A DNA stretch of 64,000 bases. Source: Natronococcus sp. AD-5 (lineage in GTDB: Archaea; Halobacteriota; Halobacteria; Halobacteriales; Natrialbaceae). The DNA is taken from positions 1,736,001-1,800,000 of the forward strand of contig NZ_CP132294.1 in assembly GCF_030734285.1 (NCBI RefSeq), given 5' to 3'. Within the stretch, counting starts at the first letter, position 1. Each line of letters opens with the position of its first letter. Below, piece after piece: positions 1-64,000 of the stretch. The position numbers and the translations under genes were made by a program. The notes under the pieces are model-generated. The model was given only the letters and a program-made list of their open reading frames with translations, did no database searches and was not told where the DNA came from.

Positions 1-777
1 CCACCCTCGGTCCTGAAGCTGCCGTAACTCGTCGAAATCCATCCGCCCCCCACCGCCGACGCGCCTGGGATCGACCGGGACCGCGCCGGGCCATCCCCGT
101 TCGTCTAACAGCTTCGCCGCGACGTCGAAGTGCGACCGGTGGCCGTCGTAAAACGCGAGGATCGCCTTTCCGTTGTCGACGGCCTCGGTTCGGCGGAGGT
201 CGTCGACCAGCAGTCGAGTCGGTCCGTCCTCGGGTCCGGCAGCGACGACGTTCACCCGGGTGACGTTCGAGAGGTCCGGCTCGCCCTCCGGCTTTTGTTC
301 GTAGCCGCAGTCGAGACGGAACCAGCCGTCGTGGTCGTTCGGCACCGATCGGACGGTGGTGAGCCGTTCGTCCCGACTCGGGGCGAGGAATTCGACGACG
401 ATCCGACTCGCGGATTCCGGCTTGACCGCCAGCGAGACGTTCCACGCCTCGAGATCGAGGCCGTCGGAGAAGGATAACCCCGCCCCGGCCGTTCCCTCGT
501 CGCTCTCGATGACCGCCGCCTGCGAGCCGGCCCGCACCTCGTCCGGCGCGGGTTCGATCCGCCCGGTGTGTTCCCTCCACTGTTCGAGGTCCTCGAAATC
601 GGAAATGACTTCGCCGGCCTCGATAGCGGGCCACGTTCGGTGGTTTCCGCCCCCGTCCGACTCCTTCGCTTTGCTCTCGGAAAATTCGTCGGGAAGCGTC
701 TCGAGACAACCGGCGACAGTAGTAGAGGCTACGCCGAGGGTAGCCAGCGCGCATCGTCTGGAGATCTCTCGGTCCAT
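1..777 (-). CDS. Polysaccharide deacetylase-like Tat lipoprotein, partial (3' end outside window)
   Basis: The reading frame opens at ATG 775-777 and runs off the left edge without a stop (259 codons seen). Residues 1-24 look like a haloarchaeal Tat lipoprotein signal: Arg-Arg at 7-8, a short hydrophobic stretch and a lipobox ending in Cys24, so the protein should be exported folded and lipid-anchored. Residues about 50-195 look like a beta-sandwich carbohydrate-binding-type module. Near residue 205 the segment ILAFYDGHRSHFDVAAKLL resembles the start of a NodB-homology fold, where family members usually have an F-D-D-G motif. Here only one Asp is followed by Gly, so activity is uncertain. AATAAA (minus strand, complement of 805-810) may be its Box A. 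The C-terminal catalytic half is not visible. Confidence 0.6.
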   Translation of the reverse strand, partial: MDREISRRCALATLGVASTTVAGCLETLPDEFSESKAKESDGGGNHRTWPAIEAGEVISDFEDLEQWREHTGRIEPAPDEVRAGSQAAVIESDEGTAGAGLSFSDGLDLEAWNVSLAVKPESASRIVVEFLAPSRDERLTTVRSVPNDHDGWFRLDCGYEQKPEGEPDLSNVTRVNVVAAGPEDGPTRLLVDDLRRTEAVDNGKAILAFYDGHRSHFDVAAKLLDERGWPGAVPVDPRRVGGGGRMDFDELRQLQDRGW

Positions 778-1101
778 ACTATTCGACTGTCCAGACTCGA
801 GTCATTTATTGATGAACCCCTTAAGCGAGATTAGACGCGCTGAGTCGCCGACGATTCGGTTCGGCTCGCCGCAAGAGTACGTTATCGATCCCGTAACCGC
901 GTCCCCGAGGTCGGGGCCCGAATCGGTGCAGCGGTACTCGATCGGTCCCGCTCCGCGACTCGTCGTCCGTTCTCGATTCGGTACGCGTTTATCGGGCGGG
1001 AAACGGTGAGCGATCCGTCGGATCGACGAGATTTCGGAGGCGACCGAAACCGCGCGCCGCGGCGGAGCGATGGCCGCCGGAGCGACGTCGCGGCGCGCCG
1101 G

Positions 1102-1905
1102 TCAGGACAGTTGCTTCGAGACCCACTCCAAGTTCGTCGCGAGCGTCGCGAGCGCGATCGCCAGCAGCGAGATGAGGATCAGGAACGTCGAGACGACGCT
1201 CACCATCGGATCCAGCGACTGTCGCAGTTCGCTCCAGGCCAGCACCGGGATCGTCCGGGTGCCGTGACTCGAGAGGAACAGCGCCATCACGAACTCCTGG
1301 AGGCTGACGATGAACGCGAGCAGCGCGCCGACGAAGATCCCGTGTTTCACGTTCGGCAGGACGACGTGGGCGAACGACGAGATCGGTCCGGCGCCCAAGT
1401 CGCGGGCGGCGTCGAACTGCTGCCAGTCGAACCGGCTGAACACCGACCGCATGACGAAGTAGACGAGCGGGGTCGCCCACAGCGTGTGCGCGAGGATGAC
1501 GCTCGTGTAGGTCGCGCGGAGGCCGATCTCGTTGAAGTAAACCAGCAGCGTGATCCCGAGGATGACCGGCGGGATCAGCAGCGGCAGGAGCACGAGCGGC
1601 GCGAGCGCGCTGCCGAGGCGGCCGTCGTCGAGTTCCTGGCCGAACGCGGCCGTGACGCCGAGGGTCGTCGCGAGCGCCGTCGTGCCGAGGCCGACGAGGA
1701 TGCTGTTGTCGAACGCCTGCAGCCAGAGGCCGCTCGCGAAGAACTCGCGGTACCAGACCAACGAGTAGCTCTCGGGCGGGAACGCGAGCTGGCCGGACGC
1801 CGAGAACGACGTCACGACGACGACGACCAGCGGCAGGAGCATGAACGCCAGGATCGACAGGTACCCCGCCCGGAACGCGACGTTCTCTGCGGTTTCTCTA
1901 CGCAT
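1102..1905 (-). CDS. ABC transporter permease, PotC-like
   Basis: Inner-membrane permease of a spermidine/putrescine-type ABC importer (BPD_transp_1 fold), 267 residues with about six hydrophobic helices. The cytoplasmic EAA-type loop is visible as AARDLGAGPISSFAHVVLPN. It pairs with the upstream permease to form the channel that docks on the ATPase. The ATG at 1903-1905 is preferred over an upstream GTG because a strong Shine-Dalgarno sequence, GGAGGTGA (complement of 1914-1921), lies eight bases before it. The gene overlaps the stop of the preceding permease gene by 8 nt, so translation is probably coupled. It is the last gene of a four-gene operon. The substrate cannot be told from sequence; polyamine-like solutes are the family default. 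Confidence 0.9.
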   Translation of the reverse strand: MRRETAENVAFRAGYLSILAFMLLPLVVVVVTSFSASGQLAFPPESYSLVWYREFFASGLWLQAFDNSILVGLGTTALATTLGVTAAFGQELDDGRLGSALAPLVLLPLLIPPVILGITLLVYFNEIGLRATYTSVILAHTLWATPLVYFVMRSVFSRFDWQQFDAARDLGAGPISSFAHVVLPNVKHGIFVGALLAFIVSLQEFVMALFLSSHGTRTIPVLAWSELRQSLDPMVSVVSTFLILISLLAIALATLATNLEWVSKQLS

Positions 1906-2821
1906 ACTCGAACTCACCTCCGAAGCGGTCGAGCGTGGTGAAGAGGAGAACCACGCTGGCGAGCATCGCCAGGATCATCACGACCGACAGCGCGGTCGCG
2001 GTCGGCCAGCGGAAGCCCGTCAGCATCTGCTGTTCGACCTGGATCGCGAACGTCTGATCTCCGCCGCCGCCGAGCAGCGCCGGGGCGGCGTAGGCGCCGA
2101 CGCTCCAGGCGAACGAGACCACGGCGCCGACGATGACGCCGGGCATCGCCTGCGGGACCACGACCTCGAGGAACGAGCGCGGACGGCTCGCCCCGAGGTC
2201 GCGCGCGGCCTCGACGATCCCCCAGTCCATCGTCGCCAGGACGCTGTAGATCGCGAGCACGGCGTAGGGCAGGACGATGTAGACCTGCCCGACGACGACG
2301 CCGGCGGTCCCGGGGACGATCTGGATCGGCGAAGAGATGAGATTAAGCGACGTCAACACGTCGTTGAGCGTCCCGCTGGGCGCGAGCAGCGGCACGAACG
2401 CGTAGGTCTTGATGACCAGCGTCGTCAGGAGGGGGAGGACGACCGAGAACAGCAGCGCCGACTCGAGCAGTCCCTCGGCGCGCCAGATCGCGTACGCGTA
2501 CAGCAGCCCGATCGCGACGGTGATGGCCGTCACGGCGAATCCCATCCCGAACGAGTAGACGACGATGCTCCTGAACAGCTCGCTCGTGAACACCCCGGCG
2601 TAGGCGTCGAGCGACCAGGTTCCTTCCGCGAAGGCCGAGGCCGAGGCACCCTCCGCGAAACTGATGCGCAGGAGGATGAGAAACGGCGCGAGGAAGATCA
2701 GCAGCTCGAACGCTACGAGCGGCAGCATGAGGAGGAACGCTCGCTTCGATCGAGAGCGCTCCCGAACCGACCCCCAGACGCGCTCGAGCCCGCCGGGGAG
2801 CGATTGTGTCGTGCCGGACAT
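1898..2821 (-). CDS. ABC transporter permease, PotB-like
   Basis: First permease of the polyamine-type ABC importer, 307 residues. A basic N-terminal tail is followed by a hydrophobic helix near residue 35 and five more membrane segments. The EAA loop reads [20 protein letters not shown], the usual contact with the ATPase. It starts two bases after the stop of the ATPase gene and its end overlaps the next permease, which is typical for a single polycistronic mRNA. Length and motif order match PotB/PotH proteins. Confidence 0.9.
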   Translation of the reverse strand: MSGTTQSLPGGLERVWGSVRERSRSKRAFLLMLPLVAFELLIFLAPFLILLRISFAEGASASAFAEGTWSLDAYAGVFTSELFRSIVVYSFGMGFAVTAITVAIGLLYAYAIWRAEGLLESALLFSVVLPLLTTLVIKTYAFVPLLAPSGTLNDVLTSLNLISSPIQIVPGTAGVVVGQVYIVLPYAVLAIYSVLATMDWGIVEAARDLGASRPRSFLEVVVPQAMPGVIVGAVVSFAWSVGAYAAPALLGGGGDQTFAIQVEQQMLTGFRWPTATALSVVMILAMLASVVLLFTTLDRFGGEFEYA

Positions 2822-2823
2822 GG

Positions 2824-3969
2824 TTACAGTTCGACCCGCGAGCCGTCCTCGCGGAACGCGAGCACGTCGCCCCCGTTCCAGCCGATACGGATGTCGTCGC
2901 CGGCCTCGAACGCGCCCGCATCCGCGGTGGTGCGCTCGACGAACACGGACGTGCCGTCGATCGACACCGAGTAGCGGACCGTCGATCCGCGGTAGATCAC
3001 GTTCTCGACCGTTCCGACGACGGAGTTCGCCGTACTCCCGTCGGCCAGCGCCGGCTTCGGTTGGCGCCCGTCGCCGGTCGACTCGTTCCCGTCACCCGCC
3101 TCGATGGAGAGGATCTCCGGACGAAGCGACAGGGTGAGCGACGCGCCCGTCTCGAGTTCGCTCGCGGTCGTCGACGGGAGCACGATCTCGCGACCCAGTT
3201 CGGTGTCGACGTGGATCGCGTCGGCGCTCGTTCGCTCGACCTCACCTGCGACGAAGTTCGTGTCGCCGAGGAACCCTTCGATGAACCGGTTCTTCGGCGA
3301 CTCGTACACCTCGTGGGGATCGCCGATCTGGATCAGTTCGCCGTCGTGCATGATGCCGATCCGGTCGGCGAGCGTGAACGCCTCGTCCTGATCGTGGGTC
3401 ACGTGAACGAACGTCTTCTCGAACTCGTCGTGGATCTCCCGGATCTCGATCTGCATGTCCTCCCGGAGGCGCTTGTCGAGGTTCGACAGCGGCTCGTCGA
3501 GCAACAGCACCTCGGGGTTGACCGCGAGCGAGCGGGCGAGCGCGACGCGTTGCTTCTGGCCGCCGCTCAGGGTGGCCGGGTCCTCGTCGGCGTGATCGAT
3601 CATCTCGACGCGCTCGAGCATCTCGCGGGCGTGCTCGCGTCGCTTCTCCGTCGGAACGTCGTCCATCTTCAGTCCGAACGCGACGTTCTCGAGCACCGTC
3701 TTGTGGGGGAACAGCGCCCAGTCCTGGAACACCGTCGAGGTGGCGCGCTCGTAGGCCGGGCGGTCGGTCACGTCCTCGTCGCCGACGCGGATCGCGCCGC
3801 CGGACGGCGTCTCGAGTCCGGCGATCATCCGGAGCGTCGTCGATTTACCGCTGCCGCTCGGACCGAGCAGGCACAGCAGTTCGCCGTCCTCGATCGTCGC
3901 CGAGACCTCCTCGACGGCGAGCGTCTCGTCGTACCGCTTCTCGAGGCCTGAAAGTTCGATCTCTGACAT
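2824..3969 (-). CDS. ABC transporter ATP-binding protein, PotA-like
   Basis: ATPase of the importer, 381 residues. Walker A (GPSGSGKST) lies near residue 36, the signature LSGGQKQRVALARSL near 137, Walker B LLLDEPLSNLD near 155, and the switch His in HVTHDQDEA near 192. After residue about 235 a TOBE-type C-terminal domain follows, as in PotA/MalK-class ATPases that are fine-tuned by regulatory signals. It sits between the binding-protein gene and the two permease genes. All catalytic motifs are intact. Confidence 0.93.
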   Translation of the reverse strand: MSEIELSGLEKRYDETLAVEEVSATIEDGELLCLLGPSGSGKSTTLRMIAGLETPSGGAIRVGDEDVTDRPAYERATSTVFQDWALFPHKTVLENVAFGLKMDDVPTEKRREHAREMLERVEMIDHADEDPATLSGGQKQRVALARSLAVNPEVLLLDEPLSNLDKRLREDMQIEIREIHDEFEKTFVHVTHDQDEAFTLADRIGIMHDGELIQIGDPHEVYESPKNRFIEGFLGDTNFVAGEVERTSADAIHVDTELGREIVLPSTTASELETGASLTLSLRPEILSIEAGDGNESTGDGRQPKPALADGSTANSVVGTVENVIYRGSTVRYSVSIDGTSVFVERTTADAGAFEAGDDIRIGWNGGDVLAFREDGSRVEL

Positions 3970-3978
3970 TAGTCTGAA

Positions 3979-5145
3979 TTACGCGGTCTCGATGTCGGTG
4001 AACTCGTTGGAGAACTCGTCGTAGTATTCCATGAGGTACTCCCAGTCGGGGAAGACGATGTCCTCGACTTCCTCGCCGCTTCCCGGGAGTTCCTCGCCCA
4101 GGTCGCCCGCGTACTCCGTGTTCTCGTTCGAGAACATCACGGGTAGCTCCTCGGACCACTCGCTCTGGACCTCGGCGTCCATGAGGAAGTTGAGGAACTC
4201 CTCGGCCGTCTCCCGCTTATCGGTCCCGTCGACGACGCACCAGTGGTTCATGTAGCCGGTGTTCACGTCCGGCGTCGTGTGGGAGAGCTCCTCGAGGTCG
4301 TCGATGTCGAACTCGGTCTGGTCGAAGTACCACTGCGCGACGTCGATGACGCCGTTGTCGAAGTCCTGCCAGATGTCCTCGCCGGAGCTAGCCCAGCTGG
4401 TGACGTTCCACTCCCGAAGCTTGTCGAAGACCTCGTCGTGGAGGGCGTCGTCGTAGAGTTCGCCGGCGCCGTCGCGCTCGTCGAGTTCGATCGCGGCGGC
4501 GTGGAGCGGGTACCACCAGAAGCCGGTGTCGACGCCGATGCCGGCGCTCCCCTCGACCGCGTCCGCCGAGAAGTCGCCCCACGAATCCGGTTCGGCGTCG
4601 AGGTCGTCGCGGTAGACGAGCGTACACGGGGCGCCGTCGGCGGGGACGCCGTACTCCGCGGTGCGAAACTCCTCCTCGTCGACGTAGAAGTCGATCGCTT
4701 CCTCGAGGTTGGGGACGTTCTCCTCGCGCAGCGGCAGGAAGAGGTCCTCGTCTCGACCCATGTGATACATCTGGCCCTCGGTGACGGTCACGTCGTAGGG
4801 CGGGTCGTCGTCCGGCGCCTGTCGGATGTTGGCGAGGATCTCGTCCCAGCCGCGGTGAGTCTGGACGGTGACGTCGAACTCCTCTTCGAACATCGGGACG
4901 ACGGAGTTCTCGAACCGCTCGCCGTAGTTGCCGCTCCAGACGCTGACGTGAAGCGTCTCGCCGCTACCGGCGGCGGTGTCGCTCCCGAAGATCTTCGCAC
5001 AGCCGGCGATCGCGGTCGTCGATCCGACCGCTGTAGCGGCCAGCATCTTACGACGTGAAACAGAATTAGTGGAGGGGGTGGTTGTCGAATCGTTCGTCGA
5101 CTCGGCTTCGATGGTCTCTGCATCCCGTGTAGGGCCTGCAGCCAT
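3979..5145 (-). CDS. Extracellular solute-binding Tat lipoprotein, PotD-like
   Basis: Substrate-binding component of the importer. From the chosen start it has 388 residues: an unusually long, polar, Ser/Thr-rich n-region, twin Arg at 31-32 (SRRKML), a hydrophobic core and a lipobox Cys at about 49, so it should be a Tat-exported lipid-anchored protein. The rest resembles the SBP_bac_8 family (PotD and related). A longer version begins at 5175, but a Box A-like TTTTATG (complement of 5173-5179) lies right there, 28-34 nt before the ATG at 5145, so a leaderless start at 5145 fits better. It is the first gene of the operon binding protein, ATPase, permease, permease. Confidence 0.9.
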   Translation of the reverse strand: MAAGPTRDAETIEAESTNDSTTTPSTNSVSRRKMLAATAVGSTTAIAGCAKIFGSDTAAGSGETLHVSVWSGNYGERFENSVVPMFEEEFDVTVQTHRGWDEILANIRQAPDDDPPYDVTVTEGQMYHMGRDEDLFLPLREENVPNLEEAIDFYVDEEEFRTAEYGVPADGAPCTLVYRDDLDAEPDSWGDFSADAVEGSAGIGVDTGFWWYPLHAAAIELDERDGAGELYDDALHDEVFDKLREWNVTSWASSGEDIWQDFDNGVIDVAQWYFDQTEFDIDDLEELSHTTPDVNTGYMNHWCVVDGTDKRETAEEFLNFLMDAEVQSEWSEELPVMFSNENTEYAGDLGEELPGSGEEVEDIVFPDWEYLMEYYDEFSNEFTDIETA

Positions 5146-5172
5146 TGGTACCACGCTTTTCCCGGTTGGCGA

Positions 5173-5179
5173 CATAAAA
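5173..5179 (-). promoter_or_regulatory. Box A for the ABC transporter operon
   Basis: TTTTATG on the minus strand, 28-34 nt before ATG 5145, is the spacing expected for an archaeal TATA element with a leaderless or nearly leaderless transcript. It argues against the in-frame start at 5175. Confidence 0.45.
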
Positions 5180-5375
5180 CCGTTGTGGAGTCGGGAGCGC
5201 GTCTCAGCGAGGACGAATTCTGCGGTTTGCGGGATAGTCCGCTGACAGACATTTCAGAACGGGAGAATTACCCGCTCGGATGCATTCCGACGATTTGGAA
5301 CCGGCTCAAGCGTCGCCTGTGACGGCACCCGAAACTCTCGAACGGAGTTCGAACCGGGATGCGCTCGGGTGCCGC

Positions 5376-5582
5376 TCAGTCGCCGTCGTCGCCCGCCTCG
5401 TCGTCTCGTTCCCAGGCGCGGATCCGGTAGGCGAGGTACCCCGGTACCGTGAGGAGGTAGAGGGCGACGATCGCCGTCGTCGCCGGAGATCGACCGACGA
5501 CGGCGACTACCGCGAGTAACGCGACGCCGAGCCGAAGCAGTACCTCGAACGGCGCCTCGAAGAGCGGCTCGAGGTCGACCAC
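5376..5582 (-). CDS. Small two-helix membrane protein downstream of trkH
   Basis: A 68-residue protein with a GTG start directly abutting the TGA of trkH (no spacing), so translation is probably coupled. Two hydrophobic segments (about residues 14-30 and 33-50) are followed by a charged, very acidic tail. I recognise no family. Its position suggests a small accessory of the K+ transporter, but that rests on context only. Confidence 0.6.
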   Translation of the reverse strand: MVDLEPLFEAPFEVLLRLGVALLAVVAVVGRSPATTAIVALYLLTVPGYLAYRIRAWERDDEAGDDGD

Positions 5583-7096
5583 TCAGATCACCTCGAGTTC
5601 GTCCAGCAGTAGCTTCGCCGAGACGACCGCGGGGATGATCTCGAGACGACCAATCCACATCGCCAGCACGAGCGTTACCTTGAGCGACGAGGGGACGGTC
5701 GCGTCGACGATCCCGGCACTCAGGCCGACGTTCCCCTGTACGCTCGCGACCTCGAAGAGCACGTCTGCGGTCGTGTAATCGGCGGGGAGCACGAGCAGCG
5801 CGACGAAACTCGCCAGAAGGAGCAGGGCGAACCAGAGCACGGCGATGATCGCCGCGGTGTCGAACGCCGCCGAGGCGCGACCGGCCGTGTCGGCCGACGA
5901 CTCGCTCGCTTCGTAGACGTCCATACCGTGTTCCGGCGCGTCTAGGAGGATCCGGCGCACGCGTACGATTTTTATTCCGCCGGCGGTCGACCCCGCGGCA
6001 CCGCCGACGAGCATCGAGGTGGTGACGGCGAGCAGGCTCGGAGCGGCCCACGTGTCGCCGAGGTTCGTTTCGCTCTGCAAGCCGGCGGTAGTGAGTCCCG
6101 AAACGAGCTGGAAGACGCCGTAGCGGACCGAGTCGGCGGTCCTCGAATACGAACCGACGGCCGCGAGCGAGGCGACAACCGCGACCGCGCCGACCGCGAG
6201 CGCTCCGAACATCCACAGCGTCTGTTTGTCCCCCCCCTGATCTTATCGAGATCGCCGCGAAAGAGGAAAAACAACAGACTGAACGAGGTCGCACCGACGA
6301 TCATCACCGGGAGCAGGGCGAGTTCGATCACCGGATCGTCGTAGCTCTCGATACTCGAGGCGGTGATCGTGAATCCGCCGGTGGTCACGCCCGTCATCGC
6401 GTGATTGAGCGCCGCCCACGGCCCCATCCCGACGAGCCAGAGCCAGAGCGCGCTCACGACGGTCAGCAGGGCGAGCAGCCACCACAGCGCCGCCGCCGTC
6501 CCTCGCGTCGTCGACCGAATCGATTCCGTCGGGGCCATATTGCCGTGGATCGCCGAGAACGAGTCGCTCTCCTCGCTGCTGGCGAACGCCGCCGCCAGGA
6601 CGATGACGCCGATCCCGCCGGTCCACTGGAGCAGCGACCGCCACCACTGCAGGCTCCGCGGCAGTTCGTCCGGGTTCGACGCCATGCTGAACCCCGTCCC
6701 GGTGACGCCGCTCATCCCCTCGAAGGCGGCGTCGAGGGGGGTGAGGAACGTCTCGAGCGAGCCCGTCATCTCGGGGACCGCGACGACCGGCGGGGCGAGT
6801 CGAACCGTCCAGGCGAGCGCCGCCAGCGGAAGCGCGCTGAGCAGTCCGGCGACGAACCAGCCGATCGAGACGGTGATGACGCCCGACGACAGCGCGTCGG
6901 GGTCCTCGGGCGTCGTAAACAGTCGCTCGAAGCCGAGCCCCAGCCCGAACGCCGCCGCGGCGGTGATCGCGAACGCGGGGACCGCGTAGAACTCACCCCA
7001 CGCCAGCGCGACGCCTATCGAGAGCGCCGGCAAGGCGGCGTACACCTTGACGAGCGTTCCGAAATCGTAGAGCGCGCGACGTAACGTCCCATCCAT
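5583..7096 (-). pseudogene. trkH: TrkH-family K+ transporter, frame interrupted in a G8 tract
   Basis: Together the two pieces encode a TrkH-type potassium-translocating subunit of about 504 residues, the normal family length. The first part (ATG 7096 to about 6238) carries several membrane helices and P-loop segments such as GMSGVTGTGFS and TGVTTGGFT. The second (about 6229 to the TGA at 5583) carries SGLTTAGLQ and GGAAGSTAGGIK. The frame changes at a run of eight G on the coding strand (C at 6230-6237). Nine or six G would restore one continuous frame, giving ...RGDLDKI-RGG-DKQTLWMFG.... As written, the protein from the first start ends at 5972 with a nonsense tail after the change. This may be a real mutation, a phase-variable tract or a sequencing error. 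Confidence 0.85.
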
Positions 7097-7233
7097 TGGA
7101 CAACACGCTCGCTGGTGCCGATTGCAGGCGTGATACGGATATCTCGAGAAAAAACGTTAGACTGGAAGTGGCAGGCTAGCCCCGCGTCGCGAGGACGGTA
7201 ACCGAGTCCGAAACGGCGCACGCGGCCTCGTCC

Positions 7234-7485
7234 CTACTCGAGGAACGCCTCCTCGAACCGGGAAACGCCTCGATCGGTTCCGGCGACGAGGAGCTCGTCG
7301 TTCTCGAGCCGAGACTCGGCGGCGACGTCGCCGTTTCGCTGGACGCCGTCGAGCGCCCCAGGGAGTCGGCACGGTGACCGCGGTCCGGACAGTGGCTGAC
7401 GAACGGCGGGAACGTGATGAAGACGGAGGCGATACCCGTACACTGGACGACGAACGGCGGGGCCCACGACGAGTCGCTCGTTCAC
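7234..7485 (-). pseudogene. Possible remnant of a TrkA_C-like regulatory domain
   Basis: The last 40 or so codons of this open frame read like the end of a TrkA_C (RCK_C) domain: a G-D-V-A-A-E-S-R-L step, the strand DELLVAGTD and a closing RFEEAFLE helix. Upstream the frame loses protein-like composition, and a neighbouring frame instead shows a hydrophobic stretch (FVVQCTGIASVFITFPPFV), as expected after frameshifts. No plausible intact start is visible between here and the end of nth at 7543. It lies just upstream of trkH on the same strand, consistent with a decayed K+-transport regulator. Alternative: an unrelated short gene. Confidence 0.35.
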
Positions 7486-7542
7486 GTCGTGCGTCGTCTG
7501 TGTCCCACCCGCGAACGAAACCCGAAGACGCGCCCGGGCCGG

Positions 7543-8358
7543 TTACGGCGCGTCGGCCGGATCGACGACCTCGCTCGTCTCCGGATAGACGCCGACCTGA
7601 TCGCAGACGTCGGTCATCGGGCATGCCTCCGGTCCGTCCAGACAGGCCGGCTTGCGCGCCGAGCAGTACTCGCGGCCGAACTGGATCGTCGCCGTGTGTC
7701 CGAACCCGCACTTCGCGGCGGGGACGTCGCGCTCGAGGACGGCCCGAACCTCCTCGTGATCGGCGTTCGGCGGCGCGATACCCAATCGCCGATAGATCCG
7801 GTGGACGTGCGTGTCGACGGGGAAGACGCCGCCGCGGCCGCCCGCGAACAGCAGGACGCAGTCGGCCGTCTTCGGTCCGACGCCGCGGACCTCGAGTAAC
7901 GCCTCGCGAACGGCGGCGGGATCCTCGTCTTTGACGAACGCGTCGAAGCCGGCGGCGGAGCCGAACGCCTCGAGCACCCACTCGGCGGCCCCGATCAGCA
8001 TCTCGGACTTCTGGTTGTACAGGCCCGCAGAACTGATCGTCTCGGCCAGCGTCGCCCGCTCGGCGTCGGCGAGCGCCGCCGCGAGGTCCGCGTCGGGCTC
8101 GTTGTACCGTTCCAGTAGCGCGTCGTGGGCGGGCTGGCTCGCCTTGTCGCTCGTGTTCTGGCTCAGGATCGTCCGGACGAGACAGGTGAAGGCGTCCTGG
8201 CCGCCGTAGCTCTTCTCCCAGTACAGTTCGCCGAGTCGGTCGACGACGCGCTCGGCGCGGGTGTCCGCGGTCGCCGGATCGAACTCGGCGGCGGCGCCGC
8301 CGCCGCCTACGCCGCCGCTGATGTTGACCGCTGGCTCCGGATCCGGATCCTCGCTCAT
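7543..8358 (-). CDS. nth: Endonuclease III, DNA glycosylase/AP lyase
   Basis: Base-excision repair enzyme that removes oxidised pyrimidines and nicks AP sites. The HhH-GPD core is complete: helix-hairpin-helix VRGVGPKTADCVLLFAGG with the catalytic Lys, then VDTHVHRIYRRLG with the catalytic Asp. An Fe-S Cys cluster follows near the end, spaced C-x6-C-x6-C-x5-C, where the E. coli enzyme has C-x6-C-x2-C-x5-C. The ATG at 8356-8358 is chosen because the preceding in-frame codons do not resemble the family; it gives 271 residues with a short acidic Gly-rich N-terminal extension. The C-terminal tail beyond the cluster is short and acidic. Confidence 0.93.
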   Translation of the reverse strand: MSEDPDPEPAVNISGGVGGGGAAAEFDPATADTRAERVVDRLGELYWEKSYGGQDAFTCLVRTILSQNTSDKASQPAHDALLERYNEPDADLAAALADAERATLAETISSAGLYNQKSEMLIGAAEWVLEAFGSAAGFDAFVKDEDPAAVREALLEVRGVGPKTADCVLLFAGGRGGVFPVDTHVHRIYRRLGIAPPNADHEEVRAVLERDVPAAKCGFGHTATIQFGREYCSARKPACLDGPEACPMTDVCDQVGVYPETSEVVDPADAP

Positions 8359-8444
8359 ACCCGTACCGTAGACCTCCGCGAGCAAAACCGCGGTGGAATC
8401 GATCGGCGCGATCGGCGACTCGAGTCGCGACCGGAACCGAGGGC

Positions 8445-8864
8445 TCACTCGACGGTGATCGTCACCGTCGCCTCGGCGCCGTCGGCCAGCGCGTCGACGA
8501 GGTCGCGGTCGAGCCCCTCGGCGGCGAACTCGGCGCCGACCACGACCGTGCGATCGTCCACGTAGTCGCTGGTCCGCCCGACCGCGCTGCGCTCGTTCGT
8601 GAACTCGAGGTCGGGGTCGCCCCGCCCTTCGACCGACTCGCGGTGGCCGTCGGCCTCGACGGTGACCGTGATCGTCGCGTCCTCGTCCCGACAGGCCTCG
8701 GCGAACGCGGGATCGAAGTCGGCGGGCGCGCGGTCGGCCTCGATCGCGAGAATGCAGTCGCCGGCGGGGGTGAGGTAGTCGTCGGTCGTCACCTCGAACG
8801 TACTCGCGTGTTCGGCGCTGACGTGCTCGTGGCCGCGGGCGCGGATGACTTCCTCGAGTGGCAT
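8445..8864 (-). CDS. DUF371 family protein
   Basis: A 139-residue protein of the archaeal DUF371 family; no biochemical role is established. The family opening is clear (EEVIRARGHEHVSAEHASTFEVT), followed by DYLTPAGDCILAIEAD and alternating beta strands. Start ATG 8862-8864 (MPLEEVIRARG) matches the family; an in-frame start nine codons upstream adds only Arg-rich sequence. It is a single gene, in the same direction as nth and separated from it by 86 nt. Confidence 0.85.
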   Translation of the reverse strand: MPLEEVIRARGHEHVSAEHASTFEVTTDDYLTPAGDCILAIEADRAPADFDPAFAEACRDEDATITVTVEADGHRESVEGRGDPDLEFTNERSAVGRTSDYVDDRTVVVGAEFAAEGLDRDLVDALADGAEATVTITVE

Positions 8865-8959
8865 ACGCGGAGTACGATCTCTCGTGCGCAAAACGGGATC
8901 GACTTTGGATCCGCGTCGTCGATTCGCTCTTCGGGCGGATTGTGGGCGCCGGCTGCCCG

Positions 8960-10288
8960 TTACCGACGGTAGTGTGGATTGCGTACCGACTCGGACGGAA
9001 CGGACATCTCGTCGAAGTAGCGCATTTCGTCGATTTTGCCGACCGAGCCGTCGGCGATGCGTCGGAATGTCTCCATGTAGACTTTGACGGTCACGTTGAT
9101 CGCCGTCCCCATGGCCATCTGCCCCCGGTCGCTGCTCTGGTGGCTGACCTCGTAGAGCAGCGCCGCGGCGTCGGTCCGGGGCGGCAGGGCCTCCTCGTAG
9201 GAACCCCAGAGCGGCCCGTAGCCGTAGCGATTGATTTTGTCGAGCCGGCCGCCGCCGCGAGCCTGGGCCGCATCCTTCGCTAAGACGCCGAGCTGGAGCG
9301 AGCGCCGCTGTGCATCCTCACTGAGGAAGACGTTTCCGCCGCCTTCCTCGATGTCGTCGGAGACGTCGGCGTACGCCGGCCCCTGTGGAGCCATCACGCT
9401 CATCATCGTCTGCCAGTCCGGGCCGGGCTCGTCGGCCGAATCGGGATCGACGGGCGCGTTCTGGTGGTGGTGGGTCAGCGCCCAGTCGGGATCGGCTGCG
9501 AGATAGGAGTCCGTTATCGCGCGCGTTTCGGGGTTGAGCCGCAGCCCGTGGTTCCAGATCGTCTCCGGCGGGTCGTCGATCGTCGGCTCGAGCGGGAGAT
9601 CGTCGGTCGACAAGTTGTAGCTCCAGTTACCGTACTCGTCCTGTTCCCAGGTCCCCTCGGATTCGTCCTCTTCCGGATCGAAGTCGGTGAGGATGCTGAA
9701 GTCGCGGTTGAGGTCGTAGCCGCCGACCTCGAGGTAGTCGTAGACGTAGTTGGGCTGCCGCACGGAGTCGCCCTCTTCCCACTCGGCCGTGTTGATCCGT
9801 CGTTGGATGCGCTCGCCCTCCTCGGCGAGCCCGTCGTCGCCCCGGAACTCGTTGCCGTCGGGGTTCGCGCTCGGAACGATCGTCAGCGTGAGATTGTCGA
9901 GGATCCCCTCGACCTCCGGCGAGGTGCCCTGAGCGAGTCGCTCGATGACCTTCACGATCGCCTGGACGCCGGCCGGTTCGTCGCCGTGGATCGCGTTGAT
10001 TAGGTGGACGCTCTCGTCGCCGTCGCCGAGCGTCACCTCCCAGATCGGGTCGTTTCTCCCGGCGGAGCGGCCGATCTCCTCGAGTTCGACGCGGTCACTG
10101 CGCTGGTCGATCCCCTCGAGCCGGTCGGCGAGTTCGTCGTTGTCGAGCAGCGACTCGTAGTTGATCGCGTTCTCGTTGGGCGCCCACGGCCCTCCCGGTC
10201 GATACCGGTCGTCACCGCTCGCGACTCCGGCGAGGCCCAGTGCCGACATCGACACACCTGTGGATTTAATGAAGGTTCTTCGATCCAT
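8960..10288 (-). CDS. M14-family zinc carboxypeptidase with Tat signal
   Basis: Predicted secreted metallocarboxypeptidase, 442 residues. A Tat signal is present at the start (DRRTFIKSTG, then a hydrophobic stretch ending near VASG at 25), without a lipobox Cys. Zinc-site residues are visible: AIHGDEPAG near residue 124 (His and Glu of H-x-x-E) and the later His in ALTHHHQNAP near 265. The probable general base Glu lies in LLYEVSHQSSDRG near 390. The ATG at 10286-10288 is chosen because it places the twin-Arg motif at the very N-terminus; an upstream in-frame start adds 16 atypical residues. Extracellular peptide or cell-wall-linked processing is likely; the substrate is unknown. Confidence 0.85.
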   Translation of the reverse strand: MDRRTFIKSTGVSMSALGLAGVASGDDRYRPGGPWAPNENAINYESLLDNDELADRLEGIDQRSDRVELEEIGRSAGRNDPIWEVTLGDGDESVHLINAIHGDEPAGVQAIVKVIERLAQGTSPEVEGILDNLTLTIVPSANPDGNEFRGDDGLAEEGERIQRRINTAEWEEGDSVRQPNYVYDYLEVGGYDLNRDFSILTDFDPEEDESEGTWEQDEYGNWSYNLSTDDLPLEPTIDDPPETIWNHGLRLNPETRAITDSYLAADPDWALTHHHQNAPVDPDSADEPGPDWQTMMSVMAPQGPAYADVSDDIEEGGGNVFLSEDAQRRSLQLGVLAKDAAQARGGGRLDKINRYGYGPLWGSYEEALPPRTDAAALLYEVSHQSSDRGQMAMGTAINVTVKVYMETFRRIADGSVGKIDEMRYFDEMSVPSESVRNPHYRR

Positions 10289-10421
10289 GGAAGTAACGCT
10301 GGCCGAACCTAACCGCGACACTGAAAAGAATGCCACTGGTCGGGACAGTATCTGAGAGCGACCGAAAACGGTATGCGAAAGGAGTGTAGGTGCGGCCCGC
10401 GCGACGAGTCGGCCGTCGCCC

Positions 10422-11765
10422 TCAGATCAGGCTCGCGCCGTCGAACTCGCCGCGGCTGTACTCGACGTCCAGCAGGTCGAGGATCGTCGGCGTGATGTCG
10501 AAGAGGTCGGCGTCGCCGATCGTCGCGTCGGGATCGTCGATGTACAGCGAGGTGTCGTCGAAGCTGTGCATGCCGTTGCGCGGCCCGGTGTCGAAGACCT
10601 CGGAGTCGGCCTTGAACCCGGACTTGAGGTCGAAGCCCTTGTTCGGGATCGCGACCAGATCCGGCGCGATGTCGTCGTGGTCGCCGCGGAACGCTGCTTC
10701 CTTCTCGACGACGCGGTCGACGACTTTCCGGCCCTCGGGGCCCTCGAGCGCTTCGAGTTCGGCCTTGAGTTCGTCCCGAACGTCGTCGTACTCCGCTTCG
10801 GGGACCGAACCGCGGGGTTCGCGGCCCTCGAGGTTGATGTAGAAGCGGCCGGGGATGAACGAGTAGGCTTTCGTCTCGTCGGCGATGTCGCTCAGTTCCT
10901 CGGGCTCGTCGGTGTCGAACGAGAGCCACCCCTCCTCGCGGAGCCACTCGTTGAAGTGGACCTCGTAGTCGAGGCTGGTGAAGCCGTGATCCGAGGCGAC
11001 GATCAGCGTGACGTCCTCGGGAAGCGCCTCGCGGAGGCGACCGACGTAGTCGTCGACCTTCTGGTAGAATTCGAGGAACTCGTCCTTGTACTCGCCGTCG
11101 CGCTCGTAATCCTTGAAGAGAAAGTGGTTGACCCTGTCGGTCGTCATGAAGACGCCGAAGAAGAGGTCCCAGTCGTCCTCCTCGATGTAGTGCTCGAACG
11201 CCTCGAACCGCGCGTCGATCGTCTCGTGGGCGTCCCGGATGAACTCCTCCTTGTTCTCCTCGTGACCGAGTTTCGGATTAACGTCGATCCGGTAGTCGAG
11301 CGTCTCGAGGTAGTCGCGGACGTCGTCGGGATAAGCGGCCTTCTCGAGATCGGGCGAGAGGAAGCCGGAAACCATCCGCTGGACGTTGCGCTGCGGCGGG
11401 AAAGTCACGGGAACGTTCATGACCGTCGCCTGTCGGCCCTCCTCCTGGACGCGGTTCCAGACCCGATCGGCCTGGACCTCGCGCCCCATCGGAACGTAGG
11501 TGTCGTACGTGCCGACTTCCCGGTCCTGGAATCCGTAGACCCCCGTCTCCCCGGGGTTCACGCCGGTCGTCAACGACGGCCAGCACGCGCTCGATTCGGG
11601 CGGGACGATACTCGAGATCTCGCTGGCCGTCCCATCTGCCGCGAGCGAGGCAAAGTTCGGGAACAAATCCTCGTTTTCCGAGAGGAGACTGTACGGCACT
11701 CCGTCGACTCCGATAAACGCGACCCGGGGGTTGTCGTCACCCCGCAATCGGTCGAACAGACCCAT
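10422..11765 (-). CDS. Alkaline phosphatase family / type I phosphodiesterase-nucleotide pyrophosphatase
   Basis: Cytoplasmic metal-dependent hydrolase of 447 residues in the alkaline-phosphatase superfamily. The first metal-site Asp sits in FIGVDGVPYSLL near residue 20. The nucleophile region ESSACWPSLTTGVNPG lies near 55-70, and the second metal site VASDHGF near residue 227. The ATG at 11763-11765 (MGLFDRLRGDD) is preferred; nine upstream codons are in frame but not family-like. Such haloarchaeal proteins are often labelled nucleotide pyrophosphatase or phosphodiesterase. The true substrate (nucleotide, sugar-phosphate or glycan) is not visible from sequence. Confidence 0.85.
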   Translation of the reverse strand: MGLFDRLRGDDNPRVAFIGVDGVPYSLLSENEDLFPNFASLAADGTASEISSIVPPESSACWPSLTTGVNPGETGVYGFQDREVGTYDTYVPMGREVQADRVWNRVQEEGRQATVMNVPVTFPPQRNVQRMVSGFLSPDLEKAAYPDDVRDYLETLDYRIDVNPKLGHEENKEEFIRDAHETIDARFEAFEHYIEEDDWDLFFGVFMTTDRVNHFLFKDYERDGEYKDEFLEFYQKVDDYVGRLREALPEDVTLIVASDHGFTSLDYEVHFNEWLREEGWLSFDTDEPEELSDIADETKAYSFIPGRFYINLEGREPRGSVPEAEYDDVRDELKAELEALEGPEGRKVVDRVVEKEAAFRGDHDDIAPDLVAIPNKGFDLKSGFKADSEVFDTGPRNGMHSFDDTSLYIDDPDATIGDADLFDITPTILDLLDVEYSRGEFDGASLI

Positions 11766-11912
11766 AGAGGGTCCTAGCCCGACCGCATACAAGAAGGTTC
11801 GTTTCGAGACACTGTTTCCGAGAACGGGTGGCGGTGTCCCTGATACTCGCGGTTGGATCTCTCGCGGGCACTACGGTGTGGAGGAGAAGACGACGACCGC
11901 CAATCGGGGGAG

Positions 11913-12053
11913 TTACGCGCCCGGCTCGCCCGTCGTCCGTCGGTCGGGCTCGAAGTTCGTCGGAACGACCGTCAGATGGGCCATTCCGGCACCGGATTCG
12001 GCCAGTTCGTCGGCCGACGCGGACTCTCGCGGGGACGGGTCGGTTGCTGCCAT
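11913..12053 (-). CDS. Tiny leaderless protein, 46 residues
   Basis: ATG 12051-12053 to TAA 11913-11915. The product is hydrophilic and acidic at the start and then reads GMAHLTVVPTNFEPDRRTT, a protein-like strand-turn segment. The AT-rich Box A (complement of 12081-12088, AATAAAAT) lies 28-35 nt before the start codon, exactly right for a leaderless transcript in an otherwise GC-rich stretch. That promoter position is the main reason to believe the gene. I do not recognise the function. Confidence 0.55.
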   Translation of the reverse strand: MAATDPSPRESASADELAESGAGMAHLTVVPTNFEPDRRTTGEPGA

Positions 12054-12080
12054 AACGGACGGTACTACGACGGCCCGCTC

Positions 12081-12088
12081 AATAAAAT
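12081..12088 (-). promoter_or_regulatory. Box A of the 46-residue gene
   Basis: The AATAAAAT block (TATA-like, ATTTTATT on the minus strand) is an isolated AT island 28-35 nt upstream of ATG 12053. It has no other gene to serve on that strand within 90 nt. Confidence 0.5.
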
Positions 12089-12178
12089 TACCCATGCTCA
12101 TAATGCATGCGGCGACGGGACGGAGATAACTCTGGTGAATCCGACGAAACCGATACCGACAGAAGAGGCGACGGACCG

Positions 12179-12712
12179 CTATTCGAAGTGCTCTTCGTAG
12201 AGATCCTGGGCGTGTTCGATCGCGTCGTACGCCGCCTGGCGATCCTCCCAGCCCAGCGTCTCGACTTCTTTGCCCTCCTCTAAGTTCTTGTAGGTCGCGA
12301 AGAACTCGTCGATCTCGTCGCGCTGTTGCTGCGGAATGTCCTCGAGGTCCTCGATGTGATCGTAGCGCGGGTCCTCGGTCGGGACGGCGATGACTTTGTC
12401 GTCCTGTTCGCCGTCGTCGTCCATCTTCATGAGCGCGACCGGACGAGCCTCGATGACGCAGCCGGGGAAGGTCTGGTCCTCGACGAGGACGAGCACGTCG
12501 AAGGGGTCCTCGTCGTCGTAGTACGACTGCGGGATGAAGCCGTAGTCCGAGGGGTAGTGAACGTTCGAGTGGAGCACGCGGTCGAGGACGACGCCGGGAA
12601 CGTCCTTGTCGTACTCGTACTTGTTGCGCTCGCCTTTGAGACACTCGACGATAGCGTAGATCTCTTCGGGCGGATTCGGTCCCGTCTCGAGGTCTTCCCA
12701 GAGATTGACCAT
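12179..12712 (-). CDS. ppa: Inorganic pyrophosphatase
   Basis: Family I soluble pyrophosphatase that hydrolyses PPi and drives nucleotide and tRNA-charging reactions; 177 residues, the usual size. The family signature with three Asp is present in YYDDEDPFDVLVLVED. The active-site Lys, Tyr and Arg are visible in GERNKYEYDKD and SNVHYPSDYGFIP. ATG 12710-12712 gives the canonical beginning MVNLWEDLETGPNPPEEIYAIVE. Codons upstream are open but contain the likely Box A (TTTTTGA, complement of about 12734-12740), so they are not translated. Confidence 0.96.
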   Translation of the reverse strand: MVNLWEDLETGPNPPEEIYAIVECLKGERNKYEYDKDVPGVVLDRVLHSNVHYPSDYGFIPQSYYDDEDPFDVLVLVEDQTFPGCVIEARPVALMKMDDDGEQDDKVIAVPTEDPRYDHIEDLEDIPQQQRDEIDEFFATYKNLEEGKEVETLGWEDRQAAYDAIEHAQDLYEEHFE

Positions 12713-12885
12713 GTACCTGAAACTCCACGGTGGATCAAAAAGTACTTTCGTAATCGTGTTGGAGATCACAGGTGACGGCTGACGGACAGCCGGCAGAGTC
12801 AGGTCCAGATACACCACCGCGTCTGGGTCGACGCGGCCGGTTAGACGCGGTCTGACCGGTCGATCCGAACGAATAGTTGACAAGT

Positions 12886-12893
12886 CTTAAATA
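12886..12893 (+). promoter_or_regulatory. Box A of the PadR gene
   Basis: CTTAAATA lies 23-30 nt before ATG 12916, standing out from the GC-rich surroundings. Typical spacing for a haloarchaeal leaderless promoter. Confidence 0.5.
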
Positions 12894-12915
12894 GTTTGGT
12901 GACATTTGCGCAGCT

Positions 12916-13275
12916 ATGTCAGAGGCACAATCAATCACCGGCGGTCAGAGTATCGCACGCGAACTCACTGCGTTCCAGAACAACATCCTCATCATCCTCG
13001 CCAAGGAGCCGATGTACGGGCTGGCGATCAAACGGGAACTCGAGGATTACTACGGGACGGAGGTCAACCACGGCCGACTCTACCCCAACCTCGACGAGCT
13101 CGTCGAGCTGGGGCTGGTCGAGAAGAGCGAACTCGACAAACGAACGAACCAGTACTCCCTGACCGACGAGGGCTACGAGGCCGTTCTCGACGGCGTCCAG
13201 TGGACGCTCTCGAAGGTCGTCACCGGCGACGACCGCGCGGACGAGATCCGCGAGATCGTCGACGAGAGCTACTGA
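12916..13275 (+). CDS. PadR-family winged-helix transcriptional regulator
   Basis: DNA-binding regulator of 119 residues. The PadR winged helix is clear: LTAFQNNILIILAKEPMYGLAIKRELEDYYG, then the recognition segment VNHGRLYPNLDELVELGLVEK and the wing RTNQYSLTDEGYEAV. The C-terminal helix is short, as in the compact haloarchaeal PadR proteins. It is monocistronic: it diverges from ppa and converges with the rnhA pair. Targets are unknown. Confidence 0.92.
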   Translation: MSEAQSITGGQSIARELTAFQNNILIILAKEPMYGLAIKRELEDYYGTEVNHGRLYPNLDELVELGLVEKSELDKRTNQYSLTDEGYEAVLDGVQWTLSKVVTGDDRADEIREIVDESY

Positions 13276-13277
13276 AC

Positions 13278-13886
13278 CTAGGACGGCTGCATCCGGAACT
13301 CGGGCACCGGCTCATCGGCCGTCTCGAAGACGAGACGGATCGATTCATCGATCACGTCTCGCTGTTTTGCCGACGGCCACGCGTTCCGCACGAAGTAGTC
13401 GGTACGGAACTCCTCGAGTTCCGCGGCCGTCGCGGATTCGATCGGTTTCGCGTAGTGATTTCCGAAGAAGTCCGCGAGCGCGATCGCGTTGTCGCCGTGA
13501 ACGTCGCCGTGGGTCGTCCTGACCTCGGCGGCGAGCTCGCGGTTACGTTCGTCTACCGCGCCCCAGTCGTCGGGGTCTTCGGCGCCCTCGAGCGGAATCT
13601 CGATCGCGCGCGAGATGTCCTCGATTCGATCCGTCCTGATAACGCCGTCCGCGTGCCACTCCGCGGGGTGGAGCACGAGGGTCGCGTCGTCCGCTTCCCG
13701 AACACGTGCGGTGAAGTCGTATTCGTCGAGCAGCCGATCGCGTCTGTCGAGGTGGGCCGCGCGCTCGTTCTCGTCGATCGCAGTGCGAGCGAGTCGCGTG
13801 AGGCGTTCGGCGTCGTTCACGACGTTGCCCTGGAGCTCTTCGTCCTCGCTCTCGGAGGCGCCGTCGCCGGCGGTTCGATCGCTCAT
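13278..13886 (-). CDS. rnhA operon protein (haloarchaeal, DUF7108-like)
   Basis: A 202-residue acidic protein found next to rnhA in many haloarchaea and usually named after that position. It is predicted mostly alpha/beta, with no catalytic motif I recognise. The start ATG 13884-13886 lies 55 nt beyond the rnhA stop; an upstream in-frame ATG adds 16 basic residues and is less likely. It follows rnhA on the same strand, so the two are probably co-transcribed. Its stop lies 2 nt from the end of the convergent PadR gene. Confidence 0.8.
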   Translation of the reverse strand: MSDRTAGDGASESEDEELQGNVVNDAERLTRLARTAIDENERAAHLDRRDRLLDEYDFTARVREADDATLVLHPAEWHADGVIRTDRIEDISRAIEIPLEGAEDPDDWGAVDERNRELAAEVRTTHGDVHGDNAIALADFFGNHYAKPIESATAAELEEFRTDYFVRNAWPSAKQRDVIDESIRLVFETADEPVPEFRMQPS

Positions 13887-13941
13887 ACGCACGGTTCGCG
13901 CTCGAGGTTTTTTCGCTTGCCGATCCGTCCTCAAGGGGGGG

Positions 13942-14535
13942 TTACCCTTGGTCCAGCGCCTCGTTTGCGAGTCCGTCCGCGCGGTCGTTGACCTCGCGCG
14001 GAACGTACTCGAGCGTCCACTCGTCGAACGACGAGAGCAGTTCGAGCGCGGTCACCCGCCGTTCGCGGAGTTCGGGATTGTGGGTGTCGTACTCGCCGCG
14101 GACCTGTTTGACGATGAGTTCCGAGTCGCCTCGGACGTGAACCTCGCCGTACCCGTAGTCCCGGGCCGCCTCGAGGGCCGTGATCAGCGCCGTGTACTCC
14201 GCCTGGTTGTTCGTCGCGCGGCCGATCCGTTTGCTCCCCTCGGCGACGATGCCGTCGCCGGTGACGATCACCCAGCCGATAGCCGCGGGGCCAGGATTGC
14301 CGCGACTGGCCCCGTCGAAGTAGACGTGGGCGCGGCCGCCGCCCTCGCGGAGCAGCGCCTCGAGTTTCCTGGGGTTTTCGCCCTGGATCACGACCTTGTC
14401 GTCGTACGCGACCGCCGTCGCGCCGCCGCGTGCGGCCCGCCAGCGTTCGTGATCGGTGTTTCCGGGCTCGACGGTCACGCCCGCGTCCTCGAGACGGTCA
14501 CGCGCTACGTCGACGTCGCACTCGATGACCGGCAT
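13942..14535 (-). CDS. rnhA: Ribonuclease HI
   Basis: Cleaves the RNA strand of RNA/DNA hybrids, acting on R-loops and Okazaki primers. The 197-residue protein has an N-terminal domain of about 65 residues and then an RNase H fold. The four metal-binding acidic residues are visible: Asp in VYFDGASRGNPGP, Glu in NNQAEYTAL, Asp in VRGDSELIV and Asp in NDRADGLAN. The N-terminal extension is the haloarchaeal form seen in the Halobacterium enzyme. First gene of the two-gene unit with the rnhA operon protein. Confidence 0.95.
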   Translation of the reverse strand: MPVIECDVDVARDRLEDAGVTVEPGNTDHERWRAARGGATAVAYDDKVVIQGENPRKLEALLREGGGRAHVYFDGASRGNPGPAAIGWVIVTGDGIVAEGSKRIGRATNNQAEYTALITALEAARDYGYGEVHVRGDSELIVKQVRGEYDTHNPELRERRVTALELLSSFDEWTLEYVPREVNDRADGLANEALDQG

Positions 14536-14663
14536 TCGTGACTGAGGTCGAGCAGAACCGGATAAATGTTTTCCGGTTTCAACGCGTAAACCTCGAGTAT
14601 GAACGCCTGTACGTGCGTTTTTCGGCGAATTCGACTCGGCGGCCGAAAACGGAACCCCAGAAC

Positions 14664-14671
14664 TTATATAT
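14664..14671 (+). promoter_or_regulatory. Box A of the tfb gene
   Basis: TTATATAT lies 27-34 nt upstream of ATG 14698. A second AT block, CTATAAAA (14685-14692), sits too close to the start codon to serve a transcript including the ATG, but could be bound by TBP and modulate the first. Confidence 0.55.
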
Positions 14672-14697
14672 CATGGTAGTACTACTATAAAAGCGCG

Positions 14698-15660
14698 ATG
14701 ACACGGTCCACCCGCCAGCGGGAGCGAATGCGTGAGACGGACGAGACCGAGGATCAGGAGGGGGTACGTGCCTGCCCCGAGTGTGAATCGGACAATCTCG
14801 TAAAAGACTCCGACAGGGGAGAGCTCATCTGCGAAGATTGTGGGCTCGTCGTGGAGGAGGAGAAGATCGATCCTGGTCCAGAGTGGCGGGCGTTCAATCA
14901 CCAGGAACGTCAGGAGAAGTCCCGCGTCGGCGCGCCGACGACCCAGACGATGCACGACAAGGGGCTGACGACCACGATCGACTGGAAGGACAAAGACGCC
15001 TACGGTCGTTCGATTTCCTCGAAAAAGCGCAGTCAGATGCACCGACTGCGCAAGTGGCAGGAACGCATCCGAACGAAGGACGCCGGCGAGCGGAACCTGC
15101 AGTTCGCGCTCTCCGAAATCGACCGGATGGCCTCGGCGCTGGGCGTCCCGCGATCGGTTCGCGAGGTGGCGTCGGTCATCTACCGACGCGCGCTCAAAGA
15201 GGACCTCATCCGCGGGCGGTCCATCGAGGGCGTCGCCACGTCCGCGCTGTACGCCGCCTGCCGGAAGGAAGGAATTCCGCGCAGCCTAGAAGAAATCTCG
15301 GAAGTCTCACGCGTCGAACGAAAGGAGATCGGTCGCACGTATCGGTACATCTCGCAGGAACTCGGCCTCGAGATGCGCCCCGTCGACCCGAAAAAGTACG
15401 TCCCGCGCTTCTGTTCTGAACTCGAACTGTCCGAGGAGGTCCAGACCAAGGCCAACGAAATCATCGAGAAGACGGCCGAGGAAGGGCTCCTCTCGGGCAA
15501 GTCACCGACCGGCTACGCCGCGGCCGCGATCTACGCCGCGTCCCTGCTCTGCAACGAAAAGAAGACCCAGCGCGAGGTCGCAGACGTCGCGCAGGTGACC
15601 GAAGTCACGATCCGGAACCGGTACCAGGAACAGATCGAAGCGATGGGGATCCACGGCTAA
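14698..15660 (+). CDS. tfb: Transcription initiation factor IIB (TFB)
   Basis: Recruits RNA polymerase to TBP-bound promoters. The 320-residue protein shows the full layout: N-terminal zinc ribbon with CPEC at 26-29 and CEDC at 45-48, then the B-reader/linker region ([12 protein letters not shown] and [14 protein letters not shown]), then two cyclin folds. The helix-turn-helix that contacts the BRE is visible at the end ([19 protein letters not shown]). Haloarchaea carry several TFB paralogues; which one this is cannot be decided here. Confidence 0.96.
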
Positions 15661-15859
15661 CTCCGCCGCAGCACCTTTTATCGCAGACCGCGTCGCTCGC
15701 CGAGCCGTCGCGCCCGGCGGCGGAATCGAATCCGACGCCGCTCCCCGCGAGTCTCGAGGCCGCACTGGCTCGAGAAACGCGACGCCCTCCGAGTCGATCG
15801 AGAACGGGATCCGAAGGGATCCAACGCGGCGGGGTCGCGGCCCGATCCGGACGGGTTCG

Positions 15860-16510
15860 TCAGTCGTCCTTGCCGACGCTGATAACCTGCAGCAGCGAGT
15901 AGACCGGAACGCCGTCGAGTTCCTCGACGCCCTGCTTGTCCGCCAGGACGACGCACGCGAGCGGCTCGCCCCCCTCGGCGCGGATCGCCGCGATCGTTTC
16001 GCGCATCGTCGTGCCGCTGGTGATGGTGTCGTCGACGACGTAACACTCGCGGTTGCGGATTCCGGCGAAGTTACGCGAGAACGTTCCGCCGAGATCCTCG
16101 ATGTCGCCTTCCTCCCACTGGTGTTTGGCCGGCGTGTACGTCGAGAGGTCGGTCCCGAGTTCGCGCGCGATGAGCGTGGCGATGGGGGCGCCCGCCTTCT
16201 CGATGCCGACCGTCAGATCGACGTCCTCGCCGTGTTTGGCGAGCAGGTCGGCCATCGCCTCCGCGATCGCTCCCATCCGCTTGCTGTCGCGGCCGACCGC
16301 CGACCAGTCGACGTGAATGTCCTGCGGGCCGCCGGCGCCGGTCGCCGGCCGCGTCGTCCGGTCCGTCGGCTCGGTCGAGACGCCGCTGCGCTCGACCAGC
16401 CAGCTGGCGGTCTCTCGAGAGACGTTCAGTTCGTCCGCGATTTCGCCCTTCGAGAGCCCCTGGTCCGCGAGTTCTGCGGCACTCTCGATGAGATCGTCAA
16501 CGTTTTTCAT
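15860..16510 (-). CDS. gfcR: GfcR-type transcriptional regulator (HTH plus phosphoribosyltransferase-like domain)
   Basis: A 216-residue protein that joins an N-terminal helix-turn-helix (residues about 5-40, GLSKGEIADELNVSRETASWLV) to an orotate-phosphoribosyltransferase-like domain with the PRPP loop CYVVDDTITSGTTMRE. In Haloferax volcanii the orthologue GfcR activates sugar-catabolic genes; the same role is inferred here. ATG 16508-16510 is supported by a Box A (complement of 16531-16539) 21-29 nt upstream; codons further upstream are open but contain that promoter. Often misannotated as orotate phosphoribosyltransferase. Confidence 0.88.
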   Translation of the reverse strand: MKNVDDLIESAAELADQGLSKGEIADELNVSRETASWLVERSGVSTEPTDRTTRPATGAGGPQDIHVDWSAVGRDSKRMGAIAEAMADLLAKHGEDVDLTVGIEKAGAPIATLIARELGTDLSTYTPAKHQWEEGDIEDLGGTFSRNFAGIRNRECYVVDDTITSGTTMRETIAAIRAEGGEPLACVVLADKQGVEELDGVPVYSLLQVISVGKDD

Positions 16511-16530
16511 ACCGGGAAGTTCGGACGCCG

Positions 16531-16539
16531 TTTTTATAG
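16531..16539 (-). promoter_or_regulatory. Box A of gfcR
   Basis: CTATAAAAA on the minus strand, 21-29 nt before ATG 16510, matching a leaderless archaeal promoter and fixing the start of the regulator. Confidence 0.55.
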
Positions 16540-16799
16540 GAGTATCGCAGTCGACGAACATCACCTCGAAATCCGCGAAACCGAAGCGCGGAACCGCGAG
16601 TTCCGGAACCGTTCCGCGAAACCACAACGACGAATGCACCGTTCCGTTCGCCGCCATCCGCCTCTCTCGCTCGATCCGGCATCGACGAGACGGCGCGTAT
16701 CCCGGTGCGATGGCCGTCGCGGGCCTCGCCGACGCGTCGCCTTTCGAAAAACTGTCAGTATCGACAATCGTTATCCCCCGCGTCCCCCGTATTCCGTGT

Positions 16800-18050
16800 A
16801 TGGAACGGTACGATCTCGTCTACCGGCTCTACGACGAGTACGATACGAAGGCGCTGCGGGAGTACCAGGAGTTCGTCGACGTTTTCCCCGCGATCGACTC
16901 GCGGGTCGCCCTGGAGCACTGGCAGGAAGCCAACGAGGAACTCGAGGAGCGAAAGGACGAGATCCGGTCGTCGTTCGCGGCCGGCGAGACGTTCGCCGAG
17001 ATCGCCTCGCGGGCGACGCGCGACCAGGCGTTCACCGCGCTGGATCTCGACGCGAAGTACGGCCGCGCGGTGAACGTGCTGGTGCTCGACGTCGACGAGA
17101 CGCTGCGCTCCGCCGGCGGGACCGACAACGAGATCCCCCGGGACACGCTGCACGTCCTGACGGAGTTTCACGAGGCCGGCGTGCCGATCGTGATCTGTAC
17201 GGGCCAGACCCTGGAGAACGTCAAGGGGTTCGCCATCCAGGGGCTGGGCAGCGAGATCGTCCACTCAGGAGAGCTCTCGATCGTCTACGAGGCGGGGACG
17301 GGCGTGTTCACCCCGGGCCACGGCGCGGAGACGAAGCAGTTGCTCTACGAGGAACTGGATGACGAGATCCGCGACGTCTTCGACGAAGTCCGAGCGCGCG
17401 TCCTCCCGGAGGCGCCCGACTCGCTTCGACGCGGCTGTCACCTGCAGGGAAACGAGTTCAACGTCACGATGAAACCCAACTACGAGACGGGTTCGTCGGA
17501 CGCCAGGGAGATCATCGACGAGGCGCTGGTCTACCTGATCGAGCTGCTCGCGGACGCCGTCAGCGACGCGGTCGAGTACGATGCGAACGGCGAGACCGTC
17601 GTCGACTGGACGCGCGCGTTCTACGCCGCCCAGGATCCCGAGATCCGCGCCGTCCTCGAGGGGAGCGGCGCCTATCCCGACCTCGACGCCGACGGCGTCC
17701 CCGACGCGCTCGCGGACGTACTCGAGCGCATCGACGTCGCCTACTACGAGGCCGACGCCGCCGAGATCGGCAGCCTCGAACTGAACAAGGTGGTCGGCGT
17801 CGAGCGCGCGCTGGAGGTGCTCGGCGTCGACGTCCCGTTCGCGCTCGTGATGGGCGACTCGAAGAGCGACCGCCGCGTGATGCAGTGGGTCGACGAGAAC
17901 GACGCCGGGATCGCGGCCGCTCCGGAACACGCCTCGCGGGACACCTTAGAGCACGTCCTCGAGACCGACGAACTCGTCTTCGATCGCGGAAAGAGCGTCG
18001 ACGTATTGCAGACGGTGTACGCGCTGAATCGACTGGCGAGACTCGAGTAA
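16800..18050 (+). CDS. HAD-superfamily hydrolase, long form
   Basis: A 416-residue protein. Residues 1-90 are a helical, charged N-terminal region (YDEYDTKALREYQEF..., EERKDEIRSSFAAGE). The HAD core begins near residue 92 with LVLDVDETLRS (nucleophile Asp and acid/base Asp). Motif II Thr is in VIVICTGQTLENV, and motifs III/IV are LELNKVVGVERAL and VMGDSKSDRRVM near the end. The long insert resembles Cof-type phosphatases. Substrate unknown. Start ATG 16800-16802; the frame is open upstream but non-coding in character. Monocistronic and divergent from gfcR, with 289 nt between them. Confidence 0.82.
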   Translation: MERYDLVYRLYDEYDTKALREYQEFVDVFPAIDSRVALEHWQEANEELEERKDEIRSSFAAGETFAEIASRATRDQAFTALDLDAKYGRAVNVLVLDVDETLRSAGGTDNEIPRDTLHVLTEFHEAGVPIVICTGQTLENVKGFAIQGLGSEIVHSGELSIVYEAGTGVFTPGHGAETKQLLYEELDDEIRDVFDEVRARVLPEAPDSLRRGCHLQGNEFNVTMKPNYETGSSDAREIIDEALVYLIELLADAVSDAVEYDANGETVVDWTRAFYAAQDPEIRAVLEGSGAYPDLDADGVPDALADVLERIDVAYYEADAAEIGSLELNKVVGVERALEVLGVDVPFALVMGDSKSDRRVMQWVDENDAGIAAAPEHASRDTLEHVLETDELVFDRGKSVDVLQTVYALNRLARLE

Positions 18051-18195
18051 TCGCGCCTCGAACCCTTCTTAAATCGCTGGAATATATAGGCCTACTCATC
18101 AACCGTATCGGGGCTGTCTCTCCGTCCAACACGATCCGAGCGTACCGTCGCCGATACGCGCGAGACGCGCGGACGACCCGGATCGGGTGGTCACT

Positions 18196-18285
18196 ATGAC
18201 AGGTCTCGAGTCCCAGTACGTCCTCGACGACAGTATCGATCAGCAATCGGACTCGGACGGGCAAAGCGAGGTGAATCGACCGTGA
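18196..18285 (+). CDS. Small upstream ORF overlapping the HTH_10 regulator start
   Basis: A 29-codon frame from ATG 18196 to TGA 18283-18285; the stop shares GTGA with the GTG start of the regulator at 18282. The product is very acidic (MTGLESQYVLDDSIDQQ...). The -4 overlap is the classic arrangement for translational coupling, and the regulator has no obvious Shine-Dalgarno of its own. A TATA-like ATATATAG lies at about 18082-18089, giving a leader before this ORF. It is too short to identify; it may be a regulatory leader peptide or a real small protein. Confidence 0.45.
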   Translation: MTGLESQYVLDDSIDQQSDSDGQSEVNRP

Positions 18286-18965
18286 CGACGATCGCAGAGC
18301 TCACGCTCTCCCCCGACGACTTCGGGCTCGGAGAGACGATTCGGTCGCTTCCCGAACTCGAGTTGCGCGTCGAGAGCGTCGTCGTCGAGGACTCGACGCG
18401 AACGGCCCCGCTCGTCTGGTTCTCGGGAGTCGACTGCGACGTCGTCGAGGAGGCGCTCGCGGCGGATCGAACCGTCGAGGAGTTCGACGGACTGCTCGAG
18501 CAGCCCGAAGACGACGAGTGGCTGTACCGGATTCGGTACGCCGAGGAGACCGCGGCGGTGTGTAACGCGATCCACGCCAACGACGGCACGGTCCTGAAGG
18601 TGCAGATGAACGACGGCCAGTGGACCCTTCGGCTGCTGTTCCCTCACCGCGAGGGGCTCTCGGAAACCGTCGACGACATCGAAGACCGCGACGTCCGGGT
18701 CGACGTCAGGCGGATGGTCGAGGCCGATCAGGACGACGACCTCGAGATGACGGCGACGCTGACCGAGCCGCAGCAGGAAGCGATCGCCGAAGCCTACCGA
18801 CAGGGTTACTACGACGTCCCGCGCGAAATCTCGCTCGAGGAGCTGGCGCGGGAGCTCGAGATCTCCCACCAGGCGCTATCGGAACGGCTCCGTCGCGCGA
18901 ACCGCGTGCTCGCGAGCGAACAGCTCGAGGGCGGCGGGTCGGCCGACGAGATGCGCATCAATTGA
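18282..18965 (+). CDS. HTH_10 (bacterio-opsin activator-like) transcriptional regulator
   Basis: A 227-residue protein with an N-terminal BAT-associated sensing domain (MTTIAELTLSPDDFGLGETI..., about residues 1-150) and a C-terminal HTH_10 DNA-binding domain (LTEPQQEAIAEAYRQGYYDVPR, then ISLEELARELEISHQALSERLRRA). GTG start at 18282, overlapping the small upstream ORF. It is one of three such paralogues in this window; none has a recognisable input domain such as PAS or GAF. Target genes unknown. Confidence 0.87.
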   Translation: MTTIAELTLSPDDFGLGETIRSLPELELRVESVVVEDSTRTAPLVWFSGVDCDVVEEALAADRTVEEFDGLLEQPEDDEWLYRIRYAEETAAVCNAIHANDGTVLKVQMNDGQWTLRLLFPHREGLSETVDDIEDRDVRVDVRRMVEADQDDDLEMTATLTEPQQEAIAEAYRQGYYDVPREISLEELARELEISHQALSERLRRANRVLASEQLEGGGSADEMRIN

Positions 18966-19051
18966 GAAGCTGATCCCGGTCGCGGCTTCGGTCCGTACGG
19001 CGGCCGACGCGTGCCGTGGTGATTTTTGCCACCGGGCTCGAATGGGCCCTC

Positions 19052-20176
19052 ATGGAGCTCACCGAGGAGCAGGCGGCGGTCCGGGACGTCGTCCGAGAGT
19101 TCGCACGCGAAGAGATTCGACCGACGGCGCTCGAGGCCGACGAGAGCCAGGAGTTTCCGGAGGACGTCTGGGACGGGCTCGCCGAACTCGATCTGACGAG
19201 TTTGACGGTTCCCGAGGAGTTCGGCGGCTACGACGCCGACCCGGTCACGGCCGCGGTCGTCAACGAGGAAATCGCCTACGGGATGCTCGCCGTCGCGACG
19301 GCGCTCTCGGTCCACTCGCTCGCCACGTCGTGTTTCGCCGAGTTCGGCGGCGAGGACCTGAAGGAGCGCTGGCTCCCCGACATGGCCGAGGGTCGTCCCG
19401 TCGGCGCGTTCGCGCTCTCGGAGCCGCACGCCGGGTCGAACCCGGCGGAGATGTCGACCGAAGCCCGGCGCGAAGGAGACGAGTACGTCATCAACGGCGA
19501 GAAACAGTGGATCACGAACGGGAAACGCGCGGGCGTCTACGTCCTGTTCGCGAAGACCGACCGCGACGACCCCTCGACGGTGACCCAGTTTCTCGTGCCG
19601 GCGGACGTCGACGGGCTCTCCGTCGGCGAGAAAGAGGACAAACTCGGCCTCCGCGCGAGCGACACCACGAGTCTCACCTTCGACGACGTCCGGATTCCCG
19701 CCGAGAACCGACTGACCGAGGAGGGACGCGGGCTCTCGGCCGCGTTTCACATCCTCACCGGCGGCCGGATCGCCATCGCCGCCCAGTCCGTCGGCCTCGC
19801 GCAGTGCGCGCTGGACGAGGCGCTCGCCTACAGTCAGGAGCGCGAGCAGTTCGGCGAGCCGATCGGCGACATCCAGACGATCCGGCACAAACTCGCCGAG
19901 ATGGCCACGCGAACCCGGGCGAGCCGTCTCCTGACGCGAGACGCCGCCCGCCAGCGCGCGACGGGCGACGCCGCGCTCGCCGCGAGCATGGCGAAGTACT
20001 TCGCCAGCGACACCGCGATGCACGTCACGAACGAGGCCGTTCAGATCCACGGCGGCTACGGTTACGTCACCGAAGGCGAGGTCGAGCGACTCTACCGCGA
20101 CGCCAAGATCACGGAGATCTACGAGGGGACCACCGAGATCCAGAAGAAGGTGATCGCGCGGCACCTGCTCGAGTAG
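19052..20176 (+). CDS. Acyl-CoA dehydrogenase
   Basis: FAD-dependent alpha,beta-dehydrogenation of acyl-CoA thioesters (fatty-acid or branched-chain amino-acid degradation). 374 residues; N-terminal helical domain MELTEEQAAVRDVVREFA, middle beta domain with FALSEPHAGSNPAEMST and the FAD-binding WITNGK segment, and C-terminal helical domain. The catalytic Glu is in RDAKITEIYEGTTEIQK. ATG 19052 is preferred to an in-frame GTG 12 codons earlier because it gives the family-standard beginning. Stand-alone gene; no thiolase or hydratase genes nearby, so the chain specificity is open. Confidence 0.93.
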   Translation: MELTEEQAAVRDVVREFAREEIRPTALEADESQEFPEDVWDGLAELDLTSLTVPEEFGGYDADPVTAAVVNEEIAYGMLAVATALSVHSLATSCFAEFGGEDLKERWLPDMAEGRPVGAFALSEPHAGSNPAEMSTEARREGDEYVINGEKQWITNGKRAGVYVLFAKTDRDDPSTVTQFLVPADVDGLSVGEKEDKLGLRASDTTSLTFDDVRIPAENRLTEEGRGLSAAFHILTGGRIAIAAQSVGLAQCALDEALAYSQEREQFGEPIGDIQTIRHKLAEMATRTRASRLLTRDAARQRATGDAALAASMAKYFASDTAMHVTNEAVQIHGGYGYVTEGEVERLYRDAKITEIYEGTTEIQKKVIARHLLE

Positions 20177-20316
20177 TCGCGTGCGACGCCCGGCGGAGCG
20201 GCTCCCGCCTCCGACGTCGCCGCCGCGCTCGACGGCAGTCGTCACGTTCTGGTCGTCGCGTTCTGTTCGATCGCGACCATCGAAGAAACGGGGCCGATCT
20301 CGGGCAGCACCGCCGT

Positions 20317-21648
20317 TCAGAACAGAAGCGATCGCGTTCTGACGGATCCGCTGACGACGAGCACGCGATCGGACTCTTCGACCTCGTAGTCCTCGAGCGT
20401 CCCCCATCGATCGCCGACGTCACGATTGATATCGACGTGCTCGCGAAGGGCTTCGACGTCCGCGGCGCTCCCGGATTCGTAGAGGAACGCGGTGGTCAGT
20501 TCGGTCGTCTCGCCGTCGATCTCGAACGAACCGATCGATCCCACGAGCCCGTCTTCCCAGTCTTCGATGTCGATTCCGTCTTCGATCCGTTCGAGAGACC
20601 GATCGACGTCGTCTTCGATCGACTCGACCTCTTGCTCGAGGTCGGCGCGGATTCGTTCCTGTTCCCGTTCCGATAGCTCGTCCGGGTCGTCGACTCCGTA
20701 CCAGTTTTGGACGTGATGTTCCAGCAACTCGTCGATGTCCGTGGTCGCGACGCCGAATCGCTGCTCGACCCGGTGTGCCACCAGTTCGTCGGTGTCTGCG
20801 GTTTCGACGCCGAATCGCTGCTCGATCTGCTCCGCGAGGAGCTTTTCGCGATTCTGCGCTTCGTGAAGCTCTCCCTCCGAGAGGTGACCGACGCCGGCCT
20901 GACCCAGCAAGTCCCGGACCGCTTCCTCGTCGGTCCATCGGTTCGTCCCGGTTTCGCGTACGTCCAGCACCGCTTCGATGGCAGCCGTCGTCTCGACGAT
21001 CGGGTCCGTCTGGACCTCGATGACGTGGTCGGTCCCGACGGCGAACCCGTATTCGCCGGCCGCGTAGCGGTCGTAGCCGTCGCGCTCACCCTCCCGAGAG
21101 AATCCCTCGTCTTCGAACTGCTCGTCGGCCCAGTTTTCGAGCGCCGTCTCGATCTCGTCGGGATCGAACGAGCCCGTGAGAACGCTGATCTGGAGCTCCG
21201 TCGAAGCGGTGTCGGTCCCTCCGACGCTGCCGCCGCTTTCGCTCTCGACTGAGAACTCCCAGTTCACCTGCTGACTGAGCTGCCAGTCGAGGTCGATCGC
21301 GGGGATGCCCGTCCTGTCGCGCACTCCCGTTTCGTCTTCCAGCGGCCAGTAGACGACCAGTTCCTCCTCGTTGTCGAACACCGCCTCAACGTCGGTGTAG
21401 TCGAATTCGCGATCGCTGAGCTCGACGTCGGCGATATCGAACTCCTCGACCTCTTCCGTCAGGTAGTCGTCGTCAAGGAGATCGGTGAGCGCCGGCTCGG
21501 CGAGCCAGCTCCCGACCTTGTCGCTTCCAGCCCCATCGGCACCCATCCCCGGTAGGCTACTGGTACAGCCGGCCAGACCCGCAGCGCCGAGTGCGACGAT
21601 ACCAGCTCCCCCGTTCCGGACGAAATCTCGTCGTGAAAGTTCCACCAT
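20317..21648 (-). CDS. Tat lipoprotein with a 19-residue internal repeat, unknown function
   Basis: A 443-residue haloarchaeal lipoprotein: SRRDFV twin-Arg motif at residues 5-10, hydrophobic stretch, lipobox Cys at 28. The mature part is extremely acidic and has a strand-rich first half. At residues about 276-325 a 19-residue unit recurs three times (EQRFGV at 276 and 295, then QNWYGV at 314, each followed by a D-E-L step). A charged, helix-prone stretch (331-360) follows and could be a coiled coil. I recognise no catalytic motif. A strong Box A precedes it; there are no operon partners. Confidence 0.75.
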   Translation of the reverse strand: MVELSRRDFVRNGGAGIVALGAAGLAGCTSSLPGMGADGAGSDKVGSWLAEPALTDLLDDDYLTEEVEEFDIADVELSDREFDYTDVEAVFDNEEELVVYWPLEDETGVRDRTGIPAIDLDWQLSQQVNWEFSVESESGGSVGGTDTASTELQISVLTGSFDPDEIETALENWADEQFEDEGFSREGERDGYDRYAAGEYGFAVGTDHVIEVQTDPIVETTAAIEAVLDVRETGTNRWTDEEAVRDLLGQAGVGHLSEGELHEAQNREKLLAEQIEQRFGVETADTDELVAHRVEQRFGVATTDIDELLEHHVQNWYGVDDPDELSEREQERIRADLEQEVESIEDDVDRSLERIEDGIDIEDWEDGLVGSIGSFEIDGETTELTTAFLYESGSAADVEALREHVDINRDVGDRWGTLEDYEVEESDRVLVVSGSVRTRSLLF

Positions 21649-21672
21649 TACATCAGTATACGTGAAAGTCAG

Positions 21673-21680
21673 TATATATA
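21673..21680 (-). promoter_or_regulatory. Box A of the repeat-bearing lipoprotein gene
   Basis: TATATATA, 25-32 nt before ATG 21648, inside a 40-nt AT-rich patch. Near-consensus, so the lipoprotein gene is probably well expressed. Confidence 0.6.
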
Positions 21681-21908
21681 ATATCTACGATTAAAACCGA
21701 CTCGTCACGCGGTAATGGCCCGATATACGCCCGTTTCGGAAGCGGTATCTTTTGTCGGATATCAGGATAAATAATGAGCCGGAACGATAACACGAAGATC
21801 GGGGGGAGACGAAACTGTCCGAATAGCCGCTGAAATCTCCGATGCGGGCATCCGGGACGCCGACCGGGGACCGAAGCCGCTATTCTGCTCCCGGACGTAC
21901 CAACGACC

Positions 21909-22448
21909 GTGACCGAATACGACGCCATCGTCTACGACCTCGACGGGACGCTCGCCACCCTCAACGTCGACTGGGCGGCCGTCGCGACCGACGTCCGGAC
22001 CGTCTACGATGACGCCGGCGTGATCCCCCCCAGCGACGGGCTGTGGGACATGCTCGAGGCCGCGGCCGACGCCGGCCTCACCACCGATGTCGAGTCGACG
22101 ATCGCCGCCCACGAACGCGAGGGAGCGCGCACGTCGCGCCGACTGACCCACGCGGACGAGTTGCTCGAGCGGTCGGTGCCGGTCGGCGTCTGCTCGCTCA
22201 ACTGCGAGGCGGCCTGTCGCATCGCGCTCGAGGAACACGGACTCGAGAGCGCCGTCGAGACGATCGTCGGTCGCGACACCGTCGCGACGCGGAAGCCGGC
22301 GCCGGAGCCGCTGCTCGAGACCGTCCGGGGGCTCGACGCGGAGCCGGAAACGGCGCTGTTCGTCGGCGACTCCGCTCGAGACGAACAGACGGCGAATCGG
22401 GCCGGCGTCGACTTCGAGTACGTCGGGACCTGCCCGTCCGGCGTCTGA
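21909..22448 (+). CDS. HAD family hydrolase, phosphoglycolate phosphatase-like
   Basis: A compact 179-residue HAD phosphatase. Motif I is YDLDGTLATL near residue 10. Motif II is at VGVCSLNCE near 97, with Ser where many members have Ser/Thr-Asn. The catalytic Lys is in TRKPAPEP and motif IV in LFVGDSARDEQTA. The helical cap is short. GTG start at 21909. Similar haloarchaeal proteins are annotated as phosphoglycolate phosphatase, but a general sugar-phosphate phosphatase is equally possible. It converges with the small DUF5822-like gene. Confidence 0.85.
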   Translation: MTEYDAIVYDLDGTLATLNVDWAAVATDVRTVYDDAGVIPPSDGLWDMLEAAADAGLTTDVESTIAAHEREGARTSRRLTHADELLERSVPVGVCSLNCEAACRIALEEHGLESAVETIVGRDTVATRKPAPEPLLETVRGLDAEPETALFVGDSARDEQTANRAGVDFEYVGTCPSGV

Positions 22449-22486
22449 ACCGTCAGATTCCACCGCGGCGAGTCCGGCCGAACGGG

Positions 22487-22720
22487 CTATTCCTGCTTGC
22501 GTTTCGCGTACGCGAACACCGAGAGCGCCACGACCAGCCAGATGACGGCACCGACGCGGATGGCGAACTCGGCTCGCGCGTCCCAGGTCGGCAGGTCGAC
22601 GCCGGTCGACAGGAGCGCGACGACCGGCGCGCCGACGGCGATCGTGACGACGAAGGTGACCTGCATCACCCAGCCGTAGTCGACGCCGTCGGGCGAGGTC
22701 GTTTCGACGGGTTCTGGCAC
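22487..22720 (-). CDS. Small membrane protein, DUF5822-like
   Basis: A 77-residue protein with two transmembrane helices (about residues 19-38 and 50-70) and a basic end. The opening VETTSPDGVDYGWVMQVTF is the conserved haloarchaeal signature I associate with DUF5822. The start is taken as GTG 22718-22720: CTTAAG (complement of 22745-22750) lies 25-30 nt upstream as Box A, and the open codons before it are Arg-rich and unlike the family. Function unknown. It diverges from panB. Confidence 0.75.
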   Translation of the reverse strand: MPEPVETTSPDGVDYGWVMQVTFVVTIAVGAPVVALLSTGVDLPTWDARAEFAIRVGAVIWLVVALSVFAYAKRKQE

Positions 22721-22744
22721 GTTCGAAGGTGCCGACCGGGTCCT

Positions 22745-22750
22745 CTTAAG
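22745..22750 (-). promoter_or_regulatory. Box A of the DUF5822-like gene
   Basis: CTTAAG at 25-30 nt before GTG 22720; it supports a leaderless GTG start. Confidence 0.4.
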
Positions 22751-22826
22751 GGTCGCGACTGCCCGTCGTCCCTGCCGTGGAAATGACAAACGATGACGTT
22801 TACTCGTCGGAGACGAACGGGACGGT

Positions 22827-23639
22827 ATGCCCACCGTACGGGAACTCAGGGCGATGGCCGGGGAGGAACCGATCACGATGCTGACCGCGTACGACGCGCC
22901 GACGGCCGAGATCGTCGACGGGGCGGACGTCGACGTGATCCTCGTCGGAGACAGCCTCGGGAACACCTCGCTCGGCTACGAGACGACGCTGCCGGTGACG
23001 GTCGACGACGTGGCCCGCCACGTCGGGGCCGTCTCGCGGGCGACCGAGGAGGCGCTGGTCGTCGCCGACATGCCCTTCCTCTCCTTCGGCGTCGACGAGG
23101 CGGACAGCCTCGAGAACGCCGGCCGGATGCTCAAAGAAGCGGGAGCCCAGGCGGTCAAACTCGAGTGCGGCCCGCACACCGTCGACCTGACGGAGAAGAT
23201 GGTCCAGCTGGGCATTCCGGTGATGGCCCACCTCGGGCTAACGCCGCAGCACGTCAACCAGTACGGCGGCTACCCGCGCCAGGGAACCGACCGGGAGGCC
23301 GCCGAGCGCATCCTCGACCTCGCCGTCGCACACGAGGAGGCCGGCGCGTTCTCGCTCGTCTTGGAGCACGTCCCCGCGAACCTGGCAGCCGAGATCACGG
23401 CGGCGCTCGAGAGTCCGACGATCGGGATCGGCGCCGGGCCGGACTGCGACGGGCAGGTGCTGGTCGTCGACGACGCCGTCGGCCTCAGCGGGTGGTCCCC
23501 CTCGTTCTCGAAGCGGTTCGGCAACGTCCGCGAGGAGATGGAATCCGCCGTCGAGGAGTACGTCGAAGCGGTCGAGTCCGGGGAGTTCCCCGCCGACGAG
23601 CACAGCCACGAGGAGCGCGACCTCGACGACCTCTACTGA
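22827..23639 (+). CDS. panB: 3-methyl-2-oxobutanoate hydroxymethyltransferase (PanB)
   Basis: First committed step of pantothenate/CoA synthesis: transfers a hydroxymethyl group from methylene-tetrahydropterin to alpha-ketoisovalerate. 270 residues, normal length. Metal-binding and substrate motifs are visible: ITMLTAYDAPTAEI, ILVGDSLGN, the ECGPHTVD segment, MAHLGLTPQ and IGIGAGPDCDGQVLV. A TTTACT element 23-28 nt upstream of ATG 22827 may be Box A. No other coenzyme A genes are adjacent. Confidence 0.96.
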   Translation: MPTVRELRAMAGEEPITMLTAYDAPTAEIVDGADVDVILVGDSLGNTSLGYETTLPVTVDDVARHVGAVSRATEEALVVADMPFLSFGVDEADSLENAGRMLKEAGAQAVKLECGPHTVDLTEKMVQLGIPVMAHLGLTPQHVNQYGGYPRQGTDREAAERILDLAVAHEEAGAFSLVLEHVPANLAAEITAALESPTIGIGAGPDCDGQVLVVDDAVGLSGWSPSFSKRFGNVREEMESAVEEYVEAVESGEFPADEHSHEERDLDDLY

Positions 23640-23648
23640 ACGCGGTCG

Positions 23649-24422
23649 TTACTCGAGCCCGTCGAGAAAGTCCGCGACGGCCTCGTTGAACGCCGCCGGC
23701 CGCTCGAGCATCGTCATGTGCGCCGCGTCCTCGATCTCGACGAGGTCGGCCTCGGCGATTTCGTCGGCGAGGTACTCGTGGAACCACGGCGGCGTCAACT
23801 GGTCGCGTTCGCCGTAGACCGCGAGCGTCGGAACGTCGATCTCGCCGACCCGATCGCGGACGTCGAACTCGTGGCAGGTCAGGAAGTCCCGCCGGGTGAC
23901 GGCTCGACCGCAGGCGTACATCTGGTCCATCGAACGGTCTCGAAGTTCGGGGTCCGGGTCGTGAAAGAGCCGATCCTGGCCGTGGAGGAACTCGACGGCG
24001 CGGTCGAAGTCGTCCTCGAGCCAGTCGAGGAGATCCTCGAGCACGCCCAGCCGAGCGCCGGTTCCCGCCAGGACCGCCGCGTCGAGGTCGACCTCGCGCT
24101 CGAGTAGGACGTGCATGACGACGGCGCCGCCCAGCGAGTTGCCGACCAGCACGCGGGCGTCCGTCGCCTCGACGACGGCGACCACGTCGTCGGCGTAGGC
24201 CGACAGCGCCACGTACCCCGGATCCGCGTCGACGTCCTCCGAGTCCCCGTGGCCGCTGAGATCGAGTGCGACGACCGGGTGGCGGTCGGCGAGTCGGTGC
24301 TGTGACTTCCAGACGTCCCGCGAGCCGCCGCTGCCGTGAACGCAGCAGATCGTCGGACCCGACCCCCCACGGTCGGCGACCTCGTAGACCGTCTCGCGGC
24401 CGTGATGGCGAACCGTTTGCAT
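23649..24422 (-). CDS. Alpha/beta-fold hydrolase
   Basis: A 257-residue cytoplasmic alpha/beta hydrolase. The oxyanion region CCVHGSGGSRDVW is near residue 27, the nucleophile elbow VGNSLGGAVV near 92 (catalytic Ser), the acid Asp in LAVYGERDQLTP near 208 and the catalytic His in DAAHMTMLERP near 236. All triad residues are present. Esterase, thioesterase or C-C hydrolase activity cannot be told apart. It converges with panB, 9 nt between stops. Confidence 0.87.
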   Translation of the reverse strand: MQTVRHHGRETVYEVADRGGSGPTICCVHGSGGSRDVWKSQHRLADRHPVVALDLSGHGDSEDVDADPGYVALSAYADDVVAVVEATDARVLVGNSLGGAVVMHVLLEREVDLDAAVLAGTGARLGVLEDLLDWLEDDFDRAVEFLHGQDRLFHDPDPELRDRSMDQMYACGRAVTRRDFLTCHEFDVRDRVGEIDVPTLAVYGERDQLTPPWFHEYLADEIAEADLVEIEDAAHMTMLERPAAFNEAVADFLDGLE

Positions 24423-24622
24423 AGTCAGTCGAACGGTGGGATCCGGTATAAAGGCTCGAGCCGACGCACGAAATCGCCGGCAGTGCGCGTTTCCGGCGCT
24501 CGGCCGATAGCTACGCGTATCGAGCGTGATCGCGAACGGACTCGAGCGATATTGCGCTGTGAACTGCGAACAATCGATTTATTCGACACCCCGACGCCGT
24601 CTTCGGATTCATTAGAGAAATA

Positions 24623-24630
24623 TTTATATA
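24623..24630 (+). promoter_or_regulatory. Box A of the HSP20-like/cdc48 operon
   Basis: TTTATATA, 31-38 nt before ATG 24661, in a clear AT island. It serves both genes, since they overlap by 4 nt. Confidence 0.6.
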
Positions 24631-24660
24631 GTAGTGTAGCTTACCCTGGGTTAGTAACAG

Positions 24661-24909
24661 ATGTCACTCGAACAATTTACACGAGAGGACGGGCAGATCG
24701 CCCGCCGGTACGATTACGAGGACGAATCGGTGCTGGTCGTCGACTTCGGATCCGTAGACGACGGCGCCGCCGTCGATCTCGTCGACGGGACGGTCATCGT
24801 CGTCGTCGACGACGACCAGTACGAGTTCGATCTGCCGGAGGGTGCAGCTGACGCGCACACGTTTATCAGAAACGGGGTTCTCACTGTCGAACTGGAGGAC
24901 AACCAATGA
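24661..24909 (+). CDS. Small HSP20/CS-like protein coupled to Cdc48 (DUF7127-like)
   Basis: An 82-residue acidic protein. After a polar N-terminus (residues 1-25) it shows strands in the order of a short alpha-crystallin/CS sandwich: [48 protein letters not shown]; the G-V-L-T-V-E-L ending is the typical HSP20-like final strand motif. Its TGA overlaps the ATG of cdc48 (ATGA, 24906-24909), so the two should be made together. An adaptor or substrate-delivery role for the Cdc48 ATPase is inference from coupling and fold only. Confidence 0.8.
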
Positions 24910-27167
24910 AACTCACCGTTAAACCCCTCAAGCAGAAGGACGCAGGGCGCGGACTCGCCGCGATCGACCGCGTCTCGATGCGAGAGCTCGACCTCGAGAA
25001 CGGGGACTACATCGTCATCGAGGGCAAGGGCGACAGCCAGGCCGTCGCGCGCGTCTGGCCCGGCTACCCCGAAGACGAGGGCCGCGGGATCGTTCGGATC
25101 GACGGTCGCCTGCGACAGGAGGCCGACGTCGGTATCGACGACAACGTGACGATCGAACCCGCGGACGTCAAGCCCGCCAAATCCGTGACGGTGGCGCTCC
25201 CCCAGAACCTGCGAATTCGGGGCGACATCGGGCCGCTCGTCCGCGACAAGCTGAGCGGCCAGGCCGTCACCGGGGGACAGACGGTCCCGTTCTCGCTGTC
25301 GTTCGGTCCGATGGCGAGCTCCGGCCAGTCGGTGCCGTTGAAAATTGCGAGCACCAACCCGTCCGGCACCGTCGTCATCACGGACTCGACGAACATCGAG
25401 ATCTCCGAGACGCCCGCGGAGCAGGTCAGCCCCGGCGGCGAGACGTCGCCCGAGGGCGTTCCGAACGTCACCTACGAGGACATCGGCGGCCTGGACAACG
25501 AACTCGACCAGGTCCGCGAGATGATCGAACTGCCGATGCGCCATCCCGAGCTGTTCCAGCAGCTCGGCATCGAGCCGCCGAAGGGCGTCCTCCTCCACGG
25601 CCCGCCTGGCACCGGGAAGACCCTGATGGCCAAGGCGGTCGCCAACGAGATCGACGCCCACTTCGAGACGATCTCCGGCCCGGAGATCATGTCGAAGTAC
25701 TACGGCGAGAGCGAGGAGCAACTCCGCGAGGTCTTCGAGGAGGCCGAGGAGAACGCGCCCGCGATCATCTTCATCGACGAACTCGACTCCATCGCCGCCA
25801 AGCGCGAGGAGGCCGGCGGCGACGTCGAACGCCGCGTGGTCGCCCAGCTCCTCTCGCTGATGGACGGCCTCGAGGAACGCGGTCGCGTCACCGTCATCGC
25901 CGCGACCAACCGGGTCGACGCGATCGATCCCGCGCTCCGCCGCGGCGGCCGGTTCGACCGCGAGATCGAGATCGGCGTCCCGGACAAGGAGGGTCGCAAG
26001 GAGATCCTCCAGGTCCACACCCGCGGGATGCCGCTGACCGAAGAGGTCGACCTCGACCAGTACGCCGAAAACACCCACGGCTTCGTCGGCGCCGACCTCG
26101 AGAGCCTCGCCCGCGAGGGAGCGATGAACGCGCTCCGACGCATCCGTCCCGAACTCGACCTCGAGTCCGAGGAGATCGACGCGGACGTCCTCGAGTCGCT
26201 CGAGGTCACCGAGGCCGACATAAAGGAGGCGATGAAGGGCATCCAGCCCTCGGCGCTGCGGGAGGTGTTCGTCGAGGTTCCCGACGTCACCTGGGACGAC
26301 GTCGGCGGGCTCGGGGACACCAAGGAGCGCCTCCGCGAGACCATCCAGTGGCCGCTCGACTACCCCGAGGTCTTCGAGCAGATGGACATACAGGCCGCCA
26401 AAGGCGTCCTGATGTTCGGCCCGCCGGGTACCGGCAAGACGCTGCTCGCCAAAGCGGTGGCCAACGAGTCCCAGTCGAACTTCATCTCGATCAAGGGGCC
26501 CGAGCTGCTGAACAAGTACGTCGGCGAGTCCGAGAAGGGCGTCCGCGAGGTCTTCGAGAAGGCGCGGTCGAACGCCCCGACGATCGTCTTCTTCGACGAG
26601 ATCGACTCCATCGCCGGCGAACGCGGCCAGCGCCAGGGCGACTCCGGCGTCGGCGAGCGCGTCGTCAGCCAGCTGCTGACCGAACTCGATGGGCTCGAGG
26701 AGCTCGAGGACGTCGTCGTGATCGCCACGACCAACCGGCCGGACCTGATCGACTCGGCCCTGCTCCGTCCGGGACGACTCGATCGGCACGTCCACGTACC
26801 CGTCCCCGACGAGGAGGCGCGCCGGAAGATCTTCGAGGTCCACACCCGTGACAAGCCGCTGGCCGATGCGGTCGACCTCGACTGGCTCGCGAGCGAGACC
26901 GAGGGCTACGTCGGCGCCGACATCGAGGCGGTCTGTCGCGAGGCCTCGATGGCCGCCAGCCGCGAGTTCATCAACTCCGTGGATCCCGACGAGATGCCGG
27001 ATACCATCGAGAACGTCCGAATCAGCCGGGAACACTTCGAGCACGCGCTCGAGGAAGTCCAGCCGAGCGTGACGCCCGAGACGCGCGAGCGCTACGAGGA
27101 GATCGAAGAGACGTTCCAGACCGCCGAACCCGAGGCCGAGGAACAGGTCGGCAGGACGTTCCAATAA
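24906..27167 (+). CDS. cdc48: Cdc48/VAT-type AAA+ ATPase
   Basis: Hexameric unfoldase of 753 residues. Residues 1-85 are the double-psi barrel ([19 protein letters not shown]...), and 90-180 the second part of the N domain. D1 has GPPGTGKT near 232, Walker [12 protein letters not shown] near 283 and the arginine-finger region [14 protein letters not shown]2 has GPPGTGKT near 505, Walker [16 protein letters not shown] and [14 protein letters not shown]. Both ATPase rings appear active. The C-terminus (EEQVGRTFQ) does not end in the HbYX motif that proteasome-docking ATPases use. Second gene of the operon with the HSP20-like protein. Confidence 0.96.
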
Positions 27168-27505
27168 CTGCGTCCCGGCGACCGTGCCGCGGCTTTTCGG
27201 ACGATCGATGTCGCGTTTGCTACCCCGCGCCGCGAGCACGGCCGAAACTGGACTTCGTCGGCGCTTCCGAGCGGGGTTGATAGCCCATAAATACGATCAC
27301 GACGAGTTCCTCGAGTACAGCGGTCAGGTCATCCAGCAGCCGCCGAAGATCGTAGCGGAGCTACTCCGTTCCGATGCGATAAATCACCGCTGGAACCGCG
27401 CTAAACAATCCGCTCAGGGTGACGACCCCGCATCCGCGGGCCTCTACCCGTGCAAGCGGCCGGTTCCGCCGAGAAATCGCACGGAAGGACGTCCCGACCC
27501 GTCAT
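27168..27505. other. Intergenic stretch without a supported gene
   Basis: About 340 nt between cdc48 and a convergent DUF7344 gene. An open frame from 27184 is Arg-rich at first and has mixed third-position use; I see no start signal, promoter or family match. A short piece around 27300-27360 (KYDHDEFLEYSGQV) is protein-like and could be an old remnant, but that is not supported enough to call. Confidence 0.4.
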
Positions 27506-27838
27506 TTAGAACTGAAGCGACTCGAGTAACGACTCCACGTCGGCGTCGGCCGGCGTGTCCACGACGTTTCGTTCCTGATCGTGGGTGACGAGGTCCGCGT
27601 CGTCGAGTTTCGGGACGTGAGAGTGGTGCAACAACACGTGGATTCGCTTCCTCTCGTCCTCGGGAATCTCCGATACGCTCGCCCCGTGTTTCCGGACGGC
27701 AACTTCGCGCGCGAGGTCGGCAATCGAGATCGGCGTTTCGTGCTCGCAGAGGCAGCGGAGCACGTATCGACAATATTCGTTCGCGAGCGTCTCGAACAGT
27801 ACGTCGACGGGTATCGATCGTTGCCGCTCCTCGATCAT
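27506..27838 (-). CDS. DUF7344-type winged-helix protein
   Basis: A 110-residue haloarchaeal protein resembling an ArsR-like winged helix without metal Cys sites: helix VDVLFETLANEYCRYVLRCL, recognition region TPISIADLAREVAVRK, then the typical LLHHSHVPKLDDADLVTHDQ wing segment. Such proteins are probable DNA-binding regulators. It lies 70 nt downstream of an HTH_10 gene on the same strand and could be co-transcribed with it. A second member is at 63127. Confidence 0.82.
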   Translation of the reverse strand: MIEERQRSIPVDVLFETLANEYCRYVLRCLCEHETPISIADLAREVAVRKHGASVSEIPEDERKRIHVLLHHSHVPKLDDADLVTHDQERNVVDTPADADVESLLESLQF

Positions 27839-27908
27839 ACGGACTAGCGTTGCGGATCCGTAAGAAAGAGCGAGCGGGTTGTATACATCACTTCGTTAAA
27901 TACGGGCG

Positions 27909-28586
27909 CTACGCCTCGGCGTCGTCTCCCTCCCCGACCTGTCCGATGGTGAGGACGCTCCCGATGAGGTTCTTGTGCGCGTAGTGGAGTCGCTTCGAGA
28001 GCGCCTGTTGGGTGATCCCTAGCTGCTCCGCCAACTCGGACATGGTGATCTGCTGCGGGACGTCGAAGAACCCCGTTTCGTACGCCGTCACCAGGGTCTC
28101 TCGTTGCTTCGGCGTCAGCCCGAACTGGGAACTCGCCATCGGCTGCGCTTGTTCGTAGAGTTTGTCGAGTTCGAAGGAAACGCCGTTCTCCTGGCAGTAC
28201 TCGTAGAACTTCGAGACCTTGTTTTCGTCGTCGAACCGCATCTCGATCTCCCAGGACTCGTTGCTGCCCGTCGCCTCGAGGATCGTCGCGCCCATCTCGA
28301 CGTACGCGTAGATGATCGTCTCGATGTTCGACGTCCACTCCGCCCGGTAGAGAACCGCCTCGTCGAGCCGATCGATCCGCGCCGTGTGCGTGACGGACGG
28401 ATCCTCGACGAGCGCCGCCTCGAATCGGTCCTGATCGCCGCCGGTAGCCCAGAAGTAGGGCATGACGCGCTCCTCCGTCGTGGCGACGAGACGCTCGATT
28501 TCGACGATCATCTCCGGTACGGCGGACAGCGCGTGGTTGAGGGCGAAGTCCGCGGGATGGATCGTAAACTCCCCCAGTACGCTCAT
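27909..28586 (-). CDS. HTH_10 (bacterio-opsin activator-like) regulator
   Basis: A 225-residue paralogue of the gene at 18282. N-terminal BAT-associated domain begins SVLGEFTIHPADFALNHAL and shows EERVMPYFWATGGD near residue 40. The C-terminal HTH_10 reads LTPKQRETLVTAYETGFFDVPQ, then TMSELAEQLGITQQALSKRLHYAHKN near 180-205. It precedes the DUF7344 regulator on the same strand, so a two-regulator unit is possible. Confidence 0.88.
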   Translation of the reverse strand: MSVLGEFTIHPADFALNHALSAVPEMIVEIERLVATTEERVMPYFWATGGDQDRFEAALVEDPSVTHTARIDRLDEAVLYRAEWTSNIETIIYAYVEMGATILEATGSNESWEIEMRFDDENKVSKFYEYCQENGVSFELDKLYEQAQPMASSQFGLTPKQRETLVTAYETGFFDVPQQITMSELAEQLGITQQALSKRLHYAHKNLIGSVLTIGQVGEGDDAEA

Positions 28587-28676
28587 GGCGAGCGTTGGGG
28601 CTCGACGAGGATAAAGGCGCGCTCGGCTCGAGCGGCGGGGTCCGCGGCCAGCGGTGCTCTTCTGTCGACGCGCCGC

Positions 28677-29135
28677 TCAGTCGGCGAGATCCGCGAGCAC
28701 GTCCTCGGCGTGACCGTCCGGCGAGACGCCCTCGTAGACGGCTTCGACCGATCCGTCCGGGCCGACGACGTACGTGTTCCGGAAGACGCCGTCAAAGGTG
28801 TTGCCGAACATCCGCTTCTCGCCGTAGGACTCGTAGAGGGTCGCGACCTCCCCCTCCGGATCGGACAACAGGTCGAACTCGAGGTCGTGGTCGTCGGCGA
28901 ACGACTCGAGGTCGTCGACGGGGTCGTCGCTGATTCCGACGATGCTCGCGTCCCGCTCGTCGAAGCGAGACCGGGCCGCCTCGAACTCGCGGGCCTCGGT
29001 CGTACAGCCGTCGGTGTTGGCCCGCGGGTAGAAGTACACGACGAGCCGCCGCCCCTCGAAATCGGAGCGGCGGACGGTCTCGCCGCGCTGGTTGGGCAGT
29101 GCGAACTCGGGCGCATCGTTACCGACGTCGAGCAT
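28677..29135 (-). CDS. Peroxiredoxin, BCP/PrxQ type
   Basis: Thiol peroxidase of 152 residues that reduces H2O2 and alkyl peroxides. The peroxidatic Cys44 is in PRANTDGCTTEAREF; the usual Pro two residues before it is Asp. The position five residues after Cys44, where PrxQ-type enzymes often have the resolving Cys, is Arg, and there is no other Cys in the protein. It must therefore work as a 1-Cys enzyme with an external thiol partner. Single gene. Confidence 0.92.
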   Translation of the reverse strand: MLDVGNDAPEFALPNQRGETVRRSDFEGRRLVVYFYPRANTDGCTTEAREFEAARSRFDERDASIVGISDDPVDDLESFADDHDLEFDLLSDPEGEVATLYESYGEKRMFGNTFDGVFRNTYVVGPDGSVEAVYEGVSPDGHAEDVLADLAD

Positions 29136-29244
29136 AGTGGTGGGTTCGAGGGCGTCGCTGTATACCTTCTGATTGGCCGCCTCACTGTTCGAACGATTCT
29201 GTTGAAATCAACTGAGGGTGATTCGGTGGACGAGCGTAACCCCC

Positions 29245-30183
29245 TTACTCGAGCGGTTCCGCGGCGTCGCGCTCGACCAGCGGCGACGCGTTCTGTTCGG
29301 GGAGGGTAACGACGTCGTCGGACGAGAGCGTGTACTCCCGGTCGTCGACGCCGAGGATCGAGCCGACGTCCCGCGTGATCCGGACCGTAACCCGGTCGAC
29401 GGCGGCCGCGTCGCCAACGTTGGCGTCGGCGTCGGCAGCCGCGGTGGGTGATTCGTCGGATTTCGATCCGGAACCCGATTCGGAACCGCCACCCGCTCGC
29501 TCGCGCTCGAGCGGCTCGCCGCCGCCGTCGTCGGACGGAACCGGAGACGGCGCATCAGGTTCGGATTCGGCACCGGTGCCGGCACCGCTCTCGTCGACCG
29601 CCGGGCCGTCCCCGCCCATGACGTCGGCGGGCGTGACGCCGCTCGATTCGGTCGACGACGTCCGATCCCCGTCGATCGGGTCACCATCGGCCGCCGGTTC
29701 CATCGGCGGCGTCGGCGGGGCGTCGTCCGCTCGAGTCGGATCCGTCGGCGCGTCGACCGGACTCGAGTCGTCTCTCCCCGCGCCGGAATCGGCGCCGACG
29801 CCCTCGAGCACGTCGAGGACGCGCGTCTTGTTCGACTGAATGCGGTCGACGAGGTCCTCGAAGAGGTCCCCCTCCTCGGCGGTGAGGCCCTCGTCGTCGG
29901 CCGCCATCCCGGCCGCCGCGAGGCTGGCCTGTTTGACGAGCTTGCCCATCCGCCGCTCGTAGATCGCCTCGACGACGTCCTTGGCGGTCTCGATCTCGTC
30001 GGTGAGGCGACCGACTTCGGGCGAGGAGAACGGATCGTCGGCCTGCTCGGCGACGCGTTCGCGTTCGTCCTCGAGTTCGGCGATGTACTCGCCGACCTCC
30101 TGGTAGAACGAGGGTCGCAGGTTCTGGAGGCTGTCCTTCTGGCGCTCCTTGCTCTGGACCGATCGTAGCTCGTCTAAATTCAT
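29245..30183 (-). CDS. Archaeal GINS complex subunit
   Basis: Replication-fork component that bridges MCM helicase and GAN/RecJ. 312 residues: helical A domain at the start (DELRSVQSKERQKDSLQNLRP, about 1-115), then a very long low-complexity linker rich in Asp, Ser, Gly and Pro (about 120-255), then a B domain (RVTVRITRDVGSILGVDDREYTL, 260-305). A domain first and B domain last is the Gins51/Gins15-type order. ATG 30181-30183 overlaps the TGA of priS by 4 nt. The linker is much longer than in non-halophilic relatives. Confidence 0.88.
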   Translation of the reverse strand: MNLDELRSVQSKERQKDSLQNLRPSFYQEVGEYIAELEDERERVAEQADDPFSSPEVGRLTDEIETAKDVVEAIYERRMGKLVKQASLAAAGMAADDEGLTAEEGDLFEDLVDRIQSNKTRVLDVLEGVGADSGAGRDDSSPVDAPTDPTRADDAPPTPPMEPAADGDPIDGDRTSSTESSGVTPADVMGGDGPAVDESGAGTGAESEPDAPSPVPSDDGGGEPLERERAGGGSESGSGSKSDESPTAAADADANVGDAAAVDRVTVRITRDVGSILGVDDREYTLSSDDVVTLPEQNASPLVERDAAEPLE

Positions 30184-31355
30184 TCTTTCTCCTTTTCGGC
30201 TCTCCCACGCGCCATGAGAAACACGGCAACGTACTCCGGGAGTGACTGGTCACCCTCCGAGACCGTAAAGCTATCTCCTCCGAGTTCGACCTCGCCGCCC
30301 TCGGTGACGTCGACGGCGATCTCGTGGCCCGTGAACGTCTCCGGAACGGCGTCGACGAGCGGTTCGAAGCCGTCGAGTTCGTCGGGCTCGAGCCGAACGG
30401 TCTCGAGGCCGCTCCCGCCGTGGAGGCTGCCCGGCAGGCGGATGAGCCGGTTCGTGTCGGTCGTCACCGGCTCGTCGATCGGCGCGTTGTCGGCCTCGAC
30501 CGCTCGCTGGGCGAAGCGCTCGGCCAGCTGGGCGACCGCGGTGTGGACGGTGACGTTGCCCGCCTCGAGCTGTTCGCGGTTGTTGCGCGCGGCGGAAAGC
30601 GTCGCCGTCGCCTTTCCCTCGCCGATGCCGTCGAACGACTGGAGTCGCTCGAGAGCGGCCTCCTCCTCAAGTTCGAGCAACTCGTCGACGAACGCCATGA
30701 AGTGGGCGTGGGTTCGGGCGCCCCAGCCGCCCTCGGTCCGGAGGCGGCGCCGTTCCGTCGGCGTCTTTCGGCCGAGTCCGGCGACGGTTTCCGTCTCGAT
30801 CAGGTCCTCGAACTCGAGGCCGATCCCGCGGACGTAGTCGACGATCTCGCGGCGGTGCTCCCGCTCGAGGCGACGCACGGTCTCGTCGCGGACGTGGACG
30901 TGGTAGCCTCGGCCGCCGGAGAAGACGATCTCCGTGTCCTCGAAGCCGAAGTCGTCCTCGAGAAAGTCGAGCAGCCGGTAGAGGGCGTCCTTGCACTTCG
31001 AGAGCATCTCGGCGTAGGAGTCCTCGCCGAGGGTGACCCGCGGCAGGTGGTCGGCGTCTAAGTCGAAGACCAGGTCCGACGAGCGCCACTCCTTCTCGCT
31101 CATCGAGCCCGCGCTCGGATCGCGGTAGTGCCCGGCGGAGAAGTAGACGTGGCGCGGTCGCTTCCGGACGAGAAACGCCGAGAGGTCGCCTAACTCGAGC
31201 AGCGAACGGTGCCGTACCATCGTCGTCCCCGGCCCCTCGGTCCAGGGAATGTACCCCCACTCCCGCTCGTTGGCCCCGGGCGGCGGCGTGATCTCCGTCC
31301 GTCGGTAGTGATCACGAAATCGCCCGCGAAGGTAGGCCCGCGTTCGCTCTTCCAT
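30180..31355 (-). CDS. priS: DNA primase small (catalytic) subunit
   Basis: Synthesises RNA primers together with PriL. 391 residues, usual size. Catalytic Asp residues are in DLVFDLDADHL at 98-100; further family signatures are IVFSGGRGYHVHV near 160 (active-site His) and the later RLIRLPGSLHGGSG near 300 with the basic nucleotide-binding residues. The C-terminus reads LPEYVAVFLMARGRAEK, a known archaeal PriS ending. Its stop overlaps the GINS start (ATGA), forming a replication operon conserved in haloarchaea. Confidence 0.95.
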   Translation of the reverse strand: MEERTRAYLRGRFRDHYRRTEITPPPGANEREWGYIPWTEGPGTTMVRHRSLLELGDLSAFLVRKRPRHVYFSAGHYRDPSAGSMSEKEWRSSDLVFDLDADHLPRVTLGEDSYAEMLSKCKDALYRLLDFLEDDFGFEDTEIVFSGGRGYHVHVRDETVRRLEREHRREIVDYVRGIGLEFEDLIETETVAGLGRKTPTERRRLRTEGGWGARTHAHFMAFVDELLELEEEAALERLQSFDGIGEGKATATLSAARNNREQLEAGNVTVHTAVAQLAERFAQRAVEADNAPIDEPVTTDTNRLIRLPGSLHGGSGLETVRLEPDELDGFEPLVDAVPETFTGHEIAVDVTEGGEVELGGDSFTVSEGDQSLPEYVAVFLMARGRAEKEKE

Positions 31356-31459
31356 ACGCCTCGCCTACTCGTCGCGGGTTCGGTATAATTGTATTGAAGT
31401 GACCGCGAGAAGTATCGAGCCGCCGAGAGAACCGCGATAGCGGCGATCGGACCGGCGGG

Positions 31460-31942
31460 TTAGCGCCGCATGAGTTCGGAGATTCGGTCGGCCAGACCGG
31501 CATCCGAACCCAGTTTCAGGTAGTAGGCGTCGCCGCCGTCCTCGTAGTAGTTGTCGATCCGGCGCTTGATCTCGAAGCCGAGGTGTTCGTAGAACTGCAG
31601 CGCGTTCTCGTTGCTCGTCCGGGCGTGGCAGGTGATCGTGTCGTGTTCGTCCGCGACGCGGGCGACGAGCCGTTTTCCGATACCCTGACCTCGGCAGTCC
31701 GGAGAGACGGCCAGAAAGAGAATGTATCCGTCCCGTCGAACGGCCGCGAACCCCACGAGTTCGTCCTCCTGTACGTAGCAGTGTACCTTCGAGCGGCGGT
31801 ACGCGCTGGTGAAGAAGTCGTACCGCTGTTTGAGAACCCCCTCCTGGCGGTTTATCGCCTCCTTGAGCTGCCAGGCCTCGTCGACGTAATCGTCGCTCCC
31901 GGGGGTGACGACGCGACTGTCGATGTTGACGCTCACTACCAT
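31460..31942 (-). CDS. GNAT-family N-acetyltransferase, RimI-like
   Basis: A 160-residue acetyltransferase. The acetyl-CoA loop is LAVSPDCRGQGIGKRLV (residues about 77-93; R/Q-x-x-G-x-G/A pattern), followed by NALQFYEHLGFEIKRRIDNYYEDGGDAYYLKL, the strongly RimI-like C-terminal part used for N-terminal protein acetylation. It lies upstream of priS-GINS on the same strand with 104 nt between. Protein N-terminal acetylation is the likely role, but small-molecule substrates are not excluded. Confidence 0.87.
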   Translation of the reverse strand: MVVSVNIDSRVVTPGSDDYVDEAWQLKEAINRQEGVLKQRYDFFTSAYRRSKVHCYVQEDELVGFAAVRRDGYILFLAVSPDCRGQGIGKRLVARVADEHDTITCHARTSNENALQFYEHLGFEIKRRIDNYYEDGGDAYYLKLGSDAGLADRISELMRR

Positions 31943-32093
31943 ACCGTACCACCGTCGTCAATATAATTCCACCGGGAGCGCCGCCGTCCGACGGGAAAAT
32001 CGAGTCAGCGAATTGATGGGACGAGCCGCCCGAAGGCGCGGTCTCTCGCGTCGGAAGCGACGGGCATACGTCGCCGGGTCGAGAACGCGACCC

Positions 32094-32513
32094 ATGGCGT
32101 TCGAACTACGCGATCACACCGCCGACGTCGCGGTCGCGGCCACCGGCGACACGCTCGAGGCGGTCTTCGCGGCGGTGGCGGACGGCCTCGCGGCCGCGTC
32201 GTGCGACGACGTGCCGGTCGACGTCGGCGAACGGTTCTCCGTCTCGGTCACGGCGGAGCGCCGCGAGGCGCTGCTGTTCGACTTTCTGGACGAACTGATC
32301 TACCTGCGGGACGTCCGGGCGGCGCTGCCCGTCGACCACCGCGTCGAGACGATCGACGAACTGGGATCGGAGGGGTGGCGACTCGAGGCCAGCGCCCGCG
32401 AGGTGCCCCTCGCAGAGATCGACGCCCGCGAGGTGAAAGCCGTCACGTACTCGGAGATGCGACTCGAGGAGACCGCCGACGGCTGGGAGGCCTACGTCGT
32501 CTTCGACGTCTGA
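32094..32513 (+). CDS. Archease
   Basis: Small activator protein of RtcB that speeds guanylylation of the ligase; 139 residues. The metal-site motif DHTADV lies at the start, and the LLFDFLDELIYLRDV helix and VKAVTYSEM strand are typical. ATG 32094 gives the canonical MAFELRDHTADV beginning. rtcB follows 54 nt downstream on the same strand, as in many archaea and bacteria. Confidence 0.94.
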   Translation: MAFELRDHTADVAVAATGDTLEAVFAAVADGLAAASCDDVPVDVGERFSVSVTAERREALLFDFLDELIYLRDVRAALPVDHRVETIDELGSEGWRLEASAREVPLAEIDAREVKAVTYSEMRLEETADGWEAYVVFDV

Positions 32514-32567
32514 CTGCTGTCCGGGCGGAGAGACGCACTTTTCACCGAGGCGAACCCACGTTCGCGT

Positions 32568-34028
32568 ATGACCACGTTCGACGCGGACGGCATCACGCTC
32601 GAGCAAGTTCGCGAGTACGTCTGGGAGATCCCCCGGGAAGGGGGGATGCGGGCTCCCGCGCGGGTACTCGCCAGCGAGCCCCTGCTCGAGGAGATCAAGG
32701 AGGACAAGACCCTCGAACAGATCAGGAACACCGCCCACCTGCCGGGGATCACGAACTACGCGATCTGCATGCCCGACGGCCACCAGGGCTACGGCTTCCC
32801 GGTCGGCGGCGTCGGCGCGCTGGACGCCGAGAACGGCTGCATCTCGCCGGGCGCGGTCGGCTACGACATCAACTGCGGCGTCCGGATGATGCGCACGAAC
32901 CTCACCTACGACGAGCTCCGGGGTCGCGAGGAGGAGCTCGTGGAGTCGCTGTTCGCCAACATCCCGACGGGGCTCGGCGGCGGGGGGGTCGTCGAGGCCG
33001 GCGTCGACACCGTCGACGAGATCCTGGCCCGGGGCGTCGACTGGGCGCTCGAGCACGGCCACGCCGTCGAGGAGGACCTCTTGCACTGCGAGGACGAGGG
33101 GATGCGCGAGGGTGCGGACCCCGAGAAGGTGAGTCAGAAGGCCAAAGACCGCGGGAAGAACCAGATCGGCTCGCTGGGGTCGGGGAACCACTTCCTCGAG
33201 GTTCAGCGCGTGACCGACGTCTTCGACGACGAGGTTGGCGAGGCGTTCGGGCTCTCCGAGGAACAGATCGTCGTCCTGATCCACTGCGGCTCCCGCGGGC
33301 TGGGCCACCAGACCTGCAACGACTACCTGCGCAAGATCGAGCAACAGCACGAGGGCCTCCTCGACCAGCTGCCGGACAAGGAGCTGGCCGCGGCGCCCGC
33401 CGGCTCGCAGCTCGCCGAGGACTACTACGGGGCGATGAACGCGGCGATCAACTTCGCGTGGGTCAACCGCCAGCTGATCATGCACCGCACCCGGCGGGTC
33501 TTCGAGCGCGTGTTCGACCGCTCCTGGGAGGAGATGGACATGCAGCTCCTGTACGACGTGGCCCACAACATCGCGAAGAAAGAACTCCACGATGTCGACG
33601 GGGAAGAACGCGAGCTCTACGTCCACCGCAAGGGCGCGACGCGGGCGTTCCCGGCGGGCCACCCCGAGGTCCCGAAGGCGTACCGCGCCGTCGGTCAGCC
33701 GGTCATCATCCCCGGGAGCATGGGCGCCGGCAGCTTCGTCCTGCGCGGCGGCGAGAACTCGATGGATCTCACCTTCGGCTCGACCGCACACGGCGCGGGG
33801 CGGCTGATGAGCCGCACGCAGGCGAAAAACGAGTATTGGGGCGGCGACGTAAAGCAGGAACTCGAGGACCAGCAGCAAATCTACGTGAAGGCCCAGACGG
33901 GCGCCACGGTCGCCGAGGAGGCGCCGGGCGTCTACAAGGACGTCGACGAGGTCGTCCGGGTCTCCGACGAACTCGGCATCGGCGACAAGGTCGCGCGGAC
34001 GTTCCCCGTCTGCAACATCAAGGGATAA
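32568..34028 (+). CDS. rtcB: tRNA-splicing ligase RtcB
   Basis: Joins tRNA exon halves (2',3'-cyclic phosphate or 3'-phosphate to 5'-OH) using GTP and Mn2+. 486 residues and no intein. Metal and GMP-site motifs are complete: MPDGHQGYGFPVGG, GYDINCGVR, GSGNHFLEVQ, HCGSRGLGHQ, and the guanylylated His in STAHGAGRLMSR near 410. Follows the archease gene. All expected catalytic residues are in place. Confidence 0.97.
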   Translation: MTTFDADGITLEQVREYVWEIPREGGMRAPARVLASEPLLEEIKEDKTLEQIRNTAHLPGITNYAICMPDGHQGYGFPVGGVGALDAENGCISPGAVGYDINCGVRMMRTNLTYDELRGREEELVESLFANIPTGLGGGGVVEAGVDTVDEILARGVDWALEHGHAVEEDLLHCEDEGMREGADPEKVSQKAKDRGKNQIGSLGSGNHFLEVQRVTDVFDDEVGEAFGLSEEQIVVLIHCGSRGLGHQTCNDYLRKIEQQHEGLLDQLPDKELAAAPAGSQLAEDYYGAMNAAINFAWVNRQLIMHRTRRVFERVFDRSWEEMDMQLLYDVAHNIAKKELHDVDGEERELYVHRKGATRAFPAGHPEVPKAYRAVGQPVIIPGSMGAGSFVLRGGENSMDLTFGSTAHGAGRLMSRTQAKNEYWGGDVKQELEDQQQIYVKAQTGATVAEEAPGVYKDVDEVVRVSDELGIGDKVARTFPVCNIKG

Positions 34029-34031
34029 CGC

Positions 34032-34253
34032 TCAGTTCACCCGGAACGAATTTTCCTCGTCGTCGCGTTCGTCTTCGTCCTCCTCGTCGCTCTCGTACGG
34101 CTTTCGGGCGGTGATCGTCACGGTCGCCTCCGGATCGTCCTCGTCGGCCCACGGACTGTCGTAGGCCGAAATCTCGAGGTCGGTGACGTCCCAGCCCTCG
34201 GCTTCGACGAGTTCGACGAGGCGACGCTGGTCGGCGAGCATCTCCCGGTCCAT
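34032..34253 (-). CDS. Small acidic haloarchaeal protein, unknown
   Basis: A 73-residue protein beginning MDREMLADQRRLVELVEAEGWDV, then an alternating strand region (ATVTITARKPY) and a highly acidic tail. The helix-strand layout is protein-like with clean GC-rich third positions. Converges with rtcB 3 nt apart. No motif to assign a function. Confidence 0.65.
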   Translation of the reverse strand: MDREMLADQRRLVELVEAEGWDVTDLEISAYDSPWADEDDPEATVTITARKPYESDEEDEDERDDEENSFRVN

Positions 34254-34311
34254 AGCGCCCCTTCCACGTCGACGGTGGTAGGTGTTCTGCCGGAGGTCGC
34301 TCGCGGCGCGG

Positions 34312-34980
34312 TCACTCGTCGCCCGCGGGTTCGTCGACGCCGATCGCCTCCTCGACCAGGGCTCGGTGGGCCCGCCGCAACCGTTCGGACAGCGCCTGGT
34401 GGGAGATCTCGAGCTCGTCCGACAGTTTCTCCATGTCGATCGTCCGGGGGATGTCGTAGTAGCCGCGATCGAGCGCCGCGACGAGCGTCTCGTGCTGGGC
34501 GTCGGTCAGGTCGAACCGACCGTGGCGGGTCTCGTCGAGCCGGTGGATCTTCTGGAGATCGATCGACACCCCCTGGTCGGTGGCGAACTCGTAGGTGCGA
34601 GACAGCGCGTCCCGCTCCGGGAAGAGCACGCGAAAGCGCCACTGCGTGTTCTCGACCGTGGCGTCGAGCACCGTCGCCTGTTCCTCGGTGAGCAGGTGCA
34701 AGATGACGGTGACGTCGTCGATCCAGTTCATCCGGTAGAGGCGCTCGCCGCCGATATCGGAGAGGAGTTCGGCCTCGTCGACGGTCGAATCCGCCGCGAG
34801 CGCGTCGTCGGCGTCCGCGAGCGTCGCTTCGTCGCCGAGCAACCAGACGTAGGGCATGACGTGGTCGGGATCGTAGGCGACGACGCGTTCGATCTCGACG
34901 TCGAGACCCGTCGTGGCATCGAGCGTGTGCCACAGTGCGAACTCCTCGGCGGGAATAGCGAGTTCGGCGATGGTGCTCAT
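34312..34980 (-). CDS. HTH_10 (bacterio-opsin activator-like) regulator
   Basis: Third HTH_10 paralogue here, 222 residues. BAT-associated domain STIAELAIPAEEFALWHTL at the start, with DHVMPYVWLLGDEA near 40. HTH_10 has LTDAQHETLVAALDRGYYDIPR and TIDMEKLSDELEISHQALSERLRRAHR. ATG 34978-34980 gives the common MSTIAELAI beginning; nine upstream in-frame codons do not fit. Closest in motif wording to the protein at 18282 (EISHQALSERLRRA in both), which suggests a duplication. Confidence 0.88.
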   Translation of the reverse strand: MSTIAELAIPAEEFALWHTLDATTGLDVEIERVVAYDPDHVMPYVWLLGDEATLADADDALAADSTVDEAELLSDIGGERLYRMNWIDDVTVILHLLTEEQATVLDATVENTQWRFRVLFPERDALSRTYEFATDQGVSIDLQKIHRLDETRHGRFDLTDAQHETLVAALDRGYYDIPRTIDMEKLSDELEISHQALSERLRRAHRALVEEAIGVDEPAGDE

Positions 34981-35189
34981 AGCAGTGCCCACGACCTCCG
35001 CCCCCAAGAGTCATACACCACTCGCCGTCACGCCCGCCGGCGCAACCGGTCGTCGCTCGAGGCGCCATCCGTCCGGCGGCGCCGCGGCGATCGCGCCGAG
35101 TTCGGCGGCCGGCGGCCGAAACCGAAATCAGTTACGTCGGTGCGGTACTCTCCCGCGTGTTTAAGCGGTTTCACCTGCAAGGGGATGGT

Positions 35190-36161
35190 ATGTTGACCGA
35201 CGAATTCGGGCGCGAGGTGACGGGGGTTCGGGTCTCGCTCACCGATCGGTGTAACTTCGACTGCGTCTACTGCCACAACGAGGGGCTCGGCGACACCCGC
35301 GGTCCCATGGCCCCCCAGGACGACGAGATGTCCGCCGACGACGTCGTTCGCTTCCTCGAGGTCGCCGCCGAGTTCGACGTCGATTCGGTCAAGTTCACCG
35401 GCGGCGAACCGATGCTCCGACAGGATTTAGAGGAGATCATCGAACGCGCGCCCGACCGGATGGAAGTCTCTCTCACGACGAACGGAACCTTTCTCCCCGG
35501 CCGAGCCGAGGATCTCGTCGACGCCGGCTTGGAGCGAGTCAACGTCTCCCAGGACGCCCTCGATCCCGAGGACTTCGCCGCCGTGACCAAAAGCGGCGCC
35601 TACGAGAAGGTGCTCGAGGGCGTCGACGCCGCCCTGGATGCGGGGCTGGATCCGGTCAAGCTCAACATGGTCGTCTTCGAGCACACGGCGGGCTACGTGC
35701 CGGAGATGGTCGAACACGTCGCGGAGAACGACGGGCTCCAGCTCCAGCTGATCGAGTACATGCCCGAACTGACGGGCAAGCCGGAGTGGAACATCGACAT
35801 CCAGCGGGTCCACGATTGGCTCGCCGAGCAGGCAGACGAGATCGAACACCGGGAGATGCACGATCGCAAGCGCTACTGGGTCGACGGTGGAATGGTCGAG
35901 ATCGTCGACCCCGTCGAGAACCCCACCTTCTGCGCGAACTGCCACCGCGTTCGAGTCACCCACCAGGGCTACCTGAAGGGCTGTCTCAACCGTAACGACG
36001 ACCTCCGCCCGATGGGCGAGATGACTAAACCCGAGATCCGCGAGGCCTTCCGCGAGGTCGTCGCGAACCGGGTCCCCTACTACGGCGAGTACATGATCCG
36101 GAACGACGAGGGCGAGTGGGAGATCAACGACGAGTACATCGAGGAGTACGCCGAAGCGTAG
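35190..36161 (+). CDS. moaA: GTP 3',8-cyclase MoaA
   Basis: Radical-SAM enzyme that starts molybdenum cofactor synthesis by turning GTP into 3',8-cyclo-GTP. 323 residues. N-terminal Fe-S site CNFDCVYC (C-x3-C-x2-C) near 20, SAM-binding FTGGEPML near 69, and C-terminal Fe-S site C-x2-C-x13-C (CANCHRVRV...GC) near 249-266. The C-terminus reads EEYAEA and lacks the Gly-Gly tail of the E. coli-type enzyme. TTTAAG (about 35159-35164) lies 26-31 nt before ATG 35190, arguing for a leaderless start there and not at an in-frame GTG 35157. No other moa genes adjacent. Confidence 0.94.
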
Positions 36162-36208
36162 CCGGCGAATCCGACGAGAAGCGTCGAAAAACCTTCTTTT
36201 CGCTCGCG

Positions 36209-36757
36209 TCAGCGCCCGCGCGTCCGCTGTCGCCGACGCCGAGTCGAACGCTCCGACCGCCGGCCGCCGAATCCGACGACGATGAGCACCGCTGCGACCA
36301 CCAGCAGGACGACGGCGGCGACCGGTTGGCCGTCGGCCCCGACGGCGTAGACCGCGTACCCGGCCGTCCCGGACAGCAGGCCGACGAGGAGACTCGAGAC
36401 GACCTGCACCGCCTCGAGTCGGGTCGTCTCCGCCTCCCGGCCGAGCTGATCGCCGACGTCGATCGCGCCGTGGGCGACGTCCCAGGCGACGACCGTCGCG
36501 ATCGTTCCGACTACCGTAGGTTCGACCGCGTTCGTCTCGAGCCCGCCGGCGACGACGCCGAAGAAGAGCACGAGCCCGCCGGCGTCGACCGATCGGCCGT
36601 GGCCGCGGATCAGACCCGTGGCGAGGATCACGAGACCGAACGCGGCGAACGCGACTCCGCCGACGGAGCCGATCCCGGCGGCGACGACGGCGACGAACGC
36701 GGCCGCACCCGCAACGGCGCTGGAGCGAACTGCCGGACGACGGGTAATTTCGGTCAT
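36209..36757 (-). CDS. Membrane protein of the DUF58 operon (DUF7519-like)
   Basis: A 182-residue integral membrane protein with about six hydrophobic stretches and a basic C-terminal tail (RRSERSTRRRRQR). Its ATG overlaps the TGA of the DUF58 gene by 4 nt (36754-36757). Haloarchaeal operons with DUF58 and DUF4129 proteins often end in such a protein. Function unknown; context points to cell-surface or envelope biogenesis. Confidence 0.75.
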   Translation of the reverse strand: MTEITRRPAVRSSAVAGAAAFVAVVAAGIGSVGGVAFAAFGLVILATGLIRGHGRSVDAGGLVLFFGVVAGGLETNAVEPTVVGTIATVVAWDVAHGAIDVGDQLGREAETTRLEAVQVVSSLLVGLLSGTAGYAVYAVGADGQPVAAVVLLVVAAVLIVVGFGGRRSERSTRRRRQRTRGR

Positions 36758-38718
36758 CGGCGACCACCAGCGGCGTGGCGGGCGAACGCCTCGTCGATCG
36801 ACTCGTCGGCGGGCCAGTCGACGACCGGAACCCCCGCGCGCTGCAGGTCAAATCGCCGAACGCGGCGGGCGACGCGAGCCAGTCGTTCGCCGACGGTCTC
36901 GTCGGCCGTCGGGTCCGGACTCACGACGGTGACCGGGTGTCCGCGTGCGTCGAGTCGGCGAGCGAGGTCCGCCGACACGTAGTCGCAGAGCGGCGTGAGG
37001 AGGACGATCTGCGTCTCCGCCGAGAGCCGTCGTCTGAGCGCCCGCAGCTGCCAGAGCCACCGCCCCTCCTCGGTCGGCGGCGTCGCCGAGAACTGCGGAT
37101 GCGTCGCGAGCAGCTCCGAGAACTGAACCTCGTGGTGGCGGCCCGATGCGGGTGCGAGCCAGCACGACTCCGCTGCAGATTCGGCGTCGTCGTTCCAGCC
37201 GGCCGGGCCGATCCCGGCGAGTCCGACGGTGTCGCCCTCGGCGAGCAACGAGGCGCCGATCCGTCCCGCGGCGGCGACCGATCGATCGACGGCGTGGGGG
37301 GCGTCGGGCTCCGGGGCGAGGTACGCCGCCTGCCGCGCGTCGACCAGCACGACGACGCGCGCCGCCCGTTCCTCGTGGAACTCGAGCGTCGCGAGTTCGC
37401 CCGTCTTGGCGCGGCGATTCCAGTCGACCCGCGCGAGCGGATCGCTCTTGCGGTACTCCCGGACGGAGTGAAACGTCGTTCCCGAGCCGCCGTCGGCCGT
37501 CCGGAGCCGACCGGAGAACGAGGCCGCCGTCGCCCGCAGCGGGACGGGCGCCGCGATCGGTCGGAGCGTCGGCTCGCAGACGACGGTCGTCTCGCTGCCG
37601 ACCAGGTACTCGCGCTCGGCCGACCGCGAGAGGTCGCGCACGACCGCGAGCGCCGGGTCGAACTCGTGACTGCCGCGCCGGACGGCGACCGTGTACTCGA
37701 GCGCGACCGACTCGCCGGGTCGCAACGCGGTGCCGAGCCGGCTCGAACCGTCGGCGACCGCCATTCCCGAGGGCACGCCGTCGACGAACCGCAGGTCGGG
37801 GACGAACGCGTCGCGCTCGTTCGTGATCGTCACGGTGACGTCGATCTCGTCGCCGGGTTCCGGCTCGTCGTCGCTCAGTCGGCGCTCGACCGCCACCTCG
37901 AGTTCGGGCGGCTCGAGCGCGCGCGAAAAGGCGGCGTAGCCGACGCCGACGACGCCGGCGAGCACGACGGCGGGGGATTCGGAGACGACGCCGATACCGA
38001 CGGCGAACAGGGCGACGACGCCGATCCCGTACCAGTAGTCGGTCGGGCGCTCGCGGACTCGAGCGACGCCGTCGACGACTTTCGTCGTGGTTCGCGTCTT
38101 CCGATCGTCGTCGGTCCGCCCGTCGCCGCTCGGGTCGTACCGCGGCAGGGCCCGTCCGGTAGGGTCGTCGTCGTACCCGATCGCGGCGATGGCGGCGGCC
38201 GCGTGTCGGACCCCCGCGTGGAAGCGGCTCTCGCTGCCGGTGACGGCCGCGAGTCGCTCGCGAAGCGATCGCGGCGGCGCGTCGAGCGAGGGCGAGAGAA
38301 ACGCGGCCGCCGTCGGATCGTCGGTCCAGGACCCGGACTCGAGTTGCCGGACGGCTTCCTCCTCCGTGCGGCCGCCGAAGCGGGTGAGAACGGCGGTCGC
38401 CGCCGCCCGCAACCCCTCGGTCGTTCGCCGTCCGGTCGGCCTGTAGCTGCTGGTTTCGGCCGTGCGAAACGCGTCGATCGATTCGGCCGGCGACTCGCCG
38501 GGGGCGGGAACGGCGGTTCGGCGCTCGGGGTCCGGCGTGGGGGTACGGTTCGTGTGACCGCGGTCGAGCAGCGCTCGAATCGCGATCACGACCCCGGCGA
38601 GACCGGCGATGACGATGATCGACCGTGAGAGCCCGATGTCGAGCAAGCCGAACAGGGCCGCGACGCCGCCGAGGAACGCGGCCAGTCCCAGCGCGAGCAG
38701 CGCCGTTCGGAAGTTCAC
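36754..38718 (-). CDS. DUF58 protein with fused N-terminal membrane module (DUF7269-like)
   Basis: A 654-residue membrane protein in two parts. Residues 1-205 start with two close membrane helices and a linker, then a helical soluble part (YRPTGRRTTEGLRAAATAVL, GRTEEEAVRQLESG); in related haloarchaea I know this as a separate small protein. From about 225 a second helix pair leads to a beta-rich region (LEVAVERRLSDDEPEPGDEIDVTVT) and the DUF58 core FHSVREYRKSDPLARVDWNRRAK near 415-435, with a VWA-like fold (VVVLVDARQAAYL). Overlaps neighbours by 4 nt on both sides. DUF58 proteins usually work with a MoxR ATPase; none is in the window. Confidence 0.85.
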   Translation of the reverse strand: MNFRTALLALGLAAFLGGVAALFGLLDIGLSRSIIVIAGLAGVVIAIRALLDRGHTNRTPTPDPERRTAVPAPGESPAESIDAFRTAETSSYRPTGRRTTEGLRAAATAVLTRFGGRTEEEAVRQLESGSWTDDPTAAAFLSPSLDAPPRSLRERLAAVTGSESRFHAGVRHAAAAIAAIGYDDDPTGRALPRYDPSGDGRTDDDRKTRTTTKVVDGVARVRERPTDYWYGIGVVALFAVGIGVVSESPAVVLAGVVGVGYAAFSRALEPPELEVAVERRLSDDEPEPGDEIDVTVTITNERDAFVPDLRFVDGVPSGMAVADGSSRLGTALRPGESVALEYTVAVRRGSHEFDPALAVVRDLSRSAEREYLVGSETTVVCEPTLRPIAAPVPLRATAASFSGRLRTADGGSGTTFHSVREYRKSDPLARVDWNRRAKTGELATLEFHEERAARVVVLVDARQAAYLAPEPDAPHAVDRSVAAAGRIGASLLAEGDTVGLAGIGPAGWNDDAESAAESCWLAPASGRHHEVQFSELLATHPQFSATPPTEEGRWLWQLRALRRRLSAETQIVLLTPLCDYVSADLARRLDARGHPVTVVSPDPTADETVGERLARVARRVRRFDLQRAGVPVVDWPADESIDEAFARHAAGGRR

Positions 38719-39677
38719 GGCGAATCACCGCTGCGGGCGTTCGTCCGATCGGCTCCAGTATCGACCGACTCCCCTTCGTCGCGGGCGTACTCGGTCTCGA
38801 TCCGTCGGAGAACCGACGCCGCACGCTCCTCCATCGCCGACGTGGTCTCGACGTCGCCGTACCTGACGTCCTCGAACAGCCGCGTGAGTTCCTCGACGTG
38901 GTCGCGTCGCAGTCCGGCGTCGACGGCCGCGCCGGCGAACTCGCGCGGCGTACTCGACTCGGGGCGCTCGACCTCGAGCAGGGCCGTCATCTCCCGCCAG
39001 GCGCGGTACACCTCGTTGTCGACGGCCGCCCCCTCGTCGATCCGGTCGGCCGCGCGACCGGCGGCGGAGCCGACTGCGGCGGCGTCCGCCTCCGCTTCGG
39101 TCGGCGCAGCGGCGCCGGGTTCGGACGCCGTCCCGTCGCTCCCGCCGGACCCGCGCGAGAGAACCAGTCCGCCGACGAAGGCGGCGGTGATCAGCGCCAG
39201 GACGACGAGCAGCGGATCGGTGGGTACCGAACTGCCGTCGTCGCCTCCCGGTTCGTCGCCGCCCTCGGAAAACGCGGGCGATTCGTTGCCCGGTTCCTGG
39301 GGCGAGACGTTGGAAGATCCCACGAGGTCGCCCGCGTTGATGAGACCGTACACCAGGACGGCGGTGACGAGCGCGACGGATACCCCGATCGCGATCAGTT
39401 TCACCGCGTCTCGGCGGTTCGCCAGGAGGTACCAGACGACGACGATCGCGAGGAGGGCGATCACGGCGTAGACGAGGTACTCGAGGAAGGGCGGGATCTC
39501 GCCGCCTCCGGACGGCACGGCGGCCGGCGGCTGGCCGGCGCCGGAACCGCCGCCACCGCCGGTGCCGCCGGTGCCGGCGGTCTCGAGCGGGGAACGGACG
39601 GTCGCCGCCGCCAGCGCGATCGCGACGATGCCCGCGACGGCGGCGACGAGCCGGATGAAAGGTTCGTTGCGTGACAC
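38715..39677 (-). CDS. DUF4129-type membrane protein
   Basis: A 320-residue protein: one N-terminal helix, a Gly/Pro-rich linker, then three hydrophobic segments (about 66-85, 92-112, 155-175), an acidic linker and a soluble C-terminal DUF4129-like part (AVDNEVYRAWREMTALL, STPREFAGAAVDAGL, EELTRLFEDVRYGD). DUF4129 modules often occur with transglutaminase and DUF58 proteins. First gene of the three-gene overlapping operon; promoter lies in the 190 nt before tRNA-Ser. Confidence 0.8.
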   Translation of the reverse strand: MSRNEPFIRLVAAVAGIVAIALAAATVRSPLETAGTGGTGGGGGSGAGQPPAAVPSGGGEIPPFLEYLVYAVIALLAIVVVWYLLANRRDAVKLIAIGVSVALVTAVLVYGLINAGDLVGSSNVSPQEPGNESPAFSEGGDEPGGDDGSSVPTDPLLVVLALITAAFVGGLVLSRGSGGSDGTASEPGAAAPTEAEADAAAVGSAAGRAADRIDEGAAVDNEVYRAWREMTALLEVERPESSTPREFAGAAVDAGLRRDHVEELTRLFEDVRYGDVETTSAMEERAASVLRRIETEYARDEGESVDTGADRTNARSGDSP

Positions 39678-39869
39678 TCGTTACGGTCGGTATGAACGCG
39701 ACGGTAATAAGCGAGGGTCCTTCGCTTCCGCCTACCGACGACGCCCTCCTGTTGGGGTGATCTCCGTCGCCATTCGTTGCGCTTAAGTACCCATCGGCGA
39801 TAGATTTGAGTGCGATACGTGCAGGGGATGCGGTCCCCGAGTCCGGACGGGCGACGATAGAGAAACGGT

Positions 39870-39952
39870 GTCGTGGTAGCCAAGCGGCCCAAGGCGCATG
39901 GTTGCTAACCATGTGGCGTCAAGCCTCCGGGGTTCGAATCCCCGCCACGACG
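39870..39952 (+). tRNA. tRNA-Ser (anticodon GCT)
   Basis: Acceptor stem GTCGTGG (39870-39876) pairs with CCACGAC (39945-39951); discriminator G at 39952. Anticodon arm CATGG-TTGCTAA-CCATG reads GCT and decodes AGC/AGU. A long variable arm is followed by T arm CGGGG-TTCGAAT-CCCCG, the class II shape expected for Ser. CCA is not encoded. No intron. It lies 73 nt before rps13 on the same strand and could be processed from a common transcript. Confidence 0.96.
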
Positions 39953-40025
39953 TCGGATTCACTCGACCGGCACTTCAGCCGGTCGTCTTTGCAACGCGCG
40001 CACACCAGACACACATACATAACAC

Positions 40026-40541
40026 ATGAGCGAGGAAGAACCTCAAGAACAAGAGGACGAAGACCTTCAGTACTTCGTCCGCATCGGTCAAACCGACCTC
40101 GACGGGACGAAGTCCGTCGAGCGCTCGCTCTCGGAGATGAACGGGATCGGTCGACGGACCGCCCGGATCATCGCCAACGAAGCGGGCGTCGACCGAACGG
40201 CGACGTTCGGTCGACTCGACGACGACGTCATCGACGAGGTCGTCGAACTCGTAGAGAACTACGCTGACGAAGTCCCCGACTGGCTCAACAACCGCCAGCA
40301 CGACTTCTACACCGGAGAGACGACCCACGAGATCGGCAACGATCTCCAGTTGACCCGGCAGCACGACATCAACCGGATGAAGATGATCGACTCCTACAAG
40401 GGCGCTCGCCACAAGCGCGGCCAGAAGGTCCGCGGACAGCGCACCAAGTCCACCGGTCGTACGGAGGGCACCATCGGGGTCAACGTCGAAGAGATCCGCG
40501 AAGAAGCCGAAGAAGCCGCGGAAGAGGAGGGTGGTGAATAA
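40026..40541 (+). CDS. rps13: 30S ribosomal protein S13 (uS13)
   Basis: Small-subunit head protein contacting the P-site tRNA and the 50S subunit. 171 residues with an acidic N-terminal extension ([13 protein letters not shown]) and an acidic C-terminal tail of about 20 residues. The helix-two-turn-helix [17 protein letters not shown] and the basic [21 protein letters not shown] region identify it. The stop shares its last A with the ATG of rps4. First protein gene of the rps13-rps4-rps11-rpoD operon. Confidence 0.97.
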
Positions 40542-41062
40542 TGCCGCTCGGCACTGACACCAAACAGTACGAGACGCCGAATCACCCCTACCAGGGAGAA
40601 CGCATCGCGAACGAGCACTCCTTGCTCGACCGCTACGGCCTCAGCAACAAGGAAGAGCTCTGGCGAGCGCAGTCCCAGCTTCGCTCCTACCGGCGCGAGG
40701 CCCGCGACCTGCTCGGTCAGGCCCAGGACGACGAGACCGTCATCCGACGCTCCGATGAGTTCCTCGGACGGCTCAAGCGCGTCGGCATCCTCGACGAGGC
40801 AGACGAACTCGGCGACGTGCTGTCGCTCGAGATCGAGGACGTTCTCGAGCGCCGTCTCCAAACGGTCGTCTACCGCAAGGGGCTCGCCAACACGACCCAG
40901 CAGGCCCGCCAGTTCATCACGCACGGGCACGTCGTGGTCGACGGCCAGCGCCACCGGATCCCGTCGTACGTCGTCGACGTCGACGAGGAGGATCTCGTCG
41001 ACTTCGAGGAGAACAGCCCGCTTGCGGACGAACTCCACCCGGAACGAGCGGAGGGTCAGTAA
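40541..41062 (+). CDS. rps4: 30S ribosomal protein S4 (uS4)
   Basis: Primary 16S rRNA-binding protein of 173 residues. S4 RNA-binding domain [20 protein letters not shown] and [21 protein letters not shown] are visible. Start A is shared with the S13 stop (TAATG), so translation is coupled. Confidence 0.97.
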
Positions 41063-41063
41063 C

Positions 41064-41453
41064 ATGAGTCAGGACGACGACAAGTGGGGAATCGCCCACG
41101 TGCACGCATCGTTCAACAACACCGTCATGACCGTGACCGACCTCACGGGCGCGGAGACGATCGCCAAGTCCTCCGGCGGGACGGCGGTCAAGCAGAACCG
41201 CGACGAGGCGTCGCCGTACGCGGCCATGCAGATGGCCGAGTCCGTCGCCGAGGAGGTCAAGGCTGCCGGCATCACGGGTCTGCACGTTCGCGTGCGCGGC
41301 CCCGGCGGCAACCTTCAGAAGTCCCCCGGACCGGGCGCACAGGCGACCATCCGCGCGCTCGCTCGCTCGGGTATCGAGATCGGTCGCATCGAGGACGTTA
41401 CCCCGATCCCGCACGACGGATCGCGCGCACCGAAAGGGAAGGGCGGCTACTAA
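41064..41453 (+). CDS. rps11: 30S ribosomal protein S11 (uS11)
   Basis: Platform protein of 129 residues near the mRNA exit. Typical segments: [58 protein letters not shown] and the end [17 protein letters not shown]. The ATG at 41064 lies one base after the rps4 stop; longer open frames upstream overlap rps4 and are not coding. Confidence 0.97.
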
Positions 41454-41456
41454 CCC

Positions 41457-42206
41457 ATGAGTGAAGAGTACGACGTCGAGTTCGCCGAACGCGAGGATCG
41501 CGAGGCGCGGTTCCTCGTCCGCGGCGTGACGCCCGCGTTCGCTAACGGCATCCGTCGCGCGATGGTCGCCGACGTGCCGACGATGGCGATCGACACCGTC
41601 CGGTTCATCGAGAACTCGTCGGTCATGTTCGACGAGCAGCTCGCGCTCCGGCTCGGGCTCGTCCCGCTGACGACGCCCCCCGAAGGCGAGTTCGTCGAGG
41701 ACGATACCGTCACGCTCTCGATCGACGTCGAAGGACCAGCCACCGCCTACTCCGGCGATCTCGTCTCGAGCGACGAGCTCGTCCAGCCCGCGGACGAGAA
41801 CGTCCCGATCATCGACCTCAAGGACGGACAGCGTCTCGAGGCCGAGGCGGACGCCGTGATCGAGCGCGGGAAAAACCACGCGAAACACCAGGGCGGCGTC
41901 GCGGTCGGCTACCGACACCTCCAGCGCGTGGAGGTCGTCGACGACCTGCCGGAGTTCGAAGAGCAGGAGTCTCAGATCGTCCGCGGCGTGATCGAAGAGG
42001 ACGGCGAGCTCGTGTCGACGAGCGAGTTCGACCACGACCTCTCGAAGCGCTATCCGGGCAAGGAGGTCCGGGTCGAGGACGTTCCGAACGCCTTCGTCTT
42101 CCACGTGGAGACGGACGGCTCGTTCACGATCGAGGAACTGGTCACGCGGGCTGCCGACACGATCGAAGCGCGTGCGACCGAACTCGAAGAGGCAGTACAG
42201 CTTTAG
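41457..42206 (+). CDS. rpoD: DNA-directed RNA polymerase subunit D (Rpo3)
   Basis: Assembly-platform subunit equivalent to bacterial alpha and eukaryotic Rpb3; 249 residues. [28 protein letters not shown] is the dimerisation signature. The insertion that holds an Fe-S cluster in some archaea has no Cys here, and the protein contains none at all, so no cluster can form. Follows rps11 directly. Confidence 0.96.
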
Positions 42207-42342
42207 CATAGTATGAACCGACGCCCCCGATCCTACGCCGCCGAAGCCGCCGTCGCCAGCGCCGTGTACAACGAGACTGGCGACGCTTCGGCAGTCGGAA
42301 TCGAAAGGGGTTTGAAGGGGCGACGGATAGACGGAAGTGCGA

Positions 42343-42427
42343 GCAGGGATAGCCAAGTCAGGCCAACGGCGCAGCGTTCAGGGCGCTGTCTCGTAGGAGT
42401 CCGCAGGTTCAAATCCTGCTCCCTGCA
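42343..42427 (+). tRNA. tRNA-Leu (anticodon CAG)
   Basis: Acceptor GCAGGGA (42343-42349) pairs with TCCCTGC (42420-42426), discriminator A. Anticodon arm CAGCG-TTCAGGG-CGCTG reads CAG, decoding CTG. Long variable arm, T arm GCAGG-TTCAAAT-CCTGC. Class II shape, no intron, CCA not encoded. It separates the rpoD operon from the rpl18e operon. Confidence 0.96.
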
Positions 42428-42586
42428 TCACTTCTCACCTGTCGATCAAAACCCGGTAACCGCTCGATCGCGGCGCAGTGGCGATCGACGCGCGAATCGT
42501 TTTGGTCGACGGGACGACGATTCCGATTCGACGATCGGCGAGACGATTCCGCGTCTCCCCGATTTTGCAGTACTTGGAGGATATCA

Positions 42587-42940
42587 ATGAGTAGCAAAAC
42601 GAACCCGAGGCTCAACGATCTCATCGCCGAGCTGAAGTCGACGTCCCGCGAGACGGACGCCGACATCTGGCGAGACGTTGCGGATCGACTCGAGAAGCCC
42701 CGTCGCACCCACGCTGAGGTGAACCTGGGCCGCATCGAGCGGTACGCACGCGAAGAAGAGACCGTCGTCGTTCCCGGCAAGGTGCTGGGATCCGGCGCAC
42801 TACAGAAGAACGTCACCGTCGCGGCCGTCGACTTCTCGTCCTCGGCCGAGACGAAGATCGAACAGGTCGGCGACACGGTACCGCTCGAGCAAGCGCTCGA
42901 AGAGAACCCAGAAGGATCCAACGTCCGGGTGATTCGATGA
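42587..42940 (+). CDS. rpl18e: 50S ribosomal protein L18e (eL18)
   Basis: 117 residues, normal archaeal size. [18 protein letters not shown] at the start and [25 protein letters not shown] in the middle are diagnostic. Its stop overlaps the ATG of rpl13 (ATGA, 42937-42940). First gene of the second ribosomal/RNAP unit. Confidence 0.97.
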
Positions 42941-43383
42941 GTATCGCAGAGTTCGACGCGGACGTCGTCGTCGACGCCCGCGACTGTATTCTCGGTCGCG
43001 TCGCCAGCCAGGTCGCCCAGCGCGCCCTCGACGGCGAGCGCGTCGCGATCGTCAACGCCGAAGACGCCGTCATCACCGGCGACAAGGAAGACGTCTTCGG
43101 AACCTACCGCAAGCGGCTGCAGCTCGGCTCCGACAGCGGGCCGTACTACCCCCGCCGGCCGGACACGATCTTCAAGCGGTCCGTTCGCGGAATGCTGCCG
43201 TACAAGAAGGACCGCGGCCGCGAGGCGTTGGACAACGTCCGCGTCTACGTCGGCAACCCCTACGAGGACGACGACCGCGAGGCCGAAGTCCTCGAGGACA
43301 CGTCGCTGGATCGACTCTCGAACATTCGCTTCGTGCACCTGCACGAGGTCAGCGAACAGTTAGGTGCTAACGTCACATGGTAA
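42937..43383 (+). CDS. rpl13: 50S ribosomal protein L13 (uL13)
   Basis: 148 residues; early-assembly 23S rRNA-binding protein. [35 protein letters not shown] and [24 protein letters not shown] identify it. Overlaps both rpl18e (4 nt) and rps9 (7 nt), so the three are tightly coupled. Confidence 0.97.
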
Positions 43384-43775
43384 CGAACACGAGTGGCAAG
43401 AAAAAGACCGCCGTCGCCCGCGCGACCGTTCGCGAGGGCGAGGGCCGCGTTCGAATCAACTCGAAGCCGGTCGAACTGGTCGAGCCCGAGATGTCGCGTC
43501 TCAAGATGCTCGAGCCGTTTCGCATCGCTGGCGACGAACTCCGCAGCGAGATGGACATCGACGTGCGCATCGAAGGCGGCGGCATCAGCGGACAGGCGGA
43601 CGCCGTCCGCACCGCCATCGCGCGCGGCATCGTCCAGCACACGAACGACGCCGAACTCCGCGACGCCTACATGGAGTTCGACCGCTCGCTGCTGGTCAAC
43701 GACGTTCGCCAGTCCGAACCGAAGAAGTGGGGCGGCCCGGGCGCTCGGGCTCGCTACCAGAAGTCCTACCGCTAA
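43377..43775 (+). CDS. rps9: 30S ribosomal protein S9 (uS9)
   Basis: 132 residues; head protein whose C-terminal Arg touches the P-site t[26 protein letters not shown] at the start and the basic end [17 protein letters not shown] are typical. ATG 43377 lies inside the end of rpl13. Confidence 0.97.
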
Positions 43776-43787
43776 GGTGATTCAATC

Positions 43788-43982
43788 ATGATGGTACCGG
43801 TCCGGTGTTTCACCTGTGGCAACGTCGTCGGCGAACACTGGGAGGAGTTCGACGAACGAGCCAACCAGGGCGACGAGGACCCGGAAGAAGTGCTCGACGA
43901 ACTCGGCGTCGACCGCTACTGCTGTCGGCGCATGCTCGTCAGCCACACCGACCTCGTCGACGTGGTCTCCCCCTATCAGTAA
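43788..43982 (+). CDS. rpoN: DNA-directed RNA polymerase subunit N (Rpo10)
   Basis: 64 residues; zinc-bundle subunit bridging RpoD/RpoL with the large subunits. Zinc ligands: C-x2-C in [10 protein letters not shown] and the adjacent Cys pair in DRYCCRRM. The start could be the first or second of two consecutive Met codons (43788 or 43791). Confidence 0.97.
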
Positions 43983-43987
43983 CGACA

Positions 43988-44167
43988 ATGCAACAGGAAC
44001 GCCACAACAGATACGAGAAAGCACGCATCCTCGGCGCACGAGCGTTGCAGGTCTCCTACGGGGCGCCGGTGCTGGTCGAGACCGACCAGACCGAGCCGAT
44101 CCTGATCGCCGCGGAGGAGTACGACGCCGGCGTGTTGCCGTTCACCGTCAAACGAGGACCCAACTAA
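43988..44167 (+). CDS. rpoK: DNA-directed RNA polymerase subunit K (Rpo6)
   Basis: 59 residues; equivalent of bacterial omega and Rpb6, stabilising assembly. [24 protein letters not shown] is the family signature. ATG 43988 follows the rpoN stop by 5 nt, and the stop TAA shares its last A with the ATG of eno. Confidence 0.97.
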
Positions 44168-45378
44168 TGACGCTCATCACAGACATCCGCCTCCGGCGGA
44201 TCCTCGACTCCCGCGGAAACCCGACGGTCGAAGCGGACGTCGTGACCGAAAGCGGCGGGTTCGGACGCGCCGCAGCGCCGAGCGGGGCGAGCACGGGCGA
44301 GTTCGAAGCGATCGAACTCCCCCCGGTCGAGGCGATCGCGGCGGCCCGCGAACACGCCGTCCCGCGCCTCGTCGGCGAAGCCTACGCCGGTAACCAGCGC
44401 GAGGTCGACTCGATCCTGCGCGCCGCGGACGGCACCGACGACTTCTCCGAGATCGGCGCGAACAGTGCGGTCGCGATCTCGATGGCCGCCGCGAAGGCGG
44501 GCGCCGACGTACTCGGCGCGCCGCTCTTCCAGCACCTCGGGGGCGCGTTCCGCGGCGAGAACTTCCCGATCCCGCTCGGAAACGTCGTCGGCGGCGGCGA
44601 ACACGCCGCCGACGCGACGGACATCCAGGAGTTCCTCGCCGCGCCCGTCGGCGCACCGAGCGTCGAGGACGCCGTCTTCGCCAACGCCGCCGTTCACGGC
44701 GCCGTCGCGGACCTGCTCGAGGAACGCGACCTCCCGTCAGGGAAGGGCGACGAGGGCGCGTGGGCGCCGTCGATCGACGACAGCGAGGCCTTCGAGATCG
44801 TCGACGAGGCCGTCTCGCGGGTCGAAGACGAGGTCGGCTTCTCGATCGGCTTCGGGCTGGACGTCGCGGCCGCGGAGATGTACGACGCCGAGTCGGAAAC
44901 CTACGGGTACGAGTCCGCCGGCGTCAGCCGCGACACCGACGAGCAGATCGAGTACATCGCCGATCTGGTCGACGAGTACGACCTGGTCTACGTCGAGGAT
45001 CCCCTCGACGAGAACGACTACGACGCGTTCGCCGACCTCACCGACGAGGTCGGCGACCGGACGCTCGTCTGTGGTGACGACCTGTTCGTCACGAACACCG
45101 ATCGTCTGACCGAGGGGATCGATCGCGGCGCGGCGAACAGCATCCTGATCAAGCCGAACCAGATCGGGACGCTGACCGACGCCTTCGACGCGATCGAACT
45201 CGCGACCGAGAACGGCTACAACTCGGTCATCTCCCACCGCTCGGGCGAAACCGAGGACGCGACGATCGCACACCTCGCCGTCGCGACCGACGCACCCTTC
45301 ATCAAGACGGGTGCCGTCGGCGGCGAGCGAACCGCCAAGCTCAACGAGCTCATCAGAATCGCAGACGACGCGACATGA
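44167..45378 (+). CDS. eno: Enolase
   Basis: Glycolytic enzyme converting 2-phosphoglycerate to phosphoenolpyruvate. 403 residues. [16 protein letters not shown] and [13 protein letters not shown]-type loop ([16 protein letters not shown]) at the start; metal ligands in [14 protein letters not shown] and [11 protein letters not shown]; catalytic Lys in [32 protein letters not shown] and [13 protein letters not shown] at the end. Embedded between rpoK and rps2 as in other haloarchaea; shares a base with rpoK and overlaps rps2 by 4 nt. Confidence 0.97.
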
Positions 45379-46151
45379 CAGACAACGACGCAACCCAGGA
45401 CGGGCTCGACGCCGCCGAGGAGGAGATCGACGAGGAACCGGCCGAAGGGCCGGGCCCCGCCGCCGAGGAGGACGTCGAGCCAGTAGACGAACAGCCCGCC
45501 GACGCCGACGAGGCCGAGGCCGAAGCAGACGAGGGTCCCGCCCTCGACGACGACGTAATGTCAGACGAGGAAGCCGACCTGCTGATCCCAGTCGAGGATT
45601 ACCTCGGCGCCGGTGTCCACATCGGTACCCAGCAGAAGACCCAGGACATGGAGCGGTTCATCCACCGCGTCCGGACCGACGGCCTCTACGTCCTCGACGT
45701 CTCGAAGACGGACAACCGCATCCGGACGGCCGCGGACTTCCTCTCGAACTACGACCCGGAGCAGATCCTGGTCACCTCGAGTCGCCAGTACGGCCGGTTC
45801 CCGGCCGAGAAGTTCGCCGAAGCCGTGGGCGCTCGCGCCCGCACCGGCCGCTTCATCCCCGGCACGCTGACGAACCCCAAGTACGACGGCTACATCGAAC
45901 CCGACGTGGTCGTCGTCACCGACCCGATCGGCGACGCCCAGGCCGTCAAGGAGGCCATCACGGTCGGCATCCCGGTCATCGCGATGTGCGACTCGAACAA
46001 CCAGGTCAGTAACGTCGACCTCGTCGTCCCGACGAACAACAAGGGTCGCAAGGCCCTCTCGGTCGTCTACTGGCTGCTCGCCAACGAAGTCCTCGACCGC
46101 CGCGGCGCCGAGCCGTCCTATTCGCTCGAGGACTTCGAGAGCGTAGTCTAA
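45375..46151 (+). CDS. rps2: 30S ribosomal protein S2 (uS2)
   Basis: 258 residues. An acidic N-terminal extension of about 60 residues (Asp, Glu, Ala, Pro-rich) precedes the uS2 core, which starts near [29 protein letters not shown]. Core motifs [19 protein letters not shown] and [26 protein letters not shown] are complete. The extension is a haloarchaeal feature. Last gene of this ribosomal unit. Confidence 0.97.
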
Positions 46152-46262
46152 CCGGCGCTTTCGATCGACGCTGTTTTCTCTCGGCGTTCCCCTCGCAGTC
46201 GAGCGGACGCCCGCGCTCCGACGGAGCGACAGAGTTAGGTGGACGACGACGAACAGAACGGT

Positions 46263-46391
46263 ATGCTCAGCGGAGTATTCGAGTTCGAGGAAGAAAAGAT
46301 GCCGCTGCCCGTCTCCCTGTCGGCGGCCGGCCTGATAGTCATCTTCGCGCTCGGAATCGCCTATCGTCTGCTCTCGTTTCTCGTCTTTTAA
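46263..46391 (+). CDS. Small single-pass membrane protein, 42 residues
   Basis: ATG 46263 to TAA 46389-46391. The first 13 residues are acidic (MLSGVFEFEEEKM), followed by one hydrophobic helix (residues 15-42: LPVSLSAAGLIVIFALGIAY...). Clean acidic-head, membrane-tail design and GC-rich third positions make it a credible gene between rps2 and mvk. Function unknown; tail-anchored small proteins are common in haloarchaea. Confidence 0.6.
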   Translation: MLSGVFEFEEEKMPLPVSLSAAGLIVIFALGIAYRLLSFLVF

Positions 46392-46475
46392 CGCGGTTCG
46401 CGCGCCAACCGTCGCTGCGCCGCAGTGCGAAATCACACAGTCAACTATTAACCGCCGTCGTGCGAACGGCCCGCC

Positions 46476-47462
46476 ATGACACGCTCGAGCGCTCCCGGGA
46501 AGGTGTATCTCTTCGGGGAGCACGCGGTTGTCTACGGCGAGCCCGCGGTGCCGTGTGCGATCGAACGGCGGGCTCGCGTCGGTGTGCAACGACGGGACGA
46601 CGGGAAGCTCCGCGTCCACGCCGAGGATCTCAGTCTCGACGGGTTCACGGTCGAGTACAACGGCAGCGCGGACCAGCAGCCGGACGTCGACGTCTCCGAA
46701 TCGCTCGTCTCGGCGGCGATGGGGTACGTCGACGGCGCGATCGAGCAGGTTCGCGACGTGACCGGCGACGACGACGTCGGCTTCGACGTGACGATCGAGA
46801 GCGACATCCCGCTGGGGGCCGGCCTCGGCTCCTCCGCGGCGGTGGTCGTCGCCGCCATCGACGCCGCGACTCGCGAACTCGGCGTCACGCTCGAGCCCGA
46901 CGAGATCGCCGAGCGAGCCTTCCGGACGGAGTACGAGGTTCAGGACGGCCAGGCCTCCCGCGCGGACACGTTCTGCTCGGCGACCGGCGGCGCGGTCAGG
47001 GTCGAGGGCGACGACTGCGGCTCGATCGAGGCGCCGGACCTCCCGCTGGTGATCGGCTTCGACGGCGGCGCGGGCGACACCGGCGAACTGGTCGCCGGCG
47101 TCCGGCGCCTGCGCGAGGAGTACGCGTTCGCGAGCGACACCGTCGAGACGATCGGCGACGTGGTCCGCAACGGCGAGGACGCGCTCGCGGCGAGCGACCT
47201 CGAGGAGCTCGGCCGGCTGATGAACTTCAACCACGGGCTGCTGTCGGCGCTCGGCGTCTCCTCGCGCTCGCTCGATTCGATGGTCTGGGCGGCGCGAGAC
47301 GCCGGCGCCTACGGCGCGAAGCTGACCGGCGCCGGCGGCGGGGGCTGTATCGTCGCGCTCGACCCCACCGACGAGACCGAGACCGCGCTCTCGTACACGC
47401 CCGGCTGCGAGGAGACCTTCCGGGCGAAACTCGCCGACGAGGGGGTGAAGCGGATCGAATGA
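46476..47462 (+). CDS. mvk: Mevalonate kinase
   Basis: GHMP kinase that phosphorylates mevalonate in archaeal isoprenoid synthesis. 328 residues. APGKVYLFGEHAVVYGEPAVP at the start, ATP loop IPLGAGLGSSAAVVVAAID near 108, and GAKLTGAGGGGCIVAL near 280 are the three GHMP motifs. Its TGA overlaps the ATG of the next gene, isopentenyl phosphate kinase, another step of the same pathway. Confidence 0.97.
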   Translation: MTRSSAPGKVYLFGEHAVVYGEPAVPCAIERRARVGVQRRDDGKLRVHAEDLSLDGFTVEYNGSADQQPDVDVSESLVSAAMGYVDGAIEQVRDVTGDDDVGFDVTIESDIPLGAGLGSSAAVVVAAIDAATRELGVTLEPDEIAERAFRTEYEVQDGQASRADTFCSATGGAVRVEGDDCGSIEAPDLPLVIGFDGGAGDTGELVAGVRRLREEYAFASDTVETIGDVVRNGEDALAASDLEELGRLMNFNHGLLSALGVSSRSLDSMVWAARDAGAYGAKLTGAGGGGCIVALDPTDETETALSYTPGCEETFRAKLADEGVKRIE

Positions 47463-48211
47463 TCGTCCTGAAACTCGGCGGCAGCGTCATCACGGACAAG
47501 GAACGCGCGGAGACGCTCGACGGCGAGGCGCTCGACCGGGCGGCCGACGCCGTCGCCGCCGCGCTCGAGTCCACCTCGGAGTCGCTCGCGGAGGGGCTCG
47601 TCGTCGTCCACGGCGGCGGCAGCTTCGGCCACCATAACGCGAGCGAGCACGGCGTCACCACGACGGCGGGAACCCGCGACGCGACGGCGGTCCACGACGT
47701 CCACGGGGCGATGAAGACGCTGAACGCGTTCGTGCTCTCGCGGTTGCTCGAGCGCGAGGTCCCGGCGGTGCCGGTCCACCCGTTCTCCGCGGGCCACCGC
47801 GACGGGGAGGGCGATCTGCAGCTTCCGACGGGGCAGATAACGACGCTGCTCGAGGAGGGGTTCGTCCCCGCCCTCCACGGCGACGTGATCGGCCACGCGG
47901 GCCGAGGCGCGACGATCGTCAGCGGCGACGAACTCGTCGTCGAACTGGCGACGTCGCTCGAGGCCGACCGCGTCGGGCTCTGCTCGACCGTCCCCGGCGT
48001 CCTCGACGCCGACGACGCCGTCATCGAACGAATCGACTCCTACGCGGCCGTCGAGAGCGTGCTCGGCGGGAGCGAAGCGACCGACGTCACCGGCGGCATG
48101 GCCGCGAAGGTGCGGGCGCTGCTCGCGCTCGAAGCGAACGCGTCGATCTTCGGGCTCGACGAACTCGGGGGATTCCTCGAGGGTGCCGAGCCGGGGACGA
48201 CGATCGAGTAG
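47459..48211 (+). CDS. ipk: Isopentenyl phosphate kinase
   Basis: Amino-acid-kinase-fold enzyme converting isopentenyl phosphate to isopentenyl diphosphate, the last step of the archaeal-type mevalonate route. 250 residues. Nucleotide site VLKLGGSVITDK at the start; GGGSFGHH with the catalytic His near 57-60; HGDVIGHAGRGATIVSGDE and TDVTGGMAAKV near the end. ATG 47459 overlaps the mvk stop by 4 nt. Confidence 0.95.
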   Translation: MIVLKLGGSVITDKERAETLDGEALDRAADAVAAALESTSESLAEGLVVVHGGGSFGHHNASEHGVTTTAGTRDATAVHDVHGAMKTLNAFVLSRLLEREVPAVPVHPFSAGHRDGEGDLQLPTGQITTLLEEGFVPALHGDVIGHAGRGATIVSGDELVVELATSLEADRVGLCSTVPGVLDADDAVIERIDSYAAVESVLGGSEATDVTGGMAAKVRALLALEANASIFGLDELGGFLEGAEPGTTIE

Positions 48212-48637
48212 CCGGGGAGATTCTCCGCCGGGCGGACCGTCCGTGCTCGAGCGACCGGACAGACGTACCGCTGAGAACCCAAGGAACCGTCGATAGCGTC
48301 GAGAGAGATGCGCTGAATACGCGCGTTGTACTCGCGCCCTCGCTCGATCAGCGGGGAGAACGAATCGGTAGCGGAGTTCGAGAGAGGATCTCTGGAGTCC
48401 GACGGATTTCCTCGCCAGCGTATCGTACGTCCGGGTCGGATATCTTGGCGGGCAACAACGACAGCCGGCGGGCACCCGATGAGTGTGCGAACTGTGGCGG
48501 GATCGTGCTCGTCCGAATAAAGCCGGACGGGACGATAACTTCGATCGGATGCGATGGAGTTCCTAGAGCGTCGTTACTATCGAAGGGGACCCCCTCCGTT
48601 TGTCGAACGCTTCCGGCCGAAATGAAGGCTGGGAGCG
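48212..48637. other. Gene-poor stretch; short Cys-containing open frame, unassigned
   Basis: About 425 nt between ipk and the convergent 48638 gene. The only protein-like piece is on the plus strand near 48476-48590: DECANCGGIVLVRIKPDGTITSIGCDG, with a C-x2-C pair and a third Cys. It has no ATG/GTG start in frame nearby (a TTG at 48445 is available), no clear Box A, and its frame then runs into Arg-rich noise. I would treat it as a possible remnant. Nothing else seen. Confidence 0.3.
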
Positions 48638-48973
48638 CTACGGCATCGGTTCGGCCGCGGAACTCGTGGATTCTGTCCGCTGAAGTTTGTCGAGGAGTCG
48701 TTCCGCGATCGGTCGATCGCGCTCCGGCGTATCCGCGGCTTCGGCGTACCGGTCTAACTCGTCTCTCAGACACTGGCGTTCGCAACGGGAGAATCGATGC
48801 GTCCCAGCTTCGAGTTTTTCGAACACGCGGTACACGGCGACCGGCGGCGGATTGGTGTCGGCGGGGGCCCGCGCTTCCAACTCCATCCGGTCGAGTATTA
48901 CGTGGTGCAACACCCACTGCTCTTCTCGGGACAGGTCGAGGGCGGATTCGTGGTGTCTGCTCGAAGGGATCAT
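48638..48973 (-). CDS. Small conserved haloarchaeal protein, unknown
   Basis: 111 residues from ATG 48971-48973. Mostly helical: LSREEQWVLHHVILDRMELEARAP, VYRVFEKLEAGTHRFSRCERQCLRDELDRYAE and DRPIAERLLDKLQ look like three well-formed helices. An earlier in-frame ATG would add 40 low-quality residues. The helical signature resembles small haloarchaeal proteins of unknown role; no DNA-binding motif is evident. Confidence 0.7.
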   Translation of the reverse strand: MIPSSRHHESALDLSREEQWVLHHVILDRMELEARAPADTNPPPVAVYRVFEKLEAGTHRFSRCERQCLRDELDRYAEAADTPERDRPIAERLLDKLQRTESTSSAAEPMP

Positions 48974-49165
48974 GGCTGGGGCCGATAGATGAGTGCTCGT
49001 CGAGAAGGGCTGAAGGGGTGTCGCCAAACCATTTTGGAGTGAGAGCGAATGTAAGTCTCGATACGAGATACTATCGGTAGATGGACGACGCATTTCGGAC
49101 CGCGTTCGTCCGCTCTATCCGGCAGGCTGCTTCTAACCGGTCCGTACAAGAAGCGTATTCGACGG

Positions 49166-49870
49166 CTACCGGTACTTTCCGATATCTCGCGTGTGAAGCT
49201 CATCCTCTGCCTGCCACGTCCGCGGACGCACGGCGGTGATAACTGCGCCGAAATAAAGCGCGACGAGCGCGCTGGCCGTGTAGTAGCCGGGTATCGCCCC
49301 GATAGCGGCGCTTGCTGGCCACGGCTCAGGCGTGAACGCGGTGACGTGGATCACCCACGCAGCGAACATGACCGTGAAGAGCAGCAGGTAAATCCGGCGG
49401 AGGCGATGCGCGATCGCCTCTTCCCTGGAGATTTTAATAACGGGCGTCCGATAGTCTCGACTTAATTTCTTCCGCCAGGCCGGATCCGGAAGTCCCGTCG
49501 AGGGATCTAACCCGTACGCAAAGACGTTTTTCTGAAGAGTGCGAACGCGTCCGCGCCACAGATCGTAGCCGCGATAGCGCTGTGCCTCCATCAGTAAGAA
49601 GGCGCTCAACGCCGCCATCCCCAACAAGAGGATGTAGTGCGGGCGATCGGGACCCGAAAACCCCCACGTGAGGACGCCGCTCATGACGAGGACGGCCCAA
49701 TTCGACGTCCGATCGAGTCGTTCTCGCCAGTATTTCATTCGATGGACCTCACCGCGATACAGGTGTGCCATCGACGAGCCGGGAGCCATCTCTTCCTCGA
49801 AGAGTCCCTCGCCCATTTCGCGGTGGTTAGCGTCGGTTGGATCGACGTCTTTCGCTGATTTCTGAGCCAT
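49166..49870 (-). CDS. DUF2270 membrane protein
   Basis: 234 residues with four membrane helices in two pairs (about 60-90 and 155-215). Family signature MAHLYRGEVHRMKYWRERLDRTSNWAVLV at residues 35-63 and FSGPDRPHYILLL. ATG 49868-49870 supported by a TATA-like CTATTAG-type element (complement of about 49897-49905) 27-35 nt upstream. Function of DUF2270 is not known. The plus-strand partner across the gap is RNase J. Confidence 0.88.
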   Translation of the reverse strand: MAQKSAKDVDPTDANHREMGEGLFEEEMAPGSSMAHLYRGEVHRMKYWRERLDRTSNWAVLVMSGVLTWGFSGPDRPHYILLLGMAALSAFLLMEAQRYRGYDLWRGRVRTLQKNVFAYGLDPSTGLPDPAWRKKLSRDYRTPVIKISREEAIAHRLRRIYLLLFTVMFAAWVIHVTAFTPEPWPASAAIGAIPGYYTASALVALYFGAVITAVRPRTWQAEDELHTRDIGKYR

Positions 49871-50042
49871 CAACGGTGGAGCGTTCACCGACGGGACTAA
49901 TAGAAACAATAGCCCGGTAAGCGATGGTTGTCGGCTCTCTCCTAAAACCGGAGTGTTCCGTGTCGTCGTTTCGAAATCGAGACGGTTCGATTCGACGAGC
50001 GGACGCGATCAACGTAACAATTCGCCTCGATGCGTGTGGGCG

Positions 50043-50330
50043 TCAGTCGAACAGAAGCCGATCCAGAATCGGTCGCAAGAACGAGCTGCGCCGCGTCTCC
50101 TTCGAGTGGACCCGCAATACGGGCTGTTCGATGCCCGCGGCGAGTCGATCCGGGCGCTGTCCGACGAGCAGGTCGGGCGACCGACGGTGCAACGTGCCGC
50201 CGTACGGTGCCAGCGACCCCTTCAGCACGAGCGTGAGCCAGGTTCCGAGGCCGGCGATCGGCCCGAACGAGGGGCCGGACGGTCCGACGGGAGCGGAAGC
50301 GAAACGCAATCGGTCCGCCGAGACGGTCAA
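50043..50330 (-). CDS. Possible small gene, 95 codons
   Basis: Open frame with strongly GC-rich third positions and a codon pattern like real haloarchaeal genes (GTC, CTC, CCG, GAC), and a plausible composition: GPIAGLGTWLTLVLKGSLAPYGG then PDLLVGQRPDRLAAGIEQPVLRVHSKETRR. Against it: the only early start is TTG, a stop lies 12 nt before that start codon, and the TTAAAAA element (complement of 50340-50346) sits too close. Could be a real gene with a rare start or an N-terminally truncated remnant. Confidence 0.3.
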   Translation of the reverse strand: MTVSADRLRFASAPVGPSGPSFGPIAGLGTWLTLVLKGSLAPYGGTLHRRSPDLLVGQRPDRLAAGIEQPVLRVHSKETRRSSFLRPILDRLLFD

Positions 50331-50360
50331 CCCACTGCGTTTTTAACATCCGAGCGTGTA

Positions 50361-50447
50361 GGTACGGCTAACGTACCCGCGGGCAAGTGCGTTCGCGGTC
50401 TACAGCGTCGCTGTGGACCGTTCGGCGGCGGTCGCCGCCGCGAACGC
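50361..50447 (+). ncRNA. Structured RNA candidate upstream of RNase J (three-way junction)
   Basis: Strong inverted repeats on the plus strand. Hairpin A: GGTACG (50361-50366), loop GCTAA, CGTACC (50372-50377). Then a three-way junction: P1 GCGTTCG (50389-50395) with CGAACGC (50441-50447); P2 CGGTCTACAGC (50396-50406), loop GTC, GCTGTGGACCG (50410-50420), 11 pairs with one G-T; P3 CGGCGGC (50423-50429), loop GGTC, GCCGCCG (50434-50440). All helices are perfect or G-U paired. A TTTTTAA Box A (50340-50346) would start transcription near 50371, inside hairpin A. It lies 105 nt before the RNase J start, so it is either a 5' leader element or a separate RNA. Confidence 0.5.
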
Positions 50448-50551
50448 ATAGCGGGATGGCCGACGCGCTGTAAGACGCCGGGGCCGTACAACCGGGAGTC
50501 CGCGGACCGTTTCAGTGAGAGTCCACGACGCGGCTTTCAGTGCTAGCAACT

Positions 50552-51904
50552 ATGGAAATCGAAATTGCAACAATTGGCGGTTACGAGGAAGTCGGGCGGC
50601 AGATGACCGCCGTCCGCGCCGGTGACGACGTCGTCATCTTCGACATGGGACTGAACCTCTCGCAGGTTCTCATCCACGACAACGTCGAAACCGAGCGAAT
50701 GCACAGTCTCGATCTGATCGACATGGGCGCGATTCCGGACGACCGGGTCATGTCCGACCTCGAGGGCGACGTTCAGGCGATCGTCCCGACCCACGGCCAC
50801 CTGGACCACATCGGCGCCATCTCGAAGCTGGCCCACCGGTACAACGCGCCGGTCGTCGCCACGCCGTTTACGATCGAACTCGTCAAACAGCAGATCGAGA
50901 GCGAGCAGAAGTTCGGCGTCGAGAACGACCTGATCAAGATGGAGGCCGGCGAGACGATGTCGATCGGCGACTCCGGCAAGGTCGACCTCGAGTTCGTCAA
51001 CGTCACCCACTCGATCATCGACGCCATCAACCCGGTCCTGCACACGCCCGAGGGCGCGGTCGTCTACGGGCTGGACAAGCGCATGGACCACACGCCGGTC
51101 ATCGGCGACCCGATCGACATGGAGCGATTCCGCGAGATCGGTCGCGAGGGTAACGGCGTCCTCTGTTACATCGAGGACTGTACGAACGCGAACAAGAAGG
51201 GGCGGACGCCCTCGGAAAACGTCGCTCGCGAACACCTCCGCGACGTCCTCTACAGCATGGAGGACTACGACGGCGGGATCGTCGCGACGACGTTCTCGAG
51301 TCACATCGCCCGCGTGAAGAGCCTCGTCGAGTTCGCCGACGACATCGGGCGCCAGCCCGTGCTGCTCGGTCGCTCGATGGAGAAGTACTCCGGCACCGCC
51401 GAACGACTCGACTTCGTCGACTTCCCCACCGACCTGGGAATGTTCGGCCACCGCAAGTCCGTCGACCGCACGTTCAAGCGAATCATGAACGAGGGCAAGG
51501 AGAACTTCCTGCCCGTCGTGACGGGCCACCAGGGCGAGCCCCGCGCGATGCTCACCCGGATGGCCCGCGGCGAGACGCCGTACGAACTGGACGACGGCGA
51601 CAAGGTCGTCTTCTCCGCGCGAGTCATCCCGGAGCCGACCAACGAGGGCCAGCGCTACCAGGCCGAGAAGCTCCTCGGCATGCAGGGCGCTCGCGTCTAC
51701 GACGACATCCACGTCTCGGGTCACCTCTGCCAGGAGGGCCACTACTCGATGCTCGACGCGCTGCAGCCCCAGCACATCATTCCCGCCCACCAGGACCTGA
51801 AGGGCTACTCGGGCTACGTCAACCTCTGTGAGAACCGGGGGTACAAGATGGGCCGCGACCTCCACACCACGCGCAACGGGAACCTCATCCAGCTCGTCGA
51901 CTGA
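50552..51904 (+). CDS. rnj: Ribonuclease J (archaeal, beta-CASP)
   Basis: 5'-3' exoribonuclease for RNA decay and processing; 450 residues. Metallo-beta-lactamase motif [11 protein letters not shown] near residue 76 (H-x-H-x-D-H), then [26 protein letters not shown]; beta-CASP part with [14 protein letters not shown] near 248, [20 protein letters not shown] near 327, and the C-terminal [32 protein letters not shown] 50552 ([15 protein letters not shown]) is the family start. Followed by the prenyl synthase after one base, an arrangement also seen in other haloarchaea. Confidence 0.95.
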
Positions 51905-51905
51905 T

Positions 51906-53003
51906 ATGACGAGCCCCGAGGCGCGTGAAGAGGCGGTGCTCGAGGCGGTCCGAAAGCGCCGCGAGCTGGTCAACGAGGCGATCCCGGACGAGCTCCCGAT
52001 CCAGCGTCCCGAGCGGCTCTACGAGGCGTCGCGGTACCTGCTGGACGCGGGCGGCAAGCGACTCCGGCCGACCGTCCTGCTGGCGACCGCGGAGGCGCTC
52101 GCCGACGTCGAACCGCTCTCGCGGGAGTACCGGGAGTTTCCCACCCTCGACGAGCGCGCGGAACCATCCGCGGACGACGCGAGCGGCCGGCCGCGAGCGC
52201 CCGAGACGATCGACGCGATGGCCGCCGCCGTCAGCGTCGAGGTCATCCAGTCGTTCACGCTGATCCACGACGACATCATGGACGACGACGACCTCCGCCG
52301 AGGCGTGCCCGCCGTTCACAAGGAGTACGACCTCGAGACGGCTATTCTGGCCGGCGATACGCTCTACTCGAAGGCGTTCGAGATCATGCTCGAGACGGGC
52401 GCCGACCCCGATCGGGCGGTCGAGGCGCTCGGCGTCCTCGCGACGACGTGTACGAAGATCTGCGAGGGGCAGTCGCTGGACGTCACCTTCGAGGAACGCG
52501 ACGACGTCGACCCCGAGGAGTACCTCGAGATGGTCGAACAGAAGACGGCCGTCCTCTACGCCGCCTCGGCGTGTCTCCCGGCGGTCCTGATGGGGGGGGA
52601 CGACGAGACGATCGACGCCCTCTACGGCTACGGACTCGACATCGGCCGCGCGTTCCAGATTCAGGACGACGTCCTCGATCTGACCGTCCCGAGCGAGCAG
52701 CTCGGGAAACAGCGGGGGAGCGACCTCGTCGAGAACAAACAGACGTTGATCACCGTCCACGCTCGCAAACAGGGTGTCGACATCGACGGGCTGGTCGACA
52801 CGAACGACGTCGAAGCGGTTACGGAGGCCGAGATCGACGACGCGGTCGCGGAACTCGAGGCCGCGGGCTCGATCGACTACGCCAACGATACGGCCCGCGA
52901 TCTGGTCGCCCAGGGGAAGGAGCGGCTCGAAGTCCTCCCGGACAACGAGGCTCGCGAGTTGCTGTGCCAGCTGGCGGATTACCTGATCGAACGCGGCTAC
53001 TGA
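51906..53003 (+). CDS. idsA: Polyprenyl synthetase (geranylgeranyl/farnesyl diphosphate synthase)
   Basis: Condenses isopentenyl diphosphate onto allylic diphosphates to make the C15-C25 chains of archaeal lipids. 365 residues. First Asp-rich motif DDIMDDDDLRRG near 120, second QIQDDVLD near 258, and GGKRLRP near 50 for diphosphate binding. An acidic insert (about residues 70-100, TLDERAEPSADDASGRPRA) is longer than in non-halophiles. Chain length cannot be fixed by eye; the two residues before the first motif (LIH) matter. Starts 1 nt after the RNase J stop. Confidence 0.94.
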   Translation: MTSPEAREEAVLEAVRKRRELVNEAIPDELPIQRPERLYEASRYLLDAGGKRLRPTVLLATAEALADVEPLSREYREFPTLDERAEPSADDASGRPRAPETIDAMAAAVSVEVIQSFTLIHDDIMDDDDLRRGVPAVHKEYDLETAILAGDTLYSKAFEIMLETGADPDRAVEALGVLATTCTKICEGQSLDVTFEERDDVDPEEYLEMVEQKTAVLYAASACLPAVLMGGDDETIDALYGYGLDIGRAFQIQDDVLDLTVPSEQLGKQRGSDLVENKQTLITVHARKQGVDIDGLVDTNDVEAVTEAEIDDAVAELEAAGSIDYANDTARDLVAQGKERLEVLPDNEARELLCQLADYLIERGY

Positions 53004-53077
53004 CCGTCGAAGTCAATCGACCGGCGGCGCGACGACGGCGCTCTCTCCCGCCGTTCGTCTCTTCGTCGGTCGGTTTC

Positions 53078-54688
53078 TTACCCCGCCTTCTCCTCAGCCG
53101 CCTCGAGGATCGTCGCCATCGTCTCGAGTTCCCGCTCGAGCGAGTCGTCCTCGACGGCGTCGACCTCGGCGGCGAAGTGGTCGCGGAAGGCGTCGATGCG
53201 CTCGGCGTACGCGGGCGAAACCTGCAAGTCCGCCGACTGTCGCTCCCACCGACCGAGGTCGTTCGCGTCGGTTCGCTCGAGGCCGCCGTCGGGAGCCTCG
53301 GGGTCGTCGCCGGCGAGCGAGGCGCGCTCGTGGTCGATCCAGTTCTCCATCAGGGTGGCGTACCGCGAGAGGACGACGGCCTTGCGGACGGCGTCGGTTT
53401 CGAAGTACTCCGCCTTGCGGTCGTCGAACGTCACGCGCTCTGTCGTCTCGTGGCGCTCGCCGTCGCGGTCTTCGTAACTTGCCGTCAGCTCGGGGTCGGG
53501 ATCGACGCCGGTCTCGTTCAGTTCCAAGAGGACGACTCCACCCTTGCTGGCGCCGCCTTCCGTCGGCGAGGGGAACAGCGTGTTGACGGACAGCAGTTCG
53601 CCGGTCGCCTCGTCGGCGTCCGGCGAACCGTAGACCTCCTCGATCTCGTAGCCCTCCGACTCGACGGCGAGCTCGAGGTCGTATACCATCGGCGTGACCA
53701 CGTACTCGAACTCCTCGCCCATCCGCTCCTCGAAGCGCTCGGCCGAGTGAACGGCATAGTAGTTGCCGCCGCGGACGGCCGTGATCTCGCCGACCAGTTC
53801 CGAGTTGAAGTCCATCCCGACGCCGACGAACGTCGAGTGGATGCCCCGCTCCGCGTCGGCCTCGAGGCGCGATCCGAGTCCGCCGGCGCTCGTGTCGCCG
53901 GCGTTCGGCATCGCGTCGGTGAGGTAGACGACCCGGGTGTCGTAGCCCTCCTCGTCCGCGTGCGGCCCGACCAGCTCGCGGGCCCGATCCATGCCCGACC
54001 CGAGGTTCGTCCCGCCGTCGGCCTCGATCGCGAGGATCTCTTCCTCAAGCGCATCGCGGTCGCGGTCGTCGACGCGCTCGAGGGAGGCGACGGTCTCGGC
54101 CCGGTCGTCGAAGGTGACGAGCGCGAAGCGGTCGTCGTCCTCCAGTTGGTCGAGGAGGGCGACGGTAGCCTCGTTCGCGGCGTCCATCTTCGGTTTCGTC
54201 TCCGCCGGTCGCTCTTCGGGACCGTCGCCGTCGTAATGGGACTCGGACATCCCCGAGTCCATCGACCCGGAGACGTCGAGGACGACCACGAGGTTGAGGT
54301 TCTCACGTTCGAATTCGGACGCCTCGAGGTTCGAATTCAATCCGACCGAAAGGTATCGTTCGGTCTCGTTCGAGAGGGGATCGGCCGTCACGGCCCGACT
54401 GTATGCCGGACAGAACGACTCGTCGCAGTCGCGATCGCCCGTTTCGAAGTAGTAGTCGTAGAACAGTCCCTCGTGGGTGATGTCGGAGCGGATCGGCAGG
54501 TAGCCCGCCTCGACGTTGTCCCGGAAGTTGTCGACGTCCTGCGCGCCGCCGGCGGCGTAGCCGAGGTCGTCCTCGGCGTCCTCACCGCCGGGTACGTGGA
54601 CGTTGCCGCCGAACGAACAGCCCGCGAGCACCAGCATCGCCGCGACCGCCAGCGTCGTCACCGCGCGCACCGTTCCTCGTTGCATCAT
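53078..54688 (-). CDS. VWA-domain lipoprotein
   Basis: 536 residues. Sec-type lipoprotein signal: basic start, hydrophobic stretch AVAAMLVLAGC, lipobox Cys24, no twin Arg. A von Willebrand A domain runs from about 125 to 310 with an intact MIDAS metal site: LVVVLDVSGSMDSG, ADGGTNLGSG and LTDAMPNAGD. The remaining C-terminal half is strand-rich with a helical end. Metal-dependent adhesion or protein-scaffold function at the cell surface is likely. Convergent with idsA, divergent from gltX. Confidence 0.88.
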   Translation of the reverse strand: MMQRGTVRAVTTLAVAAMLVLAGCSFGGNVHVPGGEDAEDDLGYAAGGAQDVDNFRDNVEAGYLPIRSDITHEGLFYDYYFETGDRDCDESFCPAYSRAVTADPLSNETERYLSVGLNSNLEASEFERENLNLVVVLDVSGSMDSGMSESHYDGDGPEERPAETKPKMDAANEATVALLDQLEDDDRFALVTFDDRAETVASLERVDDRDRDALEEEILAIEADGGTNLGSGMDRARELVGPHADEEGYDTRVVYLTDAMPNAGDTSAGGLGSRLEADAERGIHSTFVGVGMDFNSELVGEITAVRGGNYYAVHSAERFEERMGEEFEYVVTPMVYDLELAVESEGYEIEEVYGSPDADEATGELLSVNTLFPSPTEGGASKGGVVLLELNETGVDPDPELTASYEDRDGERHETTERVTFDDRKAEYFETDAVRKAVVLSRYATLMENWIDHERASLAGDDPEAPDGGLERTDANDLGRWERQSADLQVSPAYAERIDAFRDHFAAEVDAVEDDSLERELETMATILEAAEEKAG

Positions 54689-54841
54689 GTCTGTTCTGAC
54701 AGTACCACGCTACTAACAGGTTGGGACAGCTATAACTACCGTTTCAGCTAGGTTCTTCCGCGTTCGCCCTGCGGGCACCGGCTGCGTCCCGACGGCCCGA
54801 CACCGCGGGGATTTTGAACGGGCGCGGTAAATCTCCCACCA

Positions 54842-56575
54842 ATGGACGACGACTTGCGCGAACGCGTCGAACGCGAGGCGGAGAAACACGGCCTGCTGAA
54901 CGCGGTGAAACACGAGAGCGACGCCGACGTCGGCGCCGTGATGGGGCCGCTGATGGGCGACAACCCCGAGTTCCGCGAGCACGCCGACGAGGTGCCGGGC
55001 GTCATCGGCGGCGTCGTCGGTCGCGTCAACGATCTCGAGTACGACGAGAAGCGCGCCCGGCTCGAGGAACTCGCCCCCGAGGAGCTCGTCGAGATCGAGG
55101 CCGAGGACCGGGAGGACGAACACGACCTGCCGGAACTGCCCCGCGACGACGAGTACGACGAGATCCGGATGCGCTGTGCGCCGAACCCGAACGGCCCGTG
55201 GCACGTCGGCCACGCCCGGATGCCCGCGGTCATCGGCACCTACAAGGAGCGGTACGACGGCTGGTTCTGCGTCCGGTTCGACGACACCGACCCCGAGACG
55301 AAGCGGCCGGATCTCGAGGCCTACGACGCGATCCTCGAGGACCTCGACTACCTCGGCTTCGAGCCCGACGCGACGTTCAAGGCGAGCGACCGCCTCGACA
55401 TCTACTACGACCACGCCCGGAAGCTGATCGACATGGGCGGGGCCTACACCTGCTCGTGCTCGGGCGAGGAGTTCTCGGAGCTGAAAAATAGCGGCGAGGC
55501 CTGTCCGCACCGGGACAAAGACCCCGAGACGGTGTTAAGCGAATTCGAGGACATGATCGGCGGGGTCTACGACAGCGGCGAGATGGTCCTCCGAGTGAAG
55601 ACCGACATCGAGCACAAGAACCCCGCGCTGCGCGACTGGGTCGCGTTTCGAATGATCGACACGACCCACCCGCGCGAGGAAGCCGAGGAGTTCCGCTGCT
55701 GGCCGATGCTCGACTTCCAGTCGGCGATCGACGACCACGTCATCGCCATCACCCACATCATCCGCGGGATCGACCTGCAGGACTCGGCGAAACGACAGGG
55801 CTTCCTCTACGACTACTTCGGCTGGGACTACCCCGAGGTCGTCCACTGGGGGCACGTCCAGATCGACGCTTACGACGTGAAGATGAGCACCTCGACGATC
55901 GGCGAACTGATCGCGGACGGCGAACTCGACGGCTGGGACGACCCGCGAGCGCCGACGCTCAAGAGCCTCCGCCGGCGCGGCATCCGCGGTGAAGCCATCG
56001 TCGACGCGATGGCCGGCCTCGGCACCTCGACCAGCGACGTCGACCTCGCGATGAGCACGATCTACGCCAACAACCGCGAACTGATCGACGACGAGACCGA
56101 CCGTCGGTTCCTCGTGCGCGACGGCAACCAGGTTCCCCTCGGCGGCAGTCCGCCGGACGAGGCGAATCCGCCGGTGCACCCCGACCACGAGGACCGCGGC
56201 GTCCGCGAGATTCCCGTCGGCGAGTCCGTCATGCTCGAACCCGAGGACGTGCCCCAGCGCGAGGAGCGCGTCTGGCTCAAGGGGCTGGGCTGTTTCCAGT
56301 ACACCCGCGACAGCCTCCAGTACACGGGCGAGGACATCGAGGTCGTTCGCGAGGGCGACGTCGACGTCGTCCACTGGGTTCCGGCCCGCGAGAGCGTTCC
56401 CGTCCGGATGCGAACGATGGAGGGCGACGTGACCGGACGCGCCGAACCCGGCGTCGCCGACCTCGCGACCGACGAGATGGTGCAGTTCGAGCGCGTCGGC
56501 TTCGCACGCATCGACGGCGTACCGGGAGACGGCCGCGAGGACGAGGAGATCGTTACGTACTACGCACACCCCTGA
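54842..56575 (+). CDS. gltX: Glutamyl-tRNA synthetase
   Basis: Class I aminoacyl-tRNA synthetase of the archaeal/eukaryal GlxRS branch, 577 residues. HIGH-like motif APNPNGPWHVGHARMP near 118; KMSKS-like motif DVKMSTSTIG near 348; a long acidic N-terminal extension (residues 1-110). C-terminal half is beta-barrel anticodon-binding. In archaea without GlnRS it also charges tRNA-Gln with Glu for later amidation. The 152 nt before it hold only promoter-size spacing. Confidence 0.96.
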   Translation: MDDDLRERVEREAEKHGLLNAVKHESDADVGAVMGPLMGDNPEFREHADEVPGVIGGVVGRVNDLEYDEKRARLEELAPEELVEIEAEDREDEHDLPELPRDDEYDEIRMRCAPNPNGPWHVGHARMPAVIGTYKERYDGWFCVRFDDTDPETKRPDLEAYDAILEDLDYLGFEPDATFKASDRLDIYYDHARKLIDMGGAYTCSCSGEEFSELKNSGEACPHRDKDPETVLSEFEDMIGGVYDSGEMVLRVKTDIEHKNPALRDWVAFRMIDTTHPREEAEEFRCWPMLDFQSAIDDHVIAITHIIRGIDLQDSAKRQGFLYDYFGWDYPEVVHWGHVQIDAYDVKMSTSTIGELIADGELDGWDDPRAPTLKSLRRRGIRGEAIVDAMAGLGTSTSDVDLAMSTIYANNRELIDDETDRRFLVRDGNQVPLGGSPPDEANPPVHPDHEDRGVREIPVGESVMLEPEDVPQREERVWLKGLGCFQYTRDSLQYTGEDIEVVREGDVDVVHWVPARESVPVRMRTMEGDVTGRAEPGVADLATDEMVQFERVGFARIDGVPGDGREDEEIVTYYAHP

Positions 56576-56778
56576 TCGGACCGAACGATCGCTCCGCTCG
56601 AGGCGACGTGCGACCTCGAACTTTCCTTCGAGGATTCTCGCGTCGTTAGGTGCGAGAGGATAGTAAGATCGTCTTCGCGTCCGCCGTTTTTCTCCTCGAG
56701 AGGTGCTCGTGTTCTTCCGGGACGACGATTCTCGTTATCTCCCTGCGTCTTACACCTCGTTGCCTTCTCCGTTCCCCA

Positions 56779-57279
56779 TCACCCGCCGCCCTCCATCTCG
56801 ATCGTACCGCGCATCGTACCCTGGTGCGGCCGGCAGACGTACTCCGCGATATCGCCGCTCATGTCGAACTCGATGAACTGCTCTGGGCCACCCTCGGTAG
56901 CTTCCTCGGTCTGGTAGTCGTCGACGACCTCGTCGCTGTCGTCGACGAGTTCGATGTTGTGGGTCGCGCCGTCGCCCTCCTCCCAGCCGATCTCGTACGA
57001 TTCGCCGTCCTGAAGGGCGAGCGTCGGGTTCTCCTGATCCGCGATGTCTTCGGGTTCGACGCCGAGCCAGTACTGGGTTTGAGCTTCGAAGACGATTCGG
57101 GTATCGGGTTCGATCGGGACCGGCTGGCCGCCCTCTTGCGACTCTCCTCCGTTTCCGCCGCCCCCGCCGTTTCCGCCGTTGCCACCGCCGTCGGAACAGC
57201 CCGCAATGAGCGCTGTTGCACCAGCAGCGCCGGCGATTTTGAGAACGTTACGTCGGGTAGTCGAACCTGTTTCCCTCAT
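56779..57279 (-). CDS. Halocyanin-like blue copper lipoprotein
   Basis: 166 residues. Tat lipoprotein signal: TRRNVLKIAG, then lipobox Cys28, followed by a Gly/Asn-rich linker (about residues 30-50). The plastocyanin-like domain keeps all four copper ligands: His in GATHNIELV near 109, Cys and His in YVCRPHQG near 148-151, and Met in TMRGTIEM near 155. Extracellular electron carrier of the haloarchaeal membrane. Monocistronic. Confidence 0.9.
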   Translation of the reverse strand: MRETGSTTRRNVLKIAGAAGATALIAGCSDGGGNGGNGGGGGNGGESQEGGQPVPIEPDTRIVFEAQTQYWLGVEPEDIADQENPTLALQDGESYEIGWEEGDGATHNIELVDDSDEVVDDYQTEEATEGGPEQFIEFDMSGDIAEYVCRPHQGTMRGTIEMEGGG

Positions 57280-57453
57280 AAGTCCCCCTATGAAACCCTG
57301 AAGAGTTAAATCAAATCCGCGATAGGAAAGAACGTCTAAAGTTCGTTGTACAGATTTTTTGCTTGTTGCCTATTCCTATCGGATAGAAAAAAGTATCGGA
57401 TACCGTAAACTCGCCCGGACGATCTCGTCGAGCGGATCGCTGCGTTTTCGCCG

Positions 57454-57621
57454 TTAGCGCTCGAGCAGATCGTCCGCTCCGTCGGGGTCCGGGTCCGCGA
57501 CGACGCCGTCCTGCCGGCCGAGAACGCGGGCGTGGGCGGCGCAGACGACCCTGTTCTCGGCCCACGGGATGTGGAGTTCGACGCAGGCGGCTCGATCGCA
57601 GTCGTCCTCCGAGCACTCCAT
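57454..57621 (-). CDS. Small Cys-rich (zinc-ribbon-like) protein, 55 residues
   Basis: ATG 57619-57621 to TAA 57454-57456. MECSEDDCDRAACVELHIPW then RVVCAAHARVLGRQDGVV: Cys at 3, 8, 13 and 27 with His30, enough to hold a zinc ion. The acidic end PDPDGADD is typical for haloarchaea. Similar tiny zinc-binding proteins occur in this group; I cannot assign a role. Frames on the other strand here are Arg-rich and not coding. Confidence 0.6.
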   Translation of the reverse strand: MECSEDDCDRAACVELHIPWAENRVVCAAHARVLGRQDGVVADPDPDGADDLLER

Positions 57622-57672
57622 ACCGGGTGAACGACGGCGAGAGGTTCATGGTTTCGGTCGATCTGCACCGAA

Positions 57673-58158
57673 TCAGAACACGAACACGGCGACGAGGAAT
57701 CCGAGCAGGATCGAAATCGTCAGCAGGACCTGAACCGCCGTCGAGGCGAGGATCCCGACCGTCGCGTAGAACGCCGACCGGCCGCTGTGATCCACGGTCC
57801 CCCCTCGAGCGTACTCGAGCAGAAACACGGTTCCGAAAAGGCCGATCAGCAGGCCGAGCGGGCCGGTGACGATCATGAGCGCGATGCCGACGACGGCGGC
57901 GGCCCCGGTCGTCCCCCAGGAGGCGCCGCCGGCTTTCGCGGCGATCGAACCGCCGAAGAACTCGACGAGTAGCGTGATCACGCCGAGGGCCGCCAACACC
58001 GCGATCGAGACCGGCCCGGGCTCGGTGAACCCGGAGTTCCACCAGTAGAGAACGAGGCCGGAAACCGAGAGCAGACCTCCGGGAACGAGGGGAACGACGG
58101 TTCCGACGACGCCGCCGACGAGCAGCGCAATCGCGAAGAGGGCAACCGCATCGACCAT
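57673..58158 (-). CDS. DUF456 membrane protein
   Basis: 161 residues, about five hydrophobic helices with the Gly/Pro-rich turns of DUF456: VGGVVGTVVPLVPGGLLSVSGLVLYWW near the start and GGSIAAKAGGASWGTTGAAAVVG in the middle (repeated small-residue helices). ATG 58156-58158; an earlier in-frame start adds 21 charged residues. Function unknown. Confidence 0.85.
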   Translation of the reverse strand: MVDAVALFAIALLVGGVVGTVVPLVPGGLLSVSGLVLYWWNSGFTEPGPVSIAVLAALGVITLLVEFFGGSIAAKAGGASWGTTGAAAVVGIALMIVTGPLGLLIGLFGTVFLLEYARGGTVDHSGRSAFYATVGILASTAVQVLLTISILLGFLVAVFVF

Positions 58159-58217
58159 ACGATAGACGAACGCGCGGCCGCGGCAAAGGCGTACCGTCTC
58201 CGGCATCGAACGTGTGA

Positions 58218-58597
58218 TCACGGAGCGGATTCGCGGCGCTCGCCACCGCCGCGATGGAGTACGTCGGAGCGACGTCCGAAGGCGACGGCCACCTCGTCGG
58301 CATCTCGTCGGTCGCGGCCCACTTCGGGAACGGCGGCACCCAGGCGTACAACGCCTCGAAGGCGTTCGTCTCGACCTACCTCGAGAGGTTGCGAACCCGG
58401 GCAGCGGGGAACGAGACGGACGTGACGATCACGACCGTCGAGCCGGGGTTCGTCGACACCGAGCTATCCTACGGCTCGTTCTGGGAGTGTTCGCCCGAGA
58501 CGGCGGCGAAACGGATCGCTCGAGCGATTCGAACGGAGCGCGACCGCGTCTACGTTACCCGCCGGTGGCGACTCATCGCGTGGGCGCTCGCGAACGG
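58218..58597 (+). pseudogene. Truncated short-chain dehydrogenase (SDR) remnant
   Basis: Begins directly after an in-frame TGA (58215-58217) with GFAALATAAMEY, which matches the helix before the SDR core strand, then GHLVGISSVAAHFGNGGTQAYNASKAFVSTYLE with the catalytic Ser and Y-x-x-x-K, and VEPGFVDTELS. The N-terminal NAD(P)-binding Rossmann half is absent, and the C-terminus runs straight into the 3' end of tmcA at 58598. So both ends are lost and the fragment cannot be a working SDR. A short translation from ATG 58254 is possible but would not bind cofactor. Confidence 0.72.
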
Positions 58598-60859
58598 TCA
58601 CGAGTCGGCGAACCGATCCCTGACCTCGAGCGCCGCCGCGGAGCCGTACCGATCGACGAGCGGGCGGAAGGCATCGCCGAGCGCGCGCATAGACTGGCCC
58701 GGCGAAGGGTACTCGAGTCGATCCGCGACGGTCGGCCAGTCTCGTCCCTGCAGCACCCGCAGTACCAGCAGTCGCTCCTCCCGGTCCGGTAGCTCGATCG
58801 CGTCCGGGTCCTCGACGAAGTACCGAACGACGAGCCGGCGGAACGGACCGGGATCGACGTCGAACAGCCCGGGACCGTACGCGGCGCCGGCGACGACCCG
58901 CCACTCGTGGCCGGTCAACTCGAGCGGCGGGGCGGCGGCCCCGTCGACGCTTCGCAACGTTGCGCGGGTCACGTCGGGTTCGAGATCCTCGAGGGCGTCC
59001 GAGCAGAGCGTGGCGAACCGCCGGGCGAACCACTCGGCGTGGCGGTCGCGGAGGTCCTGCCCCGCGTCGCTCGTCGGGAACAACATCAGCGCGGAGTACT
59101 CCCCGCTGGCGTCGTTGCGCGTCGTCGAGACGTGGACCGTCGAGTAGCCGTTTTCGCGCCAGAACTCGAGGAGTCCCGGAGTCGCGCCGAAGCCGGTGCC
59201 GAGCCAGTCGACGTCGGAAGCCAGTTCGTCTCGGATTTCGGCGAGCAGCCGCGAGCCGAGTCCGCGCGAGCGAACGGCGTGGTGGGTTGCGATGCGAACC
59301 ACCCGAATTCCGGCCGGTTCGCCCGCCCGTTCGTCGCGAAGCTGGCTCGTGAGCACGTCCGGGAGCATGTTGCCGCGGATCCGGCCGCCCTCGTACATCA
59401 TCGCGCACTCGTCCGCCGGGAGGTTCCCCTCGCGGGCGAGCAGGGCGACGCTGACGACGCGCCCCTCGCGGACCAGCGCGCGGGCCTCGAGGTTCGGCGC
59501 GTCGAGCAGTCGCGCGAGGTCGTTCGGCTCGGTGCGATAGTGGGCGAGCACGAGCAGGCCGAACGCCTCCCGAAGGAGGCGCTCGTCGGCCAGCAGGTCG
59601 TCGGGCTCGAGTCGCCGGTACTCGACCGAGTCGGGCGTCGCGTCCGTCACGAGTGGTTCGACGGGCGGACGGGCGTCGAGCAGCAGCGCGCGAAAGGCCC
59701 AGACCTCGACGGGATCGCCCGCCGCGTAGCGGATCGGGGCGGTCAGCGTTCGCTCGGTGACCGCGTGGTCGCTCCCCTCGAGACGATCCCGAAATCGGAC
59801 GGAGAACCCGCGTCCCGCGCCCTCGTAGCCGTGGACCGTCGTCGCGAAGGCGACCCGATCGGCCGCGAGCAGCGACTCGAGTACCGCCACCGGGAGTGCG
59901 GCGGCTTCGTCGACGATGAGAACGTCCGCCGTCTCGAGTCGGTCGATCGCCTCGGTCGGCTCCAGGTAGCGGACGCGCCCGCCGGCGGTCGTCTCGACCC
60001 GGCGCGATTCGACGGCGGCGGCTCGCCCGAGCGTTTCGCAGAGCTCCCTGGCACGATCGAACACCTCTCGCGCGTTCCGGAAGCCGGGTGCGGTCACAAG
60101 GACGTCTTCGCCCTCGGCGGCGAACGCGCCGGCCGCCAACCCCGCCGCGCTCGATTTTCCCCGACCGCGGTCGGCCTCGAGCACGACGGCCCTCGGGGCG
60201 TCGAACAGCGACTCGAACGCGGCGACGGCGTCCGCCTGGTCGTCGGTGAGGCAGGCCCCGTAAGTTGCAGCGGGAAAGCGGTGCTCGGACGGCGGCTCTC
60301 GAGCGGTCTCGTTGCGTCGCTCCGGTGGAGGGTCGGTCAGCCCGTCGTCGACGACGCGGTCTGACTCGAGGTCGACGATAGCGACCCCGCGGTGCGCTCG
60401 GAGCGTCTCGACGAGTCGTCGTCTGAATCGGCCGGAGACGTCCGACAGCGAGAACGGCGGGACGGCGAGCGACTCGTCGAACGCGTCCCGGCGCTCGGGC
60501 CAGGACTCAAGCGCCGGCGCCAGGAGGATCAGGAGGCCGCCGCTGTCGACCGTCCCGACGAGTTTGCCGAGCGCGTTGGGTTGGAGATCGTCGTGTGCGT
60601 CGAGGACGACGACGTCCCGCGTCGTCCCGAGTAGTTCGCTCGCGTGTGACTGCGAGAGCTGTTCGCAGCGGAGGCGATCCTCGGGACCGACGAGCGCCGT
60701 CCGGGTGATCGGGACGGCGAGCCGATCGAGGATCGACTCGAGCGCGTCGTACCCGGCTTCTCGGTCGCCGGCGAGTGCCAGCAGTCGTCGCTCGTTCGCC
60801 CGCGTCGCCTCCGCTCGGAGCGACCGGGCGAGTCCGACGACGTCTACGTCCGCGGCCAT
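58598..60859 (-). CDS. tmcA: tRNA(Met) cytidine acetyltransferase TmcA
   Basis: RNA helicase-acetyltransferase that makes N4-acetylcytidine in the wobble position of elongator tRNA-Met and in other archaeal RNAs. 753 residues. Walker A in VLEADRGRGKSSAAGLAAG near 226, DEAA-type motif VLIVDEAAALPVAVL near 318, GNAT-type acetyl-CoA loop HHAVRSRGLGSRLLAEIRDEL near 528 and WLGTGFGATPGLLEFWRENGY near 550. Length and domain order match archaeal TmcA/Nat10-like proteins. Confidence 0.94.
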   Translation of the reverse strand: MAADVDVVGLARSLRAEATRANERRLLALAGDREAGYDALESILDRLAVPITRTALVGPEDRLRCEQLSQSHASELLGTTRDVVVLDAHDDLQPNALGKLVGTVDSGGLLILLAPALESWPERRDAFDESLAVPPFSLSDVSGRFRRRLVETLRAHRGVAIVDLESDRVVDDGLTDPPPERRNETAREPPSEHRFPAATYGACLTDDQADAVAAFESLFDAPRAVVLEADRGRGKSSAAGLAAGAFAAEGEDVLVTAPGFRNAREVFDRARELCETLGRAAAVESRRVETTAGGRVRYLEPTEAIDRLETADVLIVDEAAALPVAVLESLLAADRVAFATTVHGYEGAGRGFSVRFRDRLEGSDHAVTERTLTAPIRYAAGDPVEVWAFRALLLDARPPVEPLVTDATPDSVEYRRLEPDDLLADERLLREAFGLLVLAHYRTEPNDLARLLDAPNLEARALVREGRVVSVALLAREGNLPADECAMMYEGGRIRGNMLPDVLTSQLRDERAGEPAGIRVVRIATHHAVRSRGLGSRLLAEIRDELASDVDWLGTGFGATPGLLEFWRENGYSTVHVSTTRNDASGEYSALMLFPTSDAGQDLRDRHAEWFARRFATLCSDALEDLEPDVTRATLRSVDGAAAPPLELTGHEWRVVAGAAYGPGLFDVDPGPFRRLVVRYFVEDPDAIELPDREERLLVLRVLQGRDWPTVADRLEYPSPGQSMRALGDAFRPLVDRYGSAAALEVRDRFADS

Positions 60860-61150
60860 GTATTCGAATTATCGGCCGGCGTGTAAGAGGTCACGGTCTG
60901 GCGTGTACGGCGTGTAAGGCAGCGATCCGTCGCGTGCCGCACGTCGAAACGACCGAGGAACGCACCGATGAATCACGGCGGAGTGTGCGGCCAGTACTCG
61001 CCCGCTAAGCCGCTTCGAAGACACGCGTGGAACGGTAACCGGATATCCGACGGGCGTTTGCGCGATCGGGGGTAGCGGCCGCGCGGCGGGCCCAGATTGA
61101 AACGTTCTGGCGTGCGGACCGATCCCACGCGTTCGACCGTTTGGACACGC

Positions 61151-61157
61151 TTTTAAG
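61151..61157 (+). promoter_or_regulatory. Box A of the rpl7ae operon
   Basis: TTTTAAG followed by a G run. A start about 25 nt downstream (near 61180) would place the whole paired leader 61184-61293 in the transcript. The 290 nt before it, back to tmcA at 60860, show no supported gene. Confidence 0.5.
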
Positions 61158-61183
61158 GGGGGCAACGTTACTGCGTAGTACAC

Positions 61184-61293
61184 CCTACGCGGGGTTGATG
61201 ATGCTCCTAGCCTCACAGGACTTCCGCCGAGCGTAGTTCGGCCCGGGGTGCCCAGCGTCCCGGACGGCAGGGGAGCGCGAGCCCACGCGTAGG
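61184..61293 (+). promoter_or_regulatory. Structured leader with kink-turn-like loop before rpl7ae
   Basis: CCTACGCG (61184-61191) pairs perfectly with CGCGTAGG (61286-61293); after one bulged A, GGG (61192-61194) pairs with CCC (61282-61284). Then an internal loop TTGATGAT (61195-61202) faces GCGAG (61277-61281), and the helix continues with GCTCC (61203-61207) against GGAGC (61272-61276). A TGATGA sequence facing a GA step between two helices is the form of a box C/D-like kink-turn, the ligand of L7Ae. Two hairpins inside (GCCGA...TCGGC and CCGGG...CCCGG) make a branched top. The L7Ae gene starts 15 nt after it with a GAGGTGA ribosome-binding site. Alternative: an H/ACA-type guide RNA (AGA follows the closing stem one base later). 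Confidence 0.5.
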
Positions 61294-61308
61294 AGAGGTG
61301 AACAACCA

Positions 61309-61671
61309 ATGTCAGTCTACGTAACCACCGACATCCCAGCCGACCTCGCCGAGGACGCCCTCGAGGCCCTCGAGGTCGCACGAGACACCGGACGCGTAAA
61401 GAAAGGAACCAACGAAACGACCAAGGCCATCGAGCGCGGCAACGCCGAACTCGTCTACGTCGCCGAGGACGTCTCCCCGGAGGAGATCGTCATGCACCTT
61501 CCCGAACTCGCCGACGAGAAGGGCATCCCCGTCGTCTTCATCGAGACCCAGGACGACGTCGGCCACGCCGCCGGCCTCGAGGTCGGATCGGCCGCCGCGG
61601 CGATCGTCGACACCGGAGAGGCTTCCGGCGACGTCGAGGACATCGCCGACAAGGTCGAGGACCTCGACTGA
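61309..61671 (+). CDS. rpl7ae: 50S ribosomal protein L7Ae (eL8)
   Basis: 120 residues. Ribosomal protein that also binds kink-turns in box C/D and H/ACA guide RNPs and RNase [38 protein letters not shown] is the RNA-binding signature, with NETTK contacting the sheared G-A pairs. Preceded by GAGGTGA at 61296-61302 and a paired leader. First gene of rpl7ae-rps28e-rpl24e-ndk. Confidence 0.97.
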
Positions 61672-61682
61672 GGTGACCTGAG

Positions 61683-61907
61683 ATGAGTGCTGAAGAGAAC
61701 GAAAGCGGCTCCACGCCCGCCGAGGTCATCGAGATCGTCGGCAAGACCGGCATGCACGGCGAAGCCATGCAGGTCAAGTGCCGGATCAAGGAGGGCGAAA
61801 ACCAGGGACGAATCATCACCCGAAACTGCCTCGGGCCGGTCCGCGAAGGGGACGTACTCCAGCTTCGCGAGACCGCCCGCGAGGCGGACTCCATCGGAGG
61901 TCAGTAA
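61683..61907 (+). CDS. rps28e: 30S ribosomal protein S28e (eS28)
   Basis: 74 residues. [26 protein letters not shown] and [27 protein letters not shown] are typical of eS28. Starts 11 nt after the rpl7ae stop with its own GAGGTGA ribosome-binding site overlapping that stop. Confidence 0.97.
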
Positions 61908-61910
61908 CCA

Positions 61911-62387
61911 ATGGTCGAGAAGCGAACCTGCGACTACACCGGCGAAGAGATCGAGCCCGGCACGGGCATCATGTACGTCCGCAACGACGGTACCGTACTC
62001 CACTTCGTCGACTCGAAGGCGGAGAAAAACTACAAGCTCGGCCGCGAACCGCGCGACCTCGAGTGGACCGAAGCCGGTCGCGCCGGCAAGGGTCCCGCCG
62101 CCGCCGACACGCCCGCCGGCGAGGAAGCCGACCAGGACGAGGTCGTCGAAGCGGGCGAGGACGAGGACCTCGCGACCGAAGAAGAGGCCGTCGACGAGGA
62201 CGAGGGCACCGAACCCGCCGGCGACGAGGACGTCGCCGAGGGTGAGTCCGTCGAGGGCGAAGCCGAGCGCGCCGCCGAGGGCGAACCCGACGACGTCGCC
62301 GGCGGCAAGGAAGACGCCGAGGACGAACCGGACGCCGCGGAAGCGGCCGACGCCGAGAACGTCGCCGAGGAGGACGACGCCCTATGA
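61911..62387 (+). CDS. rpl24e: 50S ribosomal protein L24e (eL24) with long acidic tail
   Basis: The first 60 residues are a complete archaeal eL24 ([48 protein letters not shown]). The rest, about 95 residues, is a low-complexity tail rich in Glu, Asp, Ala and Gly. Archaeal eL24 is normally near 60-65 residues. It is one continuous frame ending at a TGA that overlaps ndk by 4 nt. The single Cys7 is all that remains of the family zinc site, which has four Cys in many archaea. Confidence 0.95.
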
Positions 62388-62848
62388 GCGATCACGAGCG
62401 CACCTTCGTGATGGTCAAGCCCGACGCCTTCGCGCGCGGGCTCGTCGGCGAGGTCATCTCCCGGCTCGAAGAGCGCGGGCTGAAACTCGTCGGGATCAAA
62501 GTCGAGAACATGCCCCGCGAGCGGGCCGAGGAACACTACAGCGAGCACGAGGACAAGCCGTTCTACGACGACCTCGTGGACTTCATCACGTCCGGCCCGG
62601 TCGTCCCGATGGTCTGGGAGGGCCAGGACGCGACCCGCCAGGTCCGCCAGATGATCGGCGAAACCGACCCGCTCGAGGCCGCACCGGGAACGATCCGCGG
62701 CGACTACGCGCTCGACCTCGGTCGGAACGTCGTTCACGCGGCCGACCACGAGGACGAGGGCGCCAACGAGCGAGAGATCGCGATCCACTTCGACGACGGC
62801 GAACTGATCGACTACGATCAGCACGACGCCGGGTGGCTCTACGAGTAA
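62384..62848 (+). CDS. ndk: Nucleoside-diphosphate kinase
   Basis: 154 residues. Transfers phosphate between NTPs and NDPs. Early segment [50 protein letters not shown], and [23 protein letters not shown] with the phospho-accepting His in the N-x-x-H-x-A/S context. ATG overlaps the rpl24e stop (ATGA). In other haloarchaea infB often follows; here it does not. Confidence 0.97.
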
Positions 62849-63126
62849 CGCAGCCGCGGTACGAACCCGGTCGCCGATCGCAGTTGCCACTTCTTCAACG
62901 GTACCGTTCGGGAACGCGTCCGACGACGGTGGCGTTTTGCTGTCGTAGCGCCGTCCCGGAGGATGGGAAAGAGCCGTTAGCGGTAGTCTCGGACCGACTC
63001 CCGGTGCTTCCCGTCGTATAGCACTCGCCACACGTGTCGGTTTAGCTAGGCGCAACATCTAATGTGTCGGCTGCAGTAGTAGGTGCTGGTGGTTTCGAAT
63101 GGTAACCAACGGTAGGTGGTTCGCGG

Positions 63127-63507
63127 ATGCGTGAACGGGAGCGAGGGTCGAAACCGATCACTGACGAGACGACGCCGTCACTGGACCTCGTTTTCGACCT
63201 CCTCTCGAACCGACGACGGCGGTACGCGCTGTATTACTTGTACGAACAACCCGACGGCGTCGCGACCGTCGACGAGCTGACGGACAGCGTCGTCACGTTC
63301 GAACACCGAACTGCGGACTCGGAGACCGAGGGAGCGCCGGACGTGCGTCGAGAGACGATACAGACGGAGTTGCAACACATCCACCTCCCGAAGCTCGCCG
63401 ACGCCGGCATGCTCGAACACGACCAGCGAAGCGATACCGTCCGCTACTGGACCCAGCCGTCGCTCGAGGAGTGGCTCGAGCACGCTCACCACAAGGAGCT
63501 CTCGTAA
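63127..63507 (+). CDS. DUF7344-type winged-helix protein
   Basis: 126 residues. Same fold as the protein at 27506: SLDLVFDLLSNRRRRYALYYLYEQPDGVATVDELTDSVV then LQHIHLPKLADAGMLEHDQRSDTVRYW. Probable DNA-binding regulator. Isolated between ndk and the SOD gene; 278 nt of non-coding DNA precede it and 203 nt follow it, with no other feature I can support there. Confidence 0.82.
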   Translation: MRERERGSKPITDETTPSLDLVFDLLSNRRRRYALYYLYEQPDGVATVDELTDSVVTFEHRTADSETEGAPDVRRETIQTELQHIHLPKLADAGMLEHDQRSDTVRYWTQPSLEEWLEHAHHKELS

Positions 63508-63710
63508 CCCCGGCAGCGACCACTGGCGGTACCAGAGCGGGGCTACTGTAATAAGGCCCGCTGAAAGGTTTAACACGCGGTTCGTGGTGGGCCCAGTTAC
63601 GGGGCGACAGATCAGCCGACTGCGGTACGGCGCTCCGTGGGGTGTGGTACCATTTCACTCCTCAAAGCTTAACACGGGAGCTAGCGATACGAATCACACG
63701 AGGTGTACTT

Positions 63711-64000
63711 ATGACTGATCACGAACTTCCACCACTTCCATACGATTACGACGCACTGGAGCCGGCGATCTCGGAGCAGGTCGTCACCTGGCACCACGAC
63801 ACGCACCACCAGGGGTACGTCAACGGCCTGAACACCGCCGAGGAGGAACTCGCCGAGAACCGCGAATCGGGCGACTTCGACACGACGCCGGCGGCGATGG
63901 AGAACGTCACCCACAACGGCTGTGGGCACTACCTCCACACGCTGTTCTGGGAGAACATGTCGTCCGACGGCGGGGGCGAACCCGAGGGCGACCTCGCCGA
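63711..64000 (+). CDS. sod: Superoxide dismutase (Mn/Fe type), partial
   Basis: 96 codons seen before the window ends. HELPPLPYDYDALEPAISEQVVTWHHDTHHQGYVNGLN carries the first metal His and the YVNG(L) active-site region; NVTHNGCGHYLHTLFWENM carries the second His (HYLHTLFWENM). Dismutates superoxide in the cytoplasm. The C-terminal D-x-W-x-x-x-H ligands lie outside the window. Confidence 0.95.
   Translation, partial: MTDHELPPLPYDYDALEPAISEQVVTWHHDTHHQGYVNGLNTAEEELAENRESGDFDTTPAAMENVTHNGCGHYLHTLFWENMSSDGGGEPEGDLA

Follow-up and report, generated by a model that had tools for sequence, protein, structure and literature searches.

The TrkH transporter of Vibrio parahaemolyticus (TrkH/Ktr family, PDB 3PJZ/4J9U) is among the described systems closest to the protein considered here. 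As for broken genes of this kind, ordinary pseudogene formation by a homopolymer indel in a redundant paralogue leaves a recognizable picture: a single frameshift is found in a mononucleotide run, the rest of the gene is intact, other copies are present in the genome and relatives are found at later stages of loss. Runs of G are also known from other settings. They serve phase variation in some bacterial pathogens, whose contingency loci carry a poly-G tract within the coding sequence, and a G run that is slippery and suitably phased can be part of a programmed -1 ribosomal frameshift site. In addition, homopolymers are a classic site of sequencing errors. Our search of the literature on trkH pseudogenes returned nothing beyond marginal relevance.

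We describe here a K+-uptake gene, trkH, of Natronococcus sp. AD-5, a haloarchaeon of the Natrialbaceae, the family that also includes Natrinema and Halopiger. The reading frame of this gene breaks in a run of eight G. The gene lies in a stretch of 64,000 nucleotides, hereafter the window, to which all positions refer unless another contig is named. Like the Vibrio protein, it is matched by the Pfam profile PF02386, and its orthologue aligns with that protein over residues 118-491 (E 2e-28), but in the window gene the frame is lost in the loop that connects domains two and three. Nothing essential separates it from an ordinary pseudogene of a redundant paralogue, with which it shares each of the traits listed above; a nearby independent frameshift in another genus is what is unusual. 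From phase-variable contingency loci it differs in that its tract is unconserved, a repertoire of such tracts is absent and there is no evidence of switching. With programmed -1 sites it shares a slippery, correctly phased G run, but it differs from them in the absence of a stimulator and of conservation, and in that intact orthologues need no shift.

Structure of the Interrupted Gene

The trkH gene runs on the minus strand from 7096 to 5583. The initial annotation of the window had claimed that its frame breaks at a run of eight G, and this was confirmed: a C8 on the plus strand at exactly 6230-6237, which is a G8 on the minus strand, lies between two halves that both match PF02386, as expected for members of the TrkH family. 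The N-terminal half (6238..7096, minus strand, domains D1-D2) begins with an ATG at 7096, covers positions 59-241 of the profile (E 1.4e-29) and shares 78% identity over residues 1-288 with the intact orthologue from Halopiger goleimassiliensis. The C-terminal half (5583..6229, minus strand, domains D3-D4, stop at 5583-5585) covers profile positions 305-493 (E 6.4e-27) and is 75% identical to the same orthologue. Instead of a single continuous four-domain reading frame, the gene thus shows a change of frame at 6230-6237. From the ATG, the N-terminal frame extends over 374 codons and stops at 5972. Its resemblance to TrkH ends at the tract, and its continuation past the tract (5972..6229, minus strand, about 85 codons) is out of frame and shows no TrkH similarity. 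The other frame is open from about 6239 onward and ends with the stop at 5583. Based on the alignment to V. parahaemolyticus TrkH, we place the break in the linker that joins domains two and three. The two halves are otherwise undamaged, a second lesion being absent from both, and the arithmetic by which one nucleotide more or two fewer would reopen the full TrkH frame is right.

Genomic Context of the G Tract

Runs of this length are not unusual in the window, where two G8/C8 runs were found against 2.5 expected from dinucleotide shuffles. In the whole genome (5.17 Mb), runs of at least eight G occur at six sites, four of them intergenic or outside evident genes and two inside genes, namely trkH and an idsA-like gene. 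Because the genome holds just six such sites, the coincidence of a G8 with a frame break is unlikely to be due to chance. The aligned run in the intact orthologues is at most G6, and in several of them it is shorter or interrupted by other bases; the consensus of the break site in these copies is [I]-[W/R]-G-D-x-Q-T. By comparison with their maximum of six G, the window gene therefore carries two more.

The other genic G8 (52592-52599, plus strand) lies in the idsA-like prenyl synthase gene, whose frame continues through the tract undisturbed. No other G run in the genome comes close in length to a G12 at G000:C1:3554527-3554538 (L093), which lies outside evident genes and is a better candidate for length variability than the trkH site.

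State of the trkH Locus in the Family

The intact H. goleimassiliensis protein served as the query for orthologues in 125 genomes of the family. The gene is intact at the same locus in three of them (H. goleimassiliensis itself, G019, as well as G032 and G076), and relative to these three copies the window trkH carries a disabling lesion. Across 342 genomes of the order, just one more protein was recovered, with 52% identity. In the inspected genomes, the trkH slot is situated between nth, which encodes endonuclease III, and a pot-type ABC operon. Several relatives show this slot at other stages. Genome G035 has an internal deletion that leaves roughly the first 30 and the last 155 residues, G004 keeps a remnant made of the last ~43 codons, and in G007 the gene is present as two scraps; in the nth tree, G004 is the genome nearest to that of the window (support 100/97). 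No trkH was detected beside nth in six other genus-mates inspected (G001, G002, G003, G005, G006, and G008), and in G002 the pot genes are likewise absent beside nth. As judged from these sequences, the trkH locus is decaying across the family, where different routes have led to a broken, a deleted or a missing gene. It offers a clear snapshot of gene loss in one archaeal family: a syntenic K+-transport locus is seen in states that range from an intact gene, through apparently fresh frameshifts in two genera, an internal deletion and small scraps, to absence.

The second of these genera is represented by Natrinema zhouii (G087), whose trkH is split over two frames by a different one-base lesion: one C is missing after GAC-GC, at about 5868-5875 of L036, a few bases past the position of the break in the window. 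The pot side of this gene was not found within the stretch examined. No more than about 10 nt separate the two breaks, and the downstream half is in the same relative frame. As the lesions differ, with an extra G in a run on one side and a missing C on the other, the breaks are independent. A frameshift inherited jointly with N. zhouii was rejected on these grounds, and also because the trkH tree separates the two genes. The near-coincident positions are an unexplained coincidence, which counts against the explanation that we favor below.

Decay is also seen next to the gene. Positions 7243..7453 (minus strand) hold what remains of a channel-like TrkA gene, as recognized from blastn pieces matching a 558-aa gene. 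Four genus-mates (G001, G003, G005, and G006) carry that gene intact at the corresponding place, and its product presents the Pfam domains TrkA_N plus TrkA_C and a hydrophobic N terminus. The remnant consists of two out-of-register pieces, corresponding to about codons 81-120 and to the last ~30 codons, and the middle is missing. Since it adjoins the broken trkH, two K+-related genes have decayed adjacently. The genome keeps three other intact trkH genes, so that loss of the present copy is probably tolerated. These copies also weaken the concern, expressed in the initial annotation, that an organism depending on high internal K+ would need the broken gene.

Selection and Age of the Break

Branch-specific dN/dS values were derived from three-taxon distance estimates. 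The terminal branch of the window trkH gave 0.30 (0.21-0.43) vs. 0.19-0.21 for G019, G032, and G087, and as the intervals overlap, relaxation is not proven. In neither half does the codon-position composition depart from normal. Constraint on the gene held until recently and is perhaps slightly relaxed. A branch value of 0.30, compared with about 0.2 in the relatives, points to a recent break, and any neutral phase after it would take up little of the branch, about one eighth under simple mixing. A recent mutation and an assembly error would explain such a pattern equally well. The undamaged state of the two halves is also compatible with a sequencing error or with a conditionally expressed gene.

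Origin of the Frame Break

We consider it probable that a recent slippage mutation disabled a redundant trkH at a locus that has been lost repeatedly within the family. The G run would have grown net from about six to eight, most likely via replication slippage, and this expansion would have shifted the frame in the linker joining the second and third TrkH domains. Normal decoding would then yield no full-length transporter, the likely product being a truncated protein that ends in about 85 unrelated residues. Among the interpretations listed in the initial annotation (an error, a true null mutation, or phase variation), the null mutation is favored by the redundancy of the gene, by the independent losses in relatives and by the decayed TrkA neighbor, while phase variation found no positive support.

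The same break would be read if the true tract had another length and trkH were in fact intact, and a sequencing or assembly error is suggested by the position of the break, exactly in a G run that is among the longest in the genome, as well as by two halves with a dN/dS of about 0.3, an ordinary codon-position composition and no further lesion. The window and 196 kb of flanks were therefore compared with one genus-mate, over about 200 ORFs and 71,094 residues. Fourteen apparent frame changes were seen and none was found in a real gene: those checked closely corresponded to antisense shadow ORFs, to non-coding sequence upstream of starts and to a spurious rDNA-like ORF, while the remaining ones look like gene boundaries, as judged from gapped boundaries alone. 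These 260 kb hold 43 G/C runs of at least six (37 of six, four of seven, and two of eight), and the idsA G8 stays in frame. A generally poor assembly is thus unlikely, although a single wrong homopolymer at trkH could still account for the break. Decay at the locus is genuine in the TrkA neighbor and in relatives, which also speaks against an artifact. The error proposed in the initial annotation has consequently lost ground, and we regard it as unlikely without dismissing it. Much less likely still is phase variation, in which slippage of the G tract would toggle the production of full-length TrkH. The tract does lie in the middle of the gene, where a single step would open the frame, but such a switch is not conserved, since the intact orthologues have at most G6 and some are interrupted. 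Enrichment of the genome in long genic tracts was not observed either, with two coding tracts among the six sites of at least eight G in 5.17 Mb, so that a repertoire of switches is absent. Moreover, the three other trkH genes would mask any on/off effect, and a literature search on homopolymer phase variation in haloarchaea returned nothing relevant. The case is a warning not to take a broken homopolymer in one genome for a phase-variation switch.

Expression across the break was also considered, full-length TrkH being made by programmed -1 frameshifting or transcriptional slippage, or the halves being made separately and then assembled. The sequence G_GGG_GGG in the zero frame is formally a slippery heptamer, the break in the linker between D2 and D3 makes a split TrkH protein conceivable, and dN/dS is well below 1 in both halves; the gene of the second genus, broken within about 10 nt and with its downstream half in the same relative frame, points the same way. 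The remaining evidence argues against it. The pseudoknot-free RNA fold downstream is not unusual (z -0.30 and +1.95; +0.61 in N. zhouii), in agreement with the initial annotation, which saw no obvious stimulator and rated a programmed frameshift as less likely. Furthermore, the N. zhouii break has no slippery run, the intact orthologues decode the region continuously, and no coupled start is available to the C half, as the N frame stops about 240 nt past the ATG at 6212. Expression of this kind is therefore highly improbable, to the same degree as phase variation. The broader idea that some haloarchaea tolerate or use trkH as two half-genes, with a working transporter obtained by frameshifting, transcript slippage or assembly of half-proteins, we hold to be the most doubtful of all. 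If true, it would explain the close breaks of two genera, their same relative frame and the constraint on the halves, and a repeated break at a domain linker, if functional, would constitute a new way of expressing a TrkH transporter. Disablement of a redundant copy by a recent mutation is the reading that we retain.

Other Features of the trkH Region

In the C half (5583-6229), the third selectivity-filter region reads SGLTTAGLQSET in the window, vs. SGLTCTGFQ(T/S)DT in the other four copies. Directly past the trkH stop lies a small ORF of 68 aa with a GTG start (5376..5582, minus strand). A similar small protein is found behind trkH in H. goleimassiliensis (L037, beginning with MDLESVLQAPFEE), and in G004 the DNA similarity runs beyond trkH into the region of this ORF. 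Its product is a possible partner protein.
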